A DNA stretch of 64,000 bases from Lentisphaeria bacterium (GTDB lineage Bacteria > Verrucomicrobiota > Lentisphaeria > Victivallales > Victivallaceae): assembly GCA_017508135.1 (NCBI GenBank), contig JAFVZN010000037.1:1-64000 (forward strand), read 5' to 3'. Numbering within the stretch: position 1 is the first letter of the stretch; each line of letters begins with the position of its first letter. Below, in pieces: positions 1 through 64,000 of this stretch. The notes beneath the pieces were generated by a model. That model did no database searches. It saw only the letters and a list, made by a program, of their open reading frames with translations, and was not told where the DNA came from. The translations under genes and the position numbers were made by a program.

Positions 1-28
1 ATTGTGTCTTTATCCCGGTATTTACGGC

Positions 29-57
29 TTGACAAATGGATTTTTTTGTGGTATATT
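29..57 (+). promoter_or_regulatory. sigma70-type promoter of the LPP20-like operon
   Basis: TTGACA (29-34), 17-bp spacer, TATATT (52-57). It lies about 120 bp before the first start codon of the three-gene operon and is a near-consensus housekeeping promoter. Confidence 0.75.
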
Positions 58-176
58 CACTGTGTATACTGTAAAACCTTTATTTTTCATGAGAGATGAA
101 ATTTCAAGGTCAGGTGTACTTTGCTGAACTCAAAACTTTGAAACGACCATTGATCCAATCAACAGGAGGTATGAAA

Positions 177-827
177 ATGAAAAAAATGGTTTGGTTTGCT
201 TGTGTCGTGCTGGCTCTGGGATCTTTCTCTGCTGCCGCCGCAGAGGTTCTCAATGTTCCCAAATGGGCAGAGGGATTCAAGGAAGTCGCCGAAAAAGGTT
301 CCCCGGAAGATGTCGACTGGGAAGAGGTTGCCAACTTGGGAAGCAATGGTAATGTTCGCGTGTTTTTTGATTCCAAAAAAAATCCTGAAATTTACATTAT
401 TGGTGAATCTTCTATTCCGACCACAATGAACGCGGTTCGAGCCAAACAGTTTGCCCGTAAAGAGGCTGAAATCAATGCTAAAGCTGCATTCGCCAAGTGG
501 TTGCAGGAGCATTTCGCCGTTAAAGAAGAGAACGAAAGAAAAACTCTTGTCGTTATCAAAGGAGGACAAGGCGGACAGAGCGAAGGCAGTGAAGATCGCA
601 CGTTGGATAAACGTCTTGTTACCCAGTTCGCCAATGCCCGTTGGAGAGGCATGCGTATTATGAAGGTCATATTAAAAAATAATACTTGTACTTCTGTCTG
701 GCGTTGGAGCTTGACGGAGCATACCTTTGCGGAAATGATTGAAATTTTGACCAGGGACGGCAGTACTGACAGTCTGGACAGAAAGCATGACCAGAAAATA
801 AAAGAAGGTTCCTGGAGCCGGTTCTGA
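177..827 (+). CDS. secreted LPP20-like protein (operon gene 1)
   Basis: A 216-residue exported protein of unknown function. A signal peptide covers about residues 1-22 (MKKMVWFACVV... cut near SAAAA/AE). The mature part has an Ala/Arg-rich helix (NAVRAKQFARKEAEINAKAA) like that of LPP20-type lipoproteins and the N-terminal domain of FlgT, but no lipobox Cys. A Gly/Gln-rich linker follows, then a C-terminal segment with Trp and Cys (TCTSVWRWSL). The start at 177 is chosen because AGGAGG ends at 169; the ATG at 171 would be too close and an upstream ATG at 96 has no ribosome binding site. The next gene starts 3 bp after the stop and appears to share the same layout, which suggests paralogues acting together in the periplasm. 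Confidence 0.7.
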   Translation: MKKMVWFACVVLALGSFSAAAAEVLNVPKWAEGFKEVAEKGSPEDVDWEEVANLGSNGNVRVFFDSKKNPEIYIIGESSIPTTMNAVRAKQFARKEAEINAKAAFAKWLQEHFAVKEENERKTLVVIKGGQGGQSEGSEDRTLDKRLVTQFANARWRGMRIMKVILKNNTCTSVWRWSLTEHTFAEMIEILTRDGSTDSLDRKHDQKIKEGSWSRF

Positions 828-830
828 GCT

Positions 831-1997
831 ATGAGTAGTATACGCAAAAACATTTTACTGCTGTTGTGTGCAGTTTCTGCCCTCGCATCCGGTGTTTCTG
901 AGGCGGCGACGTTCACCTTGAAATCAGCAAGAGCTGTAACAGCAGAGGTCTCGGAAGATGCAAGCAGGCAGTCCGTCCGGGTCTCTGTCCAGTTTATCCC
1001 GGTCACTTCTCTTGATGCGCTTGGCAACGAGAGGATGAATCTGGTGGTCTCCCGCTTTTTTGCAGAACAGGCGTTGTCCCAGTTTTACGGAAAAGAAAAA
1101 GGGATCAACTTCAACCGCTTGAAACATTCTGTCGAAAAAGCAACGGTGAAACAGAAGAGAAAATATGTTTACGTTGTGCCTTTTTCCGCTATATCAGATG
1201 CGGTGGTGAAAGTTACCGCAGATAAGAAAGTTATAAATTTGAGTTACTCCGGGAATACGGATGATGATAACTTGTTGAGCGCAAGTGAGATCTTCAATCG
1301 GGATCTCCGTCTTGCCGAGGCATATTTTCAGCAGGAGATCAAGGAAAAAGACGGCAAAGAGGCACTCTCAAAGAATGTGAACGATGCCTTGGATGCGTTG
1401 AAGAAAAAAGTCGGGAATCAGGACGACTTGCTGAGTTCCGAAAAAGAAGAATTCGTGGAAAAGATCGAAAAGGTTCGTAAGTATCTTTTGAAAAAGCTCC
1501 GGAAAAGTTCTGATCGTGCCGCCGGATCTGCTGCTTCAGGCAGGGATCTTTCCGCATTTATCTCCAATTACGCCATCCATTCCGATTTTGAAAAGATCCT
1601 GGCGAACGATAAGATCCTTCTGGAATATGGCGGCTGCCGTGCGGTCCGGCTTGAGGATGGCAGAATTGCCTTGATCGGGATCGGCACTGCTGCTGTGACA
1701 GATAATTCTGCCCGGGGACGCCGTAAGCTGATGAAAATCGCGGAACAGCGGGCTTTTGCCGCTTTGGCTGAGCATAAAGCGGTCGAAGTGACCTCTTTTG
1801 CCAGCTTGACTGAATCAACGACTGTTTCAGCCGTCAACAAAAACGAATCTGCCAAAGATCAGCGCACTTTGTCCACTTCGTCATCGGTCAAAGCGGCGGC
1901 GTATTTTTCTTACATGGAGACCGTCGGCTGCTGGCACTCTAAAGACGGAAAAATGTTTTTCCTCGCCAAGGGATGTATAATTAAACCATCAAACTGA
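831..1997 (+). CDS. secreted protein with C-terminal LPP20-like domain (operon gene 2)
   Basis: A 388-residue exported protein with a signal peptide (about residues 1-25, ending VSEAA). The central part (about residues 150-230) is Lys/Glu-rich and probably helical. The C-terminal 120 residues contain an Arg/Ala-rich helix (RGRRKLMKIAEQRAFAALAE), a Ser/Thr-rich stretch (TLSTSSSVKAAAYF) and a final WHSKDGKMFFLAKG strand. This matches the order seen in gene 1 and in LPP20-type domains. It lies 3 bp downstream of gene 1 and 15 bp upstream of gene 3. Its function is unknown; a role in the envelope is inferred only from the signal peptide. Confidence 0.65.
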   Translation: MSSIRKNILLLLCAVSALASGVSEAATFTLKSARAVTAEVSEDASRQSVRVSVQFIPVTSLDALGNERMNLVVSRFFAEQALSQFYGKEKGINFNRLKHSVEKATVKQKRKYVYVVPFSAISDAVVKVTADKKVINLSYSGNTDDDNLLSASEIFNRDLRLAEAYFQQEIKEKDGKEALSKNVNDALDALKKKVGNQDDLLSSEKEEFVEKIEKVRKYLLKKLRKSSDRAAGSAASGRDLSAFISNYAIHSDFEKILANDKILLEYGGCRAVRLEDGRIALIGIGTAAVTDNSARGRRKLMKIAEQRAFAALAEHKAVEVTSFASLTESTTVSAVNKNESAKDQRTLSTSSSVKAAAYFSYMETVGCWHSKDGKMFFLAKGCIIKPSN

Positions 1998-2012
1998 CTG
2001 AAGATTTGAAAA

Positions 2013-3410
2013 ATGCTGAAGATGCTTTTCCGGCGGTTGCTGCTGCTGTCAATTTTTTCTGTGTGCGTTGTTGATGCAGAAGATCTGGTCGTCAAAGATG
2101 ATACCGGAGGATATAAACGGTATGAAGAGTACCGGGTCATTCGCGTTTACAGCGATGGTATTGAAATAAGTCATCTTTACGGGGTCGCCAGGATCCCTTT
2201 GAACAGGTTGCCGGAACATATCGCCAAAAGATATGCTGATGAAGTCGCGCTTCAAAGGGAGGTCAATTCCGATAAAGCCAAAGAGCGCACGCGTGCCGCC
2301 CGGCATGGGGTCATCTTAAAAAAAGAGAGCAGTAAATCTCCCAATATCGTTGTACAGGTGATCGGCAAAGGCATCAGTGAAGCTGAAGCATTGGAAGATG
2401 CTTTCCGGATCGCCGTGCGAAAAGCTGTCGGCATGTATGTCGTGACTCAATCGAAGTTGAAAGATGATGATTTTGAAGAATCTGTATACATAAATTCTGA
2501 TGCCGTAATAACCGGTCATAAGATTTTGAAAACGACCAAAGAAGACGGTTTGGTCGTTTTGGAGCTTACCGCGACTGTGGAGAGAAATCAGTTGCTCAAG
2601 CATGTTTCCAAAAAAGAGTCTGCTGAAGTATCTTCGACTGAGCGGGCAAATTTGCTGAACCGCCGTAAAGCATTGGCTGTTGCGGAGAAATCTCTGGAGT
2701 ATATTTTCAAGGATTTTTCCCGGAATCTGTTTCTGGGCAGACGGATCGGCACTTTTTCCATCGCTGATACCGATGAGGTCGGAAGCAGCACTGCTCGTGT
2801 CGAGATGACTTATGAGCTTGAATTCAACAAAGATGAGTATAGGAAGATAAAGAAGCGTTTGTATAATCTTCTCGGCAAAGTCGCGGTTGCCCGCAAAACC
2901 GGTGCGACCCGGGATCTTGACTCCATCTTCAATCGCGGGAGTGATTCTGTCATTGCCAGATTCAATCAGTGTGATGCATCGAAAACATGGGCTACCGGAA
3001 CGAAAACCATCGCTTTTGTGGATGCGGATTTTTTCCGCGGGAAGATATTCCGATACCGTTTTTATGCTGTTCCCAATCAGATATATGAGAAGATGTCAAG
3101 ATTGCTTTCGGACACCGGGGTGATCGTTTTTGACTTTCAGTTGTCCGGCTGCCGGAAACCGTTGAAACATTATCATCCCGCTGAAATCTCTTTTTTCCGG
3201 AGAGGCGAGTTTGGTAACCGGAAAACGCTGTTTTTCCATAACGGAATGTTTATAAACGTTCCCGATTACGGCAGACGGTATGTGGTCAAGGAGAGTTTCA
3301 AGAAGACATTTTCGTGTACAGAGGATCAGCTCAGGGCGATGAAAAGCTGCCGGGTGGCGATATACACCGGTCAGCAGGCGCAGTTTGTGTTGAAGCAAAG
3401 AGACCGCTGA
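2013..3410 (+). CDS. secreted protein with FlgT/LPP20-like N-terminal domain (operon gene 3)
   Basis: A 465-residue exported protein. After a signal peptide (about residues 1-22) comes a short module of the type GxYKxYxxxRVxRVYxDGIEIxHxxGxxRIPxxxLP, common in secreted proteins of planctomycetes and lentisphaeres. Then, at about residues 105-190, comes a FlgT-N/LPP20-like domain (GKGISEAEALEDAFRIAVRK, then a strand LELTATVERNQLL). The C-terminal half is unassigned, with beta-rich segments (residues 240-450). No flagellar genes are nearby, so a FlgT role is not implied. As the last gene of the operon it may bind the two smaller proteins; that is a guess from gene order. Confidence 0.6.
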   Translation: MLKMLFRRLLLLSIFSVCVVDAEDLVVKDDTGGYKRYEEYRVIRVYSDGIEISHLYGVARIPLNRLPEHIAKRYADEVALQREVNSDKAKERTRAARHGVILKKESSKSPNIVVQVIGKGISEAEALEDAFRIAVRKAVGMYVVTQSKLKDDDFEESVYINSDAVITGHKILKTTKEDGLVVLELTATVERNQLLKHVSKKESAEVSSTERANLLNRRKALAVAEKSLEYIFKDFSRNLFLGRRIGTFSIADTDEVGSSTARVEMTYELEFNKDEYRKIKKRLYNLLGKVAVARKTGATRDLDSIFNRGSDSVIARFNQCDASKTWATGTKTIAFVDADFFRGKIFRYRFYAVPNQIYEKMSRLLSDTGVIVFDFQLSGCRKPLKHYHPAEISFFRRGEFGNRKTLFFHNGMFINVPDYGRRYVVKESFKKTFSCTEDQLRAMKSCRVAIYTGQQAQFVLKQRDR

Positions 3411-4006
3411 TACCCGATCGGAGTGTCGGCAATAGTTATTGTCTCATTTCTTGTGAAACCTCCCTTCGGCGGCGCATTGCGGGCAATCTCGCGCCTTGCT
3501 GCGCTCGCCGCTCGGGTCGAGTACAGTCGTACACTCCCCTCGCTTCTCGCTTGCAAAACACGACCTTGCCTCACACTGCATCCGCCGGTAATACTCCAGA
3601 AAATCTCCCTGCGGCGGCGCATTGCGGGCTCTACTCCAAAAAATCTCCCTGCGGCGGCGGGAGAACCGCCTCGCCGCTCGCGCTTCGCACTCGACGGTTG
3701 CAGTCGATTTTCCGGAGACCTCGCTCTGCGGCATTCCGTGTACCTCCCGCCTTGCTCATGCCTTGAGTATGGTAGTATTTTTGTTTTATTGACGTCGACT
3801 TTGCCTCACACTGCATCCGCCGATTGCAGCAGAGCTTTTTTTTGCCGTATTGACAAAACACCTTGCCTTTATTATGGCAATAAAAGTTGTCATAAATCCG
3901 GATATCGAAGTTTCACAAAATTTGGGACATTACCCGCAATAATGAACAGGGGAAGAGGAAAAAGTTTCTTCTTCCACTGTTTCCCGCCCGGTCCGGGAAA
4001 TCGGAA
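3411..4006. other. 596-bp non-coding stretch between convergent genes, mostly repeat copy A
   Basis: No credible gene is present: open frames here run across repeated GC-rich motifs shared with 26.8-27.2 kb and 52.1-52.5 kb and lack ribosome binding sites. Nearly the whole stretch is dispersed repeat copy A (3440-3929). Confidence 0.7.
3440..3929. repeat. dispersed non-coding repeat, copy A (490 bp, inverted ends)
   Basis: The left end (from 3440) reads TGTCTCATTTCTTGTGAAAC. The right end, read inward on the other strand from 3929, reads TGTCCCAAATTTTGTGAAAC. These are imperfect terminal inverted repeats of about 22 bp. The body is a mosaic of GC-rich blocks. The block around 3668-3780 (with TCGACGGTTGCAGTCGATTT) recurs inverted at about 27020-27130 in copy B. 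The block around 3490-3570 (CTCGCCGCTCGGGTCGAG, CTCCCCTCGCTTCTCGCTTG) recurs inverted at about 52430-52500 in copy C. There is no transposase, so a non-autonomous element or structured RNA family are both possible. An outward TTGACA box lies at 3850-3855 with a poor -10. Confidence 0.7.
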
Positions 4007-6688
4007 TTACTCCGCCAGACGGATGATATTGAAGCAGTTGAAGCTGCAGCCGATCCGCTCCGGATCTTGGAATGCGATGTGAACTTCGTGTTTACCGGCG
4101 GAAATATATGCTTTCAATCCGCTCCGGGTCTCCCACTTGTCCCAGCTGTCGCCGACGGCATCATCGTTATTATCTGCCATCGTCGGTTCCATCGGGCAGG
4201 AATCGACGGTTTTGCCATCAAGAATCAACTCTGCCGAAAGGGTTCGGGACGGCGAGGCGATACGCAGTTCAAAGGCGTAAAGTCCGGCTTTCTCAAACTC
4301 CAGCAGGTAAATGAGTTCAGCTCCCGCCCGGGAACCGCTCCACCGCAAGCGGGTGTGGACATATCCTCCGTTGTTTTCTGCTGAACGGACGACGAAAGTG
4401 TTTCCCTGATTGACTCCGGCGATAAGCTGCCCGTCAAATCTGCATCCCTCTGCCGGAATGGTGTGATATGGTGCAAAATATTGTCTCTGGAAACATTTTG
4501 TTTTCATTATCATATTCAGCACTCTTTTTGCACTGCGTTCCATGATCGCCCGGGGAAGATTGTTGTAATAATGGGCATTGATCGCCGCTTCATACTCATC
4601 TTTGATATACATGGGCATTTTGACATCGTTGCCCGCCCAGAGTTCCCGGGCGATGGTGGTGGTCGTGCACCAGTCGGTCATTACGATGCCGTCATAACCC
4701 CACTCTTCGCGGAGCAGACGGGAAAGCAGCGGTTGACTTTCGGCGGTATAAACTCCGTTGAGCAGATTGTAGGAACTCATGATGCACCACGGTTTGCCTT
4801 CGCGGACAGCGATTTCAAAACCCCGGAGATAAATTTCCCGCAACGCCCGGTCGGAAACGATACTGTCGCACCGTTTGCGCTGATTTTCCCGGCTGTTGAC
4901 GGCAAAGTGTTTCAAGGTTGCCCCCATTCCTGCCGACTGCACGCCCCGGACCAGGGCGGCGGCACTTTTCCCGGCGATGACCGGGTCTTCGGAAAAGTAT
5001 TCAAAGTTTCTTCCGCACAGCGGGTTGCGGTGGATGTTCAATCCCGGTGCCAGCAGGATGTCGAGATCGCTGTTGACACCCTCAGAACCCATGGCATAGC
5101 CCATGCCGGTTTTGAGTTCATCGTCCCAGGAGCAGGCGATCAGTGTCGCGCAGGGGAAGCAGGTCATCGGAGTTGACCAGCGGATACCGGCGGGGCCGTC
5201 GGCGGTCTGTATATTGGGAACTCCGTACCGGGCGAGGTTTCCCATGCCTCCGGTGGAACGGGGAACGACGGAAGGTTGACCGTGGCAAAGTTCCAGAAGC
5301 TCCCGCAAATCCAGCTGGGAGATGAAATCGTCCAGGGATGCCTTGCCGTCGGCGACATCTTTCAGCATGATGGGAACGTCAAATTTTACCGGTCCGGGTT
5401 CCAGATCCCGGGTGGTGATATTGGCAGGTTCTTCGACTTTTTCCATGCCGCCGGTGAACTTTTTTGAGCCGTCAGCCTGAAGCAGAGCGGGCGGCACCGG
5501 ACGGAAGATATTGCCGGGAGTGCCGGTGATGCGCGATTCGGCAAGTTCATATTTTCCGGCGGCAACGGTGTTGCGGACAGATTGTCCGAGCATGAAAGTA
5601 TATGTTCCTTTTTCGATGACGAAACTTCCGGGGGCGGCGAAAGTGCCATCTTCATCAAACCGCCAGAGGTCGTTGAAGGGGAAGCTGAGTTCGACATCCA
5701 CGCTTTTGCCGGGGGCGATCTCCGGAGTTTTGGTGTAGGCGCGCAGTTCGATCGCCGGACGGTTGGTACCGGGAGCGGAAACGTAACACTGGACGACCTC
5801 CCGTCCCGGACGGCTGCCGGTATTGGTGACACACCCGCGCACGGTAACGGTATTGCCGTCACACTGCAAGGCGGCATCGCTGATTTCAAAGGTGGTGTAA
5901 GAGAGACCGTAGCCGAAAGGATAAAGCACTTTATCTTTCATGCCGGGAATGGTTTCAAAATAACGGTATCCGACATAGACATCTTCCGAGTAGTTTAATC
6001 TCCGCTGGGAGGTCTGGTATTCGGCAGTTGACGGCCAGTCATCGCAGGAAAGTGCGACCGTATCCGCCAGACGGCCGGAGGGATTGATATCGCCGCAAAG
6101 GATGTTGGCGACCGCAAGACCGCCTTCCATACCCGGCTGCCAGATGAACAGCAGTGATTTGAAGTTCTCATATTTTTGGAACCAGCTGAGATCGATCATG
6201 CCGCCGGAGTTGACGATGACCGCGATTTGTTTGAAGGGGGAAGCTGCGAGGGCTTCGATCAGCGTTTCCTCCGCTGCTGAAAGGCGGAAATCTCCGGGAA
6301 TATCTTTGCGGTCGGAACCTTCACCGGCGTTGCGGGAGATGAAAAGGCAGGCTGTATCGTTGCGTTTGGCGGCATCTGCGATCTCTCCGGGAGAGGGAAC
6401 AAAGTCGATATCCGCCGTGTAGCGGGCTTTCAGTTCGGCATCGATGCGGATCTTGCCGGCACTTTCAGCCCGGGAAAGTCCTTCCAGCGGATTGATGACA
6501 TAGGCGGTTATGACCCGGGCGGAACCGGTTCCGCCGTCGGTCATATTGATCTGTCCGGCACCGAACAGAGCCACCCGGCATCCCATCGGGAACGGGAGGC
6601 AATCATCTTTATTTTCCAGAAGCACCATGCCCTCTGCCGCCAGACGGCCGGAGAGAGCTGCATTTTTGGCAAACTGTTCTTTGTCCAT
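4007..6688 (-). CDS. GH3 family beta-glycosidase with reversed domain order and C-terminal CBM-like domain
   Basis: An 893-residue glycoside hydrolase family 3 enzyme, probably beta-glucosidase or beta-xylosidase. The order is unusual. The alpha/beta sandwich domain that is normally C-terminal comes first (about 1-260, AAEGMVLLENKDD near the start). Next come a fibronectin-III-like domain (about 265-375), then the catalytic TIM barrel (about 465-750). The predicted nucleophile is Asp672 in GIVMTDW, and KHFAVNSREN carries the Lys-His substrate motif. The last 130 residues resemble a CBM6/35-type beta-sandwich. Reversed GH3 order is known, for example in rumen Ruminococcus and Butyrivibrio enzymes. 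No signal peptide is visible, so a cytoplasmic location is likely. The start at 6688 follows a GGAG; longer frames cross the promoter. Confidence 0.9.
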   Translation of the reverse strand: MDKEQFAKNAALSGRLAAEGMVLLENKDDCLPFPMGCRVALFGAGQINMTDGGTGSARVITAYVINPLEGLSRAESAGKIRIDAELKARYTADIDFVPSPGEIADAAKRNDTACLFISRNAGEGSDRKDIPGDFRLSAAEETLIEALAASPFKQIAVIVNSGGMIDLSWFQKYENFKSLLFIWQPGMEGGLAVANILCGDINPSGRLADTVALSCDDWPSTAEYQTSQRRLNYSEDVYVGYRYFETIPGMKDKVLYPFGYGLSYTTFEISDAALQCDGNTVTVRGCVTNTGSRPGREVVQCYVSAPGTNRPAIELRAYTKTPEIAPGKSVDVELSFPFNDLWRFDEDGTFAAPGSFVIEKGTYTFMLGQSVRNTVAAGKYELAESRITGTPGNIFRPVPPALLQADGSKKFTGGMEKVEEPANITTRDLEPGPVKFDVPIMLKDVADGKASLDDFISQLDLRELLELCHGQPSVVPRSTGGMGNLARYGVPNIQTADGPAGIRWSTPMTCFPCATLIACSWDDELKTGMGYAMGSEGVNSDLDILLAPGLNIHRNPLCGRNFEYFSEDPVIAGKSAAALVRGVQSAGMGATLKHFAVNSRENQRKRCDSIVSDRALREIYLRGFEIAVREGKPWCIMSSYNLLNGVYTAESQPLLSRLLREEWGYDGIVMTDWCTTTTIARELWAGNDVKMPMYIKDEYEAAINAHYYNNLPRAIMERSAKRVLNMIMKTKCFQRQYFAPYHTIPAEGCRFDGQLIAGVNQGNTFVVRSAENNGGYVHTRLRWSGSRAGAELIYLLEFEKAGLYAFELRIASPSRTLSAELILDGKTVDSCPMEPTMADNNDDAVGDSWDKWETRSGLKAYISAGKHEVHIAFQDPERIGCSFNCFNIIRLAE

Positions 6689-6734
6689 AGGGAAACGACT
6701 CCATATTGCTGTTACATAAAAATGTTTTGAAGAT

Positions 6735-6763
6735 AATATACGGTCGCTATGGAACTTTTTCAA
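6735..6763 (-). promoter_or_regulatory. promoter of the GH3 gene
   Basis: On the minus strand: TTGAAA (6763-6758), 17-bp spacer, TATATT (6740-6735). It is about 47 bp upstream of the GH3 start codon. Confidence 0.65.
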
Positions 6764-6797
6764 TAGTTTTGTCTGATTTCCTGTAAAAATCCACAGC

Positions 6798-6855
6798 TGT
6801 CCCATAAAAATCAAAACTTCGGCGGCAAAGTAAAGATTTTACAAGAAATGAGACA
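6798..6855. repeat. dispersed repeat, 58-bp minimal copy D
   Basis: This short element carries both end types of the dispersed family with almost no body. Its left end (TGTCCCATAAAAATCAAAAC) matches the right end of copy B. Its right end, read inward on the other strand from 6855 (TGTCTCATTTCTTGTAAAAT), matches the left end of copy A. It lies just upstream of the GH3 promoter. Confidence 0.6.
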
Positions 6856-6915
6856 ATAACGCGGAAATATACCGGGAGAAAAAAAGGAAATTTGTTTCCC
6901 GCTCCGGGATGTTGT

Positions 6916-9162
6916 TCATTTTTCCGGGGCAAGCATGAATGTTTCCGCTTTCGGTGCCAGCGCGGCAGATTTGAATTTGGTTCCGGCACCGCTGACGGTT
7001 ATGCGGTGGACACCTTTATTCAGAGTAAATCCGGCACGTTTTCTGATTCGGGGCTGGATACTCCGCCACATGACCTGCTTTGGCGGCATGCCCCAGCCGG
7101 TGACATTGACATTGTATGCTTTGCCGTTATTCAAACTGATTTGGGCCTTTTTACCGGGCGCAGCGGTCAAGGCGTGGAAGTAGTACATCGCCGCCTTGCG
7201 GACGGCGAACTCGTAGGTCACACTGCCCCGCTCCTCTTTGACCAGTTTGCCGTAAATCGCTCCGGCGCGGTCTTTTGCCAACAGCTTTTTATTGTGGCGC
7301 GATGAGACCCGGATGCCGACCGGACGGGAGAAGCCTTCGGCACTGCGGATGAAAAATGCTCCGTTGTTGATGCGTGCCTGCGTGAATTTTTCCGGCAGGA
7401 TGGAGACGGTCAAGGTCAGCGGTTTGTCCGGCGTGACCACACCGGACGAGGGCTGAACGTCAAAGAAATCAAATTCGGTATTTTTAACGATCCGGAAACT
7501 GGTTTCCTTTGCCGCAGTAAGCGTTACTTTTTGCGGGGAATACTTACTTCCGAAGTCGATAAAAGACTTGTCGGCAAAAAGTTCAAACGGGCGGTACGGC
7601 AATACGGTTCCCGGCTGTACGGCACCGATGTCGATGTTTTTATTCTCCATGAAGTTGGGGATACGGCATCCGGCATTGCTACCGGGGGTTCCTGGTTTGA
7701 GCTGGAAAATTCCGTGCGCGGCATCGACAAACTGCGGCTGCGCATTGATGCCGTGTTTATCCTGACCGTACTTCTGCACAGCTTGAACGATGGAGCTGTT
7801 CTTGTCGGCATGGTAGAGGGTGTAATCCACCGTCGCTCTGCCGACCTTGAAGAGGTTGTTGGGAGAACAATAGCTGTCTTTGACCAGAATCAGATTGTTC
7901 AGCGCGGCAAGTTTCAAATAACTTTTGTTGGCACCGCGGCCGCCGCCCTGGAGTCCGCTTTTGAAGCCGACGCAGGTGTTGTTGAAAAAGCGCAGACTTC
8001 CGGTTCCGAACAAGCTGTGACTTCCCTTGAATCCGGCGCTGAACGAAGCAAATTCATCGCCGGGGAAGCAGACCAGATTGTTGAAGACAAAGCCGGGACC
8101 CACGGCGCAGCACCCGGTGGAAATTCCGCACAGAGTATTTTCAACGCGGTTGAGGAAAAATCTGGTGTTGCACTCTCCGCCTTCAAGTTCGATGCCGTCG
8201 TCGTTGGAAAGTGCCATGTAGTTCCCGTAAATTTCCGCATCGCGGTAAAATCCGCCGTCGGCATCGCGGTTGCTGGTACACTCCACCACGTCGTTGAAGC
8301 GGTGTTTGTCACCGCCGATAAAGTCGTTGAAGCGCATGGTGACAGCACCGGCTTTGTTGGCATGTACTGCTTTGGGACCTGCCGGATGGCTGTAAAACCA
8401 GTTGTTGGCATGACCGTTTGTGTCGTGGATGTAACAGCGTTCGATAAGAATGTCACTGCAGTTGACAAGTTTGATGCCGCTGTCATCGTTGAGAACTTTA
8501 TCGCCTTCACAATAGCGTCCGCCTTTACCGTGGCGGAAAACTCCGGCTCTGCCGTAGTGACCGATGTCGCAATTGCGGATGATGATGAAACTGCCGCCGT
8601 TGATTTCAATGCCGTTATGTTTGGCGTTGCGGATGGTAAGTCCGTCAAGGATAAAATATTTTCCGGTGATGGTGAAAGCGTTTTCAGCACCGGAGGCATC
8701 AAGCACAAAACCCGGTTCGGCGGTGTAACGGATGTAGCCGTCCGGTTTGCCGGAGTGGGCGAGGGTCAGCGTTTTTTTCCAGTTTATGGCATTGAGAACG
8801 ATGGTTTTTGCCACCGGAACATCGGAATTTCTGGTACGGAACTTGCGGATGACTTCGGCTTTTCTGCCGTTGTCATTGAAGGCGATTTTTACTTCATACT
8901 CCCGGTTTTCCTGCAGATTTACCACCACGCCGCGCGCGGCGCGCAAGTGCGGGTTGAAGATCAACTCGTATGCCGGAAGAAAGTCGCCTTTTCCCGCTTC
9001 GCGGTAACTGATTTGTGAGGAAAATTCCTTTTCCAGTTTACTCTGCAATCCGGTCACATGTATCGCAACTGAAACATATCCGGGGACGAATTCAATTTTT
9101 TCCGCCGCGAAAACTGCGGTGACAACAGCCGTAAGCAAAGATATTATTGCCAGATTTTTCAT
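6916..9162 (-). CDS. secreted right-handed parallel beta-helix protein (polysaccharide lyase-like)
   Basis: A 748-residue exported protein. A signal peptide (about 1-20, MKNLAIISLLTAVVTAVFA) precedes an N-terminal beta-sandwich-like region (about 25-120). A right-handed beta-helix follows (about 130-480) with repeated coils such as FILDGLTIRNAKHNGIEI and DILIERCYIHDTNGH, the pattern of polysaccharide lyase family 6 / chondroitinase B-like and pectate-lyase-type folds. The C-terminal 250 residues form further beta-rich domains that may bind glycan or the surface. The ATG at 9162 is preferred over a GTG at 9171 because GAGG lies 8 bp before it. It ends an apparent operon with the prepilin gene (12-bp gap). 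The exact substrate cannot be read from the sequence. Confidence 0.75.
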   Translation of the reverse strand: MKNLAIISLLTAVVTAVFAAEKIEFVPGYVSVAIHVTGLQSKLEKEFSSQISYREAGKGDFLPAYELIFNPHLRAARGVVVNLQENREYEVKIAFNDNGRKAEVIRKFRTRNSDVPVAKTIVLNAINWKKTLTLAHSGKPDGYIRYTAEPGFVLDASGAENAFTITGKYFILDGLTIRNAKHNGIEINGGSFIIIRNCDIGHYGRAGVFRHGKGGRYCEGDKVLNDDSGIKLVNCSDILIERCYIHDTNGHANNWFYSHPAGPKAVHANKAGAVTMRFNDFIGGDKHRFNDVVECTSNRDADGGFYRDAEIYGNYMALSNDDGIELEGGECNTRFFLNRVENTLCGISTGCCAVGPGFVFNNLVCFPGDEFASFSAGFKGSHSLFGTGSLRFFNNTCVGFKSGLQGGGRGANKSYLKLAALNNLILVKDSYCSPNNLFKVGRATVDYTLYHADKNSSIVQAVQKYGQDKHGINAQPQFVDAAHGIFQLKPGTPGSNAGCRIPNFMENKNIDIGAVQPGTVLPYRPFELFADKSFIDFGSKYSPQKVTLTAAKETSFRIVKNTEFDFFDVQPSSGVVTPDKPLTLTVSILPEKFTQARINNGAFFIRSAEGFSRPVGIRVSSRHNKKLLAKDRAGAIYGKLVKEERGSVTYEFAVRKAAMYYFHALTAAPGKKAQISLNNGKAYNVNVTGWGMPPKQVMWRSIQPRIRKRAGFTLNKGVHRITVSGAGTKFKSAALAPKAETFMLAPEK

Positions 9163-9174
9163 TTTTTTCACCTC

Positions 9175-10104
9175 TTATAAAACGTCCTGCTTTCCATCAT
9201 CCTTTACTTCCCGGAGATAGGTGGTTTCGGTAAGATTCAATGCGGCAGTGAGGATGTTGCACTTTTTCTGATGGCGGTATGCTATGCGCCGCGAATTTTT
9301 GGAGTCGGTGGAAACCGGATAGGTCGGGCGGACGTGCTTTTTATTGCTGGAACTGTAACTTGCCGCACCGTATCCGTCCAGAATATACGGCACTTTGGAC
9401 GGATTGGAGATCGTGCCGAATTTCACCAGTGATTTGTGCGTGGAAATGGCGGCGTTCATGATGTACGATTTGGTGAGCAGGAGCGATGTGCTTGCCCACG
9501 GGATAGTCTCATCTTCACGCACTTCCGGACACATAAGGATCTTCAGACGATCAGATTCGTCGGTGGATTTTGTCGTTTTGTAAAGTTTTTTTGCCAGCCA
9601 GGTATCGCCGTAAAACCAGCCGCGTGAATTGCTGGAACTTGATGCCGTGTACAGTTCGTAGGGCATGTAAAAGCCGTTGAACTCATCCGCGTACTCCTGC
9701 ACGCAAATACCGATTTGCTTCAACTGATTGGCACAGGAGGTCGCCCGCGCCCGCCCCCGCGCCTGCTGCAAAGCCGGAAGCAGTATCGCTGCAAGTATGG
9801 CCATTATCGCGATGACAACGAGCAATTCTATCAAAGTGAAGGGCTTTATGGGAGAGGGGAAAAACTTCTTTTCACGGGAAAAGAGGTTTTTCCCCTCTCC
9901 CAAACCCTCTCCCTTTTTCAAGAAAAGCGGAGTATTTTGCGGCTCCAGTTTGTCGCCGCGCTTGAAAAAACGCATTGTTGAGATGAAAGTATCCACCAGC
10001 AATTCGATCAAAGTGAAAGGCTTTATGGGAGAGTGGATAACCTTCTTTTTTTTCAAGAAAAGCGGGGTGTTTTGTTCAGATGTGCATACTGTACGGATAT
10101 TCAT
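9175..10104 (-). CDS. prepilin-like secreted protein with duplicated leader
   Basis: A 309-residue protein with a type IV pilin/pseudopilin N-terminus. The full signal [20 protein letters not shown] begins near residue 92. A second, truncated copy of the leader motif ([13 protein letters not shown]) lies about 59 residues earlier, so two potential prepilin-peptidase sites exist in one protein. The residue before Phe is Pro in both, not the usual Gly. The mature domain starts with [25 protein letters not shown] as in DUF1559-like prepilins, but the C-terminal H-x9-DG motif is degenerate ([14 protein letters not shown]). GGAG sits 8 bp before the ATG at 10104. The leader contains a 16-bp perfect DNA hairpin. 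Confidence 0.8.
9821..10075 (-). repeat. 177-bp in-frame leader repeat (one full unit plus a truncated copy)
   Basis: AGCAATTC(T/G)ATCAAAGTGAA occurs at 9821 and again at 9998, exactly 177 bp (59 codons) apart. Each unit encodes the path FTLIELLV ... NTPLFLKK ... FFPSPIKP back to FTLIELLV. The full unit contains a perfect 16-bp inverted repeat (GGGAGAGGGGAAAAAC, 9850-9865, pairing with 9886-9901). The second copy lacks the hairpin centre. Confidence 0.85.
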
Positions 10105-10146
10105 TTTCAACTCTCCCAAAATTTAATGAAAATCATGAATTTTTGT

Positions 10147-10175
10147 TTGACAATAATATTAACCGAAATTATATT
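10147..10175 (+). promoter_or_regulatory. promoter of the AraC-family regulator
   Basis: TTGACA (10147-10152), 17-bp spacer, TATATT (10170-10175), about 50 bp before the regulator start and divergent from the prepilin/beta-helix operon. The shared 120-bp region would allow the regulator to act on both sides. Confidence 0.7.
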
Positions 10176-10183
10176 AAAAGCAA
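10155..10183 (-). promoter_or_regulatory. possible promoter of the prepilin/beta-helix operon
   Basis: On the minus strand: TTGCTT (10183-10178), 17 bp, AATATT (10160-10155). The match is weak and overlaps the divergent AraC promoter. Confidence 0.35.
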
Positions 10184-10225
10184 TAGCAAAAATGCGGTAT
10201 TATTTAACCAGATTTCGGAATTTGC

Positions 10226-11164
10226 ATGAATATAGATTACGACCCCACTTTCTGGCTCTCCCGGGATAACCATTACGATATAGTTTCTCAGTTTGCGCTG
10301 GTCAACCGTCTGCATCTTTTTCTGCGAACCGAAATTGTGTTGACGAGCCGTCTGCCCGCAGTTCACCAGTTCCATTGTCTCTACTTCTGCATCAGAGGTT
10401 CCGGAAGTATTGAGATCGACGGAGTGCCGTTTTTTGTCAAAGCCGGTGAGGCGATAGGAGTTCTTCCGCATCACCCCCACCGGCGGATGCCCGGAAATGC
10501 GGAGGTACACTATCTTCTGCTCCGTTTCACTCCCACGGACCCGGAACTGATTTCAGACTTGTTCGGACGTATTCTGGTGATACCGGAGAGTGCCGGAGCA
10601 TTGATATCCAAGTTGATGTCCTGCTATCAGGAGGTGGTCGAAAACAGTTCGGCAGAAGCAAATAACGAGACAGCGTTGTACGCGACATTGATATTGAACT
10701 CTCTATTGAGTGTTCCCCGGAATTCCAATCCGCAGCAGAGCTTTCTTCCCGAGAGATTGAATAAAGCCCTCCAACTGTTGACTGATCCGGAAAATATCAA
10801 TATGCCGCTGCATCTTATCGCAAAGAAACTGGGTATAACCGCCGGGCATTTGAGCGATCTTATCCGCGACCATCTGGGATATCCCCCCTCCAGATTGAAG
10901 CATACCATCCATATCCGGATCGCCATACATCTTTTGCTGCACACCGATATGAACATCACGGAGGTCGCGGAAAAAAGCGGATTCAAAAGCGTGTACGCCT
11001 TTTCCCGTTTCTTCAAGCAGGATCACGGAATGAGCCCCCGGGAGTTCCGGAAACTTTACGCCGGGAAGGTTTCAAACATCTGTCCGGTCTGCGGAGGCAG
11101 CCGTCGGGAAATCAGGAGAAACAGCGACAAAAGTACGGCTCCGGATACAGATGTCCCGATTTAA
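10226..11164 (+). CDS. AraC-family transcriptional regulator
   Basis: A 312-residue regulator. The N-terminal part (about 35-110) is a cupin-like sensing domain (FCIRGSGSIEIDGVPFFVKAGE). The C-terminal part (about 190-290) has two helix-turn-helix motifs: LHLIAKKLGITAGHLSDLIR, then NITEVAEKSGFKSVYAFSRF followed by FKQDHGMSPREFRKLY, the AraC/XylS signature. It ends with an extra tail holding a Cys pair (CPVCGG). It is divergent from the prepilin, beta-helix and GH3 genes, so control of that glycan locus by a sugar ligand is likely; this is inferred from position. Its last 4 bases overlap the convergent kinase gene. Confidence 0.9.
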   Translation: MNIDYDPTFWLSRDNHYDIVSQFALVNRLHLFLRTEIVLTSRLPAVHQFHCLYFCIRGSGSIEIDGVPFFVKAGEAIGVLPHHPHRRMPGNAEVHYLLLRFTPTDPELISDLFGRILVIPESAGALISKLMSCYQEVVENSSAEANNETALYATLILNSLLSVPRNSNPQQSFLPERLNKALQLLTDPENINMPLHLIAKKLGITAGHLSDLIRDHLGYPPSRLKHTIHIRIAIHLLLHTDMNITEVAEKSGFKSVYAFSRFFKQDHGMSPREFRKLYAGKVSNICPVCGGSRREIRRNSDKSTAPDTDVPI

Positions 11165-12744
11165 TCCAAACGGGCCTGGATGCGTTTGACCAGTTCGGCA
11201 AGTTTCCAGTCCATCCGGCAGGCATTGCTGAAAAGGGGCTGCCAGTTGGTGCGGCAGCGGTTCAGAAATTCGCGTACCATCTCGCGGTTTTTCAAGTGCC
11301 AGTGCATCCGCAGGATTTGAGCAAAGAGCCGGGTACCGCCATGGGTGAGGAAGTGGTCTCTGGCTTTGGGGCTGAGCCGGGAAGCGGCATCAAAAATCAA
11401 ATTGTATTCAATGGAAGCATTGAGAGCGGAATTGAAGATGTTGTGGCGGATATTCTCTTTTTCTTCGGGGGAGAGAGTCGGGTCAGAAAGTCGTTCCATT
11501 CGGCGCAGAGCCAGACGGCGATTGGTGTCGCCCCATTTTGAATTGTCGGCAATAATCGTTTTTAAAGCATTGTCTTCGGCGATCTGCCTGACCAGATTGA
11601 ACCCATAGTAGACTCCGTAAGAAAGAAGAACTGCGGTGACTACCGCCGGAATAAGCGGATGACGGCGGACAAATTTGAAAAATTTACCGAAAACCGTCGG
11701 AGAACAGGCTGAGACCGGGAAGCCGTCCAGATAGTTTTGAATATCTCCCAGAAGCTCTTCAACGGAATTGTAACGTTCCAGACGGTCTCTTGCCATGGCT
11801 TTCCGGCAGATGGCACGCAGCTCGTGACGGCGGCGTCCGTGAATGTGACGGGAAAGAGGGGTGATTTCGCCGTTGACGACCTTAAGGATAAGTTCTTCCT
11901 GAGGCAAATTGGTGTCAAAGGGAAGTTTTCCCCGGCTGAGAATGGTGTACAAAATAGCTCCCAAGCCGTAGACGTCAGTCTGTTCGTCGGGGTAGGAAAG
12001 TTCTCCGGAAAGAAGTTCCGGAGCCATGTAAACGGGAGTACCTTCCACCGGAGCCTGAGCCGAAAAAGTTTCGATCATCCCCGGAAGCAAAGGGCCGTGA
12101 GGAATCTTTTCGCGGGCAACGCCCCAGTCGAGTACCAGAACTTCACCGAAACGTCCGATCATCAGATTGCCCGGTTTGAGGTCGCAATGGATATAACCGT
12201 GAGCGTGAGCGGCGGCGACTGCGTTGCAGCCGGAAATAAAAATTTCCAGAAGTCTGCGGATATGATACTTTTCCTGATATTCGCGGTTGCCGGAGGAGAG
12301 TTTGGTCAATATCTCGCGCAAAGTTTCGCCGTTCACGCGCTTCATGGTGAAGTAGACACCGATGTTTTCCAGCACGCCGAGACGGTGGACGGAAACGATG
12401 TTCGGATGGTCGATCTGAGCAGTGATACGGGCTTCGCGGATGAACTTTTCCACGCTGGCACTCCGGTTGCGGAAGTTTGAACGCAATATTTTCAGGGCGA
12501 CTTTGCGTTTCAGAGCCGGGTCATCCGCCTGAAAGACCGCGCCCATACCGCCGATACCGAGAAGTTTCAAATCGCCGTAGTCGGTAAAAGAGCCGCCTTC
12601 GGCGATGGCGAATTTTTCGCGCAAAACTTCCGGGGCAGGGAACTCCGAACCGTCATCGGGGTCGACAAGTGCGGAGATGGTCTTTTCGACCTCCGGGAGC
12701 TGCTCCTCCTGAGAGGGGAATACTTTGGTGGTAAACTGTTCCAT
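11161..12744 (-). CDS. membrane-anchored serine/threonine protein kinase
   Basis: A 527-residue PknB-like (Hanks-type) kinase. The glycine loop GIGGMGAVF is at residues 63-71 and the ATP-binding Lys at about 85 (VALKIL). The catalytic loop is HCDLKPGN (HCD in place of HRD), the metal-binding motif is DWG in place of DFG, and the activation-segment end is APE in VYMAPELL; the DWG variant is seen in kinases of planctomycetes and lentisphaeres. A single membrane segment (about 365-388, IPAVVTAVLLSYGVYYGF) places the C-terminal 135 residues outside the cytoplasm; that part is Arg-rich and helical. The start overlaps the stop of the upstream coiled-coil gene by one base (TGATG), so the two are translationally coupled. 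Confidence 0.9.
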   Translation of the reverse strand: MEQFTTKVFPSQEEQLPEVEKTISALVDPDDGSEFPAPEVLREKFAIAEGGSFTDYGDLKLLGIGGMGAVFQADDPALKRKVALKILRSNFRNRSASVEKFIREARITAQIDHPNIVSVHRLGVLENIGVYFTMKRVNGETLREILTKLSSGNREYQEKYHIRRLLEIFISGCNAVAAAHAHGYIHCDLKPGNLMIGRFGEVLVLDWGVAREKIPHGPLLPGMIETFSAQAPVEGTPVYMAPELLSGELSYPDEQTDVYGLGAILYTILSRGKLPFDTNLPQEELILKVVNGEITPLSRHIHGRRRHELRAICRKAMARDRLERYNSVEELLGDIQNYLDGFPVSACSPTVFGKFFKFVRRHPLIPAVVTAVLLSYGVYYGFNLVRQIAEDNALKTIIADNSKWGDTNRRLALRRMERLSDPTLSPEEKENIRHNIFNSALNASIEYNLIFDAASRLSPKARDHFLTHGGTRLFAQILRMHWHLKNREMVREFLNRCRTNWQPLFSNACRMDWKLAELVKRIQARLD

Positions 12745-14519
12745 CAGCGTCTTCTGGAATCCGCCGGGATGTTGCGCCGGATCTCTGTCATCTTTTTACC
12801 GAAGCTGTCAAAAAATTGGGAACCGGGCATCTTGACCACGGGAACGGCAAGGGCTTTTTCCCAGAGCTTTTCATCGTCGAAGAGCATGACCTTCACCCCG
12901 CGGACCCTGCCGGAATCGGCGGAATCATGGGCGGTGACCAGACCGACAAATTCACCTTCGCGGGAGATGATGAAGTCGCCGGGTTCAGCACGGAGTTCGT
13001 TGTTGGCACGTCCGGCGTTCCGGATGAACATCTGAGCTTCACCGGGAACCATGGAGAGCGAACAGCGACCGTCAAGCAGGGTGCTTTCCCTGCCGAGAGA
13101 GCGGCACTTGAAGAGATAAAGAGCATCCAGACCGCGCTTTTTGAGGGCGGAGAGTTTCAGGACCGGAAGAGCTTTGCGATCTTTGCCGGGATAATCGAAG
13201 GCGGCGGCGCGGTTTTCCGGAGAGATGATCAGCATGGGAGAAGCGATCCGGAGCTTGACCGAATCGGCACCGGGAGCCTGAGCGGTGAAGAGGATATCCG
13301 TTACCCTGGAGAAGCTCAGAGCGGTGTCGGAATCGCCGGCGAACTGGTTGACCGTACCGATGATAAGGTTGCGGCCGTTGAACTTTACGACGGGGAGGAA
13401 AAAGTTGCCGGAACCGGTGTGAGTGCCGAGCATCTTCTTTTCGGAAACACGGTAAGAAAAGTTTATCACTGAGCCGCCGTAGCTGGCGATGACATCACTG
13501 CGTTTGCGTAAACCGGCTTCGATAAGAGTTTTGTTGAGTTCTTTCTGGCTGTTGAGCTTGGTTTCCGCAACAGCCTTGTCGCGGGTGACACGGTTGAGTT
13601 CGGTCGAAACGGTGGAAAGCTGGGTGACGGCAGTTTTGAGAGTTTTACCCAATTCATCACTGCGGGCGCGCATTTCGGCGGCAGTGAGCCGTTCGACCAT
13701 GAGCTGACCTTCGACCCGGGTGAGCTTGTCCTGAAGTCCGGCGTTGTCACGCTCACGGACACGGAGCTGACCGGTAGTGTAGGCAAGGCGGGACTGGATG
13801 TTACGGTTTTCACCTTGAACGTTGCGGAGTTTTGCGGCATTGACCTTGAGTTCAGCGGCTTTGCGGCGAATCTCTTCGTCCCGGGATCTGATCTCACTTT
13901 TGCTGCGTTCAACTTCCGATTCAGCTTTGGCGAGTTTGTTTTGAACGGCGACGTGAGTTTTGGTCATATCGACCAGAGCCGAAGAGGTTTTGGCGAGAGC
14001 ATCGCGGGTCTTGGCAAGATCACGGCGGTTGGCGGCAAGTTCGCGGTTGTTGGAACGGATCTGAGTTTGAGCATCGGAGAGGCGGGTGCGGGTGTGAGCA
14101 AGATCTGTTTTGCTGTCTTGAAGAAGAATTTCAGCTTCAATACGGCGTTGAAGTTCTTCATCGAGCCGCTTTTTGAGTTCCTTTTCGGAAAGACGGCCGG
14201 AGTTGCTGGGGGTGGCATTGAGAGCCGCAAGGAGTCGTTCCCGCTTGATCTTGTTGGCGGCAAGTTCGCGGGTGAGACGGAGGAGTTCCGCATCGAGCTT
14301 GGGGGAATTGCCGGCTTTGTCGATGGTTTCTTTGAGCTGACGGCGGAGTTTTTCCAGTTCGGTACGGTGGGCATCAAGTTCTGCCAGAAGCAGTTTTGTG
14401 GTGCTTTCGTCCAGACCGACGCCGGTACCGCCGCTGTGGGCGGGGACCATTCCGGTCATCATGGTCAACATGGCTGAGACCAGAAAGTCACAAATGACGA
14501 TCAGGATGGCCTTATTCAC
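12744..14519 (-). CDS. membrane-anchored coiled-coil protein with C-terminal beta-rich domain
   Basis: A 591-residue protein starting with GTG (GTGA overlap with the upstream gene). One N-terminal membrane segment (about 4-24, AILIVICDFLVSAMLTMMTG) is followed by a long coiled coil (about 40-335, rich in LxxLRRQL and RDLAKTRDALAKTSS heptads). The C-terminal domain (about 345-590) is beta-rich. Its segment PGDFIISREGEFVGLVTAH recalls the last strands of a trypsin/HtrA fold with the catalytic GDSGG altered to GDFII, so an inactive protease-like domain is possible but unproven. It sits between an ExbB/MotA-like membrane protein and a kinase with tight overlaps, so the three probably form one envelope complex. 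Confidence 0.65.
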   Translation of the reverse strand: MNKAILIVICDFLVSAMLTMMTGMVPAHSGGTGVGLDESTTKLLLAELDAHRTELEKLRRQLKETIDKAGNSPKLDAELLRLTRELAANKIKRERLLAALNATPSNSGRLSEKELKKRLDEELQRRIEAEILLQDSKTDLAHTRTRLSDAQTQIRSNNRELAANRRDLAKTRDALAKTSSALVDMTKTHVAVQNKLAKAESEVERSKSEIRSRDEEIRRKAAELKVNAAKLRNVQGENRNIQSRLAYTTGQLRVRERDNAGLQDKLTRVEGQLMVERLTAAEMRARSDELGKTLKTAVTQLSTVSTELNRVTRDKAVAETKLNSQKELNKTLIEAGLRKRSDVIASYGGSVINFSYRVSEKKMLGTHTGSGNFFLPVVKFNGRNLIIGTVNQFAGDSDTALSFSRVTDILFTAQAPGADSVKLRIASPMLIISPENRAAAFDYPGKDRKALPVLKLSALKKRGLDALYLFKCRSLGRESTLLDGRCSLSMVPGEAQMFIRNAGRANNELRAEPGDFIISREGEFVGLVTAHDSADSGRVRGVKVMLFDDEKLWEKALAVPVVKMPGSQFFDSFGKKMTEIRRNIPADSRRR

Positions 14520-15094
14520 TTTTCATCATCTCCAGTGGAGTTCTTTTCAGTGGCGGCAGAGGCGTTTTCAGCATCGTACTGGAGGCGCATCAGGGTGCGG
14601 CGGAGAGGATATTGGAGCGAGAGGCGGAGGACAAGGCTGAAGATGATACCGATAAGGGTGGAGCTGTAAGCGATAAGGCGGCTGCTCTGGGGAGAGAATG
14701 TCATGACGAGGAATGCGGAAACCGTACCGAACAGACCGAAATAGAGGGGGATATCGAAGAAGACTTCGGCATTGTCGAGATTTTTAAGTCTGAAAGAGGG
14801 GGTATCTTTACTGTGGCGGATAGCAGAAACTGCAACGTAACCGACCCAGAGGGCGATCATCTGGAGGACGGTGATAAAGATGAATATCCACATGGAAACT
14901 TTGGCGGTGAAATCGGTACGTTTGGCAATAGTTTCTTCGGATTCAGGGGCGACATTGCCGAAAGAGTCGGTATTGGATGCGGAGAAAAGTTCATGGAATT
15001 CCGGAACGTTGTTGAAGCTGTAGGATACACCCCAGATGATTCCTGCACTGACGATGATCAGAAGTATCAGCGTGATAACAAGTCTCTTATTCAT
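14516..15094 (-). CDS. ExbB/MotA-like four-helix membrane protein
   Basis: A 192-residue membrane protein. Hydrophobic segments lie at about 3-24 (LVITLILLIIVSAGIIWGV), 68-92 (VSMWIFIFITVLQMIALWVG), 115-135 (FFDIPLYFGLFGTVSAFLV) and 142-162 (LIAYSSTLIGIIFSLVL). The pair GLFGTVSAF ... STLIGIIFSL resembles the TolQ/ExbB/MotA channel motif (GLLGTVxGM ... TxxGLxxAI), though it is divergent. The start at 15094 follows AAAGG at a good distance. It is the first gene of the membrane protein / coiled coil / kinase operon; the coiled-coil protein would be in the MotB/TolR position. No OmpA-like or Asp-bearing TolR helix is seen, so the ion-channel idea is tentative. Confidence 0.6.
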   Translation of the reverse strand: MNKRLVITLILLIIVSAGIIWGVSYSFNNVPEFHELFSASNTDSFGNVAPESEETIAKRTDFTAKVSMWIFIFITVLQMIALWVGYVAVSAIRHSKDTPSFRLKNLDNAEVFFDIPLYFGLFGTVSAFLVMTFSPQSSRLIAYSSTLIGIIFSLVLRLSLQYPLRRTLMRLQYDAENASAATEKNSTGDDEK

Positions 15095-15133
15095 ATAATG
15101 CCTTTCTAAGTTTGTAGTTTCATTCAAACTGCG

Positions 15134-15169
15134 GTGGCGCCACGTGGACAATCCCGTAAAATATTGTCC
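15134..15169. promoter_or_regulatory. paired palindromes upstream of the ExbB-like operon
   Basis: GTGGCGCCAC (15134-15143) is a perfect 10-bp palindrome. GGACAAT, 10 bp, ATTGTCC (15146-15169) is a perfect inverted repeat. Both lie 40-75 bp before the start of the operon on the minus strand and could be an operator; no regulator is known. Confidence 0.4.
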
Positions 15170-15170
15170 T

Positions 15171-15475
15171 TTCCGGCATAACCGGGTCAGTTTTTGCTAA
15201 GCTTTTTTTCAAAAAGCGATACCCCGCTTTTCTTTGCGTACTTTCTATTCCGGCATAACCGGGTCAGTTTTTGCCAAGCTTTTTTCCAAAAAGCGATACC
15301 CCGCTTTTCTTTGCGTACTTTCTATTCCGGCATAACCGGGTCAGTTTTTGCCAAGCTTTTTTAAAAAGCGATACCCCGCTTTTCTTTGCGTACTTTCTAT
15401 TCCGGCATAACCGGGTCAGTTTTTGCTAAGCTTTTTTCAAAAAAGCGATACCTCGCTTTTCTTTGCTTACTTTCT
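15171..15475. repeat. four tandem ~77-bp repeats, each with an intrinsic-terminator hairpin
   Basis: Units begin at TTCCGGCATAACCGG at 15171, 15248, 15325 and 15400 (periods 77, 77, 75). Each contains an AAAAGCG stem with CGCTTTT partner (15212-15231, 15289-15308, 15364-15383, 15441-15460). Read on the minus strand, which is the tRNA strand, each hairpin is followed by a T-run, as in a Rho-independent terminator. The array lies between the tRNA-Arg 3' end and the next operon on the same strand. No gene lies in 15095-15497. Confidence 0.85.
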
Positions 15476-15497
15476 TTTCTCGTGAAAAGAAAGTAAG
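15466..15497 (-). terminator. perfect 14-bp hairpin immediately 3' of tRNA-Arg
   Basis: CTTACTTTCTTTTC, a four-base loop, then GAAAAGAAAGTAAG, directly abutting the encoded CCA of the tRNA. It may act in 3'-end processing or as the first element of the terminator array. The core TTTTCACG(A/G)GAAAA is the same as the hairpin inside the prepilin leaders. Confidence 0.6.
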
Positions 15498-15574
15498 TGG
15501 TGCTCTCAGTGCGGTTCGAACGCACGACCTGCTCCTTAGGAGGGAGCCGCTCTATCCAACTGAGCTATGAGAGC
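15498..15574 (-). tRNA. tRNA-Arg (anticodon CCT)
   Basis: The minus strand folds into a full cloverleaf: acceptor GCTCTCA/TGAGAGC, D-arm GCTC...GAGC, anticodon stem GCTCC/GGAGC with loop CTCCTAA (anticodon CCT), T-arm GTGCG/CGCAC with TTCGAAC, discriminator A and an encoded CCA. It lies downstream of the lipoprotein and leuS genes on the same strand. Confidence 0.95.
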
Positions 15575-15577
15575 GGG

Positions 15578-16024
15578 TTATCTGTAAGCGGGAAAAGTGC
15601 CGGGTGCAGCAGAAGGGGCTGCGGGGGCAGAGATCCGGTTGACAGAGGGGTTATCGGTGGCGCGGAGTCTGAGATCGAAAGAGTTACCGGCGCCGATATC
15701 GTGTACGGAAATGGAAGTGTTGCGACGATAGAGGTTGTAGCTGAAGTTCCATTTTTTTGCGAGTTTTTTATCCATATCGAGCATGATGCGGCCATCGTCA
15801 TCGATGGAGAAGGAGCCAGCCCATATCCAGTAGTTGTTTTGGGAAGGGTCATCGGAAGGTTCACGCAGGCCGATAAAGATAAGGTCATTGTATACGGCGG
15901 CAAAGTCTTCTCTGCCGGGGAGAGAAGTTTCATACTTACCGTTGGAGAGTGTAAGGCTTCCGCAGCCGCAGATGAATGCGGAGATGAGAAGCAGGAAGAT
16001 GAAAGCGGAAAATTTGCGGACCAT
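15578..16024 (-). CDS. small lipoprotein of unknown function
   Basis: A 148-residue predicted lipoprotein: hydrophobic start (FSAFIFLLLISAFICGC) with lipobox Cys near residue 21. The mature part has a beta-rich pattern with YWIWAGSFSIDDDGRIMLDMDKK and ends in an Ala/Pro-rich tail. No family is recognised. GAGG lies 5 bp before the ATG. It follows leuS by 19 bp and may share its transcript, ending just before the tRNA-Arg gene. Confidence 0.7.
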   Translation of the reverse strand: MVRKFSAFIFLLLISAFICGCGSLTLSNGKYETSLPGREDFAAVYNDLIFIGLREPSDDPSQNNYWIWAGSFSIDDDGRIMLDMDKKLAKKWNFSYNLYRRNTSISVHDIGAGNSFDLRLRATDNPSVNRISAPAAPSAAPGTFPAYR

Positions 16025-16043
16025 ATTAACCTCGAAGTGGTAA

Positions 16044-18599
16044 TCAGATGACGATGTTGATCAGACGGCCGGGGACATAGATGACCTTGCGGGGTTCTTT
16101 TCCCTGGATGGCGGCGATGACGGAAGAGTCCTGTAAAGCGAGGGCTTTGGCATCATCGGCGGAGCAGTCGGCAGGCATCATGATACGTGCTTTGGGCTTA
16201 CCGAGGACCTGGACGAGGATTTCGACTTCGGAGAGGGCGAGATATTTTTCGTCATAGTCGGGCCAGGGGACATAAGCGATAGTGTCGTTATGACCGAGGA
16301 AGTGCCAAAGTTCTTCGCCGAGGTGGGGGGCGAAGGGTGAGAGCATGATGGTGAAGAGTTCGGCGGCATAGCGCGGGAGAGTGGAACACTTGCTCATGTC
16401 GTTGAGACAGACCATGAGTGCGCTGATGGCGGTATTGAAGCCGAAGGAGTCGAGGTCGGAGGAGACTTTCTTCAAGGTGGAGTGCAAAGTACGCATAAGT
16501 TCCTTGGAGGGGAGGTCTTCCGAGATGGGTGTCTGGGCGATGATACGGCATGCGCGTTTGAGGAAGCGGTGAACACCTTCGACACCGGTGGTGTTCCAGG
16601 GTTTGGTAGCTTCGAGGGGTCCCATGAACATTTCGTAGAGTCGCATGGAGTCGGCGCCGTATGCGGCGATGACATCGTCGGGGTTGACGACGTTGCGGAG
16701 GCTCTTGGACATTTTTGCGGGGAACTCGACGAGGGCGGCGCCGTCGGATTTCCGGACGGGACCGTTGGGGGTGAAGTCGACCTGGTCGGTGGGGACGAGG
16801 ACGCCGCGGGGATCTTTGTAGCTGATACCGAGGATCATGCCCTGATTGACGAGTTTCTGGAAGGGTTCTTTGGTGGAAACGTAACCGAGGTCAAAGAGGA
16901 CCTTGTGCCAGAAGCGGGCGTAGAGGAGGTGAAGGACGGCATGTTCAGCACCGCCGACGTAGAGGTCGACGGGCATCCAGTATTTTTCGATATCCTTATC
17001 CCAGGCGGCGGAATCGTTGTTGGGGTCGAGATAACGGAGGTAGTACCAGCAGGAACCAGCCCACTGGGGCATAGTGTTGGTTTCGCGGCGGCCGCGGCGA
17101 CCGGTTTTGGGGCAGACGTAGTTGAGCCAGTCGGAAGCCTTGGAGAGGGGCGGTTCGCCGGTGGCGGCGGGTTTGAAGTCGGGCATTTCGGGCAGGCGGA
17201 CGGGGAGTTCGGCATCATCGACGAGTTCGACGGAACCGTCTTCAAAGTGGATGATGGGGAAGGGTTCGCCCCAGTAACGCTGACGGGAGAAGAGCCAATC
17301 GCGGAGTTTGTATTTGACCGCTTCTTTGCCTTGACCGCGGGCGGCGAGCCAGGCGGTGGCGGCGGGTTTGGACTGAGCGACGGACATCCCGTTGAGGTCG
17401 AGACCGTCGGAGTTTGCGGAGTTGATGAGTTTACCTTCGCCGGTCCAGCAGGCGGTACCGGCGAGGACGGCGGAAACATCGACGTTTTCAGCGGCGGCGG
17501 CAGCGGGATCGGGTTCGATGATGCACTTGACGGGGATGTTGAATACCTGGGCAAAATCGAAGTCGCGGGTATCGTGAGCGGGGACAGCCATGATGGCACC
17601 GGTACCGTAGCTGATAAGGACATAATCAGCGATCCAGATGGGGATCTTATCGCCGTTCACGGGGTTGATGGCATAGCAGCCGGTGAACGCGCCGGTTTTT
17701 TCGGTGGAAAGTTCGGCGCGGTCGAGGTCGCTCTTGAGGGAAGCGGCTTTTTTGTAAGCATCGACAGCGGAACGGAATTCGTCAGTGGTGATGCGGTCGA
17801 CCGCAGGATGTTCGGGAGCGAGGACCATATATGTTGCGCCGAAGAGGGTATCCGGACGGGTGGTGTAGACGGTGATCTTCTCACCGGCGGTGGTATCGAA
17901 GATGACTTCAGCACCGGTGGATTTACCGATCCAGTTGCGCTGCATTTCTTTGACGCCTTCGGGCCAGTCGAGATCTTCAAGATCGTTGAGGAGGCGTTCG
18001 GCGTATTCGGTGATGCGGAGCATCCACTGCTTCATGGGGCGGCGTTCGACGGGGTGGTTACCGCGTTCACTGCGGCCGTTGATGACCTCTTCGTTGGCGA
18101 GGACGGTACCGAGAGCGGGACACCAGTTGACGGCGACTTCATCGAGATAAGCCAGACCTTTTTTGTGAAGCTGTGCGAAGATCCACTGGGTCCATTTGTA
18201 GTATTTGACATCGGTGGTGTTGATTTCGCGGTCCCAGTCGTAGCTGAAGCCGAGAGATTTGATCTGTTCACGGAAGTGGTCGACGTTTTTCTGAGTGGTG
18301 ATCGAGGGGTGGGTCCCGGTTTCGACGGCGTATTGTTCAGCGGGAAGACCGAAAGCGTCCCAGCCCATGGGGTGAAGGACGTTGAAGCCTTTCATGCGCT
18401 TGTAGCGGCAGATGATATCGGTGGCGGTATAACCTTCGGGGTGACCGACATGAAGCCCGGCACCGGAGGGGTAGGGGAACATATCGAGGCAGTAAAATTT
18501 GGGTTTATCGACAAAGTTTTCGGTACGGAAAGTTTTGTTTTCCTCCCAGAAACGCTGCCATTTTTTTTCAATGGCACTGAAATCATATTCCGGATTCAT
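16044..18599 (-). CDS. leuS: leucyl-tRNA synthetase
   Basis: An 851-residue class Ia synthetase that charges tRNA-Leu. The HIGH motif appears as HVGH (about residue 50, [13 protein letters not shown]) and KMSKS as [15 protein letters not shown] (about 625). The editing domain lies between (about 230-420, with [20 protein letters not shown] and [19 protein letters not shown]). Length matches bacterial LeuRS. The start lies near a GGAG, and a separate promoter (18646-18674) lies between recR and leuS. A 734-residue open frame on the opposite strand is a by-product of codon use. Confidence 0.97.
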
Positions 18600-18645
18600 T
18601 ATAAATTCTCCAAGTTGAAAATCAATAAATATTCAATCAATAATA

Positions 18646-18674
18646 AATATATCACAGAAAGGGATATTTTTCAA
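18646..18674 (-). promoter_or_regulatory. promoter of leuS
   Basis: On the minus strand: TTGAAA (18674-18669), 17-bp spacer, TATATT (18651-18646), 47 bp before the leuS start and just after the recR stop. Confidence 0.65.
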
Positions 18675-18675
18675 G

Positions 18676-19284
18676 TCAATCTTTGATAGTAATTCTGCCG
18701 GAAAAAGCCGCCGCCACGGTGGCACCATCGGCAAAGGAGAGGTTGGCACCGGCAGGCAAGCCCTGAGCCGGGCGGGAAAGTTCCACGGACAGATCTTTGA
18801 GGAGGTCGGCGATGTAAGCGGTGGTGGCACGGCCTTCGACATCCGAACTCAGAGCGATGATGACCTCTTTGACCTCCGGCATGGCGGCGCGCTTCAAGAG
18901 GAGCGGGAAGTTGAGATTTTCGCCGTTTTCGCCGTCAAGAGGAGAAAGTTTTCCTCCCAGCACCAGATATCTGCCGCGGTAAGCACCGCCTTTTTCCACG
19001 GCGAGAAGCTGGGAAACCGTTTCGACGACACATAATTGTGAGATATCACGGCGGGGATCGGCGCAGACCGGACAGAGATCGCCGTGTTCAGCACAACTGC
19101 CGCATTCGGGGCATGGAGTTATCTCCTCTGCCATCCGGCGCAGAGCGGAACTGAATGATGAAATATCCGCTTTTTCCCATTCCAGCAACGCCAGAACCAG
19201 ACGTTCGGAACCGCGCTTGCCGACACCGGGAAGCTGTTTTAAAAATGTGATGACCTCTTCGATCGCAGCCGGGTATGAATTCAT
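18676..19284 (-). CDS. recR: recombination mediator RecR
   Basis: A 202-residue RecR, which with RecO (and RecF) loads RecA at gaps in single-stranded DNA. A helix-hairpin-helix (KQLPGVGKRGSERLVLALL) lies at about 15-33. A four-Cys zinc finger follows (CPECGSCAEHGDLCPVC, about 58-74), then a Toprim domain (CVVETVSQLLAVEKGGAYRG, then LSSDVEGRATTAYIADLL) and the C-terminal motif AQGLPAGANLSFADGATVAAA. It overlaps the end of mrdA by 4 bases (ATGA) and is the last gene of the icd-ATPase-mre operon. dnaX and ybaB, its usual partners, are absent here. Confidence 0.95.
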   Translation of the reverse strand: MNSYPAAIEEVITFLKQLPGVGKRGSERLVLALLEWEKADISSFSSALRRMAEEITPCPECGSCAEHGDLCPVCADPRRDISQLCVVETVSQLLAVEKGGAYRGRYLVLGGKLSPLDGENGENLNFPLLLKRAAMPEVKEVIIALSSDVEGRATTAYIADLLKDLSVELSRPAQGLPAGANLSFADGATVAAAFSGRITIKD

Positions 19285-21188
19285 TGTTCAGTATCCTCCA
19301 GAGTTTGAATGATGCCGGACGTGGCGGGAGTCCGCAGTAAGAAACGTTCAAAAAAAGCAGCTGCCAGAGGGGCACAGCTGCTGCCGCCGGAGTCGCCGTC
19401 TTCAATGGTCACCGCGATGGCGTATTTGCGCTGCCGGTAAGTGGTGAAGGCGATAAAGTGGGTCATGTTGCGCTCTTTTTTGCGGAGACCGAACTCCGCA
19501 GTACCGGTTTTGCCGTAAACAGTCAAATTTGCGGCTTTTCCGCGCCTGCCGGAACCGCGTTCCGCATTCACCACCCGGAACATGCCGTTGCGGACAATTG
19601 CCAGCATTTCAGGAGAAACCCCCAACGTTCCGGTGCAGACGGCTTTGCGCTGGTAAACAGTTTCCCTGCCGTGGTCGAGAACCTGGGCGATGATGTGCGG
19701 ACGGTAGAGTTTGCCGCCGTTGCACAGTGCCGCCGTGAAACGCACCATTTGGAGCGGTGTCATCGAAATAAATCCCTGACCGATGGAGAGCATGGCGGTG
19801 TCGGCATCGTTCCACGGTATGCGGTAAAGGCGTTTTTTCTTTTCCGGATCCGGGAAACTGCCGGAGCTTTCACCGATCTCAATGCCGCTTTTTTCTCCCG
19901 TGCCGACCCGGGAAAGTATCTCCTGCAAGGGGGGAAGCCCCACCCGGAGAGATTGATGTATCATGTAGGTGTTGCAGGATTTTTCCAGAGCGGTCTCCAT
20001 ATCCACGTCCGCTTCGGAATAACGGTGGGCAAGACAGCGGATGGTGGTGTTTTTCACTTCAATATTGCCGGAACAGAAGACCTTTTCCTTCGGATCGATA
20101 CCACTTTTGAGCAACGCCAGACAGATCAGCGGCTTCAAGGTCGATCCCGGCGGATAAATACCGCCCGTCGTACGGTTTATCAGCGGTTTGCCGGGGGAGT
20201 CCAGCAGAGAGCGATAATATTCCGGGGACAAACGGGGGGTGAAACGGCGCAGATCGTAGGATGGAGAGGTGGCGGCACAGATGATGTCACCGTTGTCGGC
20301 ATCCATGACAATAAGAGAACCGGTTTTGCCGGTAAGGAGTTTTTCTGCGATACGCTGGGCGCGGCTGTCGATGGTCAGATAGACATCGTTGCCGTGAACC
20401 GGTTCCACCCGCCCCCGCAATTCCTTGTGGACAAACCCCACATTGCTCACCTGAACGACCTGCCATCCGGGGGAGGCACACAATCCCAGCCCGGAACTGT
20501 TCCACTTGTGCGGCAGACGGTCGCAGACCAGTTCCACACCGGCTTTGCCGACGATGTCCGGCTGGTAGTAACGGAACTCTTTCCGGTCGGCGGCACTGCT
20601 GGCTTCGGCTTTGCGGGCGTAACCGATGATGTGGGCGGCAAGATGGCCGCAGGGATAGATGCGCTGGGAGGATATCTGGATATCCACGCCTTTCATCGTC
20701 CGGGCGCGTTCCAATATCAGTGCGCGTTCTTTCGGGGAGAGGTCGCGCAATACCGGGAGAGGCATACCGGGAGTGGTGTTGATGTGGCGGCGGATCTCCT
20801 CTTTGCCGGGGAAAAGTTTTCTGCCGGAGACTTCAGCCAGCTCTGCGGCGGCATTGCACATGGTTTCGATGGTGCGTTTGATACCGCCGCCGGTACGCAT
20901 ACCTTCCGGGTAGAATACCAGATCGTAAACGGTGCGGTTTCCGGCGAGCAGCTCTCCGTCGGAACTGTAAATACTGCCGCGCCACCCGGGAAGCCGGATC
21001 CGGCGGATGGATTGTTTTTCGATCCGTTCCCGGTGTTCTTCGCCGTGGTGGAGCTGCAGATAATATGCCCGCAGTATCAGCATGGTGAAAGCGATCAATA
21101 TCAGCAGAGACAACAGTACGATGCGGAAACGGTAGTCATCCAAAATCCCGATATGGGAATCTGAACGGAAACGGTTCTGATTTTTCAT
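19281..21188 (-). CDS. mrdA: penicillin-binding protein 2 (cell elongation transpeptidase)
   Basis: A 635-residue class B PBP that cross-links peptidoglycan during side-wall growth. An N-terminal membrane segment (about 20-42, FRIVLLSLLILIAFTMLIL) is followed by the dimerisation domain (about 60-240) and the transpeptidase domain. The active-site Ser is Ser349 in GSTLK, the SxN motif is SCN in EKSCNTYMIH, and Lys560 lies in GKTGTAEF. The place downstream of mreC-mreD with ATGA overlaps, as in many rod-shaped bacteria, identifies it as MrdA/PBP2 rather than FtsI. rodA is not adjacent. Confidence 0.95.
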   Translation of the reverse strand: MKNQNRFRSDSHIGILDDYRFRIVLLSLLILIAFTMLILRAYYLQLHHGEEHRERIEKQSIRRIRLPGWRGSIYSSDGELLAGNRTVYDLVFYPEGMRTGGGIKRTIETMCNAAAELAEVSGRKLFPGKEEIRRHINTTPGMPLPVLRDLSPKERALILERARTMKGVDIQISSQRIYPCGHLAAHIIGYARKAEASSAADRKEFRYYQPDIVGKAGVELVCDRLPHKWNSSGLGLCASPGWQVVQVSNVGFVHKELRGRVEPVHGNDVYLTIDSRAQRIAEKLLTGKTGSLIVMDADNGDIICAATSPSYDLRRFTPRLSPEYYRSLLDSPGKPLINRTTGGIYPPGSTLKPLICLALLKSGIDPKEKVFCSGNIEVKNTTIRCLAHRYSEADVDMETALEKSCNTYMIHQSLRVGLPPLQEILSRVGTGEKSGIEIGESSGSFPDPEKKKRLYRIPWNDADTAMLSIGQGFISMTPLQMVRFTAALCNGGKLYRPHIIAQVLDHGRETVYQRKAVCTGTLGVSPEMLAIVRNGMFRVVNAERGSGRRGKAANLTVYGKTGTAEFGLRKKERNMTHFIAFTTYRQRKYAIAVTIEDGDSGGSSCAPLAAAFFERFLLRTPATSGIIQTLEDTEQ

Positions 21189-21754
21189 GAGTTGCGCCTC
21201 CGTGATTTGCGGGGGTTGAGCTGGCTGCTCAAGACCCTTTTCCGGCGGTTGGGGCGTCTGGGGGAGAGTTCCCGCTTGATACAGCGGGGCATATTTCCCC
21301 TTTCGGCGAAGAAGTCAAACACGGAGACCATCAACAGCAGCAGCAGACTGCCGCCGCCAGCGGAAAATATGACGTAACTGAAAAAATCCGGTGCCGGCAG
21401 AGGCGTATTGCTGCTTTTGACCACCAGCGTTGCTCCGCAGGAGATGACTGTTCCGGCGAGTGCGCCGCCGATCAGGATCCCCGGAAGCTGGCGGTGTCCC
21501 CGGGTGATGCTCCAGTATGATGCCAAAAGTGCCGGAACGAAGATAAAGGTGGTGACACTGAAACTTCTGCCGTAAATGGCATCGAGGATGGTTCCGGCGA
21601 TCGCCGCTGCGGGGACACCGTACTTCCATCCGTATGCCATGGCGATGACGATGGAACAAAAACAGGAGAATCCGCAGAAGATGAAAAAATTCCCCACCAG
21701 CAAGTCGAGCAGCAGAAAGAGTGCCGTCAGGGCAATGGTTATAAATATCTTCAT
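21185..21754 (-). CDS. mreD: rod shape-determining protein MreD
   Basis: A 189-residue inner-membrane protein of the elongasome. About five hydrophobic segments (LTALFLLLDLLVGNFFIFCG, IVIAMAYGWKYG, VTTFIFVPALLASYW, VISCGATLVV, VIFSAGGGSLLLLLMVSVF) are followed by a very basic tail (about 155-189, SPRRPNRRKRVL). It carries the MreD pattern in which a segment with GxxxGxxxDxxYG (here GTILDAIYGRSFS) follows the second helix. It overlaps mreC and mrdA by 4 bases each. The basic tail is longer than usual and may contact membrane or DNA. Confidence 0.85.
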   Translation of the reverse strand: MKIFITIALTALFLLLDLLVGNFFIFCGFSCFCSIVIAMAYGWKYGVPAAAIAGTILDAIYGRSFSVTTFIFVPALLASYWSITRGHRQLPGILIGGALAGTVISCGATLVVKSSNTPLPAPDFFSYVIFSAGGGSLLLLLMVSVFDFFAERGNMPRCIKRELSPRRPNRRKRVLSSQLNPRKSRRRNS

Positions 21755-22653
21755 TTGATAATATTATCCTGTCGGGAAACAACGGTGACAAAACGCAGTT
21801 CTTCAAATCTCACCGCCGGGCGCAGGGCACAGTTGAAATCCGGTACGTTGCCGGATAACACCTGCTGATCGTTGAGATTCATCACCAGTTCTCCGATCTT
21901 TATACCTTCGGGGATCTTTCTTTCATATCCGGTGGTCATCACCGCTTCACCGGGGATGTAACTGCTGCTCACCGGGAGCATCCCGAAGCGTATCTCGGCG
22001 GAACCGGTTCTGGCATCGCCGGAATTGGTGAATCCGACGACATCGAGGTGTTTTTCAGAATTGTCATTTTTGTCGTATATCCTCAATCTTATTTTTCCGG
22101 AGATCTTCAACGCCGGATCAGCGATGGTTGCCACCCGCGCCGTCCGTGCTGAACAATCGCTGACGACTCCGATCAGAAACAGTCTGCCGTCAGTCATCGT
22201 ATCCACCACCGCATCTCCGGGGGAGATCCCGTCGCGGCTGCCCCGGTCGATGGTGAATCCTTCCCGGAAGTGAAGCGGGTCGCGCAGAATGATTTCTCCG
22301 GTGCAGAAGTTCCATTCGGGAAGGTTTTTGAGATCAAGTTTGCGGCGCAGGTCGCGGTTTTCGGCGAGGATGCCGGAGGCGGCGGTGCTGCGCAGAGCCA
22401 GTTCCCGGTTGCGTTCAGTTAATTTTTCGATCTGGCGCACCAGAGACATCCGGTCGAGAGAGAGCAGACTTTTGTCCCGGATCTCGCCGGTGGTGCCGCC
22501 GGAAAGTTTCAAATACGGGTAGAAAAAGTTGCCGGCAGCGCGGGAAAAGACGTAAGAGACCATCCGGAACCCGGCGGTGATAAAGATGATGAACATCAAT
22601 ATGCATCCGGCTCCGATCAGGATCTTATTCGCACTTTTCTGCTGCATACTCAT
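21751..22653 (-). CDS. mreC: rod shape-determining protein MreC
   Basis: A 300-residue bitopic membrane protein that links MreB, PBP2 and MreD. It has one N-terminal membrane helix (about 12-34, LIGAGCILMFIIFITAGF), a coiled coil (about 70-115, LVRQIEKLTERNRELALRS) and two periplasmic beta-barrels. Typical motifs are VVDTMTDGRLFLIGVVSDCSA and the late YIPGEAVMTTGYERKIPEGIKIG, which matches the MreC G-x-Y/S-P-x-G-I-x-IG signature. No mreB is in the window. ATGA overlaps join it to the ATPase gene upstream and mreD downstream. Confidence 0.9.
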   Translation of the reverse strand: MSMQQKSANKILIGAGCILMFIIFITAGFRMVSYVFSRAAGNFFYPYLKLSGGTTGEIRDKSLLSLDRMSLVRQIEKLTERNRELALRSTAASGILAENRDLRRKLDLKNLPEWNFCTGEIILRDPLHFREGFTIDRGSRDGISPGDAVVDTMTDGRLFLIGVVSDCSARTARVATIADPALKISGKIRLRIYDKNDNSEKHLDVVGFTNSGDARTGSAEIRFGMLPVSSSYIPGEAVMTTGYERKIPEGIKIGELVMNLNDQQVLSGNVPDFNCALRPAVRFEELRFVTVVSRQDNIIK

Positions 22654-23966
22654 AATTCACGCAACTTCTCTTTCAGGAGACGCTGGATATACTCTTCTCC
22701 GTACAGCGTCCGCATCAAATTGATGTTGAATTCATAAAAAAGTTCCGGGTCAGGACGGGTTATCATCTCGCCGGATGCAAGTTCGATCATGGTACGCCGC
22801 TTGTTCTGGTCGTGTTCATAGACTTTCAGGTGGCGTATCAGGGTACGGGGGGAGAGTTCGGTAAACTTTTTCTGCCCGAATTCTCCGGTGTATTCGGCTC
22901 CGATCAGCGAAATCAGATTGTCCGGCGGCCGCTGCATACCGAAGCTGCGGAGAAAATCTTCTATCATCTCGGCACAGCGCAGCTCATCAAACACCGGATA
23001 GGATATCTTTCTTCCCCGGGAAAGGATGCTCGCCGGAAATTCATAGTTCGCCGTCAGCACCGGCATCACATTTTCCGGGGGGGCAAAGGCACCGCCGACG
23101 TTGGTGCGGAAGCTGTACCAGTCGACTTTTGCCGGGTCGATGTCGTCAAAAAAGAGGACGAACTTATGATCTTTGCGCTTTGCCAGTGCGGAAATAAGCT
23201 GACTCCAATTTTCTTCCAGAGCATCGGGGTCCGCCAGTATCGGGATCAGATTTTTCTCTGCCAGCGCGTAGGATATGACCATGCTGGTCTTACCGTAACC
23301 GGGCAGACTGTTTATCAACAGCGGCAAATTGGTCTTTCCCCGGGCAAAGTCCCGGAAGTGTTCAGCGTATGCCGCGCGCACTCCGGGATAACCGAAGAAG
23401 CCGGAAACGTTCCGGACGGATACCGGTTCCACCGGAACGAAGTGTTGGTTCCGGTAACAGAAGACCTGCCCGGAGCTGAAAGGGTCGCACTCTTTGAGGA
23501 GTTTGAGCAGTCCGTCAGCATCTTCCGGCAGCTTTTGGAAGAGTTTCCGGCAGCCGGGGAAGATCTTTCTGTTTCCGGCAGCCGCAGTTTTTTCAATATC
23601 CAACTGCCGCAGAAAGCGGCACAGTTCCACGGCGGTATCGAGTAAAAATCTGCTGTCGCCGTCTTCCACATCCGGAGTTATCCTTTCCGGGAACACATCC
23701 ATGCGGGCAAAGGCATCGAAGAGTTCCCGCGCCAGTATGCGGGAGAGATCCTCCGCTTTACTCAGGTGCCGGAGCGCATTGAGATAATCGGCACTTTGCG
23801 CACGTTCCGGAGCGAGGTCACGGCAGCTGAGAGAGTGCAGAAATTCCCGGAGCAGAAACAACACTTCTCCCCCGGAGCTTTCCAACTTCCCGTCCGGAGA
23901 CGGGGTACAGAAAAGCACTTGGAAATTTCCGCACTGGCCGGCGGCGGTTTTCACCTCTTCCGCCAT
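22650..23966 (-). CDS. AAA+ family ATPase (DUF815-like)
   Basis: A 438-residue P-loop ATPase. The N-terminal 200 residues are helical and unassigned. The Walker A motif is SLPGYGKTS (about 222-230) and the Walker B motif is KFVLFFDDID (about 268-277). A sensor-like segment VMPVLTANYEFP follows, then a C-terminal lid (RTLIRHLKVYEHD). This layout matches DUF815-type ATP-binding proteins, whose role is unknown. It lies 5 bp after icd and overlaps mreC by 4 bases, so it is translated with the cell-shape genes. Whether it acts in cell-shape control is inference from gene order only. Confidence 0.75.
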   Translation of the reverse strand: MAEEVKTAAGQCGNFQVLFCTPSPDGKLESSGGEVLFLLREFLHSLSCRDLAPERAQSADYLNALRHLSKAEDLSRILARELFDAFARMDVFPERITPDVEDGDSRFLLDTAVELCRFLRQLDIEKTAAAGNRKIFPGCRKLFQKLPEDADGLLKLLKECDPFSSGQVFCYRNQHFVPVEPVSVRNVSGFFGYPGVRAAYAEHFRDFARGKTNLPLLINSLPGYGKTSMVISYALAEKNLIPILADPDALEENWSQLISALAKRKDHKFVLFFDDIDPAKVDWYSFRTNVGGAFAPPENVMPVLTANYEFPASILSRGRKISYPVFDELRCAEMIEDFLRSFGMQRPPDNLISLIGAEYTGEFGQKKFTELSPRTLIRHLKVYEHDQNKRRTMIELASGEMITRPDPELFYEFNINLMRTLYGEEYIQRLLKEKLREL

Positions 23967-23971
23967 GATTT

Positions 23972-25225
23972 TTACATCCGTTCGATGACAGCTTTGGCAA
24001 AGCCGGAACAGCTGACTTCGGTGGCGTTGTCTGCCAGACGCGCCAGATCGTAAGTGACCACTTTGTCCGCGATCGCCGCCGCGATACCGGAGGTCAGCAC
24101 GTCAGCGGCTTCGGTCCAGCCCAGGTGGCGCAACAACATATCGCCGGAGAGGGCGAGACTGCAGGGGTTGACCTTGTCCATGCCCGCATACTTGGGAGCA
24201 GTACCGTGGGTGGCTTCAAAGAGAGCGTGTCCGGTCATGTAGTTGATGTTGGCACCCGGAGCGATACCGATACCGCCGACACAGGCGGCAAGAGCATCGG
24301 AAACGTAGTCGCCGTTCAGATTGAGCGTGGCGATGACGTCGTATTCATCCGGACGGGTGAGGATCTGCTGGAGGAAAGCATCGCAGATGCAGTCCTTGAC
24401 CAGAATTTTGCCTTCCGGAGCTTTCCAGTCGCAATCGGCGGCGGGGATGGCATAATCAGCGTATTCTCTGCGCACCAGATCGTAACCCCAGTTCTTGAAA
24501 CCGCCTTCGGTGAACTTCATGATGTTGCCTTTGTGGACGAGGGTGACACTCTTGCGCTTGTTGGCGATGGCATAATCCAGTGCTGCGCGGATGAGGCGTT
24601 CACTGCCTTCTTGGGAGACCGGTTTGATACCGATGCTGGAAGTTTCCGGGAAACGGATTTTGGAGACACCCATGGTCTTCTGCAAAAAGTCGATGACCTG
24701 TTTGACTTCGGGAGTTCCGGCGTTCCATTCGATACCGGCGTAGATATCTTCAGTGTTTTCGCGGAAGACGATCATATCGGTCTTTTCCGGATGCAGTACG
24801 GGTGAAGGCACACCCTTGAAGTAACGCACCGGACGGACGCAGGCATAAAGGTCAAGTTTCTGGCGCAGAGCGACGTTGATGGAACGGATGCCGCCGCCGA
24901 CGGGGGTGGTCAAGGGGCCTTTGATGGCGATCAGGCAGCGGGAAATTTCTTCGACGGTCTCATCGGGGAGCCAGATCTCTTCATTGTAGACGGCGTTGGC
25001 TTTTTCTCCGGCATAGATCTCCTGCCAGGCGATGGAACGTTTTTTGCCGTAAGCCTTTTCCACGGCGGCGTTCCACATGGCGAGAGAAGCCGTGGTGATG
25101 TCAGGACCGATGCCGTCACCTTCGATAAAGCTGATGATCGGCTGATCCGGAACCTGAAGTTTTCCGTTTTTATCTGCGCTTACATACTCTCCCGCAGCCG
25201 GGCGGACGATGAAAGATTTTGCCAT
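23972..25225 (-). CDS. icd: NADP-dependent isocitrate dehydrogenase
   Basis: A 417-residue enzyme that oxidises isocitrate to 2-oxoglutarate. It is a close match to the E. coli Icd type: [11 protein letters not shown] near the start, the substrate loop around [25 protein letters not shown], and the metal-site Asp residues around [16 protein letters not shown] choice is supported by the Lys-Tyr pair in [12 protein letters not shown] and the Tyr and Arg in [12 protein letters not shown], which match the E. coli residues that hold the 2'-phosphate. It is the first gene of the operon with the ATPase and mreCD. Its NADPH and 2-oxoglutarate could connect with the ferredoxin oxidoreductase and transhydrogenase-like genes at 27-37 kb. 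Confidence 0.95.
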
Positions 25226-25266
25226 GATGGTATTCTCCTTAGTGTTTACAGTATGGTATTTTTAAG

Positions 25267-25284
25267 TGCTATAATAATATAGCA
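25267..25284. promoter_or_regulatory. palindrome overlapping the icd -10 box
   Basis: TGCTATA, ATAA, TATAGCA is a perfect 7-bp inverted repeat that covers the predicted -10 of icd. It looks like a repressor site; no regulator is identified. Confidence 0.45.
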
Positions 25285-25304
25285 TACTCAATGTGATATT
25301 GCTA
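25276..25304 (-). promoter_or_regulatory. promoter of the icd-mre operon
   Basis: On the minus strand: TAGCAA (25304-25299), 17-bp spacer, TATATT (25281-25276), 51 bp before the icd start. The -35 is one base off TTGCAA. Confidence 0.5.
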
Positions 25305-25366
25305 TGTTATTACTGAATAAAATCTGCAATATAGCCAAAAATTAAATGATGCGGCAGGGGAAGGTT

Positions 25367-26341
25367 TCACTTGATATCAAGCTCTCTCCGCACCGGAACC
25401 TTGCATTTGTCCTGAGTTACAACGTCATCAGGCACGATGCCGTCCAGAAGAATGTTCGCTGTTTCCGGTCCGTTTTTGGTCATTGTTATCCAGACGATGT
25501 GATCCATTTCGCCGTATTCCGGTCCCCGTGGTGACGGGATGGCAGTTTTGCCCACTTCCGGAACCACGCCGCCGCAGGTGGCGACCACATAATAGTTTCT
25601 GCCGTAGCGGCGGAAACGGGTGTAACGGTGCCAGTCACCGGAGAACACCGTGTAGTTGCGCTTGCGCAGCTCCTGTTCGATGGCACTGAAACTTTTGTGG
25701 TGGAACTTCGGATGGTGCATAAAGACAAAAGTCCAGCGCACATCCGGATGCTTTTTCAAGGTTTCCAGAGCCCACTTCTGCTGTGCCGCCGAAAACGGTT
25801 CCGGAGAAAATGAGGTGTCGCCATCCTCCTTGCTGTTCATCACCATGAACAGCACGTTGCGGTAGACGAAACTGTAATAGGTCTGTTCTCCGAAATTCTT
25901 TATCCAGGCATTCCGGGAGATGGTGAAACGTTTGGTGTTGTTTTTGGTGTTGCGGTTGATATCGTGGTTGCCGACACAGTAGAAGAACGGCATTTTAAGC
26001 GATTCTGTCATTTTCCGCACACTTTTCCATTGGGCTTCGATGGGGGCTGAGGTCGTCGCTTTGAGCGGACTGCCTTCGACCAGGTCGCCGATGCTGACTG
26101 CGAAAGCCGGACGGAGCATATTGATCTTTTTCATCGCCCCTTCAAAAACCCCTTTGCGCGGTCTGCCGGTACGGTCGGGGATCACGGCAAAAGAGAATTC
26201 TCCGTCCTTTTCCGACAGATCAGGGAAGTTTTCGTTGGTCCACGGTTTCACGGTTCCGGTGATATCGTGTGAGAACTCCGGATGTTTCCCGAAAGTTGCT
26301 CCTGCCGCCAGCAGGAAAGCCAGCAATATGAGTTTTTTCAT
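25367..26341 (-). CDS. secreted metallophosphoesterase
   Basis: A 324-residue calcineurin-like phosphoesterase with a signal peptide (about 1-18, MKKLILLAFLLAAGATFG). Metal-site blocks appear in order: FAVIPDRTG (about 53-61; the usual DxH is DRT), SIGDLVEG (about 84), GNHDIN (about 123), FMHHPKFH (about 210) and FSGDWHRYTRF (about 237, GDxH). The missing first His suggests an altered metal site. The substrate is unknown; secreted relatives act on nucleotides or sugar phosphates. AGGAG lies 9 bp before the ATG. It has its own promoter and is divergent from the tiny lipoprotein gene. Confidence 0.85.
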   Translation of the reverse strand: MKKLILLAFLLAAGATFGKHPEFSHDITGTVKPWTNENFPDLSEKDGEFSFAVIPDRTGRPRKGVFEGAMKKINMLRPAFAVSIGDLVEGSPLKATTSAPIEAQWKSVRKMTESLKMPFFYCVGNHDINRNTKNNTKRFTISRNAWIKNFGEQTYYSFVYRNVLFMVMNSKEDGDTSFSPEPFSAAQQKWALETLKKHPDVRWTFVFMHHPKFHHKSFSAIEQELRKRNYTVFSGDWHRYTRFRRYGRNYYVVATCGGVVPEVGKTAIPSPRGPEYGEMDHIVWITMTKNGPETANILLDGIVPDDVVTQDKCKVPVRRELDIK

Positions 26342-26378
26342 TTCATTGTTCTCCTTTTTTTTGAAAAACTATTTATAT

Positions 26379-26407
26379 ACAATAGCACTTTTTTCCGGTA
26401 TTTTCAA
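26379..26407 (-). promoter_or_regulatory. promoter of the metallophosphoesterase gene
   Basis: On the minus strand: TTGAAA (26407-26402), 17-bp spacer, TATTGT (26384-26379), about 38 bp before the start codon. Confidence 0.5.
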
Positions 26408-26463
26408 CCCGGTTTCCGGGAATCGGCTCCGGGAAAAAACGTCAAAAAATTTTTTTTCATCGC

Positions 26464-26492
26464 TTGATTTTTGCGGTATGCGATGTTATCTT
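26464..26492 (+). promoter_or_regulatory. promoter of the tiny lipoprotein gene
   Basis: TTGATT (26464-26469), 17-bp spacer, TATCTT (26487-26492), about 70 bp upstream of the start. Confidence 0.5.
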
Positions 26493-26563
26493 GGCGGAAT
26501 ATCGGGACTGTAAAAGACAGTCTTTCCATCTGGTAAAAAAAGAAAAAATTCCCGGAGTAAATT

Positions 26564-26746
26564 ATGAAAAAAGTTCTTATCCTCGCTGTTGCTGTTATCG
26601 CAGCTGTAGCTTTCACCGGTTGCGGTTCTCTCCGTACCCCGTCCAGCGGCAAACGTGCCAAAAAAGTTTACTACAACACCTTCTTCGGTATCTCCATCGA
26701 AAGTGCTGTCTACGGCGACGGTCTGGTCCTTCACCCGATCGACTGA
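26564..26746 (+). CDS. 60-residue lipoprotein
   Basis: A very short lipoprotein: signal MKKVLILAVAVIAAVAFTGC with lipobox FTGC (Cys at residue 20), then 40 residues that are basic at first (SSGKRAKKVYYNTFFG) and end LVLHPID. A CCGGAG ribosome binding site lies about 9 bp before the ATG. It has a promoter and a following hairpin, so it appears to be a single-gene unit. No family is recognised; size and layout resemble small outer-membrane lipoproteins. Confidence 0.75.
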   Translation: MKKVLILAVAVIAAVAFTGCGSLRTPSSGKRAKKVYYNTFFGISIESAVYGDGLVLHPID

Positions 26747-26769
26747 TTCCGGAATGCCGGACAGCAGAT

Positions 26770-26785
26770 ACTGCCGCGCGGCAGT
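26770..26785 (+). terminator. hairpin after the tiny lipoprotein gene
   Basis: ACTGCC, GCGC, GGCAGT forms a perfect 6-bp stem 23 bp after the stop, followed by TTTCTG. The short T-run makes it a weak terminator candidate. Confidence 0.5.
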
Positions 26786-26832
26786 TTCTGATGGAGAAGC
26801 CCCCGTGTGTTTTTTTGGGGAAAAATCGGTAA

Positions 26833-27169
26833 TGTCCTGAATTTTGTGAAACTTCGACATCCAGATTTATGACAACTTTTATCGCCTTTGATAAAAAATA
26901 TCATTTGTTACGTGTTTTGTCAATACGGCAAAAAAGAAAGCTCTGCTGCAAGCGGCGGATGCAGTGTGCGGCGAGGCGGCTCTCCCGCCGCCGCAGGGAG
27001 ATTTTTTGAAGAATTAAACAACTACCACACTCAAGGCATGAGCAAGGCGAAAGGTGCGCGGAATGCCGCAGAGCGAGGTCTCCGGAAAATCGACTGCAAC
27101 CGTCGAGTGCGAAGCACGAGCGGCGAGGCGGCTCTCCCGCCGCCGCAGGTTTGATTTTTATATGGGACA
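26833..27169. repeat. dispersed non-coding repeat, copy B (337 bp, inverted relative to copy A)
   Basis: The left end TGTCCTGAATTTTGTGAAAC matches the right end of copy A. The right end, read inward on the other strand (TGTCCCATATAAAAATCAAA), matches the left end of copy D. The body repeats copy A in reverse: the CTCAAGGCATGAGCAAGGCG block, the AGCGAGGTCTCCGGAAAATC block and the CCGCCGCAGG blocks. It carries an outward minus-strand promoter-like pair TTGACA (26923-26918), 17 bp, TATTTT (26900-26895). It fills most of the 546-bp gap 26747-27292, which has no gene. Confidence 0.75.
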
Positions 27170-27215
27170 GCTGTGAAAAACGTAAAAAGTCAGGCGCAGA
27201 GTGATGCAGTTTCAC

Positions 27216-27244
27216 TTGACACCCGGCGTTTGCGATGTTATATT
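27216..27244 (+). promoter_or_regulatory. promoter of the 2-oxoacid:ferredoxin oxidoreductase operon
   Basis: TTGACA (27216-27221), 17-bp spacer, TATATT (27239-27244), about 50 bp before the ferredoxin start. Confidence 0.75.
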
Positions 27245-27292
27245 ATAAAGCTCTGTAAATTTGCCTTAATCAAAACAAGGAGATATAGAAAA

Positions 27293-27517
27293 ATGGCGGT
27301 AAAAAAATTCAGAATCCGGATCACCGCTGATGAGTGCAAAGGCTGCGGCCGCTGCCTCACGGTGTGTCCGAAAAAGTTGATTTCCCGCGGACGTGAGTTG
27401 AACATTCAGGGATACTACGCTGCTGTTGTGGAAAATCCCGAAGGCTGTATCGGTTGCGGTTCCTGCTTCTATCAGTGTCCCGAACCCGGTGCTATCACCA
27501 TCTTTGAGGAGGAATAA
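27293..27517 (+). CDS. 4Fe-4S ferredoxin subunit of 2-oxoacid:ferredoxin oxidoreductase
   Basis: A 74-residue delta-type subunit with two cluster motifs, CKGCGRCLTVCP (about 15-26) and CIGCGSCFYQCP (about 52-63), the second followed by EPGAI. It passes electrons from the catalytic subunits to ferredoxin. The start at 27293 follows AAGGAG; the longer frame runs back across the promoter. It is 3 bp upstream of the alpha subunit gene. Confidence 0.92.
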   Translation: MAVKKFRIRITADECKGCGRCLTVCPKKLISRGRELNIQGYYAAVVENPEGCIGCGSCFYQCPEPGAITIFEEE

Positions 27518-27520
27518 ATC

Positions 27521-28576
27521 ATGGCTTATCAGAAACGTATGCTGCTCAAAGGCAACGAAGCGGCTGTTTACGGTGCTTTGCTCGCCGGATGCGACTGCTA
27601 TTTCGGTTATCCCATCACCCCGGCAAGCGAGATCGCCCAGAGTGCCGCTCTGCTTTTCCCCAAACTCAACCGCACTTTCGTGCAGGCTGAATCCGAAATC
27701 GGCGCGATCAACATGGTCATCGGCTGTGTTGCCGCCGGTCGCCGTTCCATGACTGCCAGCAGCGGTCTCGGTATCAGCTTGAAGCAGGAAGCGATCAGCT
27801 ATCTCGCCGCTTACGAAATGCCTGCCGTTATCGTTGACGTCATGCGCGGCGGTCCCGGTCTCGGAAACATCGCTCCGGAACAGGCGGACTACTTCCAGGT
27901 CGTCAAAGGCGGCGGTCACGGCAGTTACCGCTGTCTGGTCTTTACGCCCAATTCGGTTCAGGAAATGTGCGACATGACCTTCCAGGCGTTCACCATGGCG
28001 GAAAAATACCGGATGCCTGCCTATGTCCTCACCGACGGTGTCATCGGTCAGATGATGGAATCTGTGGAACTTCCCTCTGCTGTCAAGTATGACTACGATC
28101 CGGAATGGAAGATGGGCAACATCATCAACGGCGAAGCCAACTGCATCAGCAGTATCTATATGGAACCCAACGATCTGGAAGAACTCAACAAGAAACTTCA
28201 GGCCAAATACAAGCTCATCGAGGAAGTTGAGCAGTCCGTTGAAGAATTTTCCGTTGATGATGCTGAAATAGTCATGGTCGCTTACGGTATCAGTTCCCGT
28301 GTCGCTCAGGGCGCGCTGGAACAGCTCCGGGCAGAAGGCATCAAGGTCGGTCTCATCCGTCCGAAGATGGTCTTCCCGTTCCCCAAAAACAGCTTGAATA
28401 ACGCGGTGAAACGCGGTGTCAAAAAGTTCCTCTGCGTGGAACTTTCCGCCGGTCAGCTGATCGAAGATGTCCGTCTTGCCATCGAATGTCAGCGTCCCGT
28501 TGAACTTTGCAACCGCATGGGCGGCAATTTGCTCACTTGTGACGATGTCTGCGCCGCCGTCAGAAAAATGATTTAA
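27521..28576 (+). CDS. 2-oxoacid:ferredoxin oxidoreductase alpha subunit (VorB/KorA type)
   Basis: A 351-residue subunit holding the pyrimidine-binding half of the thiamine diphosphate site: FGYPITPASEIAQ (about 29-41), the conserved Glu region FVQAESEIGAINMVIG (about 53-68), then SSGLGISLKQEAISYLAAYE and RGGPGLGN. The C-terminal domain (about 250-350) is the transketolase C-type fold (VAYGISSRVAQGALEQLR, IRPKMVFPFP). It couples oxidative decarboxylation of a 2-oxoacid to ferredoxin reduction, forming an acyl-CoA. Sequence alone does not settle 2-oxoglutarate versus branched-chain or pyruvate-type substrate; VorB/KorA annotation is typical for this form. Confidence 0.9.
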   Translation: MAYQKRMLLKGNEAAVYGALLAGCDCYFGYPITPASEIAQSAALLFPKLNRTFVQAESEIGAINMVIGCVAAGRRSMTASSGLGISLKQEAISYLAAYEMPAVIVDVMRGGPGLGNIAPEQADYFQVVKGGGHGSYRCLVFTPNSVQEMCDMTFQAFTMAEKYRMPAYVLTDGVIGQMMESVELPSAVKYDYDPEWKMGNIINGEANCISSIYMEPNDLEELNKKLQAKYKLIEEVEQSVEEFSVDDAEIVMVAYGISSRVAQGALEQLRAEGIKVGLIRPKMVFPFPKNSLNNAVKRGVKKFLCVELSAGQLIEDVRLAIECQRPVELCNRMGGNLLTCDDVCAAVRKMI

Positions 28577-28588
28577 GGAGATGTGAAA

Positions 28589-30061
28589 ATGAGCGAAAAA
28601 GTCAAATTCGGTCGTTCTCCGGTCTTTTTTGAGACCTTCAACCGCCGTCCCGGTCCGATCAAAAAGAATATGCACTACTGCCCCGGTTGCGGTCATGGTA
28701 TCCTGCATAAGCTGATCGCTGAAGCGGTGGACCATTTCGGTATCCAGAAAAACACCAAATTCATCTCCCCCGTCGGATGTGCGGTGTTCGCTTACTACTA
28801 CTTCAACTTCGGCAACATCTCCGTGCCTCACGGCCGTGCGCCCGCAGTTGCCACCGGTGTTGCCCGTGCCAATCCGGAAGATTACGTCATCAGTTATCAG
28901 GGTGACGGTGACCTTGCGGCGATCGGTTTCAACGAATTTCTGCAGGCTGCCAACCGCGGCGAAAACATCACCGTTTTCTTCGTCAACAACTCCAACTACG
29001 GTATGACCGGCGGTCAGATGGCTCCCACCACTCTGCCGGGACAGAAGACCACCACCAGCCCCTACGGACGTAATCCGCTGACCGAAGGTTATCCGACCCC
29101 GGTGTGCGAAATCGTCAACGCTCTCACGGCTCCGGTGTACATCGAGCGCGTGGCTTTGACCACTCCCGCCCGGGTCGCCGCCGCCAAGCGCGCGGTTTAC
29201 AAAGGCATCCAGAACCTCAAGGAGCGCAAAGGTTTCTCTCTTATCGAAGTTGTTTCTCCCTGTCCGGTCAACCTCAAAATGTCTGCCGAACAGGTCAATG
29301 AGTTTATCGAAAAGCAGATGATGAACTACTTCCCGCTCGGCGTGATCCGGGACAAGACTGCGGAAACTGAAGGTCGTCCGCTTCCGGCTCCCGTCGTCCG
29401 CGAAAGTGCCGATGTGGAAAAGATCCTGCTCACCGAAAAACGTTCCGACAGTGTTGCCGCTGATTTCCGGAACACTTCCAGTATGTTCGACAAAGAACTG
29501 CGTGTCAAGATCGGCGGTTTCGGCGGTCAGGGTATCCTTTCGCTCGGCGTGATGCTTGCCAACATGGGTATGCTCCGCAACTTCAACGTCAGCTGGATGC
29601 CCTCCTACGGTCCGGAACAGCGCGGCGGTTCCGCCTGCTGCTCAGTGATCGTCAGCCGCAAGATGATCCCCTCTCCCATTCTGGAAAGCGGTATCGATCT
29701 GATGATCGCCACCACCCAGACTGCGTTGGAGAAATACCTCCCCGGCTTGAAGGAAGATGGTATTCTGATCTACGACAGTTCTGCGGTCAAACTTCCGGAG
29801 CTTCCTGCTGCGATGCGGACTTACGGTGTTGATGCCATCGAAATCGCCGCTACCAAGCTCGGCAGTTCCAAGTGCGCCAACAGCGTGCTGATGGGTGTGC
29901 TGGCTGCGGTGCTCGCCGCCAACGGTCTCAATGAAGCCGATCAGGCGGACTTTGACCGTGCTTTCGCTGAAGCTGTCGAAGAGAAATTCGGCAAGAAACC
30001 CGGTGCGGTCGAGATGAACGTCAAGGCCTATGAAGCCGGTAAAGCTGCTTCGTTGAAGTAA
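28589..30061 (+). CDS. fused beta-gamma subunit of 2-oxoacid:ferredoxin oxidoreductase
   Basis: A 490-residue fusion. Residues about 15-270 are the beta subunit that binds thiamine diphosphate (HYCPGCGHGILHKLI, SYQGDGDLAAIGFNEFLQAA, NNSNYGMTGGQMAPTT). After a linker (about 275-305), residues about 308-490 are the gamma subunit (KIGGFGGQGILSLGVMLA, YGPEQRGGSACCSVIVS, ANSVLMGVLAA). In many genomes these are separate genes (korB, korC). AAGGAG lies 8 bp before the ATG at 28589; a GTG at 28583 is too near it. The three-gene operon is complete for an active enzyme and ends at a clear terminator. Confidence 0.93.
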   Translation: MSEKVKFGRSPVFFETFNRRPGPIKKNMHYCPGCGHGILHKLIAEAVDHFGIQKNTKFISPVGCAVFAYYYFNFGNISVPHGRAPAVATGVARANPEDYVISYQGDGDLAAIGFNEFLQAANRGENITVFFVNNSNYGMTGGQMAPTTLPGQKTTTSPYGRNPLTEGYPTPVCEIVNALTAPVYIERVALTTPARVAAAKRAVYKGIQNLKERKGFSLIEVVSPCPVNLKMSAEQVNEFIEKQMMNYFPLGVIRDKTAETEGRPLPAPVVRESADVEKILLTEKRSDSVAADFRNTSSMFDKELRVKIGGFGGQGILSLGVMLANMGMLRNFNVSWMPSYGPEQRGGSACCSVIVSRKMIPSPILESGIDLMIATTQTALEKYLPGLKEDGILIYDSSAVKLPELPAAMRTYGVDAIEIAATKLGSSKCANSVLMGVLAAVLAANGLNEADQADFDRAFAEAVEEKFGKKPGAVEMNVKAYEAGKAASLK

Positions 30062-30447
30062 TTTCAGCAAAAGACAACTGTTGAAGGGCTGTTGCAAAAC
30101 CTTAAAAAAAGGGGAGCAACAGCCTTTTTCTATTGTTTGAGGCAATTTCAAAACTCCTCAAAATCGCTGAAGCGTCCTCGCTTCGATTTGTGAAAGGGAG
30201 CGTTTTCAGCTGTTATCATGCCGATAGCAGCTTCAAACTACCCTTTCAACTCTTTGCGATACCATCTTCATCATTTTTTGAATAACTTTTGAAATTACCT
30301 CGTTTGAGCTGAAATTGGCTCACAATTTTTTCAATTTCGCGCTTTGTTTCTGCATAGTTGCTTTGCAAATTGTTGAGAACAAAACATTCCGCTGCTCCCG
30401 GAAGGGGTGGAGTGCGGGGAGGGGGGGAACCCTCTTTTCCCGCAAAA
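30062..30447. other. 386-bp intergenic stretch with terminators and inverted repeats
   Basis: It holds the terminator at 30084-30130 and two further inverted repeats. One is AATCG(CT)GAAGCG with CGCTTCGATT (30163-30188). The other is a long imperfect one (about 30190-30249) whose centre is AGCTGTTATC, ATGCC, GATAGCAGCT. A minus-strand frame around 30246-30518 lacks a convincing start. No gene is called. Confidence 0.5.
30084..30130 (+). terminator. Rho-independent terminator of the oxidoreductase operon
   Basis: AAGGGCTGTTGC (30084-30095) pairs with GCAACAGCCTTTTTC (30116-30130): a stem of about 10 bp ending in a T-run, 23 bp after the stop codon. Confidence 0.85.
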
Positions 30448-32442
30448 TCACGCCCGGGTCGCAAATGCGTAGAACAAAGGATAATCTCCGCCGGATTTCT
30501 CCACCCGGATGTGGACATTTTCAGTTCCCGGAGCCAGTTTTACGGTGCAGTTGCCGTCATCATCGAAGCGGCAGAGCTGACGGTTTCCGTCGCAGTTGAG
30601 GAAAAACTCCTTTACCGCCGGATCGCCGTGGATGCAGAGATTTTCTGCGCGCTTGAGGTCAAATTCAAAAAAGCCGTTGGGGAAGACCCGGTTGCCCGCC
30701 CAGCGTGCCGGGTATCCGTTGTGCAGGACCGCGTGCGATGCGTGCATGTAACGGTAAATCCTGATATCATCACAGATGCCGCCGCAAATGATACCGTCCA
30801 CACAACCGGAGAGGAACTTTTTCCGTGCGGCGACTTCCCCGCAATACTCTGCCGGAAGTTCTTTGCAGATGGCGGCAAAGGGTTCCAGACAAACTTCTTC
30901 CAGAGTGCGGTTTACTTCGTTCACCCGGTGTTCCAGACCGTTGAAGACATTCCGTTTGGCAGTTTGCAGGGGGTGTCCGGCAAGTTCATCGAACTCTTTC
31001 AGAGCTGAGGCGACAGCGGCGTTGAGGTTCACCGGTTCATCATTGCCGTTTTCCGCATCTTCAAAATATGCCGCCATCGCTTTGGTAAGAGCCAATGCCG
31101 CGCGGCTGACGGTGACGGCATTCTGCCAGAGGTGGTGACGGTAATTTTCCGGACAGCCGATGGATTCGTACAGAGCCAAACCTTTTTTGGCGATGGCGAC
31201 CGCCTCCTCTTTTTCTCTGACCGCCGCAACTCTGCCGGGGGAGAGCCGGTCGGTGAGGATGGACCACACGCCTCTGCCGTTTTGCAGTGATTTCCCGGTG
31301 TGCATCAAAGAGAGAACGAATGCCGCTTTCAGATATTTCATCGCGTAATTGCCGTGGAACATCACCTGATGGTCGATGTAGTATATCCGGCTGACCAGCT
31401 CCCAGTCCAGCAGGTCAAGTCGGGACAACTTTTCCCGGAACTCCGGCGGATAATGTTTTTCCATATACTCCTGCCGGATCTGTTCTGCGGTGATATCAGC
31501 ATCTTCGATCGCGCGGCTGTAAGCGTAAAAGTTGATGTCGTAAAGGTCAAACAGCGAATGTCCCCGGCGGTCGATGCGGATGACATAACGTTCCACACCG
31601 GCGCGCTGGGCATCCCGGACGTAACGGACGATGTGATGGACCTGTTCGCAGGGAAGAAAGCCCTGTCCCATAAATTCGCCCACGCTGTCACATTCGGCGG
31701 AGAGGGTCAAGCCGGGAATGTGTTTGAGGAAAGGATTTGCAGGCAGGTACGGGTCGAAATCGTAGGGAGTGACTTTGGTTTCGATTTCAAAAGTGTGCCG
31801 GGGGGCGAGCAATGCGGCTCCGGCGATGATCTGCTGATAATCTTCGGAAATCGAACCGAAAGAACGCAGAATAAAACGTTTGTTGCGCTTTTCCAGTTCA
31901 ACAGCAAAAGATTCGGCAACAAATTCTACCACCTTTTCCGGCGGATAAATTTCCGGCATGGAGTTGTGTATAGCGGAAAAGTCCGCTTCGGTCAGAGTAA
32001 GCACGATGCCGTCCAGTCCCGGGCAGGCGGAAAAAGCCCGGTCGACTTTGTAGGCGATAAGCTCCCGGAAACGGTTGCCCAGCAGATCAAATTCGCCGTT
32101 GGCATCGAGCAGATCGGGCATATCTTCCAGTAAGCCGGGCGGGATCATCACTTCGCGGTGGAAGTAGTAGACCGCTTTGCCTGCCGCGTGGGCGAGAGAG
32201 GTGATCTCATTCATCCGGCGTTGATTTTCTGCGACTTCCGCCTGATCCCAGCTCTTTGCCGCCGCCGGAAATTCGGTGTAGTTTATCAAACCGTCCAAAC
32301 CGCCGTAAGGGGTGTGGCACTGACCGCAGATCTCCAGACTGTCGACCCGGTAATTTTCAGCTTCTTTGAGTAAGCGGGCGACATAAGCGGGGTCAAGCGG
32401 GGTGGGATGAAGGATGCTCCAGGTGATTTCCGGGCGTGACAT
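30448..32442 (-). CDS. uncharacterised cytoplasmic TIM-barrel-like protein, glycan-related
   Basis: A 664-residue protein without a signal peptide. The first half has features of a glycoside-hydrolase-like TIM barrel (WSILHPTPLDPAYVARLLKE near the start; GLDGIVLTLTEADFSA at about 165 with a possible catalytic Glu; RHTFEIETKVTPYDFDPY). The pattern faintly recalls GH67/GH115-type glucuronidases. The middle is helical, and the C-terminal 110 residues look like a small beta domain (GTENVHIRVEKSGGDYPLFYAF). The start at 32442 is set by AGAGGAG 8 bp upstream. It has its own promoter and no operon partners. No family can be named with confidence. Confidence 0.6.
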   Translation of the reverse strand: MSRPEITWSILHPTPLDPAYVARLLKEAENYRVDSLEICGQCHTPYGGLDGLINYTEFPAAAKSWDQAEVAENQRRMNEITSLAHAAGKAVYYFHREVMIPPGLLEDMPDLLDANGEFDLLGNRFRELIAYKVDRAFSACPGLDGIVLTLTEADFSAIHNSMPEIYPPEKVVEFVAESFAVELEKRNKRFILRSFGSISEDYQQIIAGAALLAPRHTFEIETKVTPYDFDPYLPANPFLKHIPGLTLSAECDSVGEFMGQGFLPCEQVHHIVRYVRDAQRAGVERYVIRIDRRGHSLFDLYDINFYAYSRAIEDADITAEQIRQEYMEKHYPPEFREKLSRLDLLDWELVSRIYYIDHQVMFHGNYAMKYLKAAFVLSLMHTGKSLQNGRGVWSILTDRLSPGRVAAVREKEEAVAIAKKGLALYESIGCPENYRHHLWQNAVTVSRAALALTKAMAAYFEDAENGNDEPVNLNAAVASALKEFDELAGHPLQTAKRNVFNGLEHRVNEVNRTLEEVCLEPFAAICKELPAEYCGEVAARKKFLSGCVDGIICGGICDDIRIYRYMHASHAVLHNGYPARWAGNRVFPNGFFEFDLKRAENLCIHGDPAVKEFFLNCDGNRQLCRFDDDGNCTVKLAPGTENVHIRVEKSGGDYPLFYAFATRA

Positions 32443-32508
32443 GACAGTTTCTCCTCTGGAATTGGGTTTTCTGGTATTATATTTTCTAAAAATCACTTTT
32501 CGCCGTAT

Positions 32509-32537
32509 AATATATTCTCTGCAACCGGAAAAATCAA
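32509..32537 (-). promoter_or_regulatory. promoter of the TIM-barrel-like gene
   Basis: On the minus strand: TTGATT (32537-32532), 17-bp spacer, TATATT (32514-32509), about 67 bp before the start. Confidence 0.6.
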
Positions 32538-32581
32538 CTGTTCCCCCGGGGCGATCCGGAAAAATATAAGCATGGAAAAGT

Positions 32582-32610
32582 TTGCAAAAGCGGGATTGAG
32601 GTGCTATATT
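32582..32610 (+). promoter_or_regulatory. promoter of the transhydrogenase-like operon
   Basis: TTGCAA (32582-32587), 17-bp spacer, TATATT (32605-32610), followed by a leader of about 120 nt. The leader contains an imperfect GC-rich dyad near 32672-32710 (CACTGCGGCAG ... CTCCGCTGTG). Confidence 0.65.
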
Positions 32611-32735
32611 AGATGTGTGTATTTATAGTTTGGGAACATCTTTGCCAAAGTTGTTTCCCGTGGTCATAAAATCAGGCACTGCGGCAGACGGTTCACGCTG
32701 CTCCGCTGTGCCGCAACAGCAGGTTATTTGAGTTT

Positions 32736-33188
32736 ATGCAGGAAGAGTTCTCATTTCTCAGCAAAATCGGACAGGAACCGGGAAATCTTATCAAAGGACT
32801 TCAGGCGATCCAGGCCGCATACGGTTATGTTTCCGATGATGCCATCCGTGCCGCCGCCGAATATTTCGGCCGCCCGGAAGCTGATGTCGAGGGCGTTATC
32901 AGCTTTTACGCCCAGTTCAAGCGGGTCAAACCCGGCAAATTCAAGATCGCCGTCTGCGACGGTACTGCGTGTCACCTCAAAGGTGCGCCGCTTATCCACA
33001 CCTGGATAAATCAGGAGCTGGGCATAAATCCGGGCGAAACGAGCGAAGACGGACTCTTTTCGCTGGAAACTGTTGCCTGCCTCGGCTGCTGCAGCCTTGC
33101 TCCGGTGATGAGTGTCAACGGCAAGGTCCATGCCAAACTTGACCGCCGTACCATGATGAAAATTCTGAAGGAGTATGCTGCAAAATGA
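32736..33188 (+). CDS. NuoE-like [2Fe-2S] subunit
   Basis: A 150-residue thioredoxin-fold subunit like NuoE/HndA. An N-terminal helical part (GNLIKGLQAIQAAYGYVSDDAI) precedes VISFYAQFKRVKPGK. The cluster ligands are CDGTACH (C-x4-C) and CLGCC (C-x3-C). It passes electrons next to the FMN subunit. The ribosome binding site is weak. The stop overlaps the next start (ATGA). With the following two genes it matches the set NuoE + NuoF + GltD-like, as in the Sporomusa-type transhydrogenase. Confidence 0.9.
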   Translation: MQEEFSFLSKIGQEPGNLIKGLQAIQAAYGYVSDDAIRAAAEYFGRPEADVEGVISFYAQFKRVKPGKFKIAVCDGTACHLKGAPLIHTWINQELGINPGETSEDGLFSLETVACLGCCSLAPVMSVNGKVHAKLDRRTMMKILKEYAAK

Positions 33189-34909
33189 TCTCCCCTGACA
33201 TCAAACAAATCAAGATCGGTCTCGTCAGCTGCGGTATCGCCGCCGGCGGCGAAGCGGTTTATGAAAAGCTGGTCGCCGCTGCCGGAAACATTCCGGTGAT
33301 AAAGGTCGGCTGTCTCGGACACTGCTATGCCGAACCGCTGGTCGAAGCGGTCCTCAATGACGGCAGTTCCATCTTTTACGGCAATGTTCCGGGAAAAGAT
33401 GAAGCCATTGAAAATATCCTCTCTCTCGGTGAAGCCGGACGTTTTTCTGTTCCGGAGAAACGCCGGGAAAAAGAGTGTGTCAAAGTTCTCGCCTTTGCCG
33501 GGCGCATCGACCCCACGAGTTTTGAAGACTACGTTTCCGGCGGCGGTTATGACGGCTTGAAAAAAGCTCTCACCATGCCTCCTGAAGCAGTTATCGAAGA
33601 GGTCAAAATTTCCGGTTTGCGCGGTCGCGGAGGCGGCGGATTTTCCACCGGTATGAAGTGGAGTTTCCTCGCCGCCAAAGATTCTGCGGAAAAGGTCATC
33701 GTCTGCAACGCGGACGAAGGCGACCCCGGTGCCTTTATGGACCGCTCCCTTATGGAAAGCGTTCCGCATCAGGTTCTGGAAGGTATGCTGATCGCCGCCT
33801 ACGCCACGTGCGCCGCCAAACTTATCATCTACTGTCGCGCGGAATATCCCATGGCGATCGCCAACTTGAATATTGCCATCGACCAGATCAAAGCCAACAA
33901 GCTCAATATCATCGACGGCAGAGAGATCGACATTTACATCAAAGAGGGTGCCGGAGCCTTTGTCTGCGGTGAAGAAACTGCTCTTATTGCTTCTCTTGAA
34001 GGTCAGCGCGGAATGCCCCGTTTCCGTCCGCCTTTCCCGACGGACAGCGGTTACATGGGCAAGCCGACGATGATAAACAACGTTGAAACCTTCGGCAACA
34101 TCCCGCTCATCCTCCGCGAAGGCGGTGCCGAATTTGCCAAAGTCGGCACTGAAGGCGGACGCGGAACCAAGATCTTCGCCCTCGCCGGTGACCTGGAATA
34201 TCCCGGACTGGTCGAAGTTCCCATGGGAACCACCATCTCCGAGATCGTCTTTGATATCGGCGGTGCCGACCCGGAAAAGGTGAAAGCGGTCCAGACCGGC
34301 GGTCCTTCCGGCGGTTGTATTCCCAAAGCGATGTTCGACACTCCGGTCGACTATGATTCCCTGCGCTCGCTGGGTGCGATCATGGGGTCCGGCGGTATGA
34401 TCGTTATCGGCAATGACCGCTGTATGGTGGAAACTGCCCGCTACTTCCTCGACTTCACCCACCGCGAAAGCTGCGGAAAATGCACCTTCTGCCGTGTCGG
34501 TACGACCCGGATGTTTGAGATCCTTGAACGCATCGTCGCCGGAAAAGGCAAGGTGGAAGATCTGGATACTCTGGAGGAACTCGGCAGCAAGGTCAAAGCC
34601 GGTTCTCTCTGCGGTCTCGGTCAGACTGCTCCCAATCCGGTGCTTGCCACGCTGAGATATTACCGCGATGAGTATCTGGAACACGTCAATGAAAAGAGCT
34701 GCCGCGCGGCTCAGTGCAATGCGCTGGTGGATATCGTTCTGGATCAGAGCAAGTGCGTCAAGTGCAAACTTTGCATCAAGAGTTGTCCGGTGGAAGCGGT
34801 TTCCGCAGATTTCATCATCGATCCTGATAAATGCACCCGCTGCAACAGTTGCGTTGATATTTGTCCCAAGCACGCTATCGCCCGTATCCCGAAAGGAGAA
34901 AACAAATAA
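33185..34909 (+). CDS. NuoF-like NADH:flavin subunit with fused ferredoxin domains
   Basis: A 574-residue subunit. Residues about 1-95 are a thioredoxin-like [2Fe-2S] domain with reduced Cys content (LVSCGIAAGGEAVYEK, GCLGHCYAEP). Residues about 130-500 are the NuoF core: NADH/FMN site GLRGRGGGGFSTGMKW, CNADEGDPGAFMDR and GAGAFVCGEETALIASLEG; the [4Fe-4S] site SCGKCTFCRVGT plus a later Cys. The C-terminus carries two more [4Fe-4S] motifs (CVKCKLCIKSCP, CTRCNSCVDICP). This is the HydB/HndC form found in electron-bifurcating complexes. It oxidises or reduces NAD(H). Confidence 0.93.
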   Translation: MISPDIKQIKIGLVSCGIAAGGEAVYEKLVAAAGNIPVIKVGCLGHCYAEPLVEAVLNDGSSIFYGNVPGKDEAIENILSLGEAGRFSVPEKRREKECVKVLAFAGRIDPTSFEDYVSGGGYDGLKKALTMPPEAVIEEVKISGLRGRGGGGFSTGMKWSFLAAKDSAEKVIVCNADEGDPGAFMDRSLMESVPHQVLEGMLIAAYATCAAKLIIYCRAEYPMAIANLNIAIDQIKANKLNIIDGREIDIYIKEGAGAFVCGEETALIASLEGQRGMPRFRPPFPTDSGYMGKPTMINNVETFGNIPLILREGGAEFAKVGTEGGRGTKIFALAGDLEYPGLVEVPMGTTISEIVFDIGGADPEKVKAVQTGGPSGGCIPKAMFDTPVDYDSLRSLGAIMGSGGMIVIGNDRCMVETARYFLDFTHRESCGKCTFCRVGTTRMFEILERIVAGKGKVEDLDTLEELGSKVKAGSLCGLGQTAPNPVLATLRYYRDEYLEHVNEKSCRAAQCNALVDIVLDQSKCVKCKLCIKSCPVEAVSADFIIDPDKCTRCNSCVDICPKHAIARIPKGENK

Positions 34910-36939
34910 TGAGCATCGAATTTTTTCTCGACGGCAAGGCGGTGAGTGCCGAGCCGGGTCAGACTATAATGGATGCCGCCAAAGCCAACGGGATCGTTAT
35001 TCCCGGCTTGTGCGGTGATCCCCGTATTTCCAAGACCACCAGCTGTTTTGTCTGCGTGGTGAAAGATAAGAAAACCGGCAAGTTTCTCCCTTCCTGCTCC
35101 GCGCGCCCCGCGCCCGGACAGGAGATCGAAGTTACCACTCCGGAAGTGCTGGATATGCGCCGCACTGCGCTGGAACTGCTTTTGAGCGAACACACCGGCG
35201 ACTGCGAAGCTCCGTGTACCATTGCCTGTCCCGCTCATGCGCAGGTCGAAGAGTATGTCCGGCTTATCGCCAACGGTGAATTTGAAAAAGGTCTCGCCGT
35301 TATCAAGGAACGTATCCCCATGCCGATGAGTGTCGGCAGGGTCAGCCCCCGCTTCTGCGAAAAGCAGTGCCGCCGCAACATCGACGGCAAACCGGTGGCG
35401 ATCAATGAGTTCAAACGTCTTGCCGCTGATCTTTGTTATGACAGCTTTATGGAAGAAATCCCGGCTGATTGCGGTAAAAAAGTTGCGGTCGTCGGCGGCG
35501 GACCTGCCGGTTTGGCGGCGGCGTATTACCTGCGTTTGCAGGGCGTTGCGGTGACGGTGTTTGATGCGCAGGATGATTTCGGCGGCATGACCCGTTACGG
35601 CATACCGGAATACCGTCTGCCCAAAGCGATACTTTCTAAAGAAGTTGCGCACTTTGCCCAAATGGGTATTGAACTGGTTCCCGGAAAGAAGCTGGGAGAA
35701 AATCTTGATCTGGCTGAACTTAAAGCTGCTTACGATGCGGTCGTCATCGCCATCGGCTGCTGGAAGGCTTCCGGCTTGCGCTGTGAAGGTGAAGAGCTGG
35801 CGACGCCCGGTATCGAATTTCTGCACAGTGTCGCGGTCAACAACAACACCGGAAAAAATCCCGGACGTACTCTCGTCATCGGCGGCGGCAACACCGCCAT
35901 GGACTGTGTCCGTACCAGCGTCCGGCTGGGCAGTTCCGATGTGACTTGCATCTACCGCCGTACTGAAGCGGAGATGCCCGCTGAAAAGATCGAGATCGCC
36001 GAAGCGAAAGAGGAGGGTGTCAAGTTCCAGTTCCTCACTGCTCCGGTAAAGTTGGAAAAACGCGGAACAAAACTTATTCTCACTTGCTTGAAGATGGAAC
36101 TCGGTGAACCCGATGCCTCCGGCAGACGTAAACCGGTCGCCGTTCCCGGCAGTGAATTTGAGATCGAAGCCGATACCGTTATCAGTGCCATCGGTCAGGG
36201 AACCGATGCGCCTGCCGGAGTTCCGGTCGACCGTTACGGCAATTTGGCGGTCAAAGCGGAAAATACGACCCGGGTCGAAGATAAGATCTACGCCGCAGGT
36301 GACTGCGCTTACGGAGCCAGAACGGTGGTCGAAGCACTGGCTTCCGGACGGCTGGCGGCGTTGGAGATCGCTGAAGATATCCTCAATAAGGCAATGCCCG
36401 CGGAGAACAGCATCTTTATCTCCCGCGGCAGCTGGCAGGAGATGAGTCAGGATGAAGTGGTGGTGCTGCGAAATGATCTTTCTTCCGAGCCGCGCGTTGA
36501 ATTGAAGTTCATCCCGCTTGAAGAGCGCAAGAACAGCTTTAAAGAGGTGTGCGCCACCATTACCCCGGAAGAGGCCGCTTCCGAAGGCAAACGCTGTATC
36601 GAATGCAGCTGTTCCGACAAGAGCGACTGCAAACTGCGGAAGTTCGCCGATGAAGCCGGATGCCGGAAAAATGCTTACGCCGGAGAACGGCAGCTGGCAA
36701 GTTACGACCTGCGCCATCCCGATATCGTTCAGGATCGCGGTAAATGTATCAAATGTACCGTGTGCGTGAAAGTGTGTAAAGAGGTGGTCAACCAATCTCT
36801 GCTTTCTCTGCAGAAGCGGGGATTCCAGGCGAATATCGGAACCGCGTTCAATCAGGGCCTGCCGCTCTCATGCAAAGATTGCGGTGCGTGTATCGAAAGC
36901 TGTCCCACCGGCGCACTGGATTGGCGCAAGAAGAGATAA
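34909..36939 (+). CDS. GltD/NfnB-like FAD-NADP(H) subunit with N-terminal [2Fe-2S] ferredoxin domain
   Basis: A 676-residue modular iron-sulfur flavoprotein. Residues about 1-80 form a NuoG/HydA-type [2Fe-2S] ferredoxin domain (CGDPRISKTTSCFVCVV, LPSCSA). Next is a GltD-type [4Fe-4S] segment (CEAPCTIACPAHAQVEEYV, CEKQCRR). FAD binding follows (VAVVGGGPAGLAAAYYLR, about 188-205), then NADP(H) binding (TLVIGGGNTAMDCVRTSVRLG, about 325-345) and the second FAD motif (KIYAAGDCAYGARTVVEALASG). The C-terminus has [4Fe-4S] motifs CIKCTVCVKVC and CKDCGACIESCP. No hydrogenase H-cluster or molybdopterin domain is present, so the complex is better read as a transhydrogenase than a hydrogenase or formate dehydrogenase. 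Its start overlaps the NuoF stop by one base. Confidence 0.9.
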   Translation: MSIEFFLDGKAVSAEPGQTIMDAAKANGIVIPGLCGDPRISKTTSCFVCVVKDKKTGKFLPSCSARPAPGQEIEVTTPEVLDMRRTALELLLSEHTGDCEAPCTIACPAHAQVEEYVRLIANGEFEKGLAVIKERIPMPMSVGRVSPRFCEKQCRRNIDGKPVAINEFKRLAADLCYDSFMEEIPADCGKKVAVVGGGPAGLAAAYYLRLQGVAVTVFDAQDDFGGMTRYGIPEYRLPKAILSKEVAHFAQMGIELVPGKKLGENLDLAELKAAYDAVVIAIGCWKASGLRCEGEELATPGIEFLHSVAVNNNTGKNPGRTLVIGGGNTAMDCVRTSVRLGSSDVTCIYRRTEAEMPAEKIEIAEAKEEGVKFQFLTAPVKLEKRGTKLILTCLKMELGEPDASGRRKPVAVPGSEFEIEADTVISAIGQGTDAPAGVPVDRYGNLAVKAENTTRVEDKIYAAGDCAYGARTVVEALASGRLAALEIAEDILNKAMPAENSIFISRGSWQEMSQDEVVVLRNDLSSEPRVELKFIPLEERKNSFKEVCATITPEEAASEGKRCIECSCSDKSDCKLRKFADEAGCRKNAYAGERQLASYDLRHPDIVQDRGKCIKCTVCVKVCKEVVNQSLLSLQKRGFQANIGTAFNQGLPLSCKDCGACIESCPTGALDWRKKR

Positions 36940-36945
36940 GTTTTC

Positions 36946-38214
36946 ATGGCTTGTACCAAACGTGCCCGTATCGTCACTTTGGGCTGCCGGTTGAATCATG
37001 CCGACAGTGCGCTGCTCACTGCCCGTCTGGAAAAAGCGGGCTATGAGCTGTGTGACGATCCCGCTGTGCCGGTGGAGCTGCTGCTGGTAAACACCTGCGC
37101 CGTCACGGCAGAGGCGGAAGCCAAAAGCCGGCGGCAGATCATGCGTTTGCGGCGGGAGAACCCCCATGCGGAGATCGTTGCCGCCGGGTGCGCGGTGGAG
37201 GTGAACGGAGGAGCTTTACTGCGTGCCGGAGCGGATCAGGTTTTGACCAATCCGGACAAAAAGCACGATTTTTCTGCCGCGCCGGGGTTGAAGAGCCGGG
37301 AAATCGGAGAGGAAAATTTTGCTGAGCGCAGTTTTTCCAGTTTCCCGTTCCGGTCGCGGGCATTCATCAAAGTGCAGGAGGGGTGTGACAACTTCTGTAC
37401 TTACTGTATCGTGCCGGTGGTACGGGGGGCATCGCGGTCGCGGGATTTTACCGAAGCGGTCGCGGATTGCCGGAAAAATGTGGAAGATGGTTTTCCGGAG
37501 ATCGTGCTTACCGGGGTCAACACCTGCAACTACTTTGATCAGGGAAAGGATTTTTCCGGATTGATAAAGGCGGTCGCCGCACTGCCCGGAGATTTCCGTA
37601 TCCGGTTGAGTTCCACCGAACCGCATCCCGGAGATATGAGATTGCCGGAGTTGATGGCGCAGGAAAAGAAGTTGTGCCGGTTTCTGCATCTGTCCATCCA
37701 GCACGGCAGTGACCGGATATTGCAGAAGATGAACCGCCATTATACTGCGGGCGAGTTTGCGGAGTTTGTTTTCAAGGCGCGGAAACTGGTTCCGGATATC
37801 CACATCGGAACCGATTTCATCGTCGGTTTTCCGGGGGAGAGCGAACAGGATTTTCTGGAGGCGATGGAGCTTTTGAAGAAGATCGATTTTGCCAATATCC
37901 ACGGTTTCCCCTATTCGCCGCGACCGGGAACACCGGCGGCTGTTATGCCGGATCAGGTGCATCCGGATGCGGTGAAAGAACGGATGCAGGAACTGCGGCG
38001 GGTCGCCGCCGTCTCTGCGGAAAAGTTTGCCGCATCCCAGTGCGGAAAAGTGTTGCCGGTGATATTTGAACGGGCAGACCGGGGACGGCTTCACGGATGG
38101 AGCGACAACTATCTGGAGATTTCCGTACCGGAAGGCAGCTTTGAGTGCGGCAGGATCGTCGATGTCGCCGTCGGAAAGGAAAATATCCGGCAATATATTC
38201 AGGAAAGAGCTTGA
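36946..38214 (+). CDS. mtaB: tRNA t6A37 methylthiotransferase MtaB
   Basis: A 422-residue radical SAM enzyme that adds a methylthio group to t6A at tRNA position 37, giving ms2t6A. The N-terminal cluster domain has TLGCRLNHADS, NTCAVT and AAGCAVE. The radical SAM motif is GCDNFCTYCIVP (CxxxCxxC, about 145-156), followed by RGASRSRD and LTGVNTCNY. YSPRPGTPA and a short TRAM-like end complete it. NHAD in place of NQxD and the GVNTCNY motif fit MtaB rather than MiaB or RimO. It starts 6 bp after the GltD-like gene but is probably a passenger of that transcript. Confidence 0.93.
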   Translation: MACTKRARIVTLGCRLNHADSALLTARLEKAGYELCDDPAVPVELLLVNTCAVTAEAEAKSRRQIMRLRRENPHAEIVAAGCAVEVNGGALLRAGADQVLTNPDKKHDFSAAPGLKSREIGEENFAERSFSSFPFRSRAFIKVQEGCDNFCTYCIVPVVRGASRSRDFTEAVADCRKNVEDGFPEIVLTGVNTCNYFDQGKDFSGLIKAVAALPGDFRIRLSSTEPHPGDMRLPELMAQEKKLCRFLHLSIQHGSDRILQKMNRHYTAGEFAEFVFKARKLVPDIHIGTDFIVGFPGESEQDFLEAMELLKKIDFANIHGFPYSPRPGTPAAVMPDQVHPDAVKERMQELRRVAAVSAEKFAASQCGKVLPVIFERADRGRLHGWSDNYLEISVPEGSFECGRIVDVAVGKENIRQYIQERA

Positions 38215-38267
38215 AAAAAAGGTGTTGCCGCAGTAAGTTAAAGAAAAGTATCATTCCGGAGTGTCAA

Positions 38268-39023
38268 ATGAAAAAATTTGGTGTTTACAGCATAGTGTGT
38301 TTGACTGCTGCCGTATTCTGCGGCTGCGGTAAGCCGCATCGTACACCGCCTCTGGAACGGATGGAACTGGCGGCGAAGTTTTTCCGGAATATCGAGGAAA
38401 ACCGTTCCGAGCAGGTCATCCGGCAGGGGAGAAAACTGCAGATGCTGATGCCGGATTCAACTTATATCAGTTCGCTGGTCGCGTTGCAGGAGGCGAATTA
38501 TTCCATCGGGGAAGCGCAGAAAGAGATCGAGCGCGGTCAGATCAATAAAGCGTTGGAAATCATCCGTGAAGGCCGGCGGAAACACTCCGGCAACCGGACG
38601 TTCAGTCAGGTTTATCTCAAGGTGTTCCAGCTCCGTAATGCGGAGAAGCTGTTCCGTGCCATGCCGCGGGCGAAAAATTCTTCCGGTATGCGCGGCGCGC
38701 GTATTGCTCTGCGCAGCGGACTTTCGCTGAATATCACTCCTGAACTGAAAAAGTACCTTTCCGATTATGAACTTCAGGGCGCGGCTCTTGCCGCCCGCGA
38801 AAAAGCCCGGACCATGGCGGCGGAACGTGCCGCCCGCGATGCGGCGTTGAAGGCTAAAGCCGAAGAGCGTAAACGCAAGGACAAAGAGGCCCGCTTCGCC
38901 CGGGAAACTGCCAAAAAAGCTGCTGAAGGTGAGCGTTTGCGCCGGGAAAACCGTTTCCCTGAACAAGCTCCCGCGCAGAAAACGGAGCCGGAAGCGAAGC
39001 CGAAACCGAAACCGGAAAAATAA
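38268..39023 (+). CDS. lipoprotein with charged C-terminal coiled coil
   Basis: A 251-residue lipoprotein: signal MKKFGVYSIVCLTAAVFCGC with Cys at about 20. A helical region (about 30-150) has tetratricopeptide-like spacing (RGQINKALEIIREGRRKHSG). The C-terminal third (about 185-251) is an Ala/Arg/Lys/Glu-rich helix (REKARTMAAERAARDAALKA) ending in a Pro/Lys/Glu tail, similar in style to TolA domain II. A GGAG lies 8 bp before the ATG. It probably spans or binds the cell wall. No family is assigned. Confidence 0.7.
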   Translation: MKKFGVYSIVCLTAAVFCGCGKPHRTPPLERMELAAKFFRNIEENRSEQVIRQGRKLQMLMPDSTYISSLVALQEANYSIGEAQKEIERGQINKALEIIREGRRKHSGNRTFSQVYLKVFQLRNAEKLFRAMPRAKNSSGMRGARIALRSGLSLNITPELKKYLSDYELQGAALAAREKARTMAAERAARDAALKAKAEERKRKDKEARFARETAKKAAEGERLRRENRFPEQAPAQKTEPEAKPKPKPEK

Positions 39024-39189
39024 CGTTCTGTTCTCCGGATGGGCGGGATTTTTCCGAAACACCATTGCAATATTACCGGCATGAGGTTATTTTATATATT
39101 GATGCGTATTTGATACGGCAGGACGGCGACCGGAAAATGTGCCGGAACTGCCGCGTATTTGAAACAACACCATTTCAGGAGGAATGAGA

Positions 39190-39846
39190 ATGAGTAATGC
39201 TTACACCGTGAAACGTGCCGCAAAGACCATCGCATTGGATGCGGGGTGGGATTCTGAATTGTGGCAGAGTGCCAATGAACTGAAAGTCGATTACCGCTTT
39301 GATCGCGGCGGAGATTATACGCCGGACGTCCGTATCCGTATGCTCTATGACGATCAGCGTATCTGCGGTATGTTTCAGGTGAAAGATCAGTACGTCGTTT
39401 CCCGCGCCCGCCACAATCAGGAACAGGTTTGTTACGACAGTTGTGTGGAATTTTTCGTCAAGCCGGTCAACGCGGAACGTTACTTCAACTTTGAAATGAA
39501 CTGCGGCGGCACGATTCTGCTTTACCACATCAAAGACCTCTTTGCCAAAGAGTATGCCCTTGTGCCGGAATCCGACCTTGCCACCATTGAACGGTATCAC
39601 ACGCTGCCCAAGTTTATCGACGATGAGATCACTGAGCCGGTTACCTGGTATCTCGGTTTCGGTATCCCCATTGCCTTCTTTGAGAAGTATTCAAAGATCT
39701 CTCCTGCGCTCTCCGGTCAGGTGTGGACGGCGAACTTCACCAAGTGTGCCGACAAGTGTTCCCACCCGGCGTGGCTCTCCTGGCAGCAGTTTGAAGTCTG
39801 CTCTTTCCACCAGCCGGATAAATTCGGCGAACTGGTCTTTGAATAA
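39190..39846 (+). CDS. carbohydrate-binding family 9-like protein
   Basis: A 218-residue protein with a CBM9/DOMON-type beta-sandwich: WDSELWQSANELKVDYR, VRIRMLYDDQRICGMFQVKDQYV, then YFNFEMNCGGTILLYHI and VWTANFTKCADKCSHPAWLSW. The pattern matches CBM9-like domains of unknown-function proteins in Bacteroidetes and lentisphaeres. There is no signal peptide, so it is probably cytoplasmic, which is odd for a carbohydrate-binding domain. The start at 39190 is preferred over 39184 because AGGAGG ends at 39182. Confidence 0.8.
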   Translation: MSNAYTVKRAAKTIALDAGWDSELWQSANELKVDYRFDRGGDYTPDVRIRMLYDDQRICGMFQVKDQYVVSRARHNQEQVCYDSCVEFFVKPVNAERYFNFEMNCGGTILLYHIKDLFAKEYALVPESDLATIERYHTLPKFIDDEITEPVTWYLGFGIPIAFFEKYSKISPALSGQVWTANFTKCADKCSHPAWLSWQQFEVCSFHQPDKFGELVFE

Positions 39847-39866
39847 GTTTCTTTGCGGAGTGGAAA

Positions 39867-40163
39867 ATGATAAACGAAGTCATCACCTTGCTGTGTCCGA
39901 TCAACGCTGCCCCCGGACGGGGCGCGGAGATGCAGGATGCCCTCCGTCAGCTTGCCGCCGCCACGGTGCAGGAACCGGGCAATATCTGTTACCGTCTGCA
40001 CACGACTGATGATCCGGATGAGTTCATCATCTATGAACAGTGGAAAAATCAGGCGGCTCTGGATGCCCACATGGCGGCGGAACACCTGAAACTTTTCCTC
40101 GCTGATGAGAAAAATCTGCTGGCGAAACAGCCCGCCGGACGTTTTCTCAAAGAGTTCGCCTGA
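39867..40163 (+). CDS. antibiotic biosynthesis monooxygenase (ABM) fold protein
   Basis: A 98-residue single-domain dimeric alpha/beta-barrel protein like YgiN/YcnE: ITLLCPINAAPGRGAEMQDALRQL, EPGNICYRLHTTDDPDEFIIYEQWKNQAALDAHMAAEHLK. Relatives act as quinol monooxygenases or have unknown roles in redox stress. It follows the CBM9-like gene by 20 bp and precedes the Nudix gene by 14 bp, in a loose operon. Confidence 0.88.
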   Translation: MINEVITLLCPINAAPGRGAEMQDALRQLAAATVQEPGNICYRLHTTDDPDEFIIYEQWKNQAALDAHMAAEHLKLFLADEKNLLAKQPAGRFLKEFA

Positions 40164-40177
40164 GGAGCGTATACATC

Positions 40178-40759
40178 ATGAGTCACATCCGGAACGAAAT
40201 TGATATGCATTGCGGCAGATTTATCGCATTGCGGAAACTGGAGTATATTGACCGGCGCGGCATCGCCCGCTCCTGGGAGAGTGCCGACCGGGTCAATGGT
40301 TCTCCGCGCGGGGGATCTCAGCCTTCGGCGGTGCTGATAATCGCCCGTATCGTTCCGGATGATGAAATACTTCTGGTGCGGCAGTTCCGTCCGCCTGCCG
40401 GAAAGTATATGATCGAATTTCCTGCCGGTCTGGTCGATCCGGGCGAGGATATTGAAACTACCGCGCACCGGGAACTTTACGAGGAGACGGGATATCAGGG
40501 AAAATTTCTCTTTGCCACTTCTCCCGGATACAGTTCGCCCGGTCTTACCGGCGAAGCGGTCGCGCTGTGCGTTATGGAGATCGACGGCGGAAAGTATCCG
40601 GTCGCACCGGAAAATCATCAGGAAGAGTGTGAAGATATCGAAGTGTTCCGGGTCGCGGTCAGCGAACTTGCCGGATTCCTTGCCGGACAGGAAGCTGCCG
40701 GTTGCGGCGTGGACAGTAAACTGCACACATTTCTGGCGATGAAACAGCTCGGATTCTGA
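40178..40759 (+). CDS. Nudix hydrolase (ADP-ribose pyrophosphatase-like)
   Basis: A 193-residue Nudix protein. The Nudix box reads GLVDPGEDIETTAHRELYEETG (G-x5-E-x7-RELxEExG, about 88-109). The upstream AVLIIARIVPDDEILLVRQFRPPAGKYMIEFPAG matches ADP-ribose pyrophosphatases, which cut ADP-ribose to AMP and ribose 5-phosphate. It precedes uvrA by 27 bp. Confidence 0.9.
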   Translation: MSHIRNEIDMHCGRFIALRKLEYIDRRGIARSWESADRVNGSPRGGSQPSAVLIIARIVPDDEILLVRQFRPPAGKYMIEFPAGLVDPGEDIETTAHRELYEETGYQGKFLFATSPGYSSPGLTGEAVALCVMEIDGGKYPVAPENHQEECEDIEVFRVAVSELAGFLAGQEAAGCGVDSKLHTFLAMKQLGF

Positions 40760-40786
40760 CCTTTTATCTGGAGGAGAACAGCTGTT

Positions 40787-43633
40787 ATGCTGGAAAATAT
40801 TTCCATCCGCGGTGCGGCACAGAACAATCTCAAAGGTTTCAACGTCGTCATTCCGCGCAACAAATTGACCGTTATCACCGGACTTTCCGGTTCCGGCAAG
40901 TCCAGTCTTGCTTTCGATACGCTCTATGCCGAAGGGCAGCGGCGTTATGTGGAAAGTCTTTCTGCTTATGCGCGGCAGTTCCTCGACTTGATGCAGAAGC
41001 CAAAAGTCGAACACATCGACGGGCTTTCTCCGGCGATCGCCATCGAACAGCGTACCGCCGGCGGTACGCCGCGTTCCACCGTGGCAACGGTGACGGAAAT
41101 ATATGATTATCTGCGTCTGCTCTATGCCCATACCGGTCATCCCCACTGCCCGGAGTGCGGCAGAGAGCTTGCCTCCCAATCGGCGGAGGCGATCACTTTA
41201 CAGCTTCTTGCGCTGAAACCCGGTTCCCGGATGACGATACTTTCTCCGGTGGTCAGCGGCAGAAAAGGCGAACACCTTGACGTTATCGAAAAACTTAAAG
41301 CAGACGGTTTTGTCCGTGCCCGTATCGACGGGGATATCGTCATGCTCGACGATCTGGAAGAACCCCTTGCCAAGACCCGCCGTCACACCATCGAAGCGGT
41401 CGTCGACCGGCTTATCACCGGAAATATCGACCGTTCCCGTTTGACCGATTCTGTTGAAACGGCATTGAAGCACGGCAACGGGGTGCTGACGGTGCTGCTG
41501 GCGGGGGAAGAGGCGGAATTTACCGAAAAGAGCTTTTGCGAAAAGCTGGCGTGTATTGAGTGCGGTGTATCCTTCGGTGAACTGCTGCCGCGCAACTTCA
41601 GCTTCAACTCCCCGTATGGCGCGTGCGACTGCTGCAACGGTCTGGGGATACAGTTATGTATGGACCCGGCAAAGGTCGTGCCTGATCCTGCGCTTTCGAT
41701 AAAGAACGGAGCCATCCCCGGCTGGCGGCGCGGCCCGCGGCATTTGATAATCTACTACAATATGCTGTTGCGCAAGTTTGCCGAACAGTTCGGCGAAGAA
41801 AGACTGCTTTCACTGCCCTTCAACGAACTTCCGGAAGATTTCCGCCATCAATTGCTTTACGGTACCGGCGACCGGTGTCTGGAATTTGATTACTATATGC
41901 ACGGCAAAAAGTTCCACTGGTGCAAGCCCTTTGAGGGCATATTGGAAAATCTGCGCCGCCGCATGATCGAAACTGATTCCGATTCCGTGCGGGAACGGCT
42001 GGCGGCGTATCAGAGTCCGCAGATCTGCCCCAAGTGCCACGGTGCCAGATTGAATAAAGTTTCCCTTGCTGTCACTGTCGGCGGTCTTTCGATAGCTCAG
42101 TTCAACGCTTTGAGCATCGGCAAAGCGCGGGAATTTATCAACTCTCTCCGGCTCAATGAGGAAGAGGAACAGATCGCCGGGGAAGTGTTGCGCGAGATCC
42201 ACAGCCGTTTGACTTTTCTCTGCGATGTCGGCTTGAGTTATCTCACGCTCGACCGGATAAGTTCCACGCTTTCCGGCGGCGAAGCGCAGCGTATCCGCCT
42301 TGCCACTCAGCTGGGGTGCGGGCTGGTCGGCGTATTGTATATTCTGGACGAACCCTCCATCGGACTGCACCAGCGCGACAACGATATGCTTCTGGATACG
42401 TTGGAAAAGCTCCGCGATCTGGGCAACACCGTTCTGGTGGTCGAACACGATCTTGACACCATCCGGCGGGCGGATTATCTGCTTGACCTCGGTCCCGGTG
42501 CCGGTGTCAACGGCGGTGAACTGGTCGCCGCCGGTACGCCGGAAGAGGTGATGGGCTTTCCCCGTTCACTTACCGGAGATTTTCTTGCCGGACGGCGGCA
42601 GATCGCCGTTCCGGAAACGCGCCATATCGGGAACGGGAATTTCATCTCCATTTACGGTGCTGAGTTTCACAATCTCAAGAAGGTCGATGTCGACTTTCCG
42701 CTGGGAACATTCACCTGTGTCACCGGCGTATCCGGTTCCGGTAAATCCAGTCTGGTCAACGGCATACTGGTGCGCGCGCTGAATGAGCATTTGAAGATAA
42801 GCGATGATCCCGTTGGCAAATGCCGTAAGATCACCGGTTTGGAACACGTCGACAAAGCTATCGTTATCGACCAGAGTCCCATCGGCCGCACTCCGCGTTC
42901 CAATCCGGCAACGTACACGGACGCATTTACCATTATCCGCAAGCTCTTTGCCGAACTGCCGGAAGCGAAAATGCGCGGCTACTCCCCCGGACGTTTCAGT
43001 TTCAACGTCAAAGGCGGCAGATGTGAGGAGTGCTGCGGCGACGGCATAAAGCGTATCGAAATGCAGTTCCTCTCCGATGTTTACGTCACCTGCACCGCTT
43101 GCGGCGGCAAACGTTTCAACACTGAAACGCTCTCAGTAAAATATAAGGGGCATTCGATCGCAGATATATTGGATATGACCATAGATCAGGGCGTGAAACT
43201 CTTCTCCTCCATCCGGCAGCTGGCGCGGAAACTTGAAGTTCTTCAGGAGGTGGGGCTCGGATATTTGAAGCTCGGTCAGAGTGCCACCACCCTTTCCGGC
43301 GGTGAAGCCCAGCGGGTGAAACTTGCCGCTGAACTTGCGCGTGTTCCCCGCGGACACACTGTTTACATCCTTGACGAACCGACGACCGGACTTCACCTTG
43401 CCGATATCGACCAGCTTTTGAAGGTGCTGTTCAAGCTCCGCGATCTTGGCAACACGGTCATCGTTATCGAACACAACCTCGATGTCATCAAAACCGCTGA
43501 CCACATCATCGACATCGGCCCGGAAGGCGGCGACAACGGCGGCAGGATAATCGCCTCCGGTACGCCGGAACTTGTTGCCAAAAACAAAAAATCCCACACC
43601 GCGCGCTTTCTTGCGCCATATTTGAAACCATGA
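40787..43633 (+). CDS. uvrA: excinuclease ABC subunit A
   Basis: A 948-residue UvrA, the damage sensor of nucleotide excision repair. It has two ABC ATPase modules: Walker A GLSGSGKSS (about 33-41) and GVSGSGKSS (about 647-655), each with its signature (LSGGEAQRIRLA and LSGGEAQRVKLA) and Walker B (LYILDEPSIGLH, VYILDEPTTGLH). Zinc-binding Cys pairs include CPECGRE, CIECGVSFGELLPRNFS with CDCCNG, and CEECCGDG with CTACGG. A GGAGG precedes the start. It overlaps priA by 4 bases. Confidence 0.97.
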   Translation: MLENISIRGAAQNNLKGFNVVIPRNKLTVITGLSGSGKSSLAFDTLYAEGQRRYVESLSAYARQFLDLMQKPKVEHIDGLSPAIAIEQRTAGGTPRSTVATVTEIYDYLRLLYAHTGHPHCPECGRELASQSAEAITLQLLALKPGSRMTILSPVVSGRKGEHLDVIEKLKADGFVRARIDGDIVMLDDLEEPLAKTRRHTIEAVVDRLITGNIDRSRLTDSVETALKHGNGVLTVLLAGEEAEFTEKSFCEKLACIECGVSFGELLPRNFSFNSPYGACDCCNGLGIQLCMDPAKVVPDPALSIKNGAIPGWRRGPRHLIIYYNMLLRKFAEQFGEERLLSLPFNELPEDFRHQLLYGTGDRCLEFDYYMHGKKFHWCKPFEGILENLRRRMIETDSDSVRERLAAYQSPQICPKCHGARLNKVSLAVTVGGLSIAQFNALSIGKAREFINSLRLNEEEEQIAGEVLREIHSRLTFLCDVGLSYLTLDRISSTLSGGEAQRIRLATQLGCGLVGVLYILDEPSIGLHQRDNDMLLDTLEKLRDLGNTVLVVEHDLDTIRRADYLLDLGPGAGVNGGELVAAGTPEEVMGFPRSLTGDFLAGRRQIAVPETRHIGNGNFISIYGAEFHNLKKVDVDFPLGTFTCVTGVSGSGKSSLVNGILVRALNEHLKISDDPVGKCRKITGLEHVDKAIVIDQSPIGRTPRSNPATYTDAFTIIRKLFAELPEAKMRGYSPGRFSFNVKGGRCEECCGDGIKRIEMQFLSDVYVTCTACGGKRFNTETLSVKYKGHSIADILDMTIDQGVKLFSSIRQLARKLEVLQEVGLGYLKLGQSATTLSGGEAQRVKLAAELARVPRGHTVYILDEPTTGLHLADIDQLLKVLFKLRDLGNTVIVIEHNLDVIKTADHIIDIGPEGGDNGGRIIASGTPELVAKNKKSHTARFLAPYLKP

Positions 43634-45861
43634 TCGCGCGGGTCATCACAGATATTGCGCTTGACCGGGAGTTCGACTATCTGATCCCGGCGGCACTGGA
43701 AAACGATATCCGTATCGGCAGTGCCGTGGAAGTCCCTTTCGGCAGTACCCGCCGCAACGGTTATGTGCTGGAAATTTGTGCTGAAAGCGCGTTTGCCTCC
43801 ACCGGTAAGCTCAAGGAACTTTCCGGCTTTGCCCGCAACCGCGCCCATATTCCGGAAAAACTCATCACTCTGGGAAAGTGGATGGCGGAATACTATTGTG
43901 CCACGCAGGAACACGCCATCCGCACTCTGCTTCCTGCCGCCGTGCGCAGCGGCAAAGTCAAGGCACTGGTCACCCGGGTCTTTTATCTGCCCGATCAGGC
44001 GGCGGCGGAGAAGTTCATTATCGAAAACGCCGATGCCAAACGGGTGGTCAAACGGATTGAGGTGCTGAAACTTCTGCTCCGCATCCACGAAGGTACGCTT
44101 ACGGAAATTTCCGGACATCCGGAATACTCCCCCGGCGCATTCGATGCGCTGCGTAAAGCCGGTTTGATCGCTTTCCGCGAGGAAACCTTGCGCCGCGATG
44201 TCTTCGGTGAAGCGGAGGTCGTGCCGGGAAAACCGCTGCCGCCGACCCCGGATCAGCAGAAAGCTCTTGCCATGGTGGAGGAATTGCTTGACCGGAAAGT
44301 GCCGCAGCACGTTCTGGTTCTCCACGGTGTGACCAACAGCGGTAAAACGGAAGTTTATCTGCAAAGCATTGCCAAAACGCTGGAACGGGGAAAATCTGCC
44401 ATTGTTCTGGTTCCGGAGATATCGCTTACCCCCCAGACGGTGCGCCGTTTCCGTTCCCGCTTCGGTGACCGCCTCTGTGTTCTGCACAGCCGCCTCTCCG
44501 ACGGTGAACGCTTTGACGAATGGAACCGCATCAACTCCGGCGAAGCTCAAATCGTTATCGGTGCCCGTTCCGCGCTCTTTGCGCCGTTCCGCAACCTCGG
44601 TTTGATCGTGGTCGATGAAGAACACGAATCCAGCTACAAGCAGTCGGAATCGCCGCGCTACATGGCGCGCGATGTCGCTGTGATGCGGGGAAAACTTGAA
44701 GATGCTGTGGTCATTTTAGGTTCAGCTACTCCGTCGGCAGAATCGGTTTATAATGCCAGACAGGGCAAGTTTCTGCTCTGCCGCATGGAGGCGCAGGTCG
44801 CAGACAAGCCCAAGCCGGTGATACGCATTGTCGACCGGCGGCTGGATCCGCTGCCGGAACCCGGCAGCAGCAACCTTTTTTCTCCGGTGCTGATCGATGC
44901 GGTTCAGGAACGTCTGGAGCGCGCCGAACAAACCATCCTCTTTCTCAACCGGCGCGGCTATGCCCGGAGCTTGTGCTGTCCGGCGTGCGGTTACGAAGCG
45001 CGCTGTCCGGAGTGTTCGGTCAACTATAATTATACTTACAGCCGCCGCCGGGAAATTTTGAGCTGTCACCTCTGCGGCGCGGTAATCCCCGCTCCGGAGT
45101 GCTGCCCGGAGTGCGGTTCTCCGGATATAATCTATCGCGGCAGCGGAACCGAAAAGCTCGAAAGCTGCGCCCACGGTGTTTTTCCCGGTGCCCGTATCGG
45201 ACGTATGGATTCCGATACCATGCGCTCATCCTCGGACTATGAGGTGGTACTGGACAAGTTCCGCCGGGGGCAGCTGGATATCCTTGTCGGTACGCAGATG
45301 ATCGCCAAAGGTCTGCACTTCCCCGGTGTCACTCTGGTCGGAGTAATCAATGCCGATCACGGCTTGTCGATGCCCGATTTCCGTGCCGCCGAACGGACGT
45401 TCCAACTGTTGACCCAGGTCGCCGGACGTGCCGGACGCGGCGACCGGCGGGGCGAGGTCATCTTCCAGAGTTCCAAAGACAGTGAAGTGCTGCAATTCGC
45501 CGCCAATTTGGACTTTGACGGCTTTGAACAATATGACCTTGAATTCCGCAAGATGTTGAATTATCCGCCTTACACCCGCTTGATAGCGATCGTATTCCGC
45601 GGCGAAGATGAGAGCGTTCTTGCCGCGTTTGCCGCCAACTTTGCCGCACAGCTTGAACCGTACAAGCACGCAAATTTGAAGATCACCCCCCCCGCTCCGG
45701 CACCGATCGAAAAGATAAAAAATAAATACCGCTATCTGATGACCATCCGGGGAACCGGATTGAAAACCATCCGCGAAGCCATCCGCGTTCTGGCTCTGCA
45801 CCGCCCTCTGCCCAAAAATATCGATATCGCCATTGATGTCGATGCCCAATATCTGATGTGA
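43630..45861 (+). CDS. priA: primosomal protein N' (replication restart helicase)
   Basis: A 743-residue PriA that reloads the replisome at stalled forks. An N-terminal DNA-binding domain (about 1-105) is followed by a superfamily 2 helicase core: Walker A GVTNSGKTEVYLQ (about 236-248) and DEEHESSYKQ (about 329). A zinc-binding insert holds eight Cys (CCPACGYEARCPECS, then CHLCGAV and CCPECGS), and motifs V and VI follow (GTQMIAKGLHFPGVTLVGV, QVAGRAGRGDRRGEV). Length is normal. ATGA overlap with uvrA couples two DNA repair genes. Confidence 0.97.
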   Translation: MIARVITDIALDREFDYLIPAALENDIRIGSAVEVPFGSTRRNGYVLEICAESAFASTGKLKELSGFARNRAHIPEKLITLGKWMAEYYCATQEHAIRTLLPAAVRSGKVKALVTRVFYLPDQAAAEKFIIENADAKRVVKRIEVLKLLLRIHEGTLTEISGHPEYSPGAFDALRKAGLIAFREETLRRDVFGEAEVVPGKPLPPTPDQQKALAMVEELLDRKVPQHVLVLHGVTNSGKTEVYLQSIAKTLERGKSAIVLVPEISLTPQTVRRFRSRFGDRLCVLHSRLSDGERFDEWNRINSGEAQIVIGARSALFAPFRNLGLIVVDEEHESSYKQSESPRYMARDVAVMRGKLEDAVVILGSATPSAESVYNARQGKFLLCRMEAQVADKPKPVIRIVDRRLDPLPEPGSSNLFSPVLIDAVQERLERAEQTILFLNRRGYARSLCCPACGYEARCPECSVNYNYTYSRRREILSCHLCGAVIPAPECCPECGSPDIIYRGSGTEKLESCAHGVFPGARIGRMDSDTMRSSSDYEVVLDKFRRGQLDILVGTQMIAKGLHFPGVTLVGVINADHGLSMPDFRAAERTFQLLTQVAGRAGRGDRRGEVIFQSSKDSEVLQFAANLDFDGFEQYDLEFRKMLNYPPYTRLIAIVFRGEDESVLAAFAANFAAQLEPYKHANLKITPPAPAPIEKIKNKYRYLMTIRGTGLKTIREAIRVLALHRPLPKNIDIAIDVDAQYLM

Positions 45862-45873
45862 CCGCCTGTGTAC

Positions 45874-46683
45874 TTATTTTATGCGCGATAATGTGTCGCT
45901 CAGTTCACTTATGGCATCGGGCAGTTTACCTCCGACCCGGCAGAAACTGTCCGCATCGACTTCGATGAATCTTCCCTGCTTCACCGCCGGAAGATTGCGG
46001 TATTCGCCCCGGGCAAAGTATGTTTTCACCATCTTCATCGGCAACCCGGCGCAGATGATCGCTTCCGGCTGTGCTTTGAGAATATATTCTGCTGATACGG
46101 TGAAATATCCCTGTTCTACTTTGCCGCAGATATTCTCCCCTCCGGCAAGTGTCACCGCTTCGTGGAGGAAACTTTTTTTTCCGCAGCTTATCACTCCCGG
46201 CATCCCCAGCACAAGCAGGACTTTGACTGCTTCCCTCTGCCGGTTCCGGTTTTGCAGCTCTCTTATGCGGCGTTCATACTTTGCCGCTTCTGCTTCCGCC
46301 TGCGTTTCCAGTTTCAGTATCGTTCCCAATTTGCGCAGATTTGCCGCGTGGTCAGAAACATTCTTCCCCGGTAAGATCATAACTTTTATCCCCAACTGTT
46401 CCAGCATCCGCCAGTTCCCATTTGGATGTCTGGTGTCGCTGATGATATGTGTCGGGCGGAGCTTGACGATTTTTTCCATCGCCGGAAGTCCCATCTTTCC
46501 GGCAACCGGCACCGCTTCCGCCTCCGGCGCATTGCACGCCGAACTCCTGCCGCAAAGATACTTTACTCCGCCAATGGCGCAGATCGCATCTGTTACTCCC
46601 GGTGATAAAGAGACAATTTTCAACTCTTTACCCCACAAGACACTGCACCCGATGGTGCACAATATATACAACAGTTTTTTCAT
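45874..46683 (-). CDS. BtuF-like cobalamin-binding periplasmic protein
   Basis: A 269-residue exported substrate-binding protein of the BtuF/FhuD/HutB class (cluster A-II). A signal peptide (about 1-18, MKKLLYILCTIGCSVLWG) is followed by the usual opening KIVSLSPGVTDAICAIGG, LRPTHIISDTRHPN, and a C-terminal lobe (FTVSAEYILKAQPEAIIC). It lies 5 bp after a prepilin gene in a transcript headed by a cobalamin riboswitch, which supports vitamin B12 or a corrinoid as ligand. No btuC, btuD or btuB is in the window, so the permease must be elsewhere. The residue WGKEL after the signal has no lipobox. Confidence 0.88.
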   Translation of the reverse strand: MKKLLYILCTIGCSVLWGKELKIVSLSPGVTDAICAIGGVKYLCGRSSACNAPEAEAVPVAGKMGLPAMEKIVKLRPTHIISDTRHPNGNWRMLEQLGIKVMILPGKNVSDHAANLRKLGTILKLETQAEAEAAKYERRIRELQNRNRQREAVKVLLVLGMPGVISCGKKSFLHEAVTLAGGENICGKVEQGYFTVSAEYILKAQPEAIICAGLPMKMVKTYFARGEYRNLPAVKQGRFIEVDADSFCRVGGKLPDAISELSDTLSRIK

Positions 46684-46688
46684 CGCCG

Positions 46689-47918
46689 TTATCTCCTCTT
46701 TTTCCGGCAGCGGAAAAGGTCATTCACCGTTTCCGCATCCCCGCCTCCGAACCAGCCGAGATCGTAATTTTCTGCCAACTCCCCTTCCGTGTATCCCCAT
46801 CCGCTCTGGCGGTAACTCAACGGACCGCAGCTTTCCACATGACCGTCCGCCCAGCCGATATTGACCCGCTTCCGGTGGCGGAAGTGCATCGTCGGCGCGG
46901 AACCGGTATACACTACTTCGTCCTGTCGCATCATTCCCGGCGCAAACAGGTCTATTTGCTCGTTGAACCGCCCACTGCTGTTGACACTGGCATGGTCGGC
47001 AAACATTATCGTCTTCCCCGGCTGTTGCAGCTGCGATGACTTCGCCGGTACCGGATTCATCCCCCGGTAATCGTAAGTCCCGATACCGACAGAATATCCA
47101 TATCCGCCCGTGCCGCTGTTGGTTCCGCTGCTGTACTCAAACAGCACCGACGGACAGTAACTTATCCCCGCTGCGTTGCCCATGTACTCTCCCAGCCCGC
47201 CACGACTCCTGACATCACTTATCCCCGCTTCCGGCATGCCGCACCAGTACCGGTACGGCGTATCCCATATCGCACTGTAAATGAAATATCCCGCATTGCC
47301 GCTCTCATACAGCAAATTCGCTGTCGTTATCTGCTTGAGATTGCTCAGACAATTCGCCCCGCGCCCCCTTTCTCTTGCACTCTGCAAAGCAGGAAGCAAA
47401 ATCGCCGCCAGTATCGCAATAATAGCAATAACCACCAGCAGTTCTATTAACGTGAAAGGCTTTATGGGAGAGGGGAAAAACTTCTTTTCACGGGAAAAGA
47501 GTTTTTTCCCCTCTCCCAAACCCTCTCCCCTTTTCAAGAAAAGCGGGGTATTTTGCTGCTCCCGTTGGTCGCAGCGGAACAGAAAACGTAATGATGAGAC
47601 AGTAGAACTTACCAGCAGTTCTATTAATGTGAAAGGCTTTATGGAAGAGGGGAAAAACTTCTTTTCACGAGAAAAAAAGTTTCCTCTTTCCCCCGCGCCC
47701 CCTTTCTCTTTCAAAAAAAGCGGGGTATTTTGCTGCTCCCGTTGGTCGCAGCGGAACAGAAAACGCAATGATGAGATAGTAGAACTTACCAGCAGTTCTA
47801 TTAATGTGAAAGGCTTTATGGGAGAGGGGGAAAAGAGGTTTTCCCCCTCTCCCAAACCCTCTCCCCTTTTCAAGAAAAGCGGGGGGTTTTTGTGTATTGT
47901 GCAGGACGATGTTTTCAC
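46689..47918 (-). CDS. prepilin-like secreted protein with tripled leader
   Basis: A 409-residue protein. The functional N-methylation signal [20 protein letters not shown] starts near residue 155. Two truncated copies ([21 protein letters not shown] and [21 protein letters not shown]) lie exactly 59 and 118 residues earlier. The mature domain ([24 protein letters not shown]) is of the DUF1559-like type and keeps the H-x9-DG motif ([17 protein letters not shown]). The likely start is GTG at 47918, 12 bp after the stop of the small lipoprotein gene; no ATG lies inside the leader. The residue before each FTLIE is Pro, unlike the usual Gly. It is in the cobalamin-riboswitch transcript, directly before the BtuF-like gene. 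Confidence 0.8.
47441..47890 (-). repeat. 177-bp in-frame leader repeats (two full units plus a partial)
   Basis: GTTCTATTAA(C/T)GTGAAAGGC occurs at 47441, 47618 and 47795, exactly 177 bp apart. Units contain inverted repeats: GGGAGAGGGGAAAAA (47466-47480) pairs with TTTTTCCCCTCTCCC (47503-47517) around TTCTTTTCACGGGAAAAGA; the middle unit has TTCTTTTCACGAGAAAA. They also share GAAAAGCGGGGTAT with the array beside tRNA-Arg, and CTGCTCCCGTTGGTCGCA with the third prepilin gene. Confidence 0.9.
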
Positions 47919-47930
47919 GCTGTTTCCGGG

Positions 47931-48170
47931 TTATTTTTTTACTCTTGATTTTTCTGCATTTATGACCTGCTTGCAATGCGGGCAGTTGAACAACACCTGA
48001 TTTATCCTTTTACACTCCTTCAGCTTTGACACCTTGTAACACTTGCGGCACTTGAGCTGTATTTCCAGTACCGCACTCTTTTCCGTCGTTGCCGGAGGAA
48101 GGTTTTCTTTGCATCCGCTTCCCGCCGCACTTGCGGCAGCCGCCAACAAATATATCAGTAATTTTTTCAT
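47931..48170 (-). CDS. small Cys-rich (zinc-ribbon-like) lipoprotein
   Basis: A 79-residue exported protein: hydrophobic start MKKLLIYLLAAAASAAGSGC with a weak lipobox (Cys at residue 20). The C-terminal half holds two CxxC pairs (LKCRKCYKVSKL, then FNCPHCKQVI), the layout of an MJ0042-type zinc ribbon or other metal site, on the outer side of the membrane. The start at 48170 lies three bases past the stop of the upstream prepilin gene (TGAAAATG), so translation is coupled. It is in the B12-riboswitch transcript; a role in cobalt or corrinoid handling is only a guess. Confidence 0.65.
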   Translation of the reverse strand: MKKLLIYLLAAAASAAGSGCKENLPPATTEKSAVLEIQLKCRKCYKVSKLKECKRINQVLFNCPHCKQVINAEKSRVKK

Positions 48171-48172
48171 TT

Positions 48173-49126
<954 letters not shown>

Positions 49127-49161
49127 TTTTTCTTTGTTCCTTTCATGTTATGCGCATTTAC

Positions 49162-49300
49162 AGTTGATTTTACTCAACTTGCCGCGGTGGAGATCTGACT
49201 TGGCTCAACGCCTCACAGTTGCGCAACAGTTCAGGATTTGCACCTGATTCATCCATTTTATCCGCGACCGGACCGTTATTTGTTTTGCACTCTCTTTGTT
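49162..49300 (-). ncRNA. cobalamin riboswitch
   Basis: On the minus strand the conserved core reads GGTGCAAATCCTGAACTG then TTGCGCAACTGTGAG (49244-49212), a close match to the cobalamin riboswitch core (GGTG-AA-TCC ... CGC-ACTGT-A). The B12 box follows: AGCCAAGTCAGATCTCCACC (49205-49186). Upstream CGGT and downstream ACCG can pair as an outer stem. A hairpin AGTTGA, GTAAAA, TCAACT (49179-49162) follows the box and could be the expression platform before the ribosome binding site. It controls the prepilin, lipoprotein, prepilin and BtuF-like genes. Binding of adenosyl- or methylcobalamin would be expected to lower expression. Confidence 0.85.
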
Positions 49301-49330
49301 TGCCGGACAAAGGAGTACAACGATTTGCTT

Positions 49331-49359
49331 AATATACATTTCCTTTCAACTTGATTCAA
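49331..49359 (-). promoter_or_regulatory. promoter of the cobalamin riboswitch operon
   Basis: On the minus strand: TTGAAT (49359-49354), 17-bp spacer, TATATT (49336-49331), placing the transcript start about 25-30 nt before the riboswitch. Its -35 overlaps that of the divergent phosphatase promoter. Confidence 0.65.
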
Positions 49360-49379
49360 GAGAGTTCCGGTGTTATATT
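49351..49379 (+). promoter_or_regulatory. promoter of the low-molecular-weight phosphatase gene
   Basis: TTGATT (49351-49356), 17-bp spacer, TATATT (49374-49379), 24 bp before the start codon, so the leader is very short. Confidence 0.6.
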
Positions 49380-49403
49380 CAGTAAAAAACATAAAGGACA
49401 ACT

Positions 49404-49868
49404 ATGATGAACTCTCTCACTAAAATTCTCTTTGTCTGCCACGGCAACATCTGCCGCAGTCCCATGGCGGAGTTTGTAATGAAAGACCTGCTCAAAAAGT
49501 GCGGCAGATCCGATCTCTTTATTGTCGAATCTGCCGCCACCAGTACCGAAGAACTCGGCAATCCGGTCTATCCTCCCGCCCGCGAGGTGATGCGCCGTCA
49601 CGGTATCGACTGTTCCGGGAAATATGCCAGACAGATACGTTCTTCAGATTATTCCGATTTTGATTATATCATCGGTATGGATTGCCGCAATCTTGCCAAT
49701 ATGCTCCGTTTCTGGGGGAACGACCCCGAAGGAAAAATCTCCCTTTTGATGAGCTATACCGGTTCCGACCGGGAAGTCGCCGACCCCTGGTACACCGGAA
49801 ACTTCGATGCCACCTGGGACGACATCACTTCCGGCTGTACCGCCTTTTTGAACGGCCTCGGCTTCTGA
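49404..49868 (+). CDS. low-molecular-weight protein-tyrosine phosphatase
   Basis: A 154-residue LMW-PTP that removes phosphate from phosphotyrosine. The P-loop is CHGNICRSP (C-x5-R-S, about 13-21) and the general acid is in DPWYTGNF (about 133-140). In bacteria such enzymes often oppose BY-kinases in capsule export; no such kinase is nearby. AAAGGAC precedes the ATG. It is divergent from the B12 operon. Confidence 0.95.
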   Translation: MMNSLTKILFVCHGNICRSPMAEFVMKDLLKKCGRSDLFIVESAATSTEELGNPVYPPAREVMRRHGIDCSGKYARQIRSSDYSDFDYIIGMDCRNLANMLRFWGNDPEGKISLLMSYTGSDREVADPWYTGNFDATWDDITSGCTAFLNGLGF

Positions 49869-49896
49869 CCTTCCGGGGAACGTCACTTTTTTCTGC

Positions 49897-50859
49897 TTAT
49901 CTTAATCCCACTGCCTTGCGGACACGATCAAGAAGAATATTCGCTTCTTCCCGGGCGCGTTCACCGTTTTTACGCAGGATCTCTTCGACATAATCGAGGT
50001 TGGCGGCAAGTTCTTCGCGTTTTTTCCGCATGGGTTCAAAGAATGACCACATCTTGTCGAACAGAGCCTTTTTCGCATGACCGTAACCGTAGTTCCCGGC
50101 GCGGTAATTGGCTTCCATCTCCGCCACCTCTTCGGGGGAGGCGAACAGTTTGTAAATGGCAACGACATTACAGCTGTCCGGGTCTTTGGGTTCTTCCAGA
50201 CCTTTGCAGTCGGTGACGATGCTCATGACCTGCTTTTTGATCTCCTTTTCCTTGCCGAAGATGGGAATGGTATTGTTGTAGCTCTTGGACATCTTCTGAC
50301 CGTCGATACCGGGGACGATGGCGACCTGATCGGGGATGTATCCTTCGGGAATGGTCAGGATATCGCCGTACTCATTGTTGAACTTGATGGCGATATCGCG
50401 GGTGATTTCCAGATGTTGTTTCTGGTCTTTGCCGACGGGAACGAGGCTGGCACTGTAAAGCAGGATATCCGCCGCCATCAGTACCGGGTAGGAAAAAAGT
50501 CCGTTGTTGGGAGCAAACCCTTTGGCTATCTTGTCTTTGTAACTGTGGGCGCGTTCCAGAAAACCGACCGGGGTGACGGTCGAGAGGATCCAGGAGAGTT
50601 CGCACACTTCGGGAACTGCTGACTGCCGGAAGAAGCAGGTTTTCTCCAGATCGACTCCGCAGGAGATGAAGTCGAGAGCCAGATTGACCACCCGGGCGCG
50701 GAGGTCTTCTGCTTTGGGGTTGGTGGTGAGTGAGTGGTAGTCGGCGATAAAGAGGAAACTTTCCCCTTTGCTCTGCAGATCGCAGACTTGACGCATTGCT
50801 CCGAAGTAGTTCCCAAGATGGGGGATGCCGGACGGCTGGATACCAGTAAGTATTCTCAT
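49897..50859 (-). CDS. trpS: tryptophanyl-tRNA synthetase
   Basis: A 320-residue class Ic synthetase. It has the TrpRS opening TGIQPSGIPHLGNYFGA (HIGH motif as HLGN), DYHSLTT, the tryptophan-site region YPVLMAADILLY, VPVGKDQKQHLEITRDIA and KMSKSYNN. The start at 50859 follows GGAG by 6 bp; a GTG 12 bp upstream is less likely. It is downstream of galK on the same strand (39-bp gap). Confidence 0.97.
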   Translation of the reverse strand: MRILTGIQPSGIPHLGNYFGAMRQVCDLQSKGESFLFIADYHSLTTNPKAEDLRARVVNLALDFISCGVDLEKTCFFRQSAVPEVCELSWILSTVTPVGFLERAHSYKDKIAKGFAPNNGLFSYPVLMAADILLYSASLVPVGKDQKQHLEITRDIAIKFNNEYGDILTIPEGYIPDQVAIVPGIDGQKMSKSYNNTIPIFGKEKEIKKQVMSIVTDCKGLEEPKDPDSCNVVAIYKLFASPEEVAEMEANYRAGNYGYGHAKKALFDKMWSFFEPMRKKREELAANLDYVEEILRKNGERAREEANILLDRVRKAVGLR

Positions 50860-50898
50860 TCTATTCTCCACATAAGATTATTGATTATAAATTGTCGA

Positions 50899-52053
50899 TC
50901 ACAGAAAAATCCTTGCTCCGTCTCCGATGGAACAGATGAAGTGTTCCGCTTCTATGCCGGTTTGCAGTTTGTACGCAGTACATACTCTTGATGCGTATTC
51001 TTCAGCGGCATCCGCTTCCACCAGATGGATGGAGATCCCGCCGAACCCACCTCCGGAGAGCCGGGCACCGATACAGCCGGGAACGGAACGGGAAAGTTCG
51101 ACCAGATAATCAAGTTCCGGCGTACTGTTTTCAAAATTCACCCGGCTGGATTCGTGGGAGGCGTAAAGCAAGGCTCCGAACGCTTTCATGTCTCCTGCGG
51201 CAATGATCTCTGCGGCGGCTTTCACCCGGTCACACTCATTGACCACATGGCGGGCGCGGAGCAGTTCCAGACGGGAAAGTTTGTCTGCGGCATCTTCCAG
51301 CATTTCCGGTGTCACATCGCGCAGGGTCGAAACTCCGGGATAGATGGCGGCAAGTTTTTCAGCCGCGCTTTCGCAGTTTTCCCGGCGGACATTGTAATCT
51401 GAATCCACCAGATGATGTTTCTTCATCGAGTTGATGACGACAAAAACATACCCGTCCTGCAACGGCAGCGTTTTTACCACCTCCACACTGCGGAAGTCGC
51501 TCATAATGATGGCATTCTTTTTTCCGAAGATAGAACTGAACTGGTCGAGCAGACCGGTTTTCAGTCCGAGAAAATTGTTTTCGACACCCTGACCGGCACG
51601 CGCCCATTCCGCTTTGTCCAGAGTGAAGTTGAAAAGTTTTCCCAGTGCCAATCCGGCGGCTGTTTCCAACGCGGCGGAACTGGACATCCCCGCTGAAAGA
51701 GGAACACTGCTCTCCAGCCCTGCGGCAAATCCATGACTGAATTTGCATCCGCGTTTACGCATTTCATTCATCATTCCGATGATGTAAGCACATCCGTTGC
51801 GCGGCGGGGGAGCATCCATATCAGCGAGGTCGAAGGACATTTCACAGTTTTCCCGGAAATCCATCACCCGGCACTGGCTCCCTTTCAACGGAGCCAGCAC
51901 TATAGCCGTGTTCTGACTTACCGCGCAGGAGAGAACAAAACCTTCATTGTAATCGGTATGGTTCCCCAGAACTTCCAATCTTCCGGGCGCGGCGGCTCCG
52001 GCTGCCGGAGCGAGATCGAAGAAGTTGGTGAATTTTTCAGCAAGCTGGTTCAT
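50899..52053 (-). CDS. galK: galactokinase-family GHMP kinase
   Basis: A 384-residue GHMP kinase that phosphorylates galactose (or a related sugar) at C1. The galactokinase signature appears as GRLEVLGNHTDYNEGFVL, with Asn in place of the usual Glu in GEHTDY. The ATP loop is PLSAGMSSSAALETAAGLAL (about 115-134) and motif 3 is GARLSGGGFGGISIHLV. The GNHTD form occurs in a bacterial subgroup, so the sugar may not be galactose. No galT or galE is adjacent. The promoter at 52121-52149 sits at the edge of repeat copy C. Confidence 0.85.
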   Translation of the reverse strand: MNQLAEKFTNFFDLAPAAGAAAPGRLEVLGNHTDYNEGFVLSCAVSQNTAIVLAPLKGSQCRVMDFRENCEMSFDLADMDAPPPRNGCAYIIGMMNEMRKRGCKFSHGFAAGLESSVPLSAGMSSSAALETAAGLALGKLFNFTLDKAEWARAGQGVENNFLGLKTGLLDQFSSIFGKKNAIIMSDFRSVEVVKTLPLQDGYVFVVINSMKKHHLVDSDYNVRRENCESAAEKLAAIYPGVSTLRDVTPEMLEDAADKLSRLELLRARHVVNECDRVKAAAEIIAAGDMKAFGALLYASHESSRVNFENSTPELDYLVELSRSVPGCIGARLSGGGFGGISIHLVEADAAEEYASRVCTAYKLQTGIEAEHFICSIGDGARIFL

Positions 52054-52120
52054 AAATGTACTCTTTCGGTTCCGGTAATGATCCCTGTGGATTTCTGATA
52101 ACTCTCATTGTCATATATAA

Positions 52121-52149
52121 AATATATCATGGACAAGGTGATTTGTCAA
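52121..52149 (-). promoter_or_regulatory. promoter of galK, at the edge of repeat copy C
   Basis: On the minus strand: TTGACA (52149-52144), 17-bp spacer, TATATT (52126-52121), about 68 bp before galK. The -35 and first spacer bases (TTGACAAATCACCTTG) resemble the outward promoter-like box of repeat copies A and B (TTGACAAAACACCTTG in A). Confidence 0.7.
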
Positions 52150-52524
52150 TAGCTGTCGCACTGCCAGTCGCCCTTTGGCGCGGAGGTTCGGTTCGGAGCA
52201 AAAGGTCGCCGGCTTGATGTGGGGGCTCCTCGCCCCCCCACCCCCCCTTGCGTGGGCTGGCGCACTGCGGAGTGCCACTTGGAGCGGAAGGTGGAGCTGT
52301 TCCATACAGCCGGCGCGCCGAAAAACATAAGCCGCTCAAGCGGCGCATCTCACACCACTGCCCTGGTCGCCGCAGGCGACACAAACTCCAGTGGATACCG
52401 AGGCGGCGATATCGCAAAGCCGGGCGGGTTTTGCAAGCGAGAAGCGAGGGGAGTGGACTTATGTCCTCGACCCGAGCGGCGAGCACAGCAAGGCGCGCTC
52501 CGGCAAAGCGAGATCGCCGCCCCC
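52140..52524. repeat. dispersed non-coding repeat, copy C (mosaic)
   Basis: This GC-rich stretch shares, inverted, the copy A block with TTTTGCAAGCGAGAAGCGAG then GGAGTG ... CTCGACCCGAGCGGCGAGC (about 52428-52490). It also holds other short direct motifs (TGGCGCACTGCGGAGTGCC). Clear TGTC...GACA ends are not seen, so it is a fragment or a diverged member. It reaches to the lpxK stop codon. No gene is supported in 52054-52524. Confidence 0.55.
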
Positions 52525-53700
52525 CTACATAAAGCAGATGCGGGATATGCACTGATCGAAGCTCTCTTTGCCACTGAGAATGTCGATCTGGATACGCAGA
52601 TAATATATCGGAACATCGCATCTGTCCAGATGCGGTATGCGCACGGCATCTTTTTCAGTCGTTACCACCATTTCGGCACCGGCGGCTTTGGCGGCATTCA
52701 CAAAGTCGATGATCTCCTGCCGGGTGTAGTGGTGGTGGTCGGCGAAGTGATCTTTTGCCACCAGCTGCGCTCCGAGCTGTTCGAGGAAGTTTTCAAAACT
52801 TTCCGGTCTGGCGATCGCGGATAGGGCGGCGACTTTGCGGCCTTTGAGGAAGGAAAGATCTTCCTGTTCCCGGTCGGAAAAGAGTTTGACCAGATATTGC
52901 GGACGGTGACAGCATTCGATGATCTCCGCGCGGCGGGTGTGACGGCGGATAAAGCGTTTCAAATGGCGGAGCTTGCTGCTGCCGTCGGATTTGGTGAGAA
53001 AGATGTAGTCGGCACGCCGGATATTTTTTATCGGTTCGCGCAAAATCCCCCGCGGCAGGACGTGACCGTTGCCGAAAGGGTCGGTGGAATCGACCAGCAC
53101 GATATTGATGTGCGGTTTCAGTTTGAGGTACTGGAAGCCGTCATCGAGGATGATGATGTCGGTTTTAAATTCATCAATGGCGTGGATGCCGGATTTCACC
53201 CGGTCTTTGTCGACGATAACCGCCACATCGTGCAGATTTGAGGCGAGCATAAACGGTTCGTCACCGGCGTGTTCGCTGTCCATGAGCAGATTTTCGCCGT
53301 CGGAGACCACCTGCGGAGGAAGTTCCATCTCTCCGGAATGGAACGCGTGATAAAGTTTTTCCCAGAAGGAGCGTTTTTTTCTCCGGTATCCCCGGCTGAG
53401 AATGGCTACTTTGCGCCCTTTGGCAGAGAGGGAACGGGCAAAGACCTCCACCACCGGAGTTTTTCCGGTCCCGCCGCAGCTCAAGTTGCCGATGCTGACC
53501 ACGAGACAGCCCAATGCCTGATTGCGGATGACCCGTTTATCGTAGAGCCAGATGCGGAACTGCACCACGGTGCGGTAAACACGGGAGGCGACAAAAAGCA
53601 GACAGGTGATGACCCGGTCATACCAGTGTTTCCGCCGTCCCGCCATCAGATCGAGGAAATACTGTTCCAGCTCCTCGGCACTGAGTTTGAATTTGTGCAT
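52525..53700 (-). CDS. lpxK: tetraacyldisaccharide 4'-kinase
   Basis: A 391-residue inner-membrane-associated kinase that adds the 4'-phosphate to the lipid A precursor. It has an N-terminal hydrophobic helix (about 22-42, [19 protein letters not shown]), Walker [13 protein letters not shown] (about 72-83), LSRGYRR and [21 protein letters not shown] and [18 protein letters not shown]. The C-terminus has [12 protein letters not shown] and [13 protein letters not shown]. It is slightly longer than usual; the last residues (CISRICFM) are encoded at the edge of repeat copy C and may be altered. Its presence shows an LPS-bearing outer membrane. It is the last gene of the dapA operon. Confidence 0.95.
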
Positions 53701-53718
53701 CTGCGCCCCCCCGGAAGT

Positions 53719-54495
53719 TCAAAGTTCAAAGGTGGAACCGTCGGAAGCAACGCGCAGCGGTGCGCCCCAGGCACTTTCCGCCCGGGCGAGGGCGTTATCG
53801 TAATCGTTGAGAAGTTCGCGCCCGGAATGGACAAAGATGATATCTTTCACCTGACGCTGTTCTTTGCGCAGTGCGGCGCACACTTCGGAACTTTTGTGAT
53901 GTCCGGTCTCCATAAGCAGCAGGTCACAACCGTCGAGAAAATCGCCCATATCGGCATAACTTTTCACATCTCCGGAAAAGACGATCACCTTTCCATCCGC
54001 CTTTATCCGGAACGAATAGGAGCGGAATACTCCATCTTCCGGCACTCCGAGGTGGAAGTTGTGCCGCGCTTCGATCGAAACGTTTCCGTCATCGAAGATC
54101 ATCCCGTCAGCAATGCGGTGCGGCGTGAGCGGATAGGGAAAGCCTTTCCACTTGTCGGAGACGGACAACCAGTTCGTCACGCCGGAAAAGATATTCATAT
54201 CCGGCAGAAAGAGTTCCAAAGGATGGAGTTTGTTCCGGGAGGTCACCTGCATGGTCTTGGTTATCGCCCATAACAAATTGGGCAGCCCCCCGCAATGGTC
54301 GATATGCGGATGAGATATGCACAACGTCCGGATGTCGAGCAGGTCAAGCCCCATCTCCACGGCAGTATGGTAACAGCTTTCCCCGGCATCGAACCAGTAA
54401 AGTTTTCCGTCAAACTCCAACGCCCAAGAGGTGTGATGCCTCCCGGGTTGAGGTTCTGTACCGGCACTGCTGCCGAAAACGTGGAGCTTGACCAT
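53719..54495 (-). CDS. metallo-beta-lactamase fold hydrolase (RNase Z-like)
   Basis: A 258-residue metallo-hydrolase. It has an opening GSSAGTEPQPGRHHTSW, the metal motif SHPHIDHCGGLP (HxHxDH, about 81-92), LLMETGHHKSS (later His) and FVHSGREL near the end. This matches the RNase Z/ElaC-like branch, which includes tRNA 3' processing enzymes and PqqB-like or phosphodiesterase proteins. The exact substrate is unclear. Most tRNA genes that encode CCA do not need RNase Z for maturation, and the tRNA in this window does encode CCA. It lies 23 bp after dapA and 18 bp before lpxK. Confidence 0.85.
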   Translation of the reverse strand: MVKLHVFGSSAGTEPQPGRHHTSWALEFDGKLYWFDAGESCYHTAVEMGLDLLDIRTLCISHPHIDHCGGLPNLLWAITKTMQVTSRNKLHPLELFLPDMNIFSGVTNWLSVSDKWKGFPYPLTPHRIADGMIFDDGNVSIEARHNFHLGVPEDGVFRSYSFRIKADGKVIVFSGDVKSYADMGDFLDGCDLLLMETGHHKSSEVCAALRKEQRQVKDIIFVHSGRELLNDYDNALARAESAWGAPLRVASDGSTFEL

Positions 54496-54518
54496 GGATG
54501 AATTTCCTCAGTTCAAAA

Positions 54519-55388
54519 TCAGAGGATGCCGCAATCGACCAGAGTTTTCTTCAAAACTTCAGCGTGGGCAGCACTCATTTCGCAGAGAGGCAGGCGGTAT
54601 TCCGGAGTGATGGCTCCGGTCATGCCCATCGCCGCCTTTACCGGAATGGGGTTGCTTTCGATAAAGAGGTTGCAAAAGAGCGGATAATATTTGCGGTGCG
54701 CTTCGCGGGCGGCGGCAAAATCGCCGTTGAGAGCCGCCGCGACCATCGCGGAAAGTTCGCCCGGGATGAGGTTGGATGCCACACTGATGATACCCTTTGC
54801 TCCGACGGAGATCATCGGGAGAGTGAGGGAATCGTCGCCGCTGAGTACGGTGATATCGCACAGATCGAGGATCTCAGAGACCCGGTCGACACTGCCGCCG
54901 GCTTCTTTGACCGCGACCATCAGCGGATTTTTGGAGAGACGGGCGATAGTTTCCGTAGCGATAGGCACACCGGCACGGCCGGGGACGTTGTAGAGGACAA
55001 CGGGCAGACCGGTCTTTTCCGCAACGGTGGAAAAGTGGCGGTAGATACCTTCCTGAGTGGGCTTGTTGTAGTAGGGCGTCACCTGCAAAGTAGCATCGGC
55101 ACCGGCGGCTCTGGCTTCGCGGGAGAGGTGGATGGCCTCCTCCGTGGAGTTGGCACCGGAACCGGCGATGACCTGACAGCGGCCGTTGATGATCTCAACA
55201 GTTTTTGCGATGACTTCGATATGTTCTTCCGTTGAAAGCGTCGGAGATTCACCGGTAGTGCCGACGGGGACGACCCCCGCGACTTTGCCTGCGACCTGAG
55301 CTTCCAGCAGAGCTTCAAAAGCCTTCCAATCCACACTTCCGTTGCAGAACGGAGTGACCAACGCCGTGTAAACACCTTGTAAAACCAT
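54519..55388 (-). CDS. dapA: 4-hydroxy-tetrahydrodipicolinate synthase
   Basis: A 289-residue aldolase-class TIM barrel that joins pyruvate and aspartate semialdehyde on the way to lysine and meso-diaminopimelate. GVVPVGTTGESPTLSTEEH (about 36-54) carries the substrate Thr-Thr pair. YYNKPTQEGIYRHF holds the catalytic Tyr (about 131), and MVAVKEAGG holds the Schiff-base Lys (about 159). GSGANSTEEAI and SGDDSLTLPMISVGAKGIISVASN are further signatures. An AGAGGA precedes the ATG. It is first in an operon with the metallo-hydrolase and lpxK. Confidence 0.97.
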   Translation of the reverse strand: MVLQGVYTALVTPFCNGSVDWKAFEALLEAQVAGKVAGVVPVGTTGESPTLSTEEHIEVIAKTVEIINGRCQVIAGSGANSTEEAIHLSREARAAGADATLQVTPYYNKPTQEGIYRHFSTVAEKTGLPVVLYNVPGRAGVPIATETIARLSKNPLMVAVKEAGGSVDRVSEILDLCDITVLSGDDSLTLPMISVGAKGIISVASNLIPGELSAMVAAALNGDFAAAREAHRKYYPLFCNLFIESNPIPVKAAMGMTGAITPEYRLPLCEMSAAHAEVLKKTLVDCGIL

Positions 55389-55433
55389 TTTTTATCCTCT
55401 TGATAAGGGGTTGAAATAATACTGTCCATATAT

Positions 55434-55462
55434 AATTTACCACCAAATAACATTAAAATCAA
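55434..55462 (-). promoter_or_regulatory. promoter of the dapA operon
   Basis: On the minus strand: TTGATT (55462-55457), 17-bp spacer, TAAATT (55439-55434), about 46 bp before dapA. Confidence 0.55.
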
Positions 55463-55471
55463 TACTTGTAT

Positions 55472-55499
55472 TTGAAAAAAAACACATCCGTGTTAAATT
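55472..55499 (+). promoter_or_regulatory. possible promoter of the 155-residue lipoprotein gene
   Basis: TTGAAA (55472-55477), 16-bp spacer, TAAATT (55494-55499), about 42 bp before the start. The spacer is one base shorter than in the other candidates. Confidence 0.4.
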
Positions 55500-55540
55500 A
55501 TATGGTGAGCAATCAAAAAATATGGAGAATACGATCTGTT

Positions 55541-56008
55541 ATGAAAAATATCTTTGCTGCTGTTGCCATGCTGGTTTTTGCCGGATGCGTTTCTTACTCC
55601 TACACCGGAAAGTATGAAACTCCGGTCAAAGAGGAAAAAGATATCCGGATATTTACCGATTCCGCCAAAGTTCCCCGCCGTTACACCGTGCTGGGCAAGG
55701 CGACCGTTTCCGGAAACTGTCAGGATGTGAGCCGCGACCGGCTTATTTCCAAGCTCCGTTCCAAAGCGTGTGCTGCCGGGGCGAGTGCCATTCTGATTAC
55801 CGATCAGCAGATGGTGACAATCAGCGAAGATTCCGGGAGCAGTCCCTTTTTTACCGCTTTTGATGCCGATGATACCAATTCCAACTGGAGCCAGCTCCAG
55901 CAGGATGTGGATGAAAACTTCGCCAATACCCGGCGGATGAAAAATGCCAACTCCCCCGGTGCTTCCCGGCGGGTGATCCACGCGGAATTTCTCCGTTATA
56001 CCGAATAA
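55541..56008 (+). CDS. lipoprotein of unknown function
   Basis: A 155-residue lipoprotein: signal MKNIFAAVAMLVFAGC with Cys at 16. The mature part starts SYSYTGKYETPVKEEKDIRIF, then a domain RRYTVLGKATVSGNCQDVSRDRLISKLRSKACAAGASAILIT. This resembles the short YdgH/RcsF-like or DUF4156-like fold, where a helix with Ala-Gly-Ala precedes a central strand. The tail is Asn/Arg-rich and hydrophilic. The start at 55541 is set by the signal peptide; GGAG lies about 12 bp upstream. Confidence 0.75.
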   Translation: MKNIFAAVAMLVFAGCVSYSYTGKYETPVKEEKDIRIFTDSAKVPRRYTVLGKATVSGNCQDVSRDRLISKLRSKACAAGASAILITDQQMVTISEDSGSSPFFTAFDADDTNSNWSQLQQDVDENFANTRRMKNANSPGASRRVIHAEFLRYTE

Positions 56009-56104
56009 AGAACCTGCATGTTCTGTCCGGGTACATCCTGTGGGTACAATAGAACGGATTGGGGTACAGATTGAAAAGATTTGTAAAATCCTGTCCGGAG
56101 ACTA

Positions 56105-56133
56105 TTGCATTTGAAAAGTTTTTGTGTTATAAT
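56105..56133 (+). promoter_or_regulatory. promoter of the prepilin gene at 56.2 kb
   Basis: TTGCAT (56105-56110), 17-bp spacer, TATAAT (56128-56133), 50 bp before the start codon. Confidence 0.65.
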
Positions 56134-56182
56134 TGAACCGTGTTACCGCAGAGTACAAGCTAATCACAACAGGAGGGGTACT

Positions 56183-56989
56183 ATGAAAACAGAACGCACA
56201 AGCATTAAAAACAATCCGGGAAATCACAACTTTAACTTTACGCTGATCGAACTCTTGGTGGTTATTGCGATAATCGCCATATTGGCGGCGATCCTGCTTC
56301 CCTCTCTGCAGAGCGCACGGGAACGGGGCAAAGCCTCCGGCTGTATCAACAACCTCAAGCAGATCGGAACTGCCTTCAATATGTACAGTGATGATTTCGG
56401 CGACTGGGTGCTTCCTGCCACTCAGCCCGGAGCCAGTAATTATGAACGTGACTGGTACAAGCATATCAGCAACTACAACAAAATCATCGGCAAGAGTTAC
56501 GGTTTGACCTACTACAAAAACAAAACGATCGGATCCTTTGTCTGTCCTTCCGAAGGTGTTGAGTTCAATGTCGATAACACCAACCTCTATTACGGTCACA
56601 CCCACTACATCATCAACGCGCACTTCTGCGGCGGAAGCTATTCCGGCAATATTCCCAGTTACATGAGAAAGGCGCGTAAACGCACCGCCGCTCAGAAGCC
56701 CTCTCAGGTCATGCTTGTCATGGACAGCAAGACCGGAAACAATTACCGCACCCCCGGCAGTGAAGGTTTTGCCTACCGTCACGGCAGACCGGATACCCGC
56801 AAGCTGAACGCTGCGACCAGCAACGATGGTGTCGGCAAGGGCAAATGCAACTCCGTTGCACTCGCCGGAAACGTGGTCACTGCTGATTGGAACGAGATAT
56901 TCGACAATTCCGGTTCCCGCTTCTACTGGCAGCAGCGCGGCTATGTTCCGACTGACAAAGAGGGTGATCAGGGCGTACCGCTGTATTGA
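56183..56989 (+). CDS. prepilin-like secreted protein with single leader
   Basis: A 268-residue protein with an 18-residue pre-leader ([18 protein letters not shown]), then [20 protein letters not shown] and [22 protein letters not shown]. Asn, not Gly, precedes Phe. The mature domain lacks a clear H-x9-DG; instead it has [11 protein letters not shown] and [16 protein letters not shown], close to the degenerate end of the protein at 9175-10104. AGGAGGGG lies 4 bp before the ATG. No leader repeat is present, so this gene shows the unexpanded form. Such proteins may be pseudopilins or surface proteins; their roles in lentisphaeres are not established. Confidence 0.82.
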
Positions 56990-57131
56990 AAAACTCACCT
57001 TGCTCATGGTTCGCTGCTGAAACTGTACTCCCGGCGTTAACATCTGTATCTTGAAAAGGTTATTACAGGTACGCCGGCAGTTTTCAAGAGTACAGTTGAA
57101 AAAAATATTTCGCAAACGCTGACTCCGGCAG

Positions 57132-57160
57132 TTGCATTTTTCTGTGTCAGAGGATATAAT
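57132..57160 (+). promoter_or_regulatory. promoter of the GH42-like operon
   Basis: TTGCAT (57132-57137), 17-bp spacer, TATAAT (57155-57160), 63 bp before the start. It is the same box pair as the promoter at 56105-56133. Confidence 0.65.
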
Positions 57161-57223
57161 TTGTTCAGTGGTATAAATTCTGAAACATGAGATTTTTCAA
57201 AAAACAAACAAGGAGTAGTGTTG

Positions 57224-60200
57224 ATGAGTAAGAAACGTGTTTTTATCACATTGTTGGCTGGGGCGGCACTTTTACTGTCCGGTGCGACCGCTGAACGTAA
57301 AGGCGACAAAATCATCCTTTCCAGCAACCGGATGGTGGTGGAGATCGACCTGACCCGCGGCGGCAGAGTAAGCAAACTTGTCGACAAAAAGATCGGAAAA
57401 AACCTCGCGGTACTGGACAACTCCCCCGGCGGAAGCGGTATTTTTGCTGACAGTCTCTTTTATCCGGACAGCCGCCGGGTCGACCGCCGTTATGAAAAAG
57501 GGGTGTATTCTGCCGGAAACTTGAAGTCCGGCAAAGTGGCAAGCGTCACTCTGACTTCTCCCAAAGGCTTGCCGCTGACCGTCAAAAAGAGCATTTCTCT
57601 TGCCGATAACTCCGATCTGCTGGTCGCCGATTTTGAGATCACCAACCCCGGAGAAGCTGATATCATCGCCGCCTACCGGGGAGGAAACACCTTCCGCTTT
57701 GCCGGGGAAACCTCCTATAAAGTCATGTTCCCGGAAGCCAAGCGGAACAACTCCTGGAAGGAACCGGATACTGCGCCAGTCAAAAATCATTTTACCTACA
57801 CTCCCAGTGAACTCAAGAGCGCGGACCTTTTCTTCTATCAGCCCAGGCGGGATTATGCCGCTGTCACCGGAAGTCAGGCGGGGATCGTCTTTGAAGTGCC
57901 GTTTCCGCTGTTGAGCTTCTTTTACAGCTGGATGTCGAACAAAAGTGACGGTTATCCGGTGGTGGACTTCTACACCACCCGCTTTCTGCTGCCGCCGTTG
58001 AGCAAAGGGGAAAAAGAGGCGGTTCTGCTTGCGGTGCTGGATGACCCGCTTGCCAAGTATAAGTACCGTTTCCGGACGCAGGTGCGGCTGATATCTCCGA
58101 AGAATTTTGTTTATGAAAAGTTCCGCGCTCCCTCCACGGCGGCGAAAGATACCGCTTTTCTGCCGGTTTACACTCCGGATACCATGTTCAACAAGTTCAA
58201 AACTCCGGCACTGGTCTTTGATCCGGCTCCTGCCAAACCGGTTTCCGTGCTCGCTATCGGCATGATGCCCGGCAATCATGAAATGGGCGAATTTATCCGC
58301 CGCAGCGGAGTGAAGATGGATCTGGTCGATGCCGGACGTTCATTCAGCACTTCGTCGTACTGGGGCTGGAACTGTCCTGACCCGCAGATGCTTCTCGAAA
58401 ATCTCATCAGCAAAAAACCGCAGATCATTCTGGTATGCGGTCACAGCGAAAAGAATTTGAAGCCTGAACTGCTCAAGAAGATCACTCAACTTGTGGAAAA
58501 CGGTTCCGCCTTTGTCTACGTCGGACACCGCAACAACTTCCCGTCACTCATCCCCGCTTCCGGCGGCAGAGAACTTGACCCCAGACAGTTTGCCGGTAAC
58601 AGCTGGGAAAAGTTCCCGGTCAAGGGGCGGATACTGGAGTTTCCGCGCGGCAAGGGTAAAGTTATTCAGGTCAGATTCAATATGGAACCTGCCAATACCG
58701 AATGGGTGCGTGAAGCGCGCAATCTGGTTCCGCACATCGTCGGCAAGCCGGGAGAGGCGTTCTGGGAATATTACTTCGCTTTCTATGGTAAACTTTTCAA
58801 CTATGCCGCCGGTAACACCAGTCCGGCAAAAATCGAAACTGCTGTTTTTGATAAAGATAAATTCACTGCCAGAATCAGCGGTAAACCGGGCAGTTTTACG
58901 GTCAAAGCGATAACGGTCGACGGTGCAGTTGCCTCCGCATCCGGGAAATCTCCGGAGTTGACCGGACGTTTTGCCGGAGGGAAAATTTCCGGCAAAGAGA
59001 TGGTGATGCTTCAGCTGTGGGAAAACGGCAAGGTCATCGACTGCTGTTTTGCGGATTACTCCGGAGAGAAACTGCCGGAATGTGAGATCGCCTTTGCCAA
59101 AGAAAATTTTGCTGAGAACGAAGCTGTTTCCGGAACGGTGGATGTCGATTTTGCGGGCAAAGTTTCCCTTTCCCTGCGCGAAGCCGCCTCCCGCCGCGTG
59201 ATCGCCGCTGCGGAAATTTCCGTCAAACCCGGGAAAAATCCCTTCTCGCTCAAACGGCAGATACCCTCGCCGGAATCGCTCTTCTTCCTTGAAGTAAATT
59301 CCGGAGCGGCAAGTACCGGCAAATATATTTTCGCCAAGGCAGATGCGGTCGAACATCGCAACATTTTCCCGCTGATCTGGGGCGCGCATTTTTCCAGCTG
59401 GCGCGATAAGATGTTCAATACCGAACTCTACGATGCCGGATTTGAAATTTACATGGCACCGATGGCGTACACCAAAAATCTCAATGAAGTGAAATCCGAA
59501 GCGTTGAGTGCTATGGCATCCGGCATGGAATATGCCCCGCTCGGCGTGGAACACATCAAAGCCGGTAACGCCCGCAACAGCATGGCGCGCATCCGCATCC
59601 CCTGTCTTTCCGCGGCGGCGTACAAAGAACGCATCAGCAGAAAAGCTGAGAATATCTCCGGTAAAATGGCGATGACCAACAGCAAGTGGGCATTTATTTC
59701 CGACGAAATAACATTGGGTACGTACTTTAATACTCCGCACAACTTTTGTTTCTGCGGCGATTGCATGACGGATTTCCGCAAAGAGATGCAGGCGTTGTAC
59801 AAAGGTGACTTGAAACTGCTCAACGCCAAATGGGGGACCGGTTTTTCCGGTTGGGACAAGGTTGTTCCGCCGACTGCGCTTGAAGCCGGGAAGAGCAAAA
59901 ACTACGCCGGATTCATCGCCCACCGTATCTTCATGTACAGTCGCATCGACAATATCTGCAAACTTATTGCCGATACGATAAAAGTCCGGTGCGGCGGAGA
60001 GACCGGTGTTTCCGGAATGGGCATCCGCGGAATCTATCAGGGTTTCGACCTGATGAAAAACAGCGCATGGCTGAAGAGCAGTGCGTTTTATCACGATGCC
60101 TTCGGACTTGACGCGATCCGTTCTTCGATGGTGCCGGGGTCCCGGACGGGGTCGTTCTCCGATTATGGTATGCGGTACGCGCTCTGGGAACAGGTCATTT

Positions 60201-61552
60201 CCGGTCTGCGCGCGCCTTCGGTGTGGTGGTACGGACACCTCATGCGCCGGGGAGACGGTGTGCTGAGCAGCGAAGGTGAACAGTGCAAAAAAATCTTCCG
60301 CAATATGCGCGATTCCGGAGCGATGGAAGTTCTCGGTTTCGGCAAGCGCAAAGCGGCAAAAGCGGCTTTAGTCTGGTCGATCCCCAGTTTGGTCGCTTGC
60401 GCCGGAGCGGCTTATCCCTCGCCTGCAAGTGAAACGCTCTATCAGAGTGTCATGGTCACCTGGAGTTCGCTTTTCCGCGATCTGGGAATGGATTCTCCGG
60501 ACGTGATAACTCCGGAGCAGTTTGCTTCTCTCGACCCCAAACGTTATCCGCTGGTCATCCTTCCCATGACCCGGATGCTGAGTGCCGCCGATGCCGCCCA
60601 TCTGGAACGATTTGTCCGCAACGGTGGAACGTTGATCGCTGATTACGCTCCGGGCATCGTCGATGAATACGGCGCATTGGTCAAGAGCAGTCCGTTGTCC
60701 AAAGTTTTCGGAGTGGAGATCGCGCCTGCCGCCGCGCCGGGAACGGGTGAATTTTATTTTGGCAAGAGCCGTCTTGCTGCCGCAATCCCCGGACAGCCGG
60801 TAAAGGTTTATCCCGGAGCTGAAGTGCGCGGTTCGCTGAAGCGTACCATTCAAGGCATGATGATCGGCAGCATCCGGATGAATCCCAGCGTAAAAACGGT
60901 GGCTCCGGCGATGATCGTCAACCGCTGCGGCAGGGGTAAAGCCATCTACTTCAATGCGATCCTGCCTGCATACGATACTTCCAGTGAGGAAAAAGGAGCG
61001 ACACTTCGCTCCGCCGTCCGGGAGATTTTCACCATTGCCAGAGTGGATATGAAACCGGCGCACACTCTTCCCAACGGCGCCAATTACGCTGAATATGAGT
61101 ACGAGGGTGTCCGTTACCTCTTTGTTTCCAGAAGAAACAATCAGAGTTCCGGAAAGTTCAACTTGAAACTCGGAGGAAAATATCACGTCTATGAAATGAT
61201 TTCCGGAAAATATGCCGGATATACCGCCAATGTCAAAGGTGTGCTTAAAGCCGGTGATGTCCGGATGTTCGCCTTGAGCGAAAAGCGTCTTCCCGCAGCG
61301 TACAGCAGTGAAATCAGTTGTGACGGCAGAAATTTCAAAGTCAGTTTCAGCCAGTCCGGCGCACCTGGAACCTTGTTCCAGATAAAGGTGTTCCATAACG
61401 GCAGAGAATTGCGGAAACTCGGCAGGGTGACAGCCGTCGGAAACGGACAGAGTATCTCCATCGATGGCGGACTCAAACTCTCCGGCACTTACCGTATCGA
61501 ACTCATCCGTATCGCTGACCGCAAAACGGTCGTAAAAACATTTAAATTCTAA
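57224..61552 (+). CDS. giant secreted GH42-like protein
   Basis: A 1442-residue exported protein. A signal peptide (about 1-23, MSKKRVFITLLAGAALLLSGATA) is followed by an N-terminal beta-sandwich (about 30-310). A Rossmann-like segment comes next (about 340-480, IILVCGHSEKNL, LVENGSAFVYVGHRN), then beta domains. A GH42-like TIM barrel lies at about 710-1030: FISDEITLG places a possible acid/base Glu at 828, followed by NFCFCGDCMTDFRKEMQALY and LLNAKWGTGF, typical of GH42. A beta-galactosidase trimerisation-type domain follows (about 1080-1190, YPLVILPMTRMLSAADAAHL) and C-terminal beta domains end it. A clear nucleophile Glu was not found, so activity is uncertain. AGGAG lies 8 bp before the ATG. 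It leads a four-gene operon. Confidence 0.75.
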   Translation: MSKKRVFITLLAGAALLLSGATAERKGDKIILSSNRMVVEIDLTRGGRVSKLVDKKIGKNLAVLDNSPGGSGIFADSLFYPDSRRVDRRYEKGVYSAGNLKSGKVASVTLTSPKGLPLTVKKSISLADNSDLLVADFEITNPGEADIIAAYRGGNTFRFAGETSYKVMFPEAKRNNSWKEPDTAPVKNHFTYTPSELKSADLFFYQPRRDYAAVTGSQAGIVFEVPFPLLSFFYSWMSNKSDGYPVVDFYTTRFLLPPLSKGEKEAVLLAVLDDPLAKYKYRFRTQVRLISPKNFVYEKFRAPSTAAKDTAFLPVYTPDTMFNKFKTPALVFDPAPAKPVSVLAIGMMPGNHEMGEFIRRSGVKMDLVDAGRSFSTSSYWGWNCPDPQMLLENLISKKPQIILVCGHSEKNLKPELLKKITQLVENGSAFVYVGHRNNFPSLIPASGGRELDPRQFAGNSWEKFPVKGRILEFPRGKGKVIQVRFNMEPANTEWVREARNLVPHIVGKPGEAFWEYYFAFYGKLFNYAAGNTSPAKIETAVFDKDKFTARISGKPGSFTVKAITVDGAVASASGKSPELTGRFAGGKISGKEMVMLQLWENGKVIDCCFADYSGEKLPECEIAFAKENFAENEAVSGTVDVDFAGKVSLSLREAASRRVIAAAEISVKPGKNPFSLKRQIPSPESLFFLEVNSGAASTGKYIFAKADAVEHRNIFPLIWGAHFSSWRDKMFNTELYDAGFEIYMAPMAYTKNLNEVKSEALSAMASGMEYAPLGVEHIKAGNARNSMARIRIPCLSAAAYKERISRKAENISGKMAMTNSKWAFISDEITLGTYFNTPHNFCFCGDCMTDFRKEMQALYKGDLKLLNAKWGTGFSGWDKVVPPTALEAGKSKNYAGFIAHRIFMYSRIDNICKLIADTIKVRCGGETGVSGMGIRGIYQGFDLMKNSAWLKSSAFYHDAFGLDAIRSSMVPGSRTGSFSDYGMRYALWEQVISGLRAPSVWWYGHLMRRGDGVLSSEGEQCKKIFRNMRDSGAMEVLGFGKRKAAKAALVWSIPSLVACAGAAYPSPASETLYQSVMVTWSSLFRDLGMDSPDVITPEQFASLDPKRYPLVILPMTRMLSAADAAHLERFVRNGGTLIADYAPGIVDEYGALVKSSPLSKVFGVEIAPAAAPGTGEFYFGKSRLAAAIPGQPVKVYPGAEVRGSLKRTIQGMMIGSIRMNPSVKTVAPAMIVNRCGRGKAIYFNAILPAYDTSSEEKGATLRSAVREIFTIARVDMKPAHTLPNGANYAEYEYEGVRYLFVSRRNNQSSGKFNLKLGGKYHVYEMISGKYAGYTANVKGVLKAGDVRMFALSEKRLPAAYSSEISCDGRNFKVSFSQSGAPGTLFQIKVFHNGRELRKLGRVTAVGNGQSISIDGGLKLSGTYRIELIRIADRKTVVKTFKF

Positions 61553-61576
61553 CCACCTAAAACAAGGAGAATTATT

Positions 61577-62446
61577 ATGTTAAAAAAACTTTTCACCCTC
61601 GTTTGCGCCGTGAGTGCGCTGATCTCATCCGCCGCCGTGACGGTTCAACTTATTGAACTCAAACCCGGTGACGAAGCGGCAAAAAAAGCCTATTTTGCCC
61701 TGCCGCGCAACTGTCGGCTCTGGGGAACTAAAGGCTACAAACCCAGTGACAAACAGTACAATGCGATTCTGGTCATGCGCAACGACAAAGTCAACTTTGC
61801 TTTCCATCTGCGCGGCAATATGGTCGATGGCGCACCGCGCGGTGTGCAGATCGGTATGATCTCCCCCACGCACTTCAACTGGTATGCCGGCGGCTTTGTA
61901 GATATCAAATCCGGCAAAAAGCTGCTCAACTCCGGAAAATTTTCTGTCAAAGAGACCAAATCCGGTGATGCCGGTATCGCCATTCTGGATTACAGCGAAG
62001 GCGCGTTCAATGGTACGATCACTCTGGCTCTGGCGGACAACGATGACAAGGTCGGCTTTGTCTTCACCCCCGCCGACAAGACTCTTCGTTTCAGTGTCCA
62101 GCTCACTGCTTATCCCGGCGAATACGGCAATGCCAAACTGCGTAAGCGCGTGGTTTACACCAACACCGGCAAGGGAGAGAATCCCAAAAAACTTACTCCG
62201 CAGGATTTCTACTGCGTTTTCGGTGATGAATATTACGACATCGCCCAGAAACGCGGTCGCGGCTGCTGCGCATTTTTGTTCAATCCCAAAGAGATCATCC
62301 CCGGCAGCACCATCCGTTGCGGTTATGCCTGTACCGCTTATTTGTACTTCAACAAAGGTTCCAACGCCAGCTTTGTTTTCTGGGATTTTGCCGGAAAGTC
62401 ACTGGCTCAGGCGCTTGACTACATGAAGAACATTCAGCTTCAGTAA
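61577..62446 (+). CDS. secreted beta-rich protein of unknown function
   Basis: A 289-residue exported protein with a signal peptide (about 1-19, MLKKLFTLVCAVSALISSA). The mature part is beta-rich with NCRLWGTKGYKPSDKQYNAI, RGVQIGMISPTHFNWYAGGFVDI and YSEGAFNGTITLAL, suggesting a jelly-roll or CBM-like fold. Several Cys (YCVFGDEYYD, GRGCCAFLFN, IRCGYACTAY) could form disulfides. No family is recognised. It starts 24 bp after the GH42-like gene with AAGGAG upstream, so it probably works on the same glycan. Confidence 0.7.
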   Translation: MLKKLFTLVCAVSALISSAAVTVQLIELKPGDEAAKKAYFALPRNCRLWGTKGYKPSDKQYNAILVMRNDKVNFAFHLRGNMVDGAPRGVQIGMISPTHFNWYAGGFVDIKSGKKLLNSGKFSVKETKSGDAGIAILDYSEGAFNGTITLALADNDDKVGFVFTPADKTLRFSVQLTAYPGEYGNAKLRKRVVYTNTGKGENPKKLTPQDFYCVFGDEYYDIAQKRGRGCCAFLFNPKEIIPGSTIRCGYACTAYLYFNKGSNASFVFWDFAGKSLAQALDYMKNIQLQ

Positions 62447-62458
62447 GGTTCTCTTTTT

Positions 62459-63799
62459 ATGTGCGCAGCGGAAAAAGATTCCTCCAGAATAAACGAGATA
62501 TTTTCCTGTTTGCTGGAGGAATATGATCTCCCGAAACTGACGAAAAAGTTTCCGTCGGTACGGGAGATCCGTACTGCATTCCGCTGCGGACAAAACACCG
62601 CCACCACTGTACTTAACATGCTGGCGGAACATTTTCATTTCAAACGTGTACCCCGCAGTAAAAGCCGGTTGTCGCTCGACGTTTCCGGTACGCTCGGGGT
62701 ATCGGTGTGGAACGACTTTCTCTATCAGAAACGCGAGTGTACGCTTGTCGTTCCCCAAACCTCCGCCTTCTGCTGGCAGCCCATGGTTGATGAATATAAC
62801 AGACATCACCGTTTCCGGCTGAAACTTCAGCTTATCTGCCATCTGGAGGAGTATTTTGACATAATTTCCAGCGGTTCAGCGGACTTGCTGCTGTTGCCCA
62901 ATCATCCGGTATTGACCGGTATTCCCGGCGGGCTTTCCCGCTTTATGGAACTGGATGCCCTGAGCGGGAAACTTCCGCTTTCCAACTTTTACAATTCGAC
63001 ATTTCTGCGCGATGCCGACGGTCGCTGCCGCGGTATTGCTCCTGCGCTGGTGCCGAAGCTGCTTATTGCCCACAGTGAGATGTCCGGTCTGCCGGACGAA
63101 GCGTTGACGGTTTCCGGATTGCCGTCATTGCTGCGGGAGATAAAAGAACGCAATTCGGAACTTGATTACAGTGCGATTTTTGATTCCTACATCAACTTTT
63201 TCGGCAACTGCGGGCTTGATATCGCCGCGCTGGCACAGGATTGCCGTCACGAGCTTGACAAGTGGAAATTTTATATAAACATTTTTAAAACCATGTATTC
63301 GGAAAAACTTGTCCCGGCGATAAGCGAACTGCTTGACTTCGGTTATCCCCAGTTTTTCAACCGCAAAACTGCGATGATGGAATCGTTTTACAGCAAGATA
63401 CCGCGTTCATCGGAACAGCATTACAGTTTGCGGCCGTGTCCGGCGGAAACCGGTGTCACCCACAGTGTCATCAGTGAAGTACTGGTCATTTGTCCGGGCA
63501 GTATCCGTTATGAGCAGGCGTGGGAATTTATCAAGTACACGCTTTCTCCGCCGGGGCAGCAGCTTTTGCTCAGCCGGATGAATGCGTTTCCGGTTCTGCC
63601 GAATTTGAAACCCATCGGTATGCCGCAGGGGATTTTTGATATGATCTCTCCGCTGTTGACCCATGCCGTGCGCCGTCCGTGTGACAATCTGCTGACTCCG
63701 GAACGCTTCCGCTTTTTTGAAAGCGGCATGGACCGGTTGATAAAATACGGCGGCGACGTGGAAAGTTTTCTTTATGATTTCAAACAGCAATGCAATTGA
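62459..63799 (+). CDS. regulator fusing a GntR-like winged helix to a solute-binding-protein domain
   Basis: A 446-residue protein without signal peptide. The N-terminal 75 residues form a GntR-like winged helix (LPKLTKKFPSVREIRTAFRCGQNTATTVLNMLAEHF). From about residue 90 the sequence has the layout of family 1 extracellular solute-binding proteins: QTSAFCWQPMVDEYNRHHRF, SGSADLLLLPNHPVL (lobe 1), NFFGNCGLD, and the characteristic late motif QAWEFIKYTLSPPGQQLLLSRMNAFPVLPNL. A cytoplasmic sugar sensor that uses a transporter-type binding domain is the likely reading. It lies within the glycan operon (12 bp after the previous gene). LacI/GntR regulators more often carry periplasmic-binding type 1 folds or UTRA; this combination is unusual. 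Confidence 0.75.
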   Translation: MCAAEKDSSRINEIFSCLLEEYDLPKLTKKFPSVREIRTAFRCGQNTATTVLNMLAEHFHFKRVPRSKSRLSLDVSGTLGVSVWNDFLYQKRECTLVVPQTSAFCWQPMVDEYNRHHRFRLKLQLICHLEEYFDIISSGSADLLLLPNHPVLTGIPGGLSRFMELDALSGKLPLSNFYNSTFLRDADGRCRGIAPALVPKLLIAHSEMSGLPDEALTVSGLPSLLREIKERNSELDYSAIFDSYINFFGNCGLDIAALAQDCRHELDKWKFYINIFKTMYSEKLVPAISELLDFGYPQFFNRKTAMMESFYSKIPRSSEQHYSLRPCPAETGVTHSVISEVLVICPGSIRYEQAWEFIKYTLSPPGQQLLLSRMNAFPVLPNLKPIGMPQGIFDMISPLLTHAVRRPCDNLLTPERFRFFESGMDRLIKYGGDVESFLYDFKQQCN

Positions 63800-63818
63800 A
63801 TAATATAAGGATATTATC

Positions 63819-64000
63819 ATGAAAATCTCTATGTGGAGTTCGTTTCTTTATGGGCGCAAATTTGAAACCATCATCCCGTCGATGCACCATGCCGGTTTTG
63901 ACAGCATGGATCTGTCCACGGAACATCTTGACGAACTCGTTGCGTCCGATAACGCCGCCAGACGCGCGATCGAATGGCGCGACATGGGGCTGGATCACAA
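63819..64000 (+). CDS. sugar phosphate isomerase/epimerase, N-terminal part (cut by window end)
   Basis: The first 60 codons of a gene that continues past the window: MKISMWSSFLYGRKFETIIP, then SMHHAGFDSMDLSTEHLDEL. This is the start of a xylose-isomerase-like TIM barrel (IolE/sugar phosphate isomerase family), in which the first strand is followed by a helix and FDxMDLS. It starts 19 bp after the regulator with AAGG upstream and completes the glycan operon as a likely intracellular sugar-processing enzyme. Its substrate cannot be judged from this piece. Confidence 0.7.
   Translation, partial: MKISMWSSFLYGRKFETIIPSMHHAGFDSMDLSTEHLDELVASDNAARRAIEWRDMGLDH

Follow-up and report, generated by a model that had tools for sequence, protein, structure and literature searches.

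A dispersed, probably mobile palindromic family beside a tRNA gene and in prepilin leaders of a Lentisphaeria bacterium

The tRNA-Arg flank and the prepilin leaders

The window – the whole 64,000-nt stretch of DNA analysed here, to which all coordinates refer – carries a tRNA-Arg gene whose 3′ flank is occupied by a hairpin and a tandem array belonging to a repeat type that we call E2:

15498..15574, minus strand: tRNA-Arg, anticodon CCT, with its CCA end encoded at 15500-15498 (ARAGORN; Rfam tRNA model, 66.7 bits)
15466..15497, minus strand: E2 hairpin CTTACTTTCTTTTC-ACGA-GAAAAGAAAGTAAG, whose first base is the base after CCA (sequence; RNA fold)
15171..15479, minus strand: E2 tandem array, 4.0 copies of 77 bp (TRF)
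15448..15461, minus strand: block GAAAAGCGAGGTAT in the first array unit (pattern search)
15371, 15296 and 15219, minus strand: block GAAAAGCGGGGTAT in the remaining array units (pattern search)

Read on the tRNA-Arg strand, CTTACTTTCTTTTC-ACGA-GAAAAGAAAGTAAG is a perfect 14-bp hairpin followed by CAAAGAAAAGCGAGGTATCGCTTTTTT, and the 3′ flank has an RNA fold z of -5.3. A second hairpin, AAAAGCG-AGGTAT-CGCTTTTTT, lies 3′ of the first and is followed by Ts; by eye and by fold it fits a GC-rich hairpin plus T-run, and the terminator scan listed only plus-strand sites. The array unit is made up of the right hairpin arm, CAAAGAAAAGCGGGGTATCGCTTTTT (second hairpin) and a short CCGG hairpin. The first-pass annotation had placed the hairpin both just after the CCA end and in the array: the former is correct, but the complete hairpin is present only in the unit nearest CCA, the other units comprising the right arm plus the GAAAAGCGGGGTAT block. 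Arrays whose later units retain only the right arm occur here and in one same-genus genome. Across region 15100-15620 only the tRNA exceeded the Rfam gathering score, and E2 matched no family; a scan of the whole window at the gathering threshold listed nothing, though the tRNA-Arg had scored its 66.7 bits in the short-region scan.

The second setting is the leaders of prepilin genes, which harbour a related repeat type, E1:

46689..47918, minus strand: prepilin gene with three FTLIELLV motifs and E1 blocks between them (TIGR02532; reading frame; GTG start assumed)
47466..47575, plus strand: E1 copy in this gene's leader (long hairpin, C-rich linker, GAAAAGCGGGGTAT, hairpin B), antisense to the gene
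47643..47752, plus strand: second of this leader's E1 copies, 177 bp further (TRF 47434-47834, period 177)
47819..47895 (approximate ends), plus strand: third E1 copy of that leader, partial (translated reading)
48173..49126, minus strand: next prepilin gene (TIGR02532)
48946..49059, plus strand: E1 copy in the leader of that gene (sequence reading)
9175..10104, minus strand: prepilin gene with FTLIELLV duplicated around E1 (TIGR02532)
9850..9959, plus strand: E1 copy in the leader of that gene (sequence reading), with a partial copy at ~10030-10075

Two blocks had been reported as common to the prepilin leaders and the tRNA-Arg flank, and both are found there far above chance. Allowing at most one mismatch, the hairpin core TTCTTTTCACGRGAAAA has five sites in the window (9866, 15475, 47482, 47659 and 48966) against a mean of 0.00 in 100 shuffles, and the block GAAAAGCGRGGTAT has nine, against a shuffle mean of 0.07 and a maximum of 2; the shuffled-sequence test, named beforehand, thus sets the shared blocks clearly apart from chance level. 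Further copies were found through the whole genome: at the same mismatch limit AAAAAGCGGGGTAT gave 28 matches versus one for the reversed control (copies in the genome were counted through pattern, DNA and family searches). The translations SREKK and NTPLFLK, also reported at the outset, can indeed be read in the leaders. It is, however, the complement of the element that is translated, because the modules lie on the plus strand and the genes on the minus strand; the modules themselves occupy the non-coding strand.

E2 at gene 3′ ends

The E2 core has the form NNN-CTTTCTTT-loop-AAAGAAAG-N′N′N′-CAAAGAAA, and a longer form reads NNN-ACTTTCTTTTC-loop-GAAAAGAAAGT-N′N′N′-GCAAAGAAAAGCG.... In the same genome two such cores (CTTTCTTT...AAAGAAAG-CTTGG-CAAAGAAA) together with hairpin B lie directly 3′ of tRNA-Gly(GCC) (C22:2900-3523, 395-560). 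The pattern ACTTTCTTTTCNCGNGAAAAGAAAGT detects 77 stretches in GTDB species-representative genomes, spanning Lentisphaeria, Oscillospiraceae and other Clostridia, Nitrospirae, Hydrogenedentota, Proteobacteria, Lysobacteraceae and Verrucomicrobia; E. coli genomes gave no E2 match. BLAST located E2 in records labelled as plasmids, from Variovorax, Caballeronia, Paraburkholderia, Ilyobacter and Pasteurella, a looser pattern found it in 24 IMG/VR contigs, and Lak megaphages carry an E2-like hairpin, that of Prevotella phage Lak-B1 being ~86% identical to the tRNA-Arg hairpin. Some of the phage or provirus copies in IMG/VR sit 3′ of a GC-rich hairpin or T-run, as if behind a terminator and not a stop codon. 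Searches of the open-access literature, by sequence strings and by topic, found no published description of the repeat.

Public genomes provided a sample of 65 oriented copies of E2, and 44 of them adjoin the end of a gene. In 12 the element starts 0-3 bases 3′ of a tRNA (Arg, Tyr, Gly, Glu, His, Thr, Ser or Leu, in several phyla); in 17 an ORF stops at the stem foot or just ahead of it; and in 15 the ORF stops exactly at +28, at the TAA of the E2 right arm. For the two stop-codon classes a random control gave 145 of 3000 positions (4.8%). In Lentisphaeria and Clostridia the position is precise, either behind the tRNA CCA or at the stop codon. The housekeeping hosts of stop-codon copies include GroEL, GuaA, RlmD and HrpB; those with the stop at the stem foot include GroEL, GMP synthase GuaA (profile 512/512) and polynucleotide phosphorylase. 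Copies of the +28 class supply the host with both stop codon and tail – the proteins end ...LLSFHEKRK – and the curated profiles of these hosts end where E2 begins:

Amidase_3: profile 172/174, ending at residue 320; E2 start 320.7
SDR: profile 236/236, ending at residue 245; E2 start 246.7
Uup C-terminal domain: profile 68/69, ending at residue 643; E2 start 641.7
Phosphoglycolate phosphatase (PGP): profile 213/213, ending at residue 247; E2 start 247.7
HrpB_C: profile 130/133, ending at residue 799; E2 start 800.7

In some cases E2 takes the place of the final codons of its host gene. RlmD with E2, seen in two genomes (G020 and G003), ends HFETLTLLSFHGKRK or HFETLSLLSFHGKRK before the stop, that is ...HFETL(T/S)LLSFHGKRK; in 28 other same-genus orthologs RlmD is without E2 and ends a few codons past HFExxxxL. 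The two E2-bearing RlmD fragments are 71% identical to each other, and a copy common to two species at this distance could mean functional retention, not a selfish element. Occupancy likewise varies at the tRNA gene: the sister species RGIG4094 has the same array at the same place with three units, and the tRNA-Arg(CCT) flank is without the element in 11 same-genus genomes. Comparison with relatives for filled and element-free sites, as the first-pass annotation had proposed, therefore yields orthologous sites of both kinds, at the tRNA-Arg flank, at RlmD and in the prepilins discussed below.

The stem foot of E2 covaries. Of 72 copies, 71, 70 and 59 show pairing of the three bases outside the stem with the three behind it, against swap means of 46.6, 35.1 and 34.3, and this holds even where the outer bases are those of the host gene, as with CCA and TGG at tRNA-Leu. 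In copies from viruses and plasmids the loop is complementary to the stretch that directly follows CAAAGAAA, the run averaging 4.0 against 2.67 (0 of 2000 swaps); for 36 distinct loops taken from viral contigs the figures are 3.56 against 2.57 (0 of 3000 swaps). The negative controls – non-canonical pattern matches and a shifted window – carried no loop-pairing signal. Loop pairing was not significant in the Lentisphaeria-rich set, so we claim the pseudoknot for the wider family only, where the complementarity points either to an H-type pseudoknot or to alternative pairing.

So exact a position raises the question of whether E2 is chiefly a functional RNA 3′-end module – a terminator, a processing site or a protective pseudoknot – that is selected behind genes and is not selfish. 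We consider this possible, if doubtful. Its location immediately behind CCA and stop codons, the covariation of stem and pseudoknot, the strong fold at tRNA-Arg (z = -5.3) with the second hairpin following, and the RlmD copy common to two diverged species are all as such a module would have them; yet E2 is patchy, most genomes of the genus lacking it at the corresponding tRNA or gene, no T-run directly follows the first hairpin, some copies displace the last host codons, and the related E1 lies antisense within the coding region of prepilins. Function as a terminator or 3′-end protector and the nature of a mobile element may both hold. We also put forward, tentatively, that E2 could represent a class of structured mobile element that crosses phyla and has not been recognised before: insertion would be guided to gene 3′ ends, with the foot pairing across the insertion point, the loop pairing behind CAAAGAAA into a pseudoknot, and the element either replacing housekeeping stop codons or sitting behind the tRNA CCA. 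If true, this raises the question of which machinery finds a gene's last codon or the base after CCA.

Two subfamilies and the prepilin leaders

E1, the GGGGAGGGG type, has first the long hairpin GGGGAGGGGAAAACTTYTTTTCACGRGAAAARAAGTTTTCCCCTCCCC; a C-rich linker with CAAGAAAAGCGGGGTAT at its end then leads to a second hairpin, B, in which the stem sequence varies but stays paired (GTTTGC-TCCCGTTGGTC-GCAAAC, GCTGC-TCCCGTTGGTC-GCAGC, CCGC-TCCGTTGTC-GCGG). Exact AAAAGCGGGGTAT occurs 30 times in one same-genus genome and six times in another, matches to the tRNA flank region number up to 46 per same-genus genome, and several contigs of the present assembly terminate within or beside E1. Copies outside prepilins, where a gene can be assigned, lie 3′ of the stop codon in sense orientation, with the hairpin core 27-65 nt past the stop and mostly at 33-35.

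E1 and E2 have in common the hairpin core and the GAAAAGCGGGGT(A/G)T block, arranged in the same order and orientation, as well as a related hairpin B. Judged from sequence comparison, the two common blocks in the same order and the similar hairpin B point to homology, although module exchange between unrelated repeats would give a similar picture. It is unlikely that the blocks in the tRNA flank and the prepilin leaders belong to unrelated repeats, short AT-rich palindromes made alike by convergence. Stem lengths differ, as does the distance from hairpin to block (<10 nt beside the tRNA versus ~40 nt in prepilin copies), and E1 lacks both the exact CAAAGAAA linker and the pseudoknot pairing, all of which convergence would accommodate; blocks of 17 nt and 14 nt in the same order and orientation, with shuffle expectations of 0.00 and 0.07, and the related hairpin B with TCCGTTGTCGC that then follows in both types, speak against it. 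Our reading is that the tRNA-side array and the prepilin-leader hairpins are probably two subfamilies of one dispersed palindromic family – short, non-coding, non-autonomous, mobile and REP-like – whose copies spread as DNA; E1 is the derived, G-rich subfamily. Dispersal, structure, patchiness between orthologs, precision at gene ends and in-frame placement in prepilin leaders are directly visible in the family.

The first-pass annotation had envisaged a single palindromic family tolerated in protein leaders and RNA flanks. The family, its in-frame copies and its place beside RNA genes hold; the singular does not, since there are two subfamilies, the tRNA-side one reaching beyond this genome into several phyla. 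That subfamily does lie beside tRNA genes, as one case of a wider docking at the 3′ ends of genes, stop codons included.

Type IV prepilins are made with a basic leader that prepilin peptidase cleaves off, as it is expected to do here. Of 37 distinct prepilin genes recovered in this genome, 14 have E1 within 45 residues before FTLIELLV. These copies are antisense, in frame and upstream of FTLIELLV, and every leader copy seen, here and in the sister species, is in frame. FTLIELLV is repeated around an E1 block in five of the 14 genes, making six adjacent pairs; the duplicated copies agree on average at 21.5 of 24 bases, versus 18.5 of 24 (sd 1.9) between genes, a comparison of only six pairs. 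The sister species RGIG4094 has many prepilins with E1, including two orthologs, with mature parts 96.7% and 85.6% identical (122 and 111 residues), that carry E1 there and are without it here; a further ortholog has two tandem E1 blocks of unlike make-up. E1 presence, copy number and variant thus change between related species. RGIG4094 also has another insert, SKTCQICVSLLF..., at the same FTLIELLV/V site, and several unrelated blocks use that codon junction.

These observations bear on whether the leader repeats were selected as peptides, a SREKK-rich basic leader being useful and spread by duplication of prepilin genes. In-frame copies and the basic character of prepilin leaders fit such a history, but we think it very improbable. 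The same hairpin DNA, read in different frames, is translated as NFFSREKK by the majority of copies and as TSFPVKRS or LSFPVKRK by the rest, and FTLIELLV is nonetheless rejoined in frame: the sameness is at the level of DNA, not peptide. Moreover, sense-oriented intergenic copies of the same DNA lie 3′ of unrelated genes, and two pairs of prepilins, with 97% and 86% identity over part of the mature region, differ in the presence of E1.

Known systems and the route of spread

In kind the family is closest to REP elements, and by the defining tags it lies outside the GTAG and CGTC super-families. Like GTAG REPs of the REP/RAYT system (PMC3733652; PMC2817692), its members are short, multi-copy and hairpin-forming, mostly 3′ of genes with some copies within genes, and the termini of GTAG REPs, too, may supply the stop codon of a flanking ORF (PMC3733652). 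Unlike them, the family has no GTAG tag, and no RAYT accompanies it in this genome or in several copy-rich relatives (incomplete assemblies); E2 further differs in the covariation of its stem foot with outside bases, in its extra conserved CAAAGAAA strand, in its loop pairing, and in its exact docking at the tRNA CCA.

The analogy drawn at the outset was with Rickettsia palindromic elements, for which, as for CGTC repeats, a CGTC end tag is reported (PMC3733652), along with an in-frame case (PMC5656822). In lifestyle the likeness stands: both are palindromic, inserted in frame in coding sequence and present as non-coding copies, E1 being ~110 bp long. It fails at the tag, CGTC being present in one of 65 E2 copies, and in setting, since here a single gene family holds the coding copies, antisense and within its cleaved leader, and E2 lies at gene ends. 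Intrinsic terminators resemble the family as hairpins right behind genes, and the second tRNA-Arg hairpin is followed by Ts; the first E2 hairpin, however, has no T-run, is conserved in sequence across phyla and is patchy among orthologs. MITEs are likewise non-autonomous, structured and patchy between orthologs, but for E2 no parent transposon (the autonomous relative searched for being PF01797), terminal inverted repeats or target-site duplication was shown; for E1, an 8-codon FTLIELLV duplication flanks some copies.

It would be natural to ask whether the hairpins are copied as REPs are, by a RAYT, that is, a Y1 tyrosine transposase. The family is palindromic, extragenic and multi-copy, and GTAG REPs also often provide stop codons for flanking ORFs (PMC3733652). 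We hold this candidate mobiliser to be highly improbable and disfavour it: searches for Y1_Tnp (PF01797) gave 0 matches in this genome and in the E2-rich relatives G003, G009, G011 and G014 (assemblies 54-94% complete) and identified no mobilising enzyme there, and the GTAG tag is at the stem foot in 0 of 65 E2 copies. An integron attC site was considered because the hairpin follows a stop codon.

As to dissemination, no transposition event at base-pair resolution and no clean target-site duplication was seen. Under the two-subfamily reading, copies would spread as DNA and persist where they are least harmful, at gene 3′ ends and in the cleaved-off prepilin leader, and the hairpins, once transcribed, may serve to terminate or shield the RNA. 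Copying could be effected by a transposase acting in trans, or by recombination between copies; the spread of E1 and the FTLIELLV duplications would plausibly stem from exchange among dozens of prepilin genes at their near-identical FTLIELLV stretches.

If this is true, a common structured element has remained uncatalogued though it alters housekeeping C-termini (the LLSFHEKRK tails), lies at tRNA gene 3′ ends across several phyla, and takes up the leaders of a large family of pilins in a gut bacterium and its sister species. The leaders would offer a natural test of genome tolerance to in-frame repeats where the product is cut off, and the element would account for broken assemblies and for odd leaders and tails in Lentisphaeria protein annotation.

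Other repeats accompany E1 in its own genome. On contigs C62 and C36 the long E1 hairpin is split by GCCGAACGTCGGCACCGG, a smaller nested palindrome. Some tandem E1 copies on contigs C24 and C62 have, in place of the first hairpin, a CTTCAC-spaced palindromic repeat (CTTCACATTGCAAAGCAATTCTTCACG...) of another repeat family. A further repeat, around CGTCTTGGAATAGTGATGCGAGGCGGTTG (at one locus the related CGCCTCGCATCACTATTTCAAGACGAGG), directly adjoins E1 copies.
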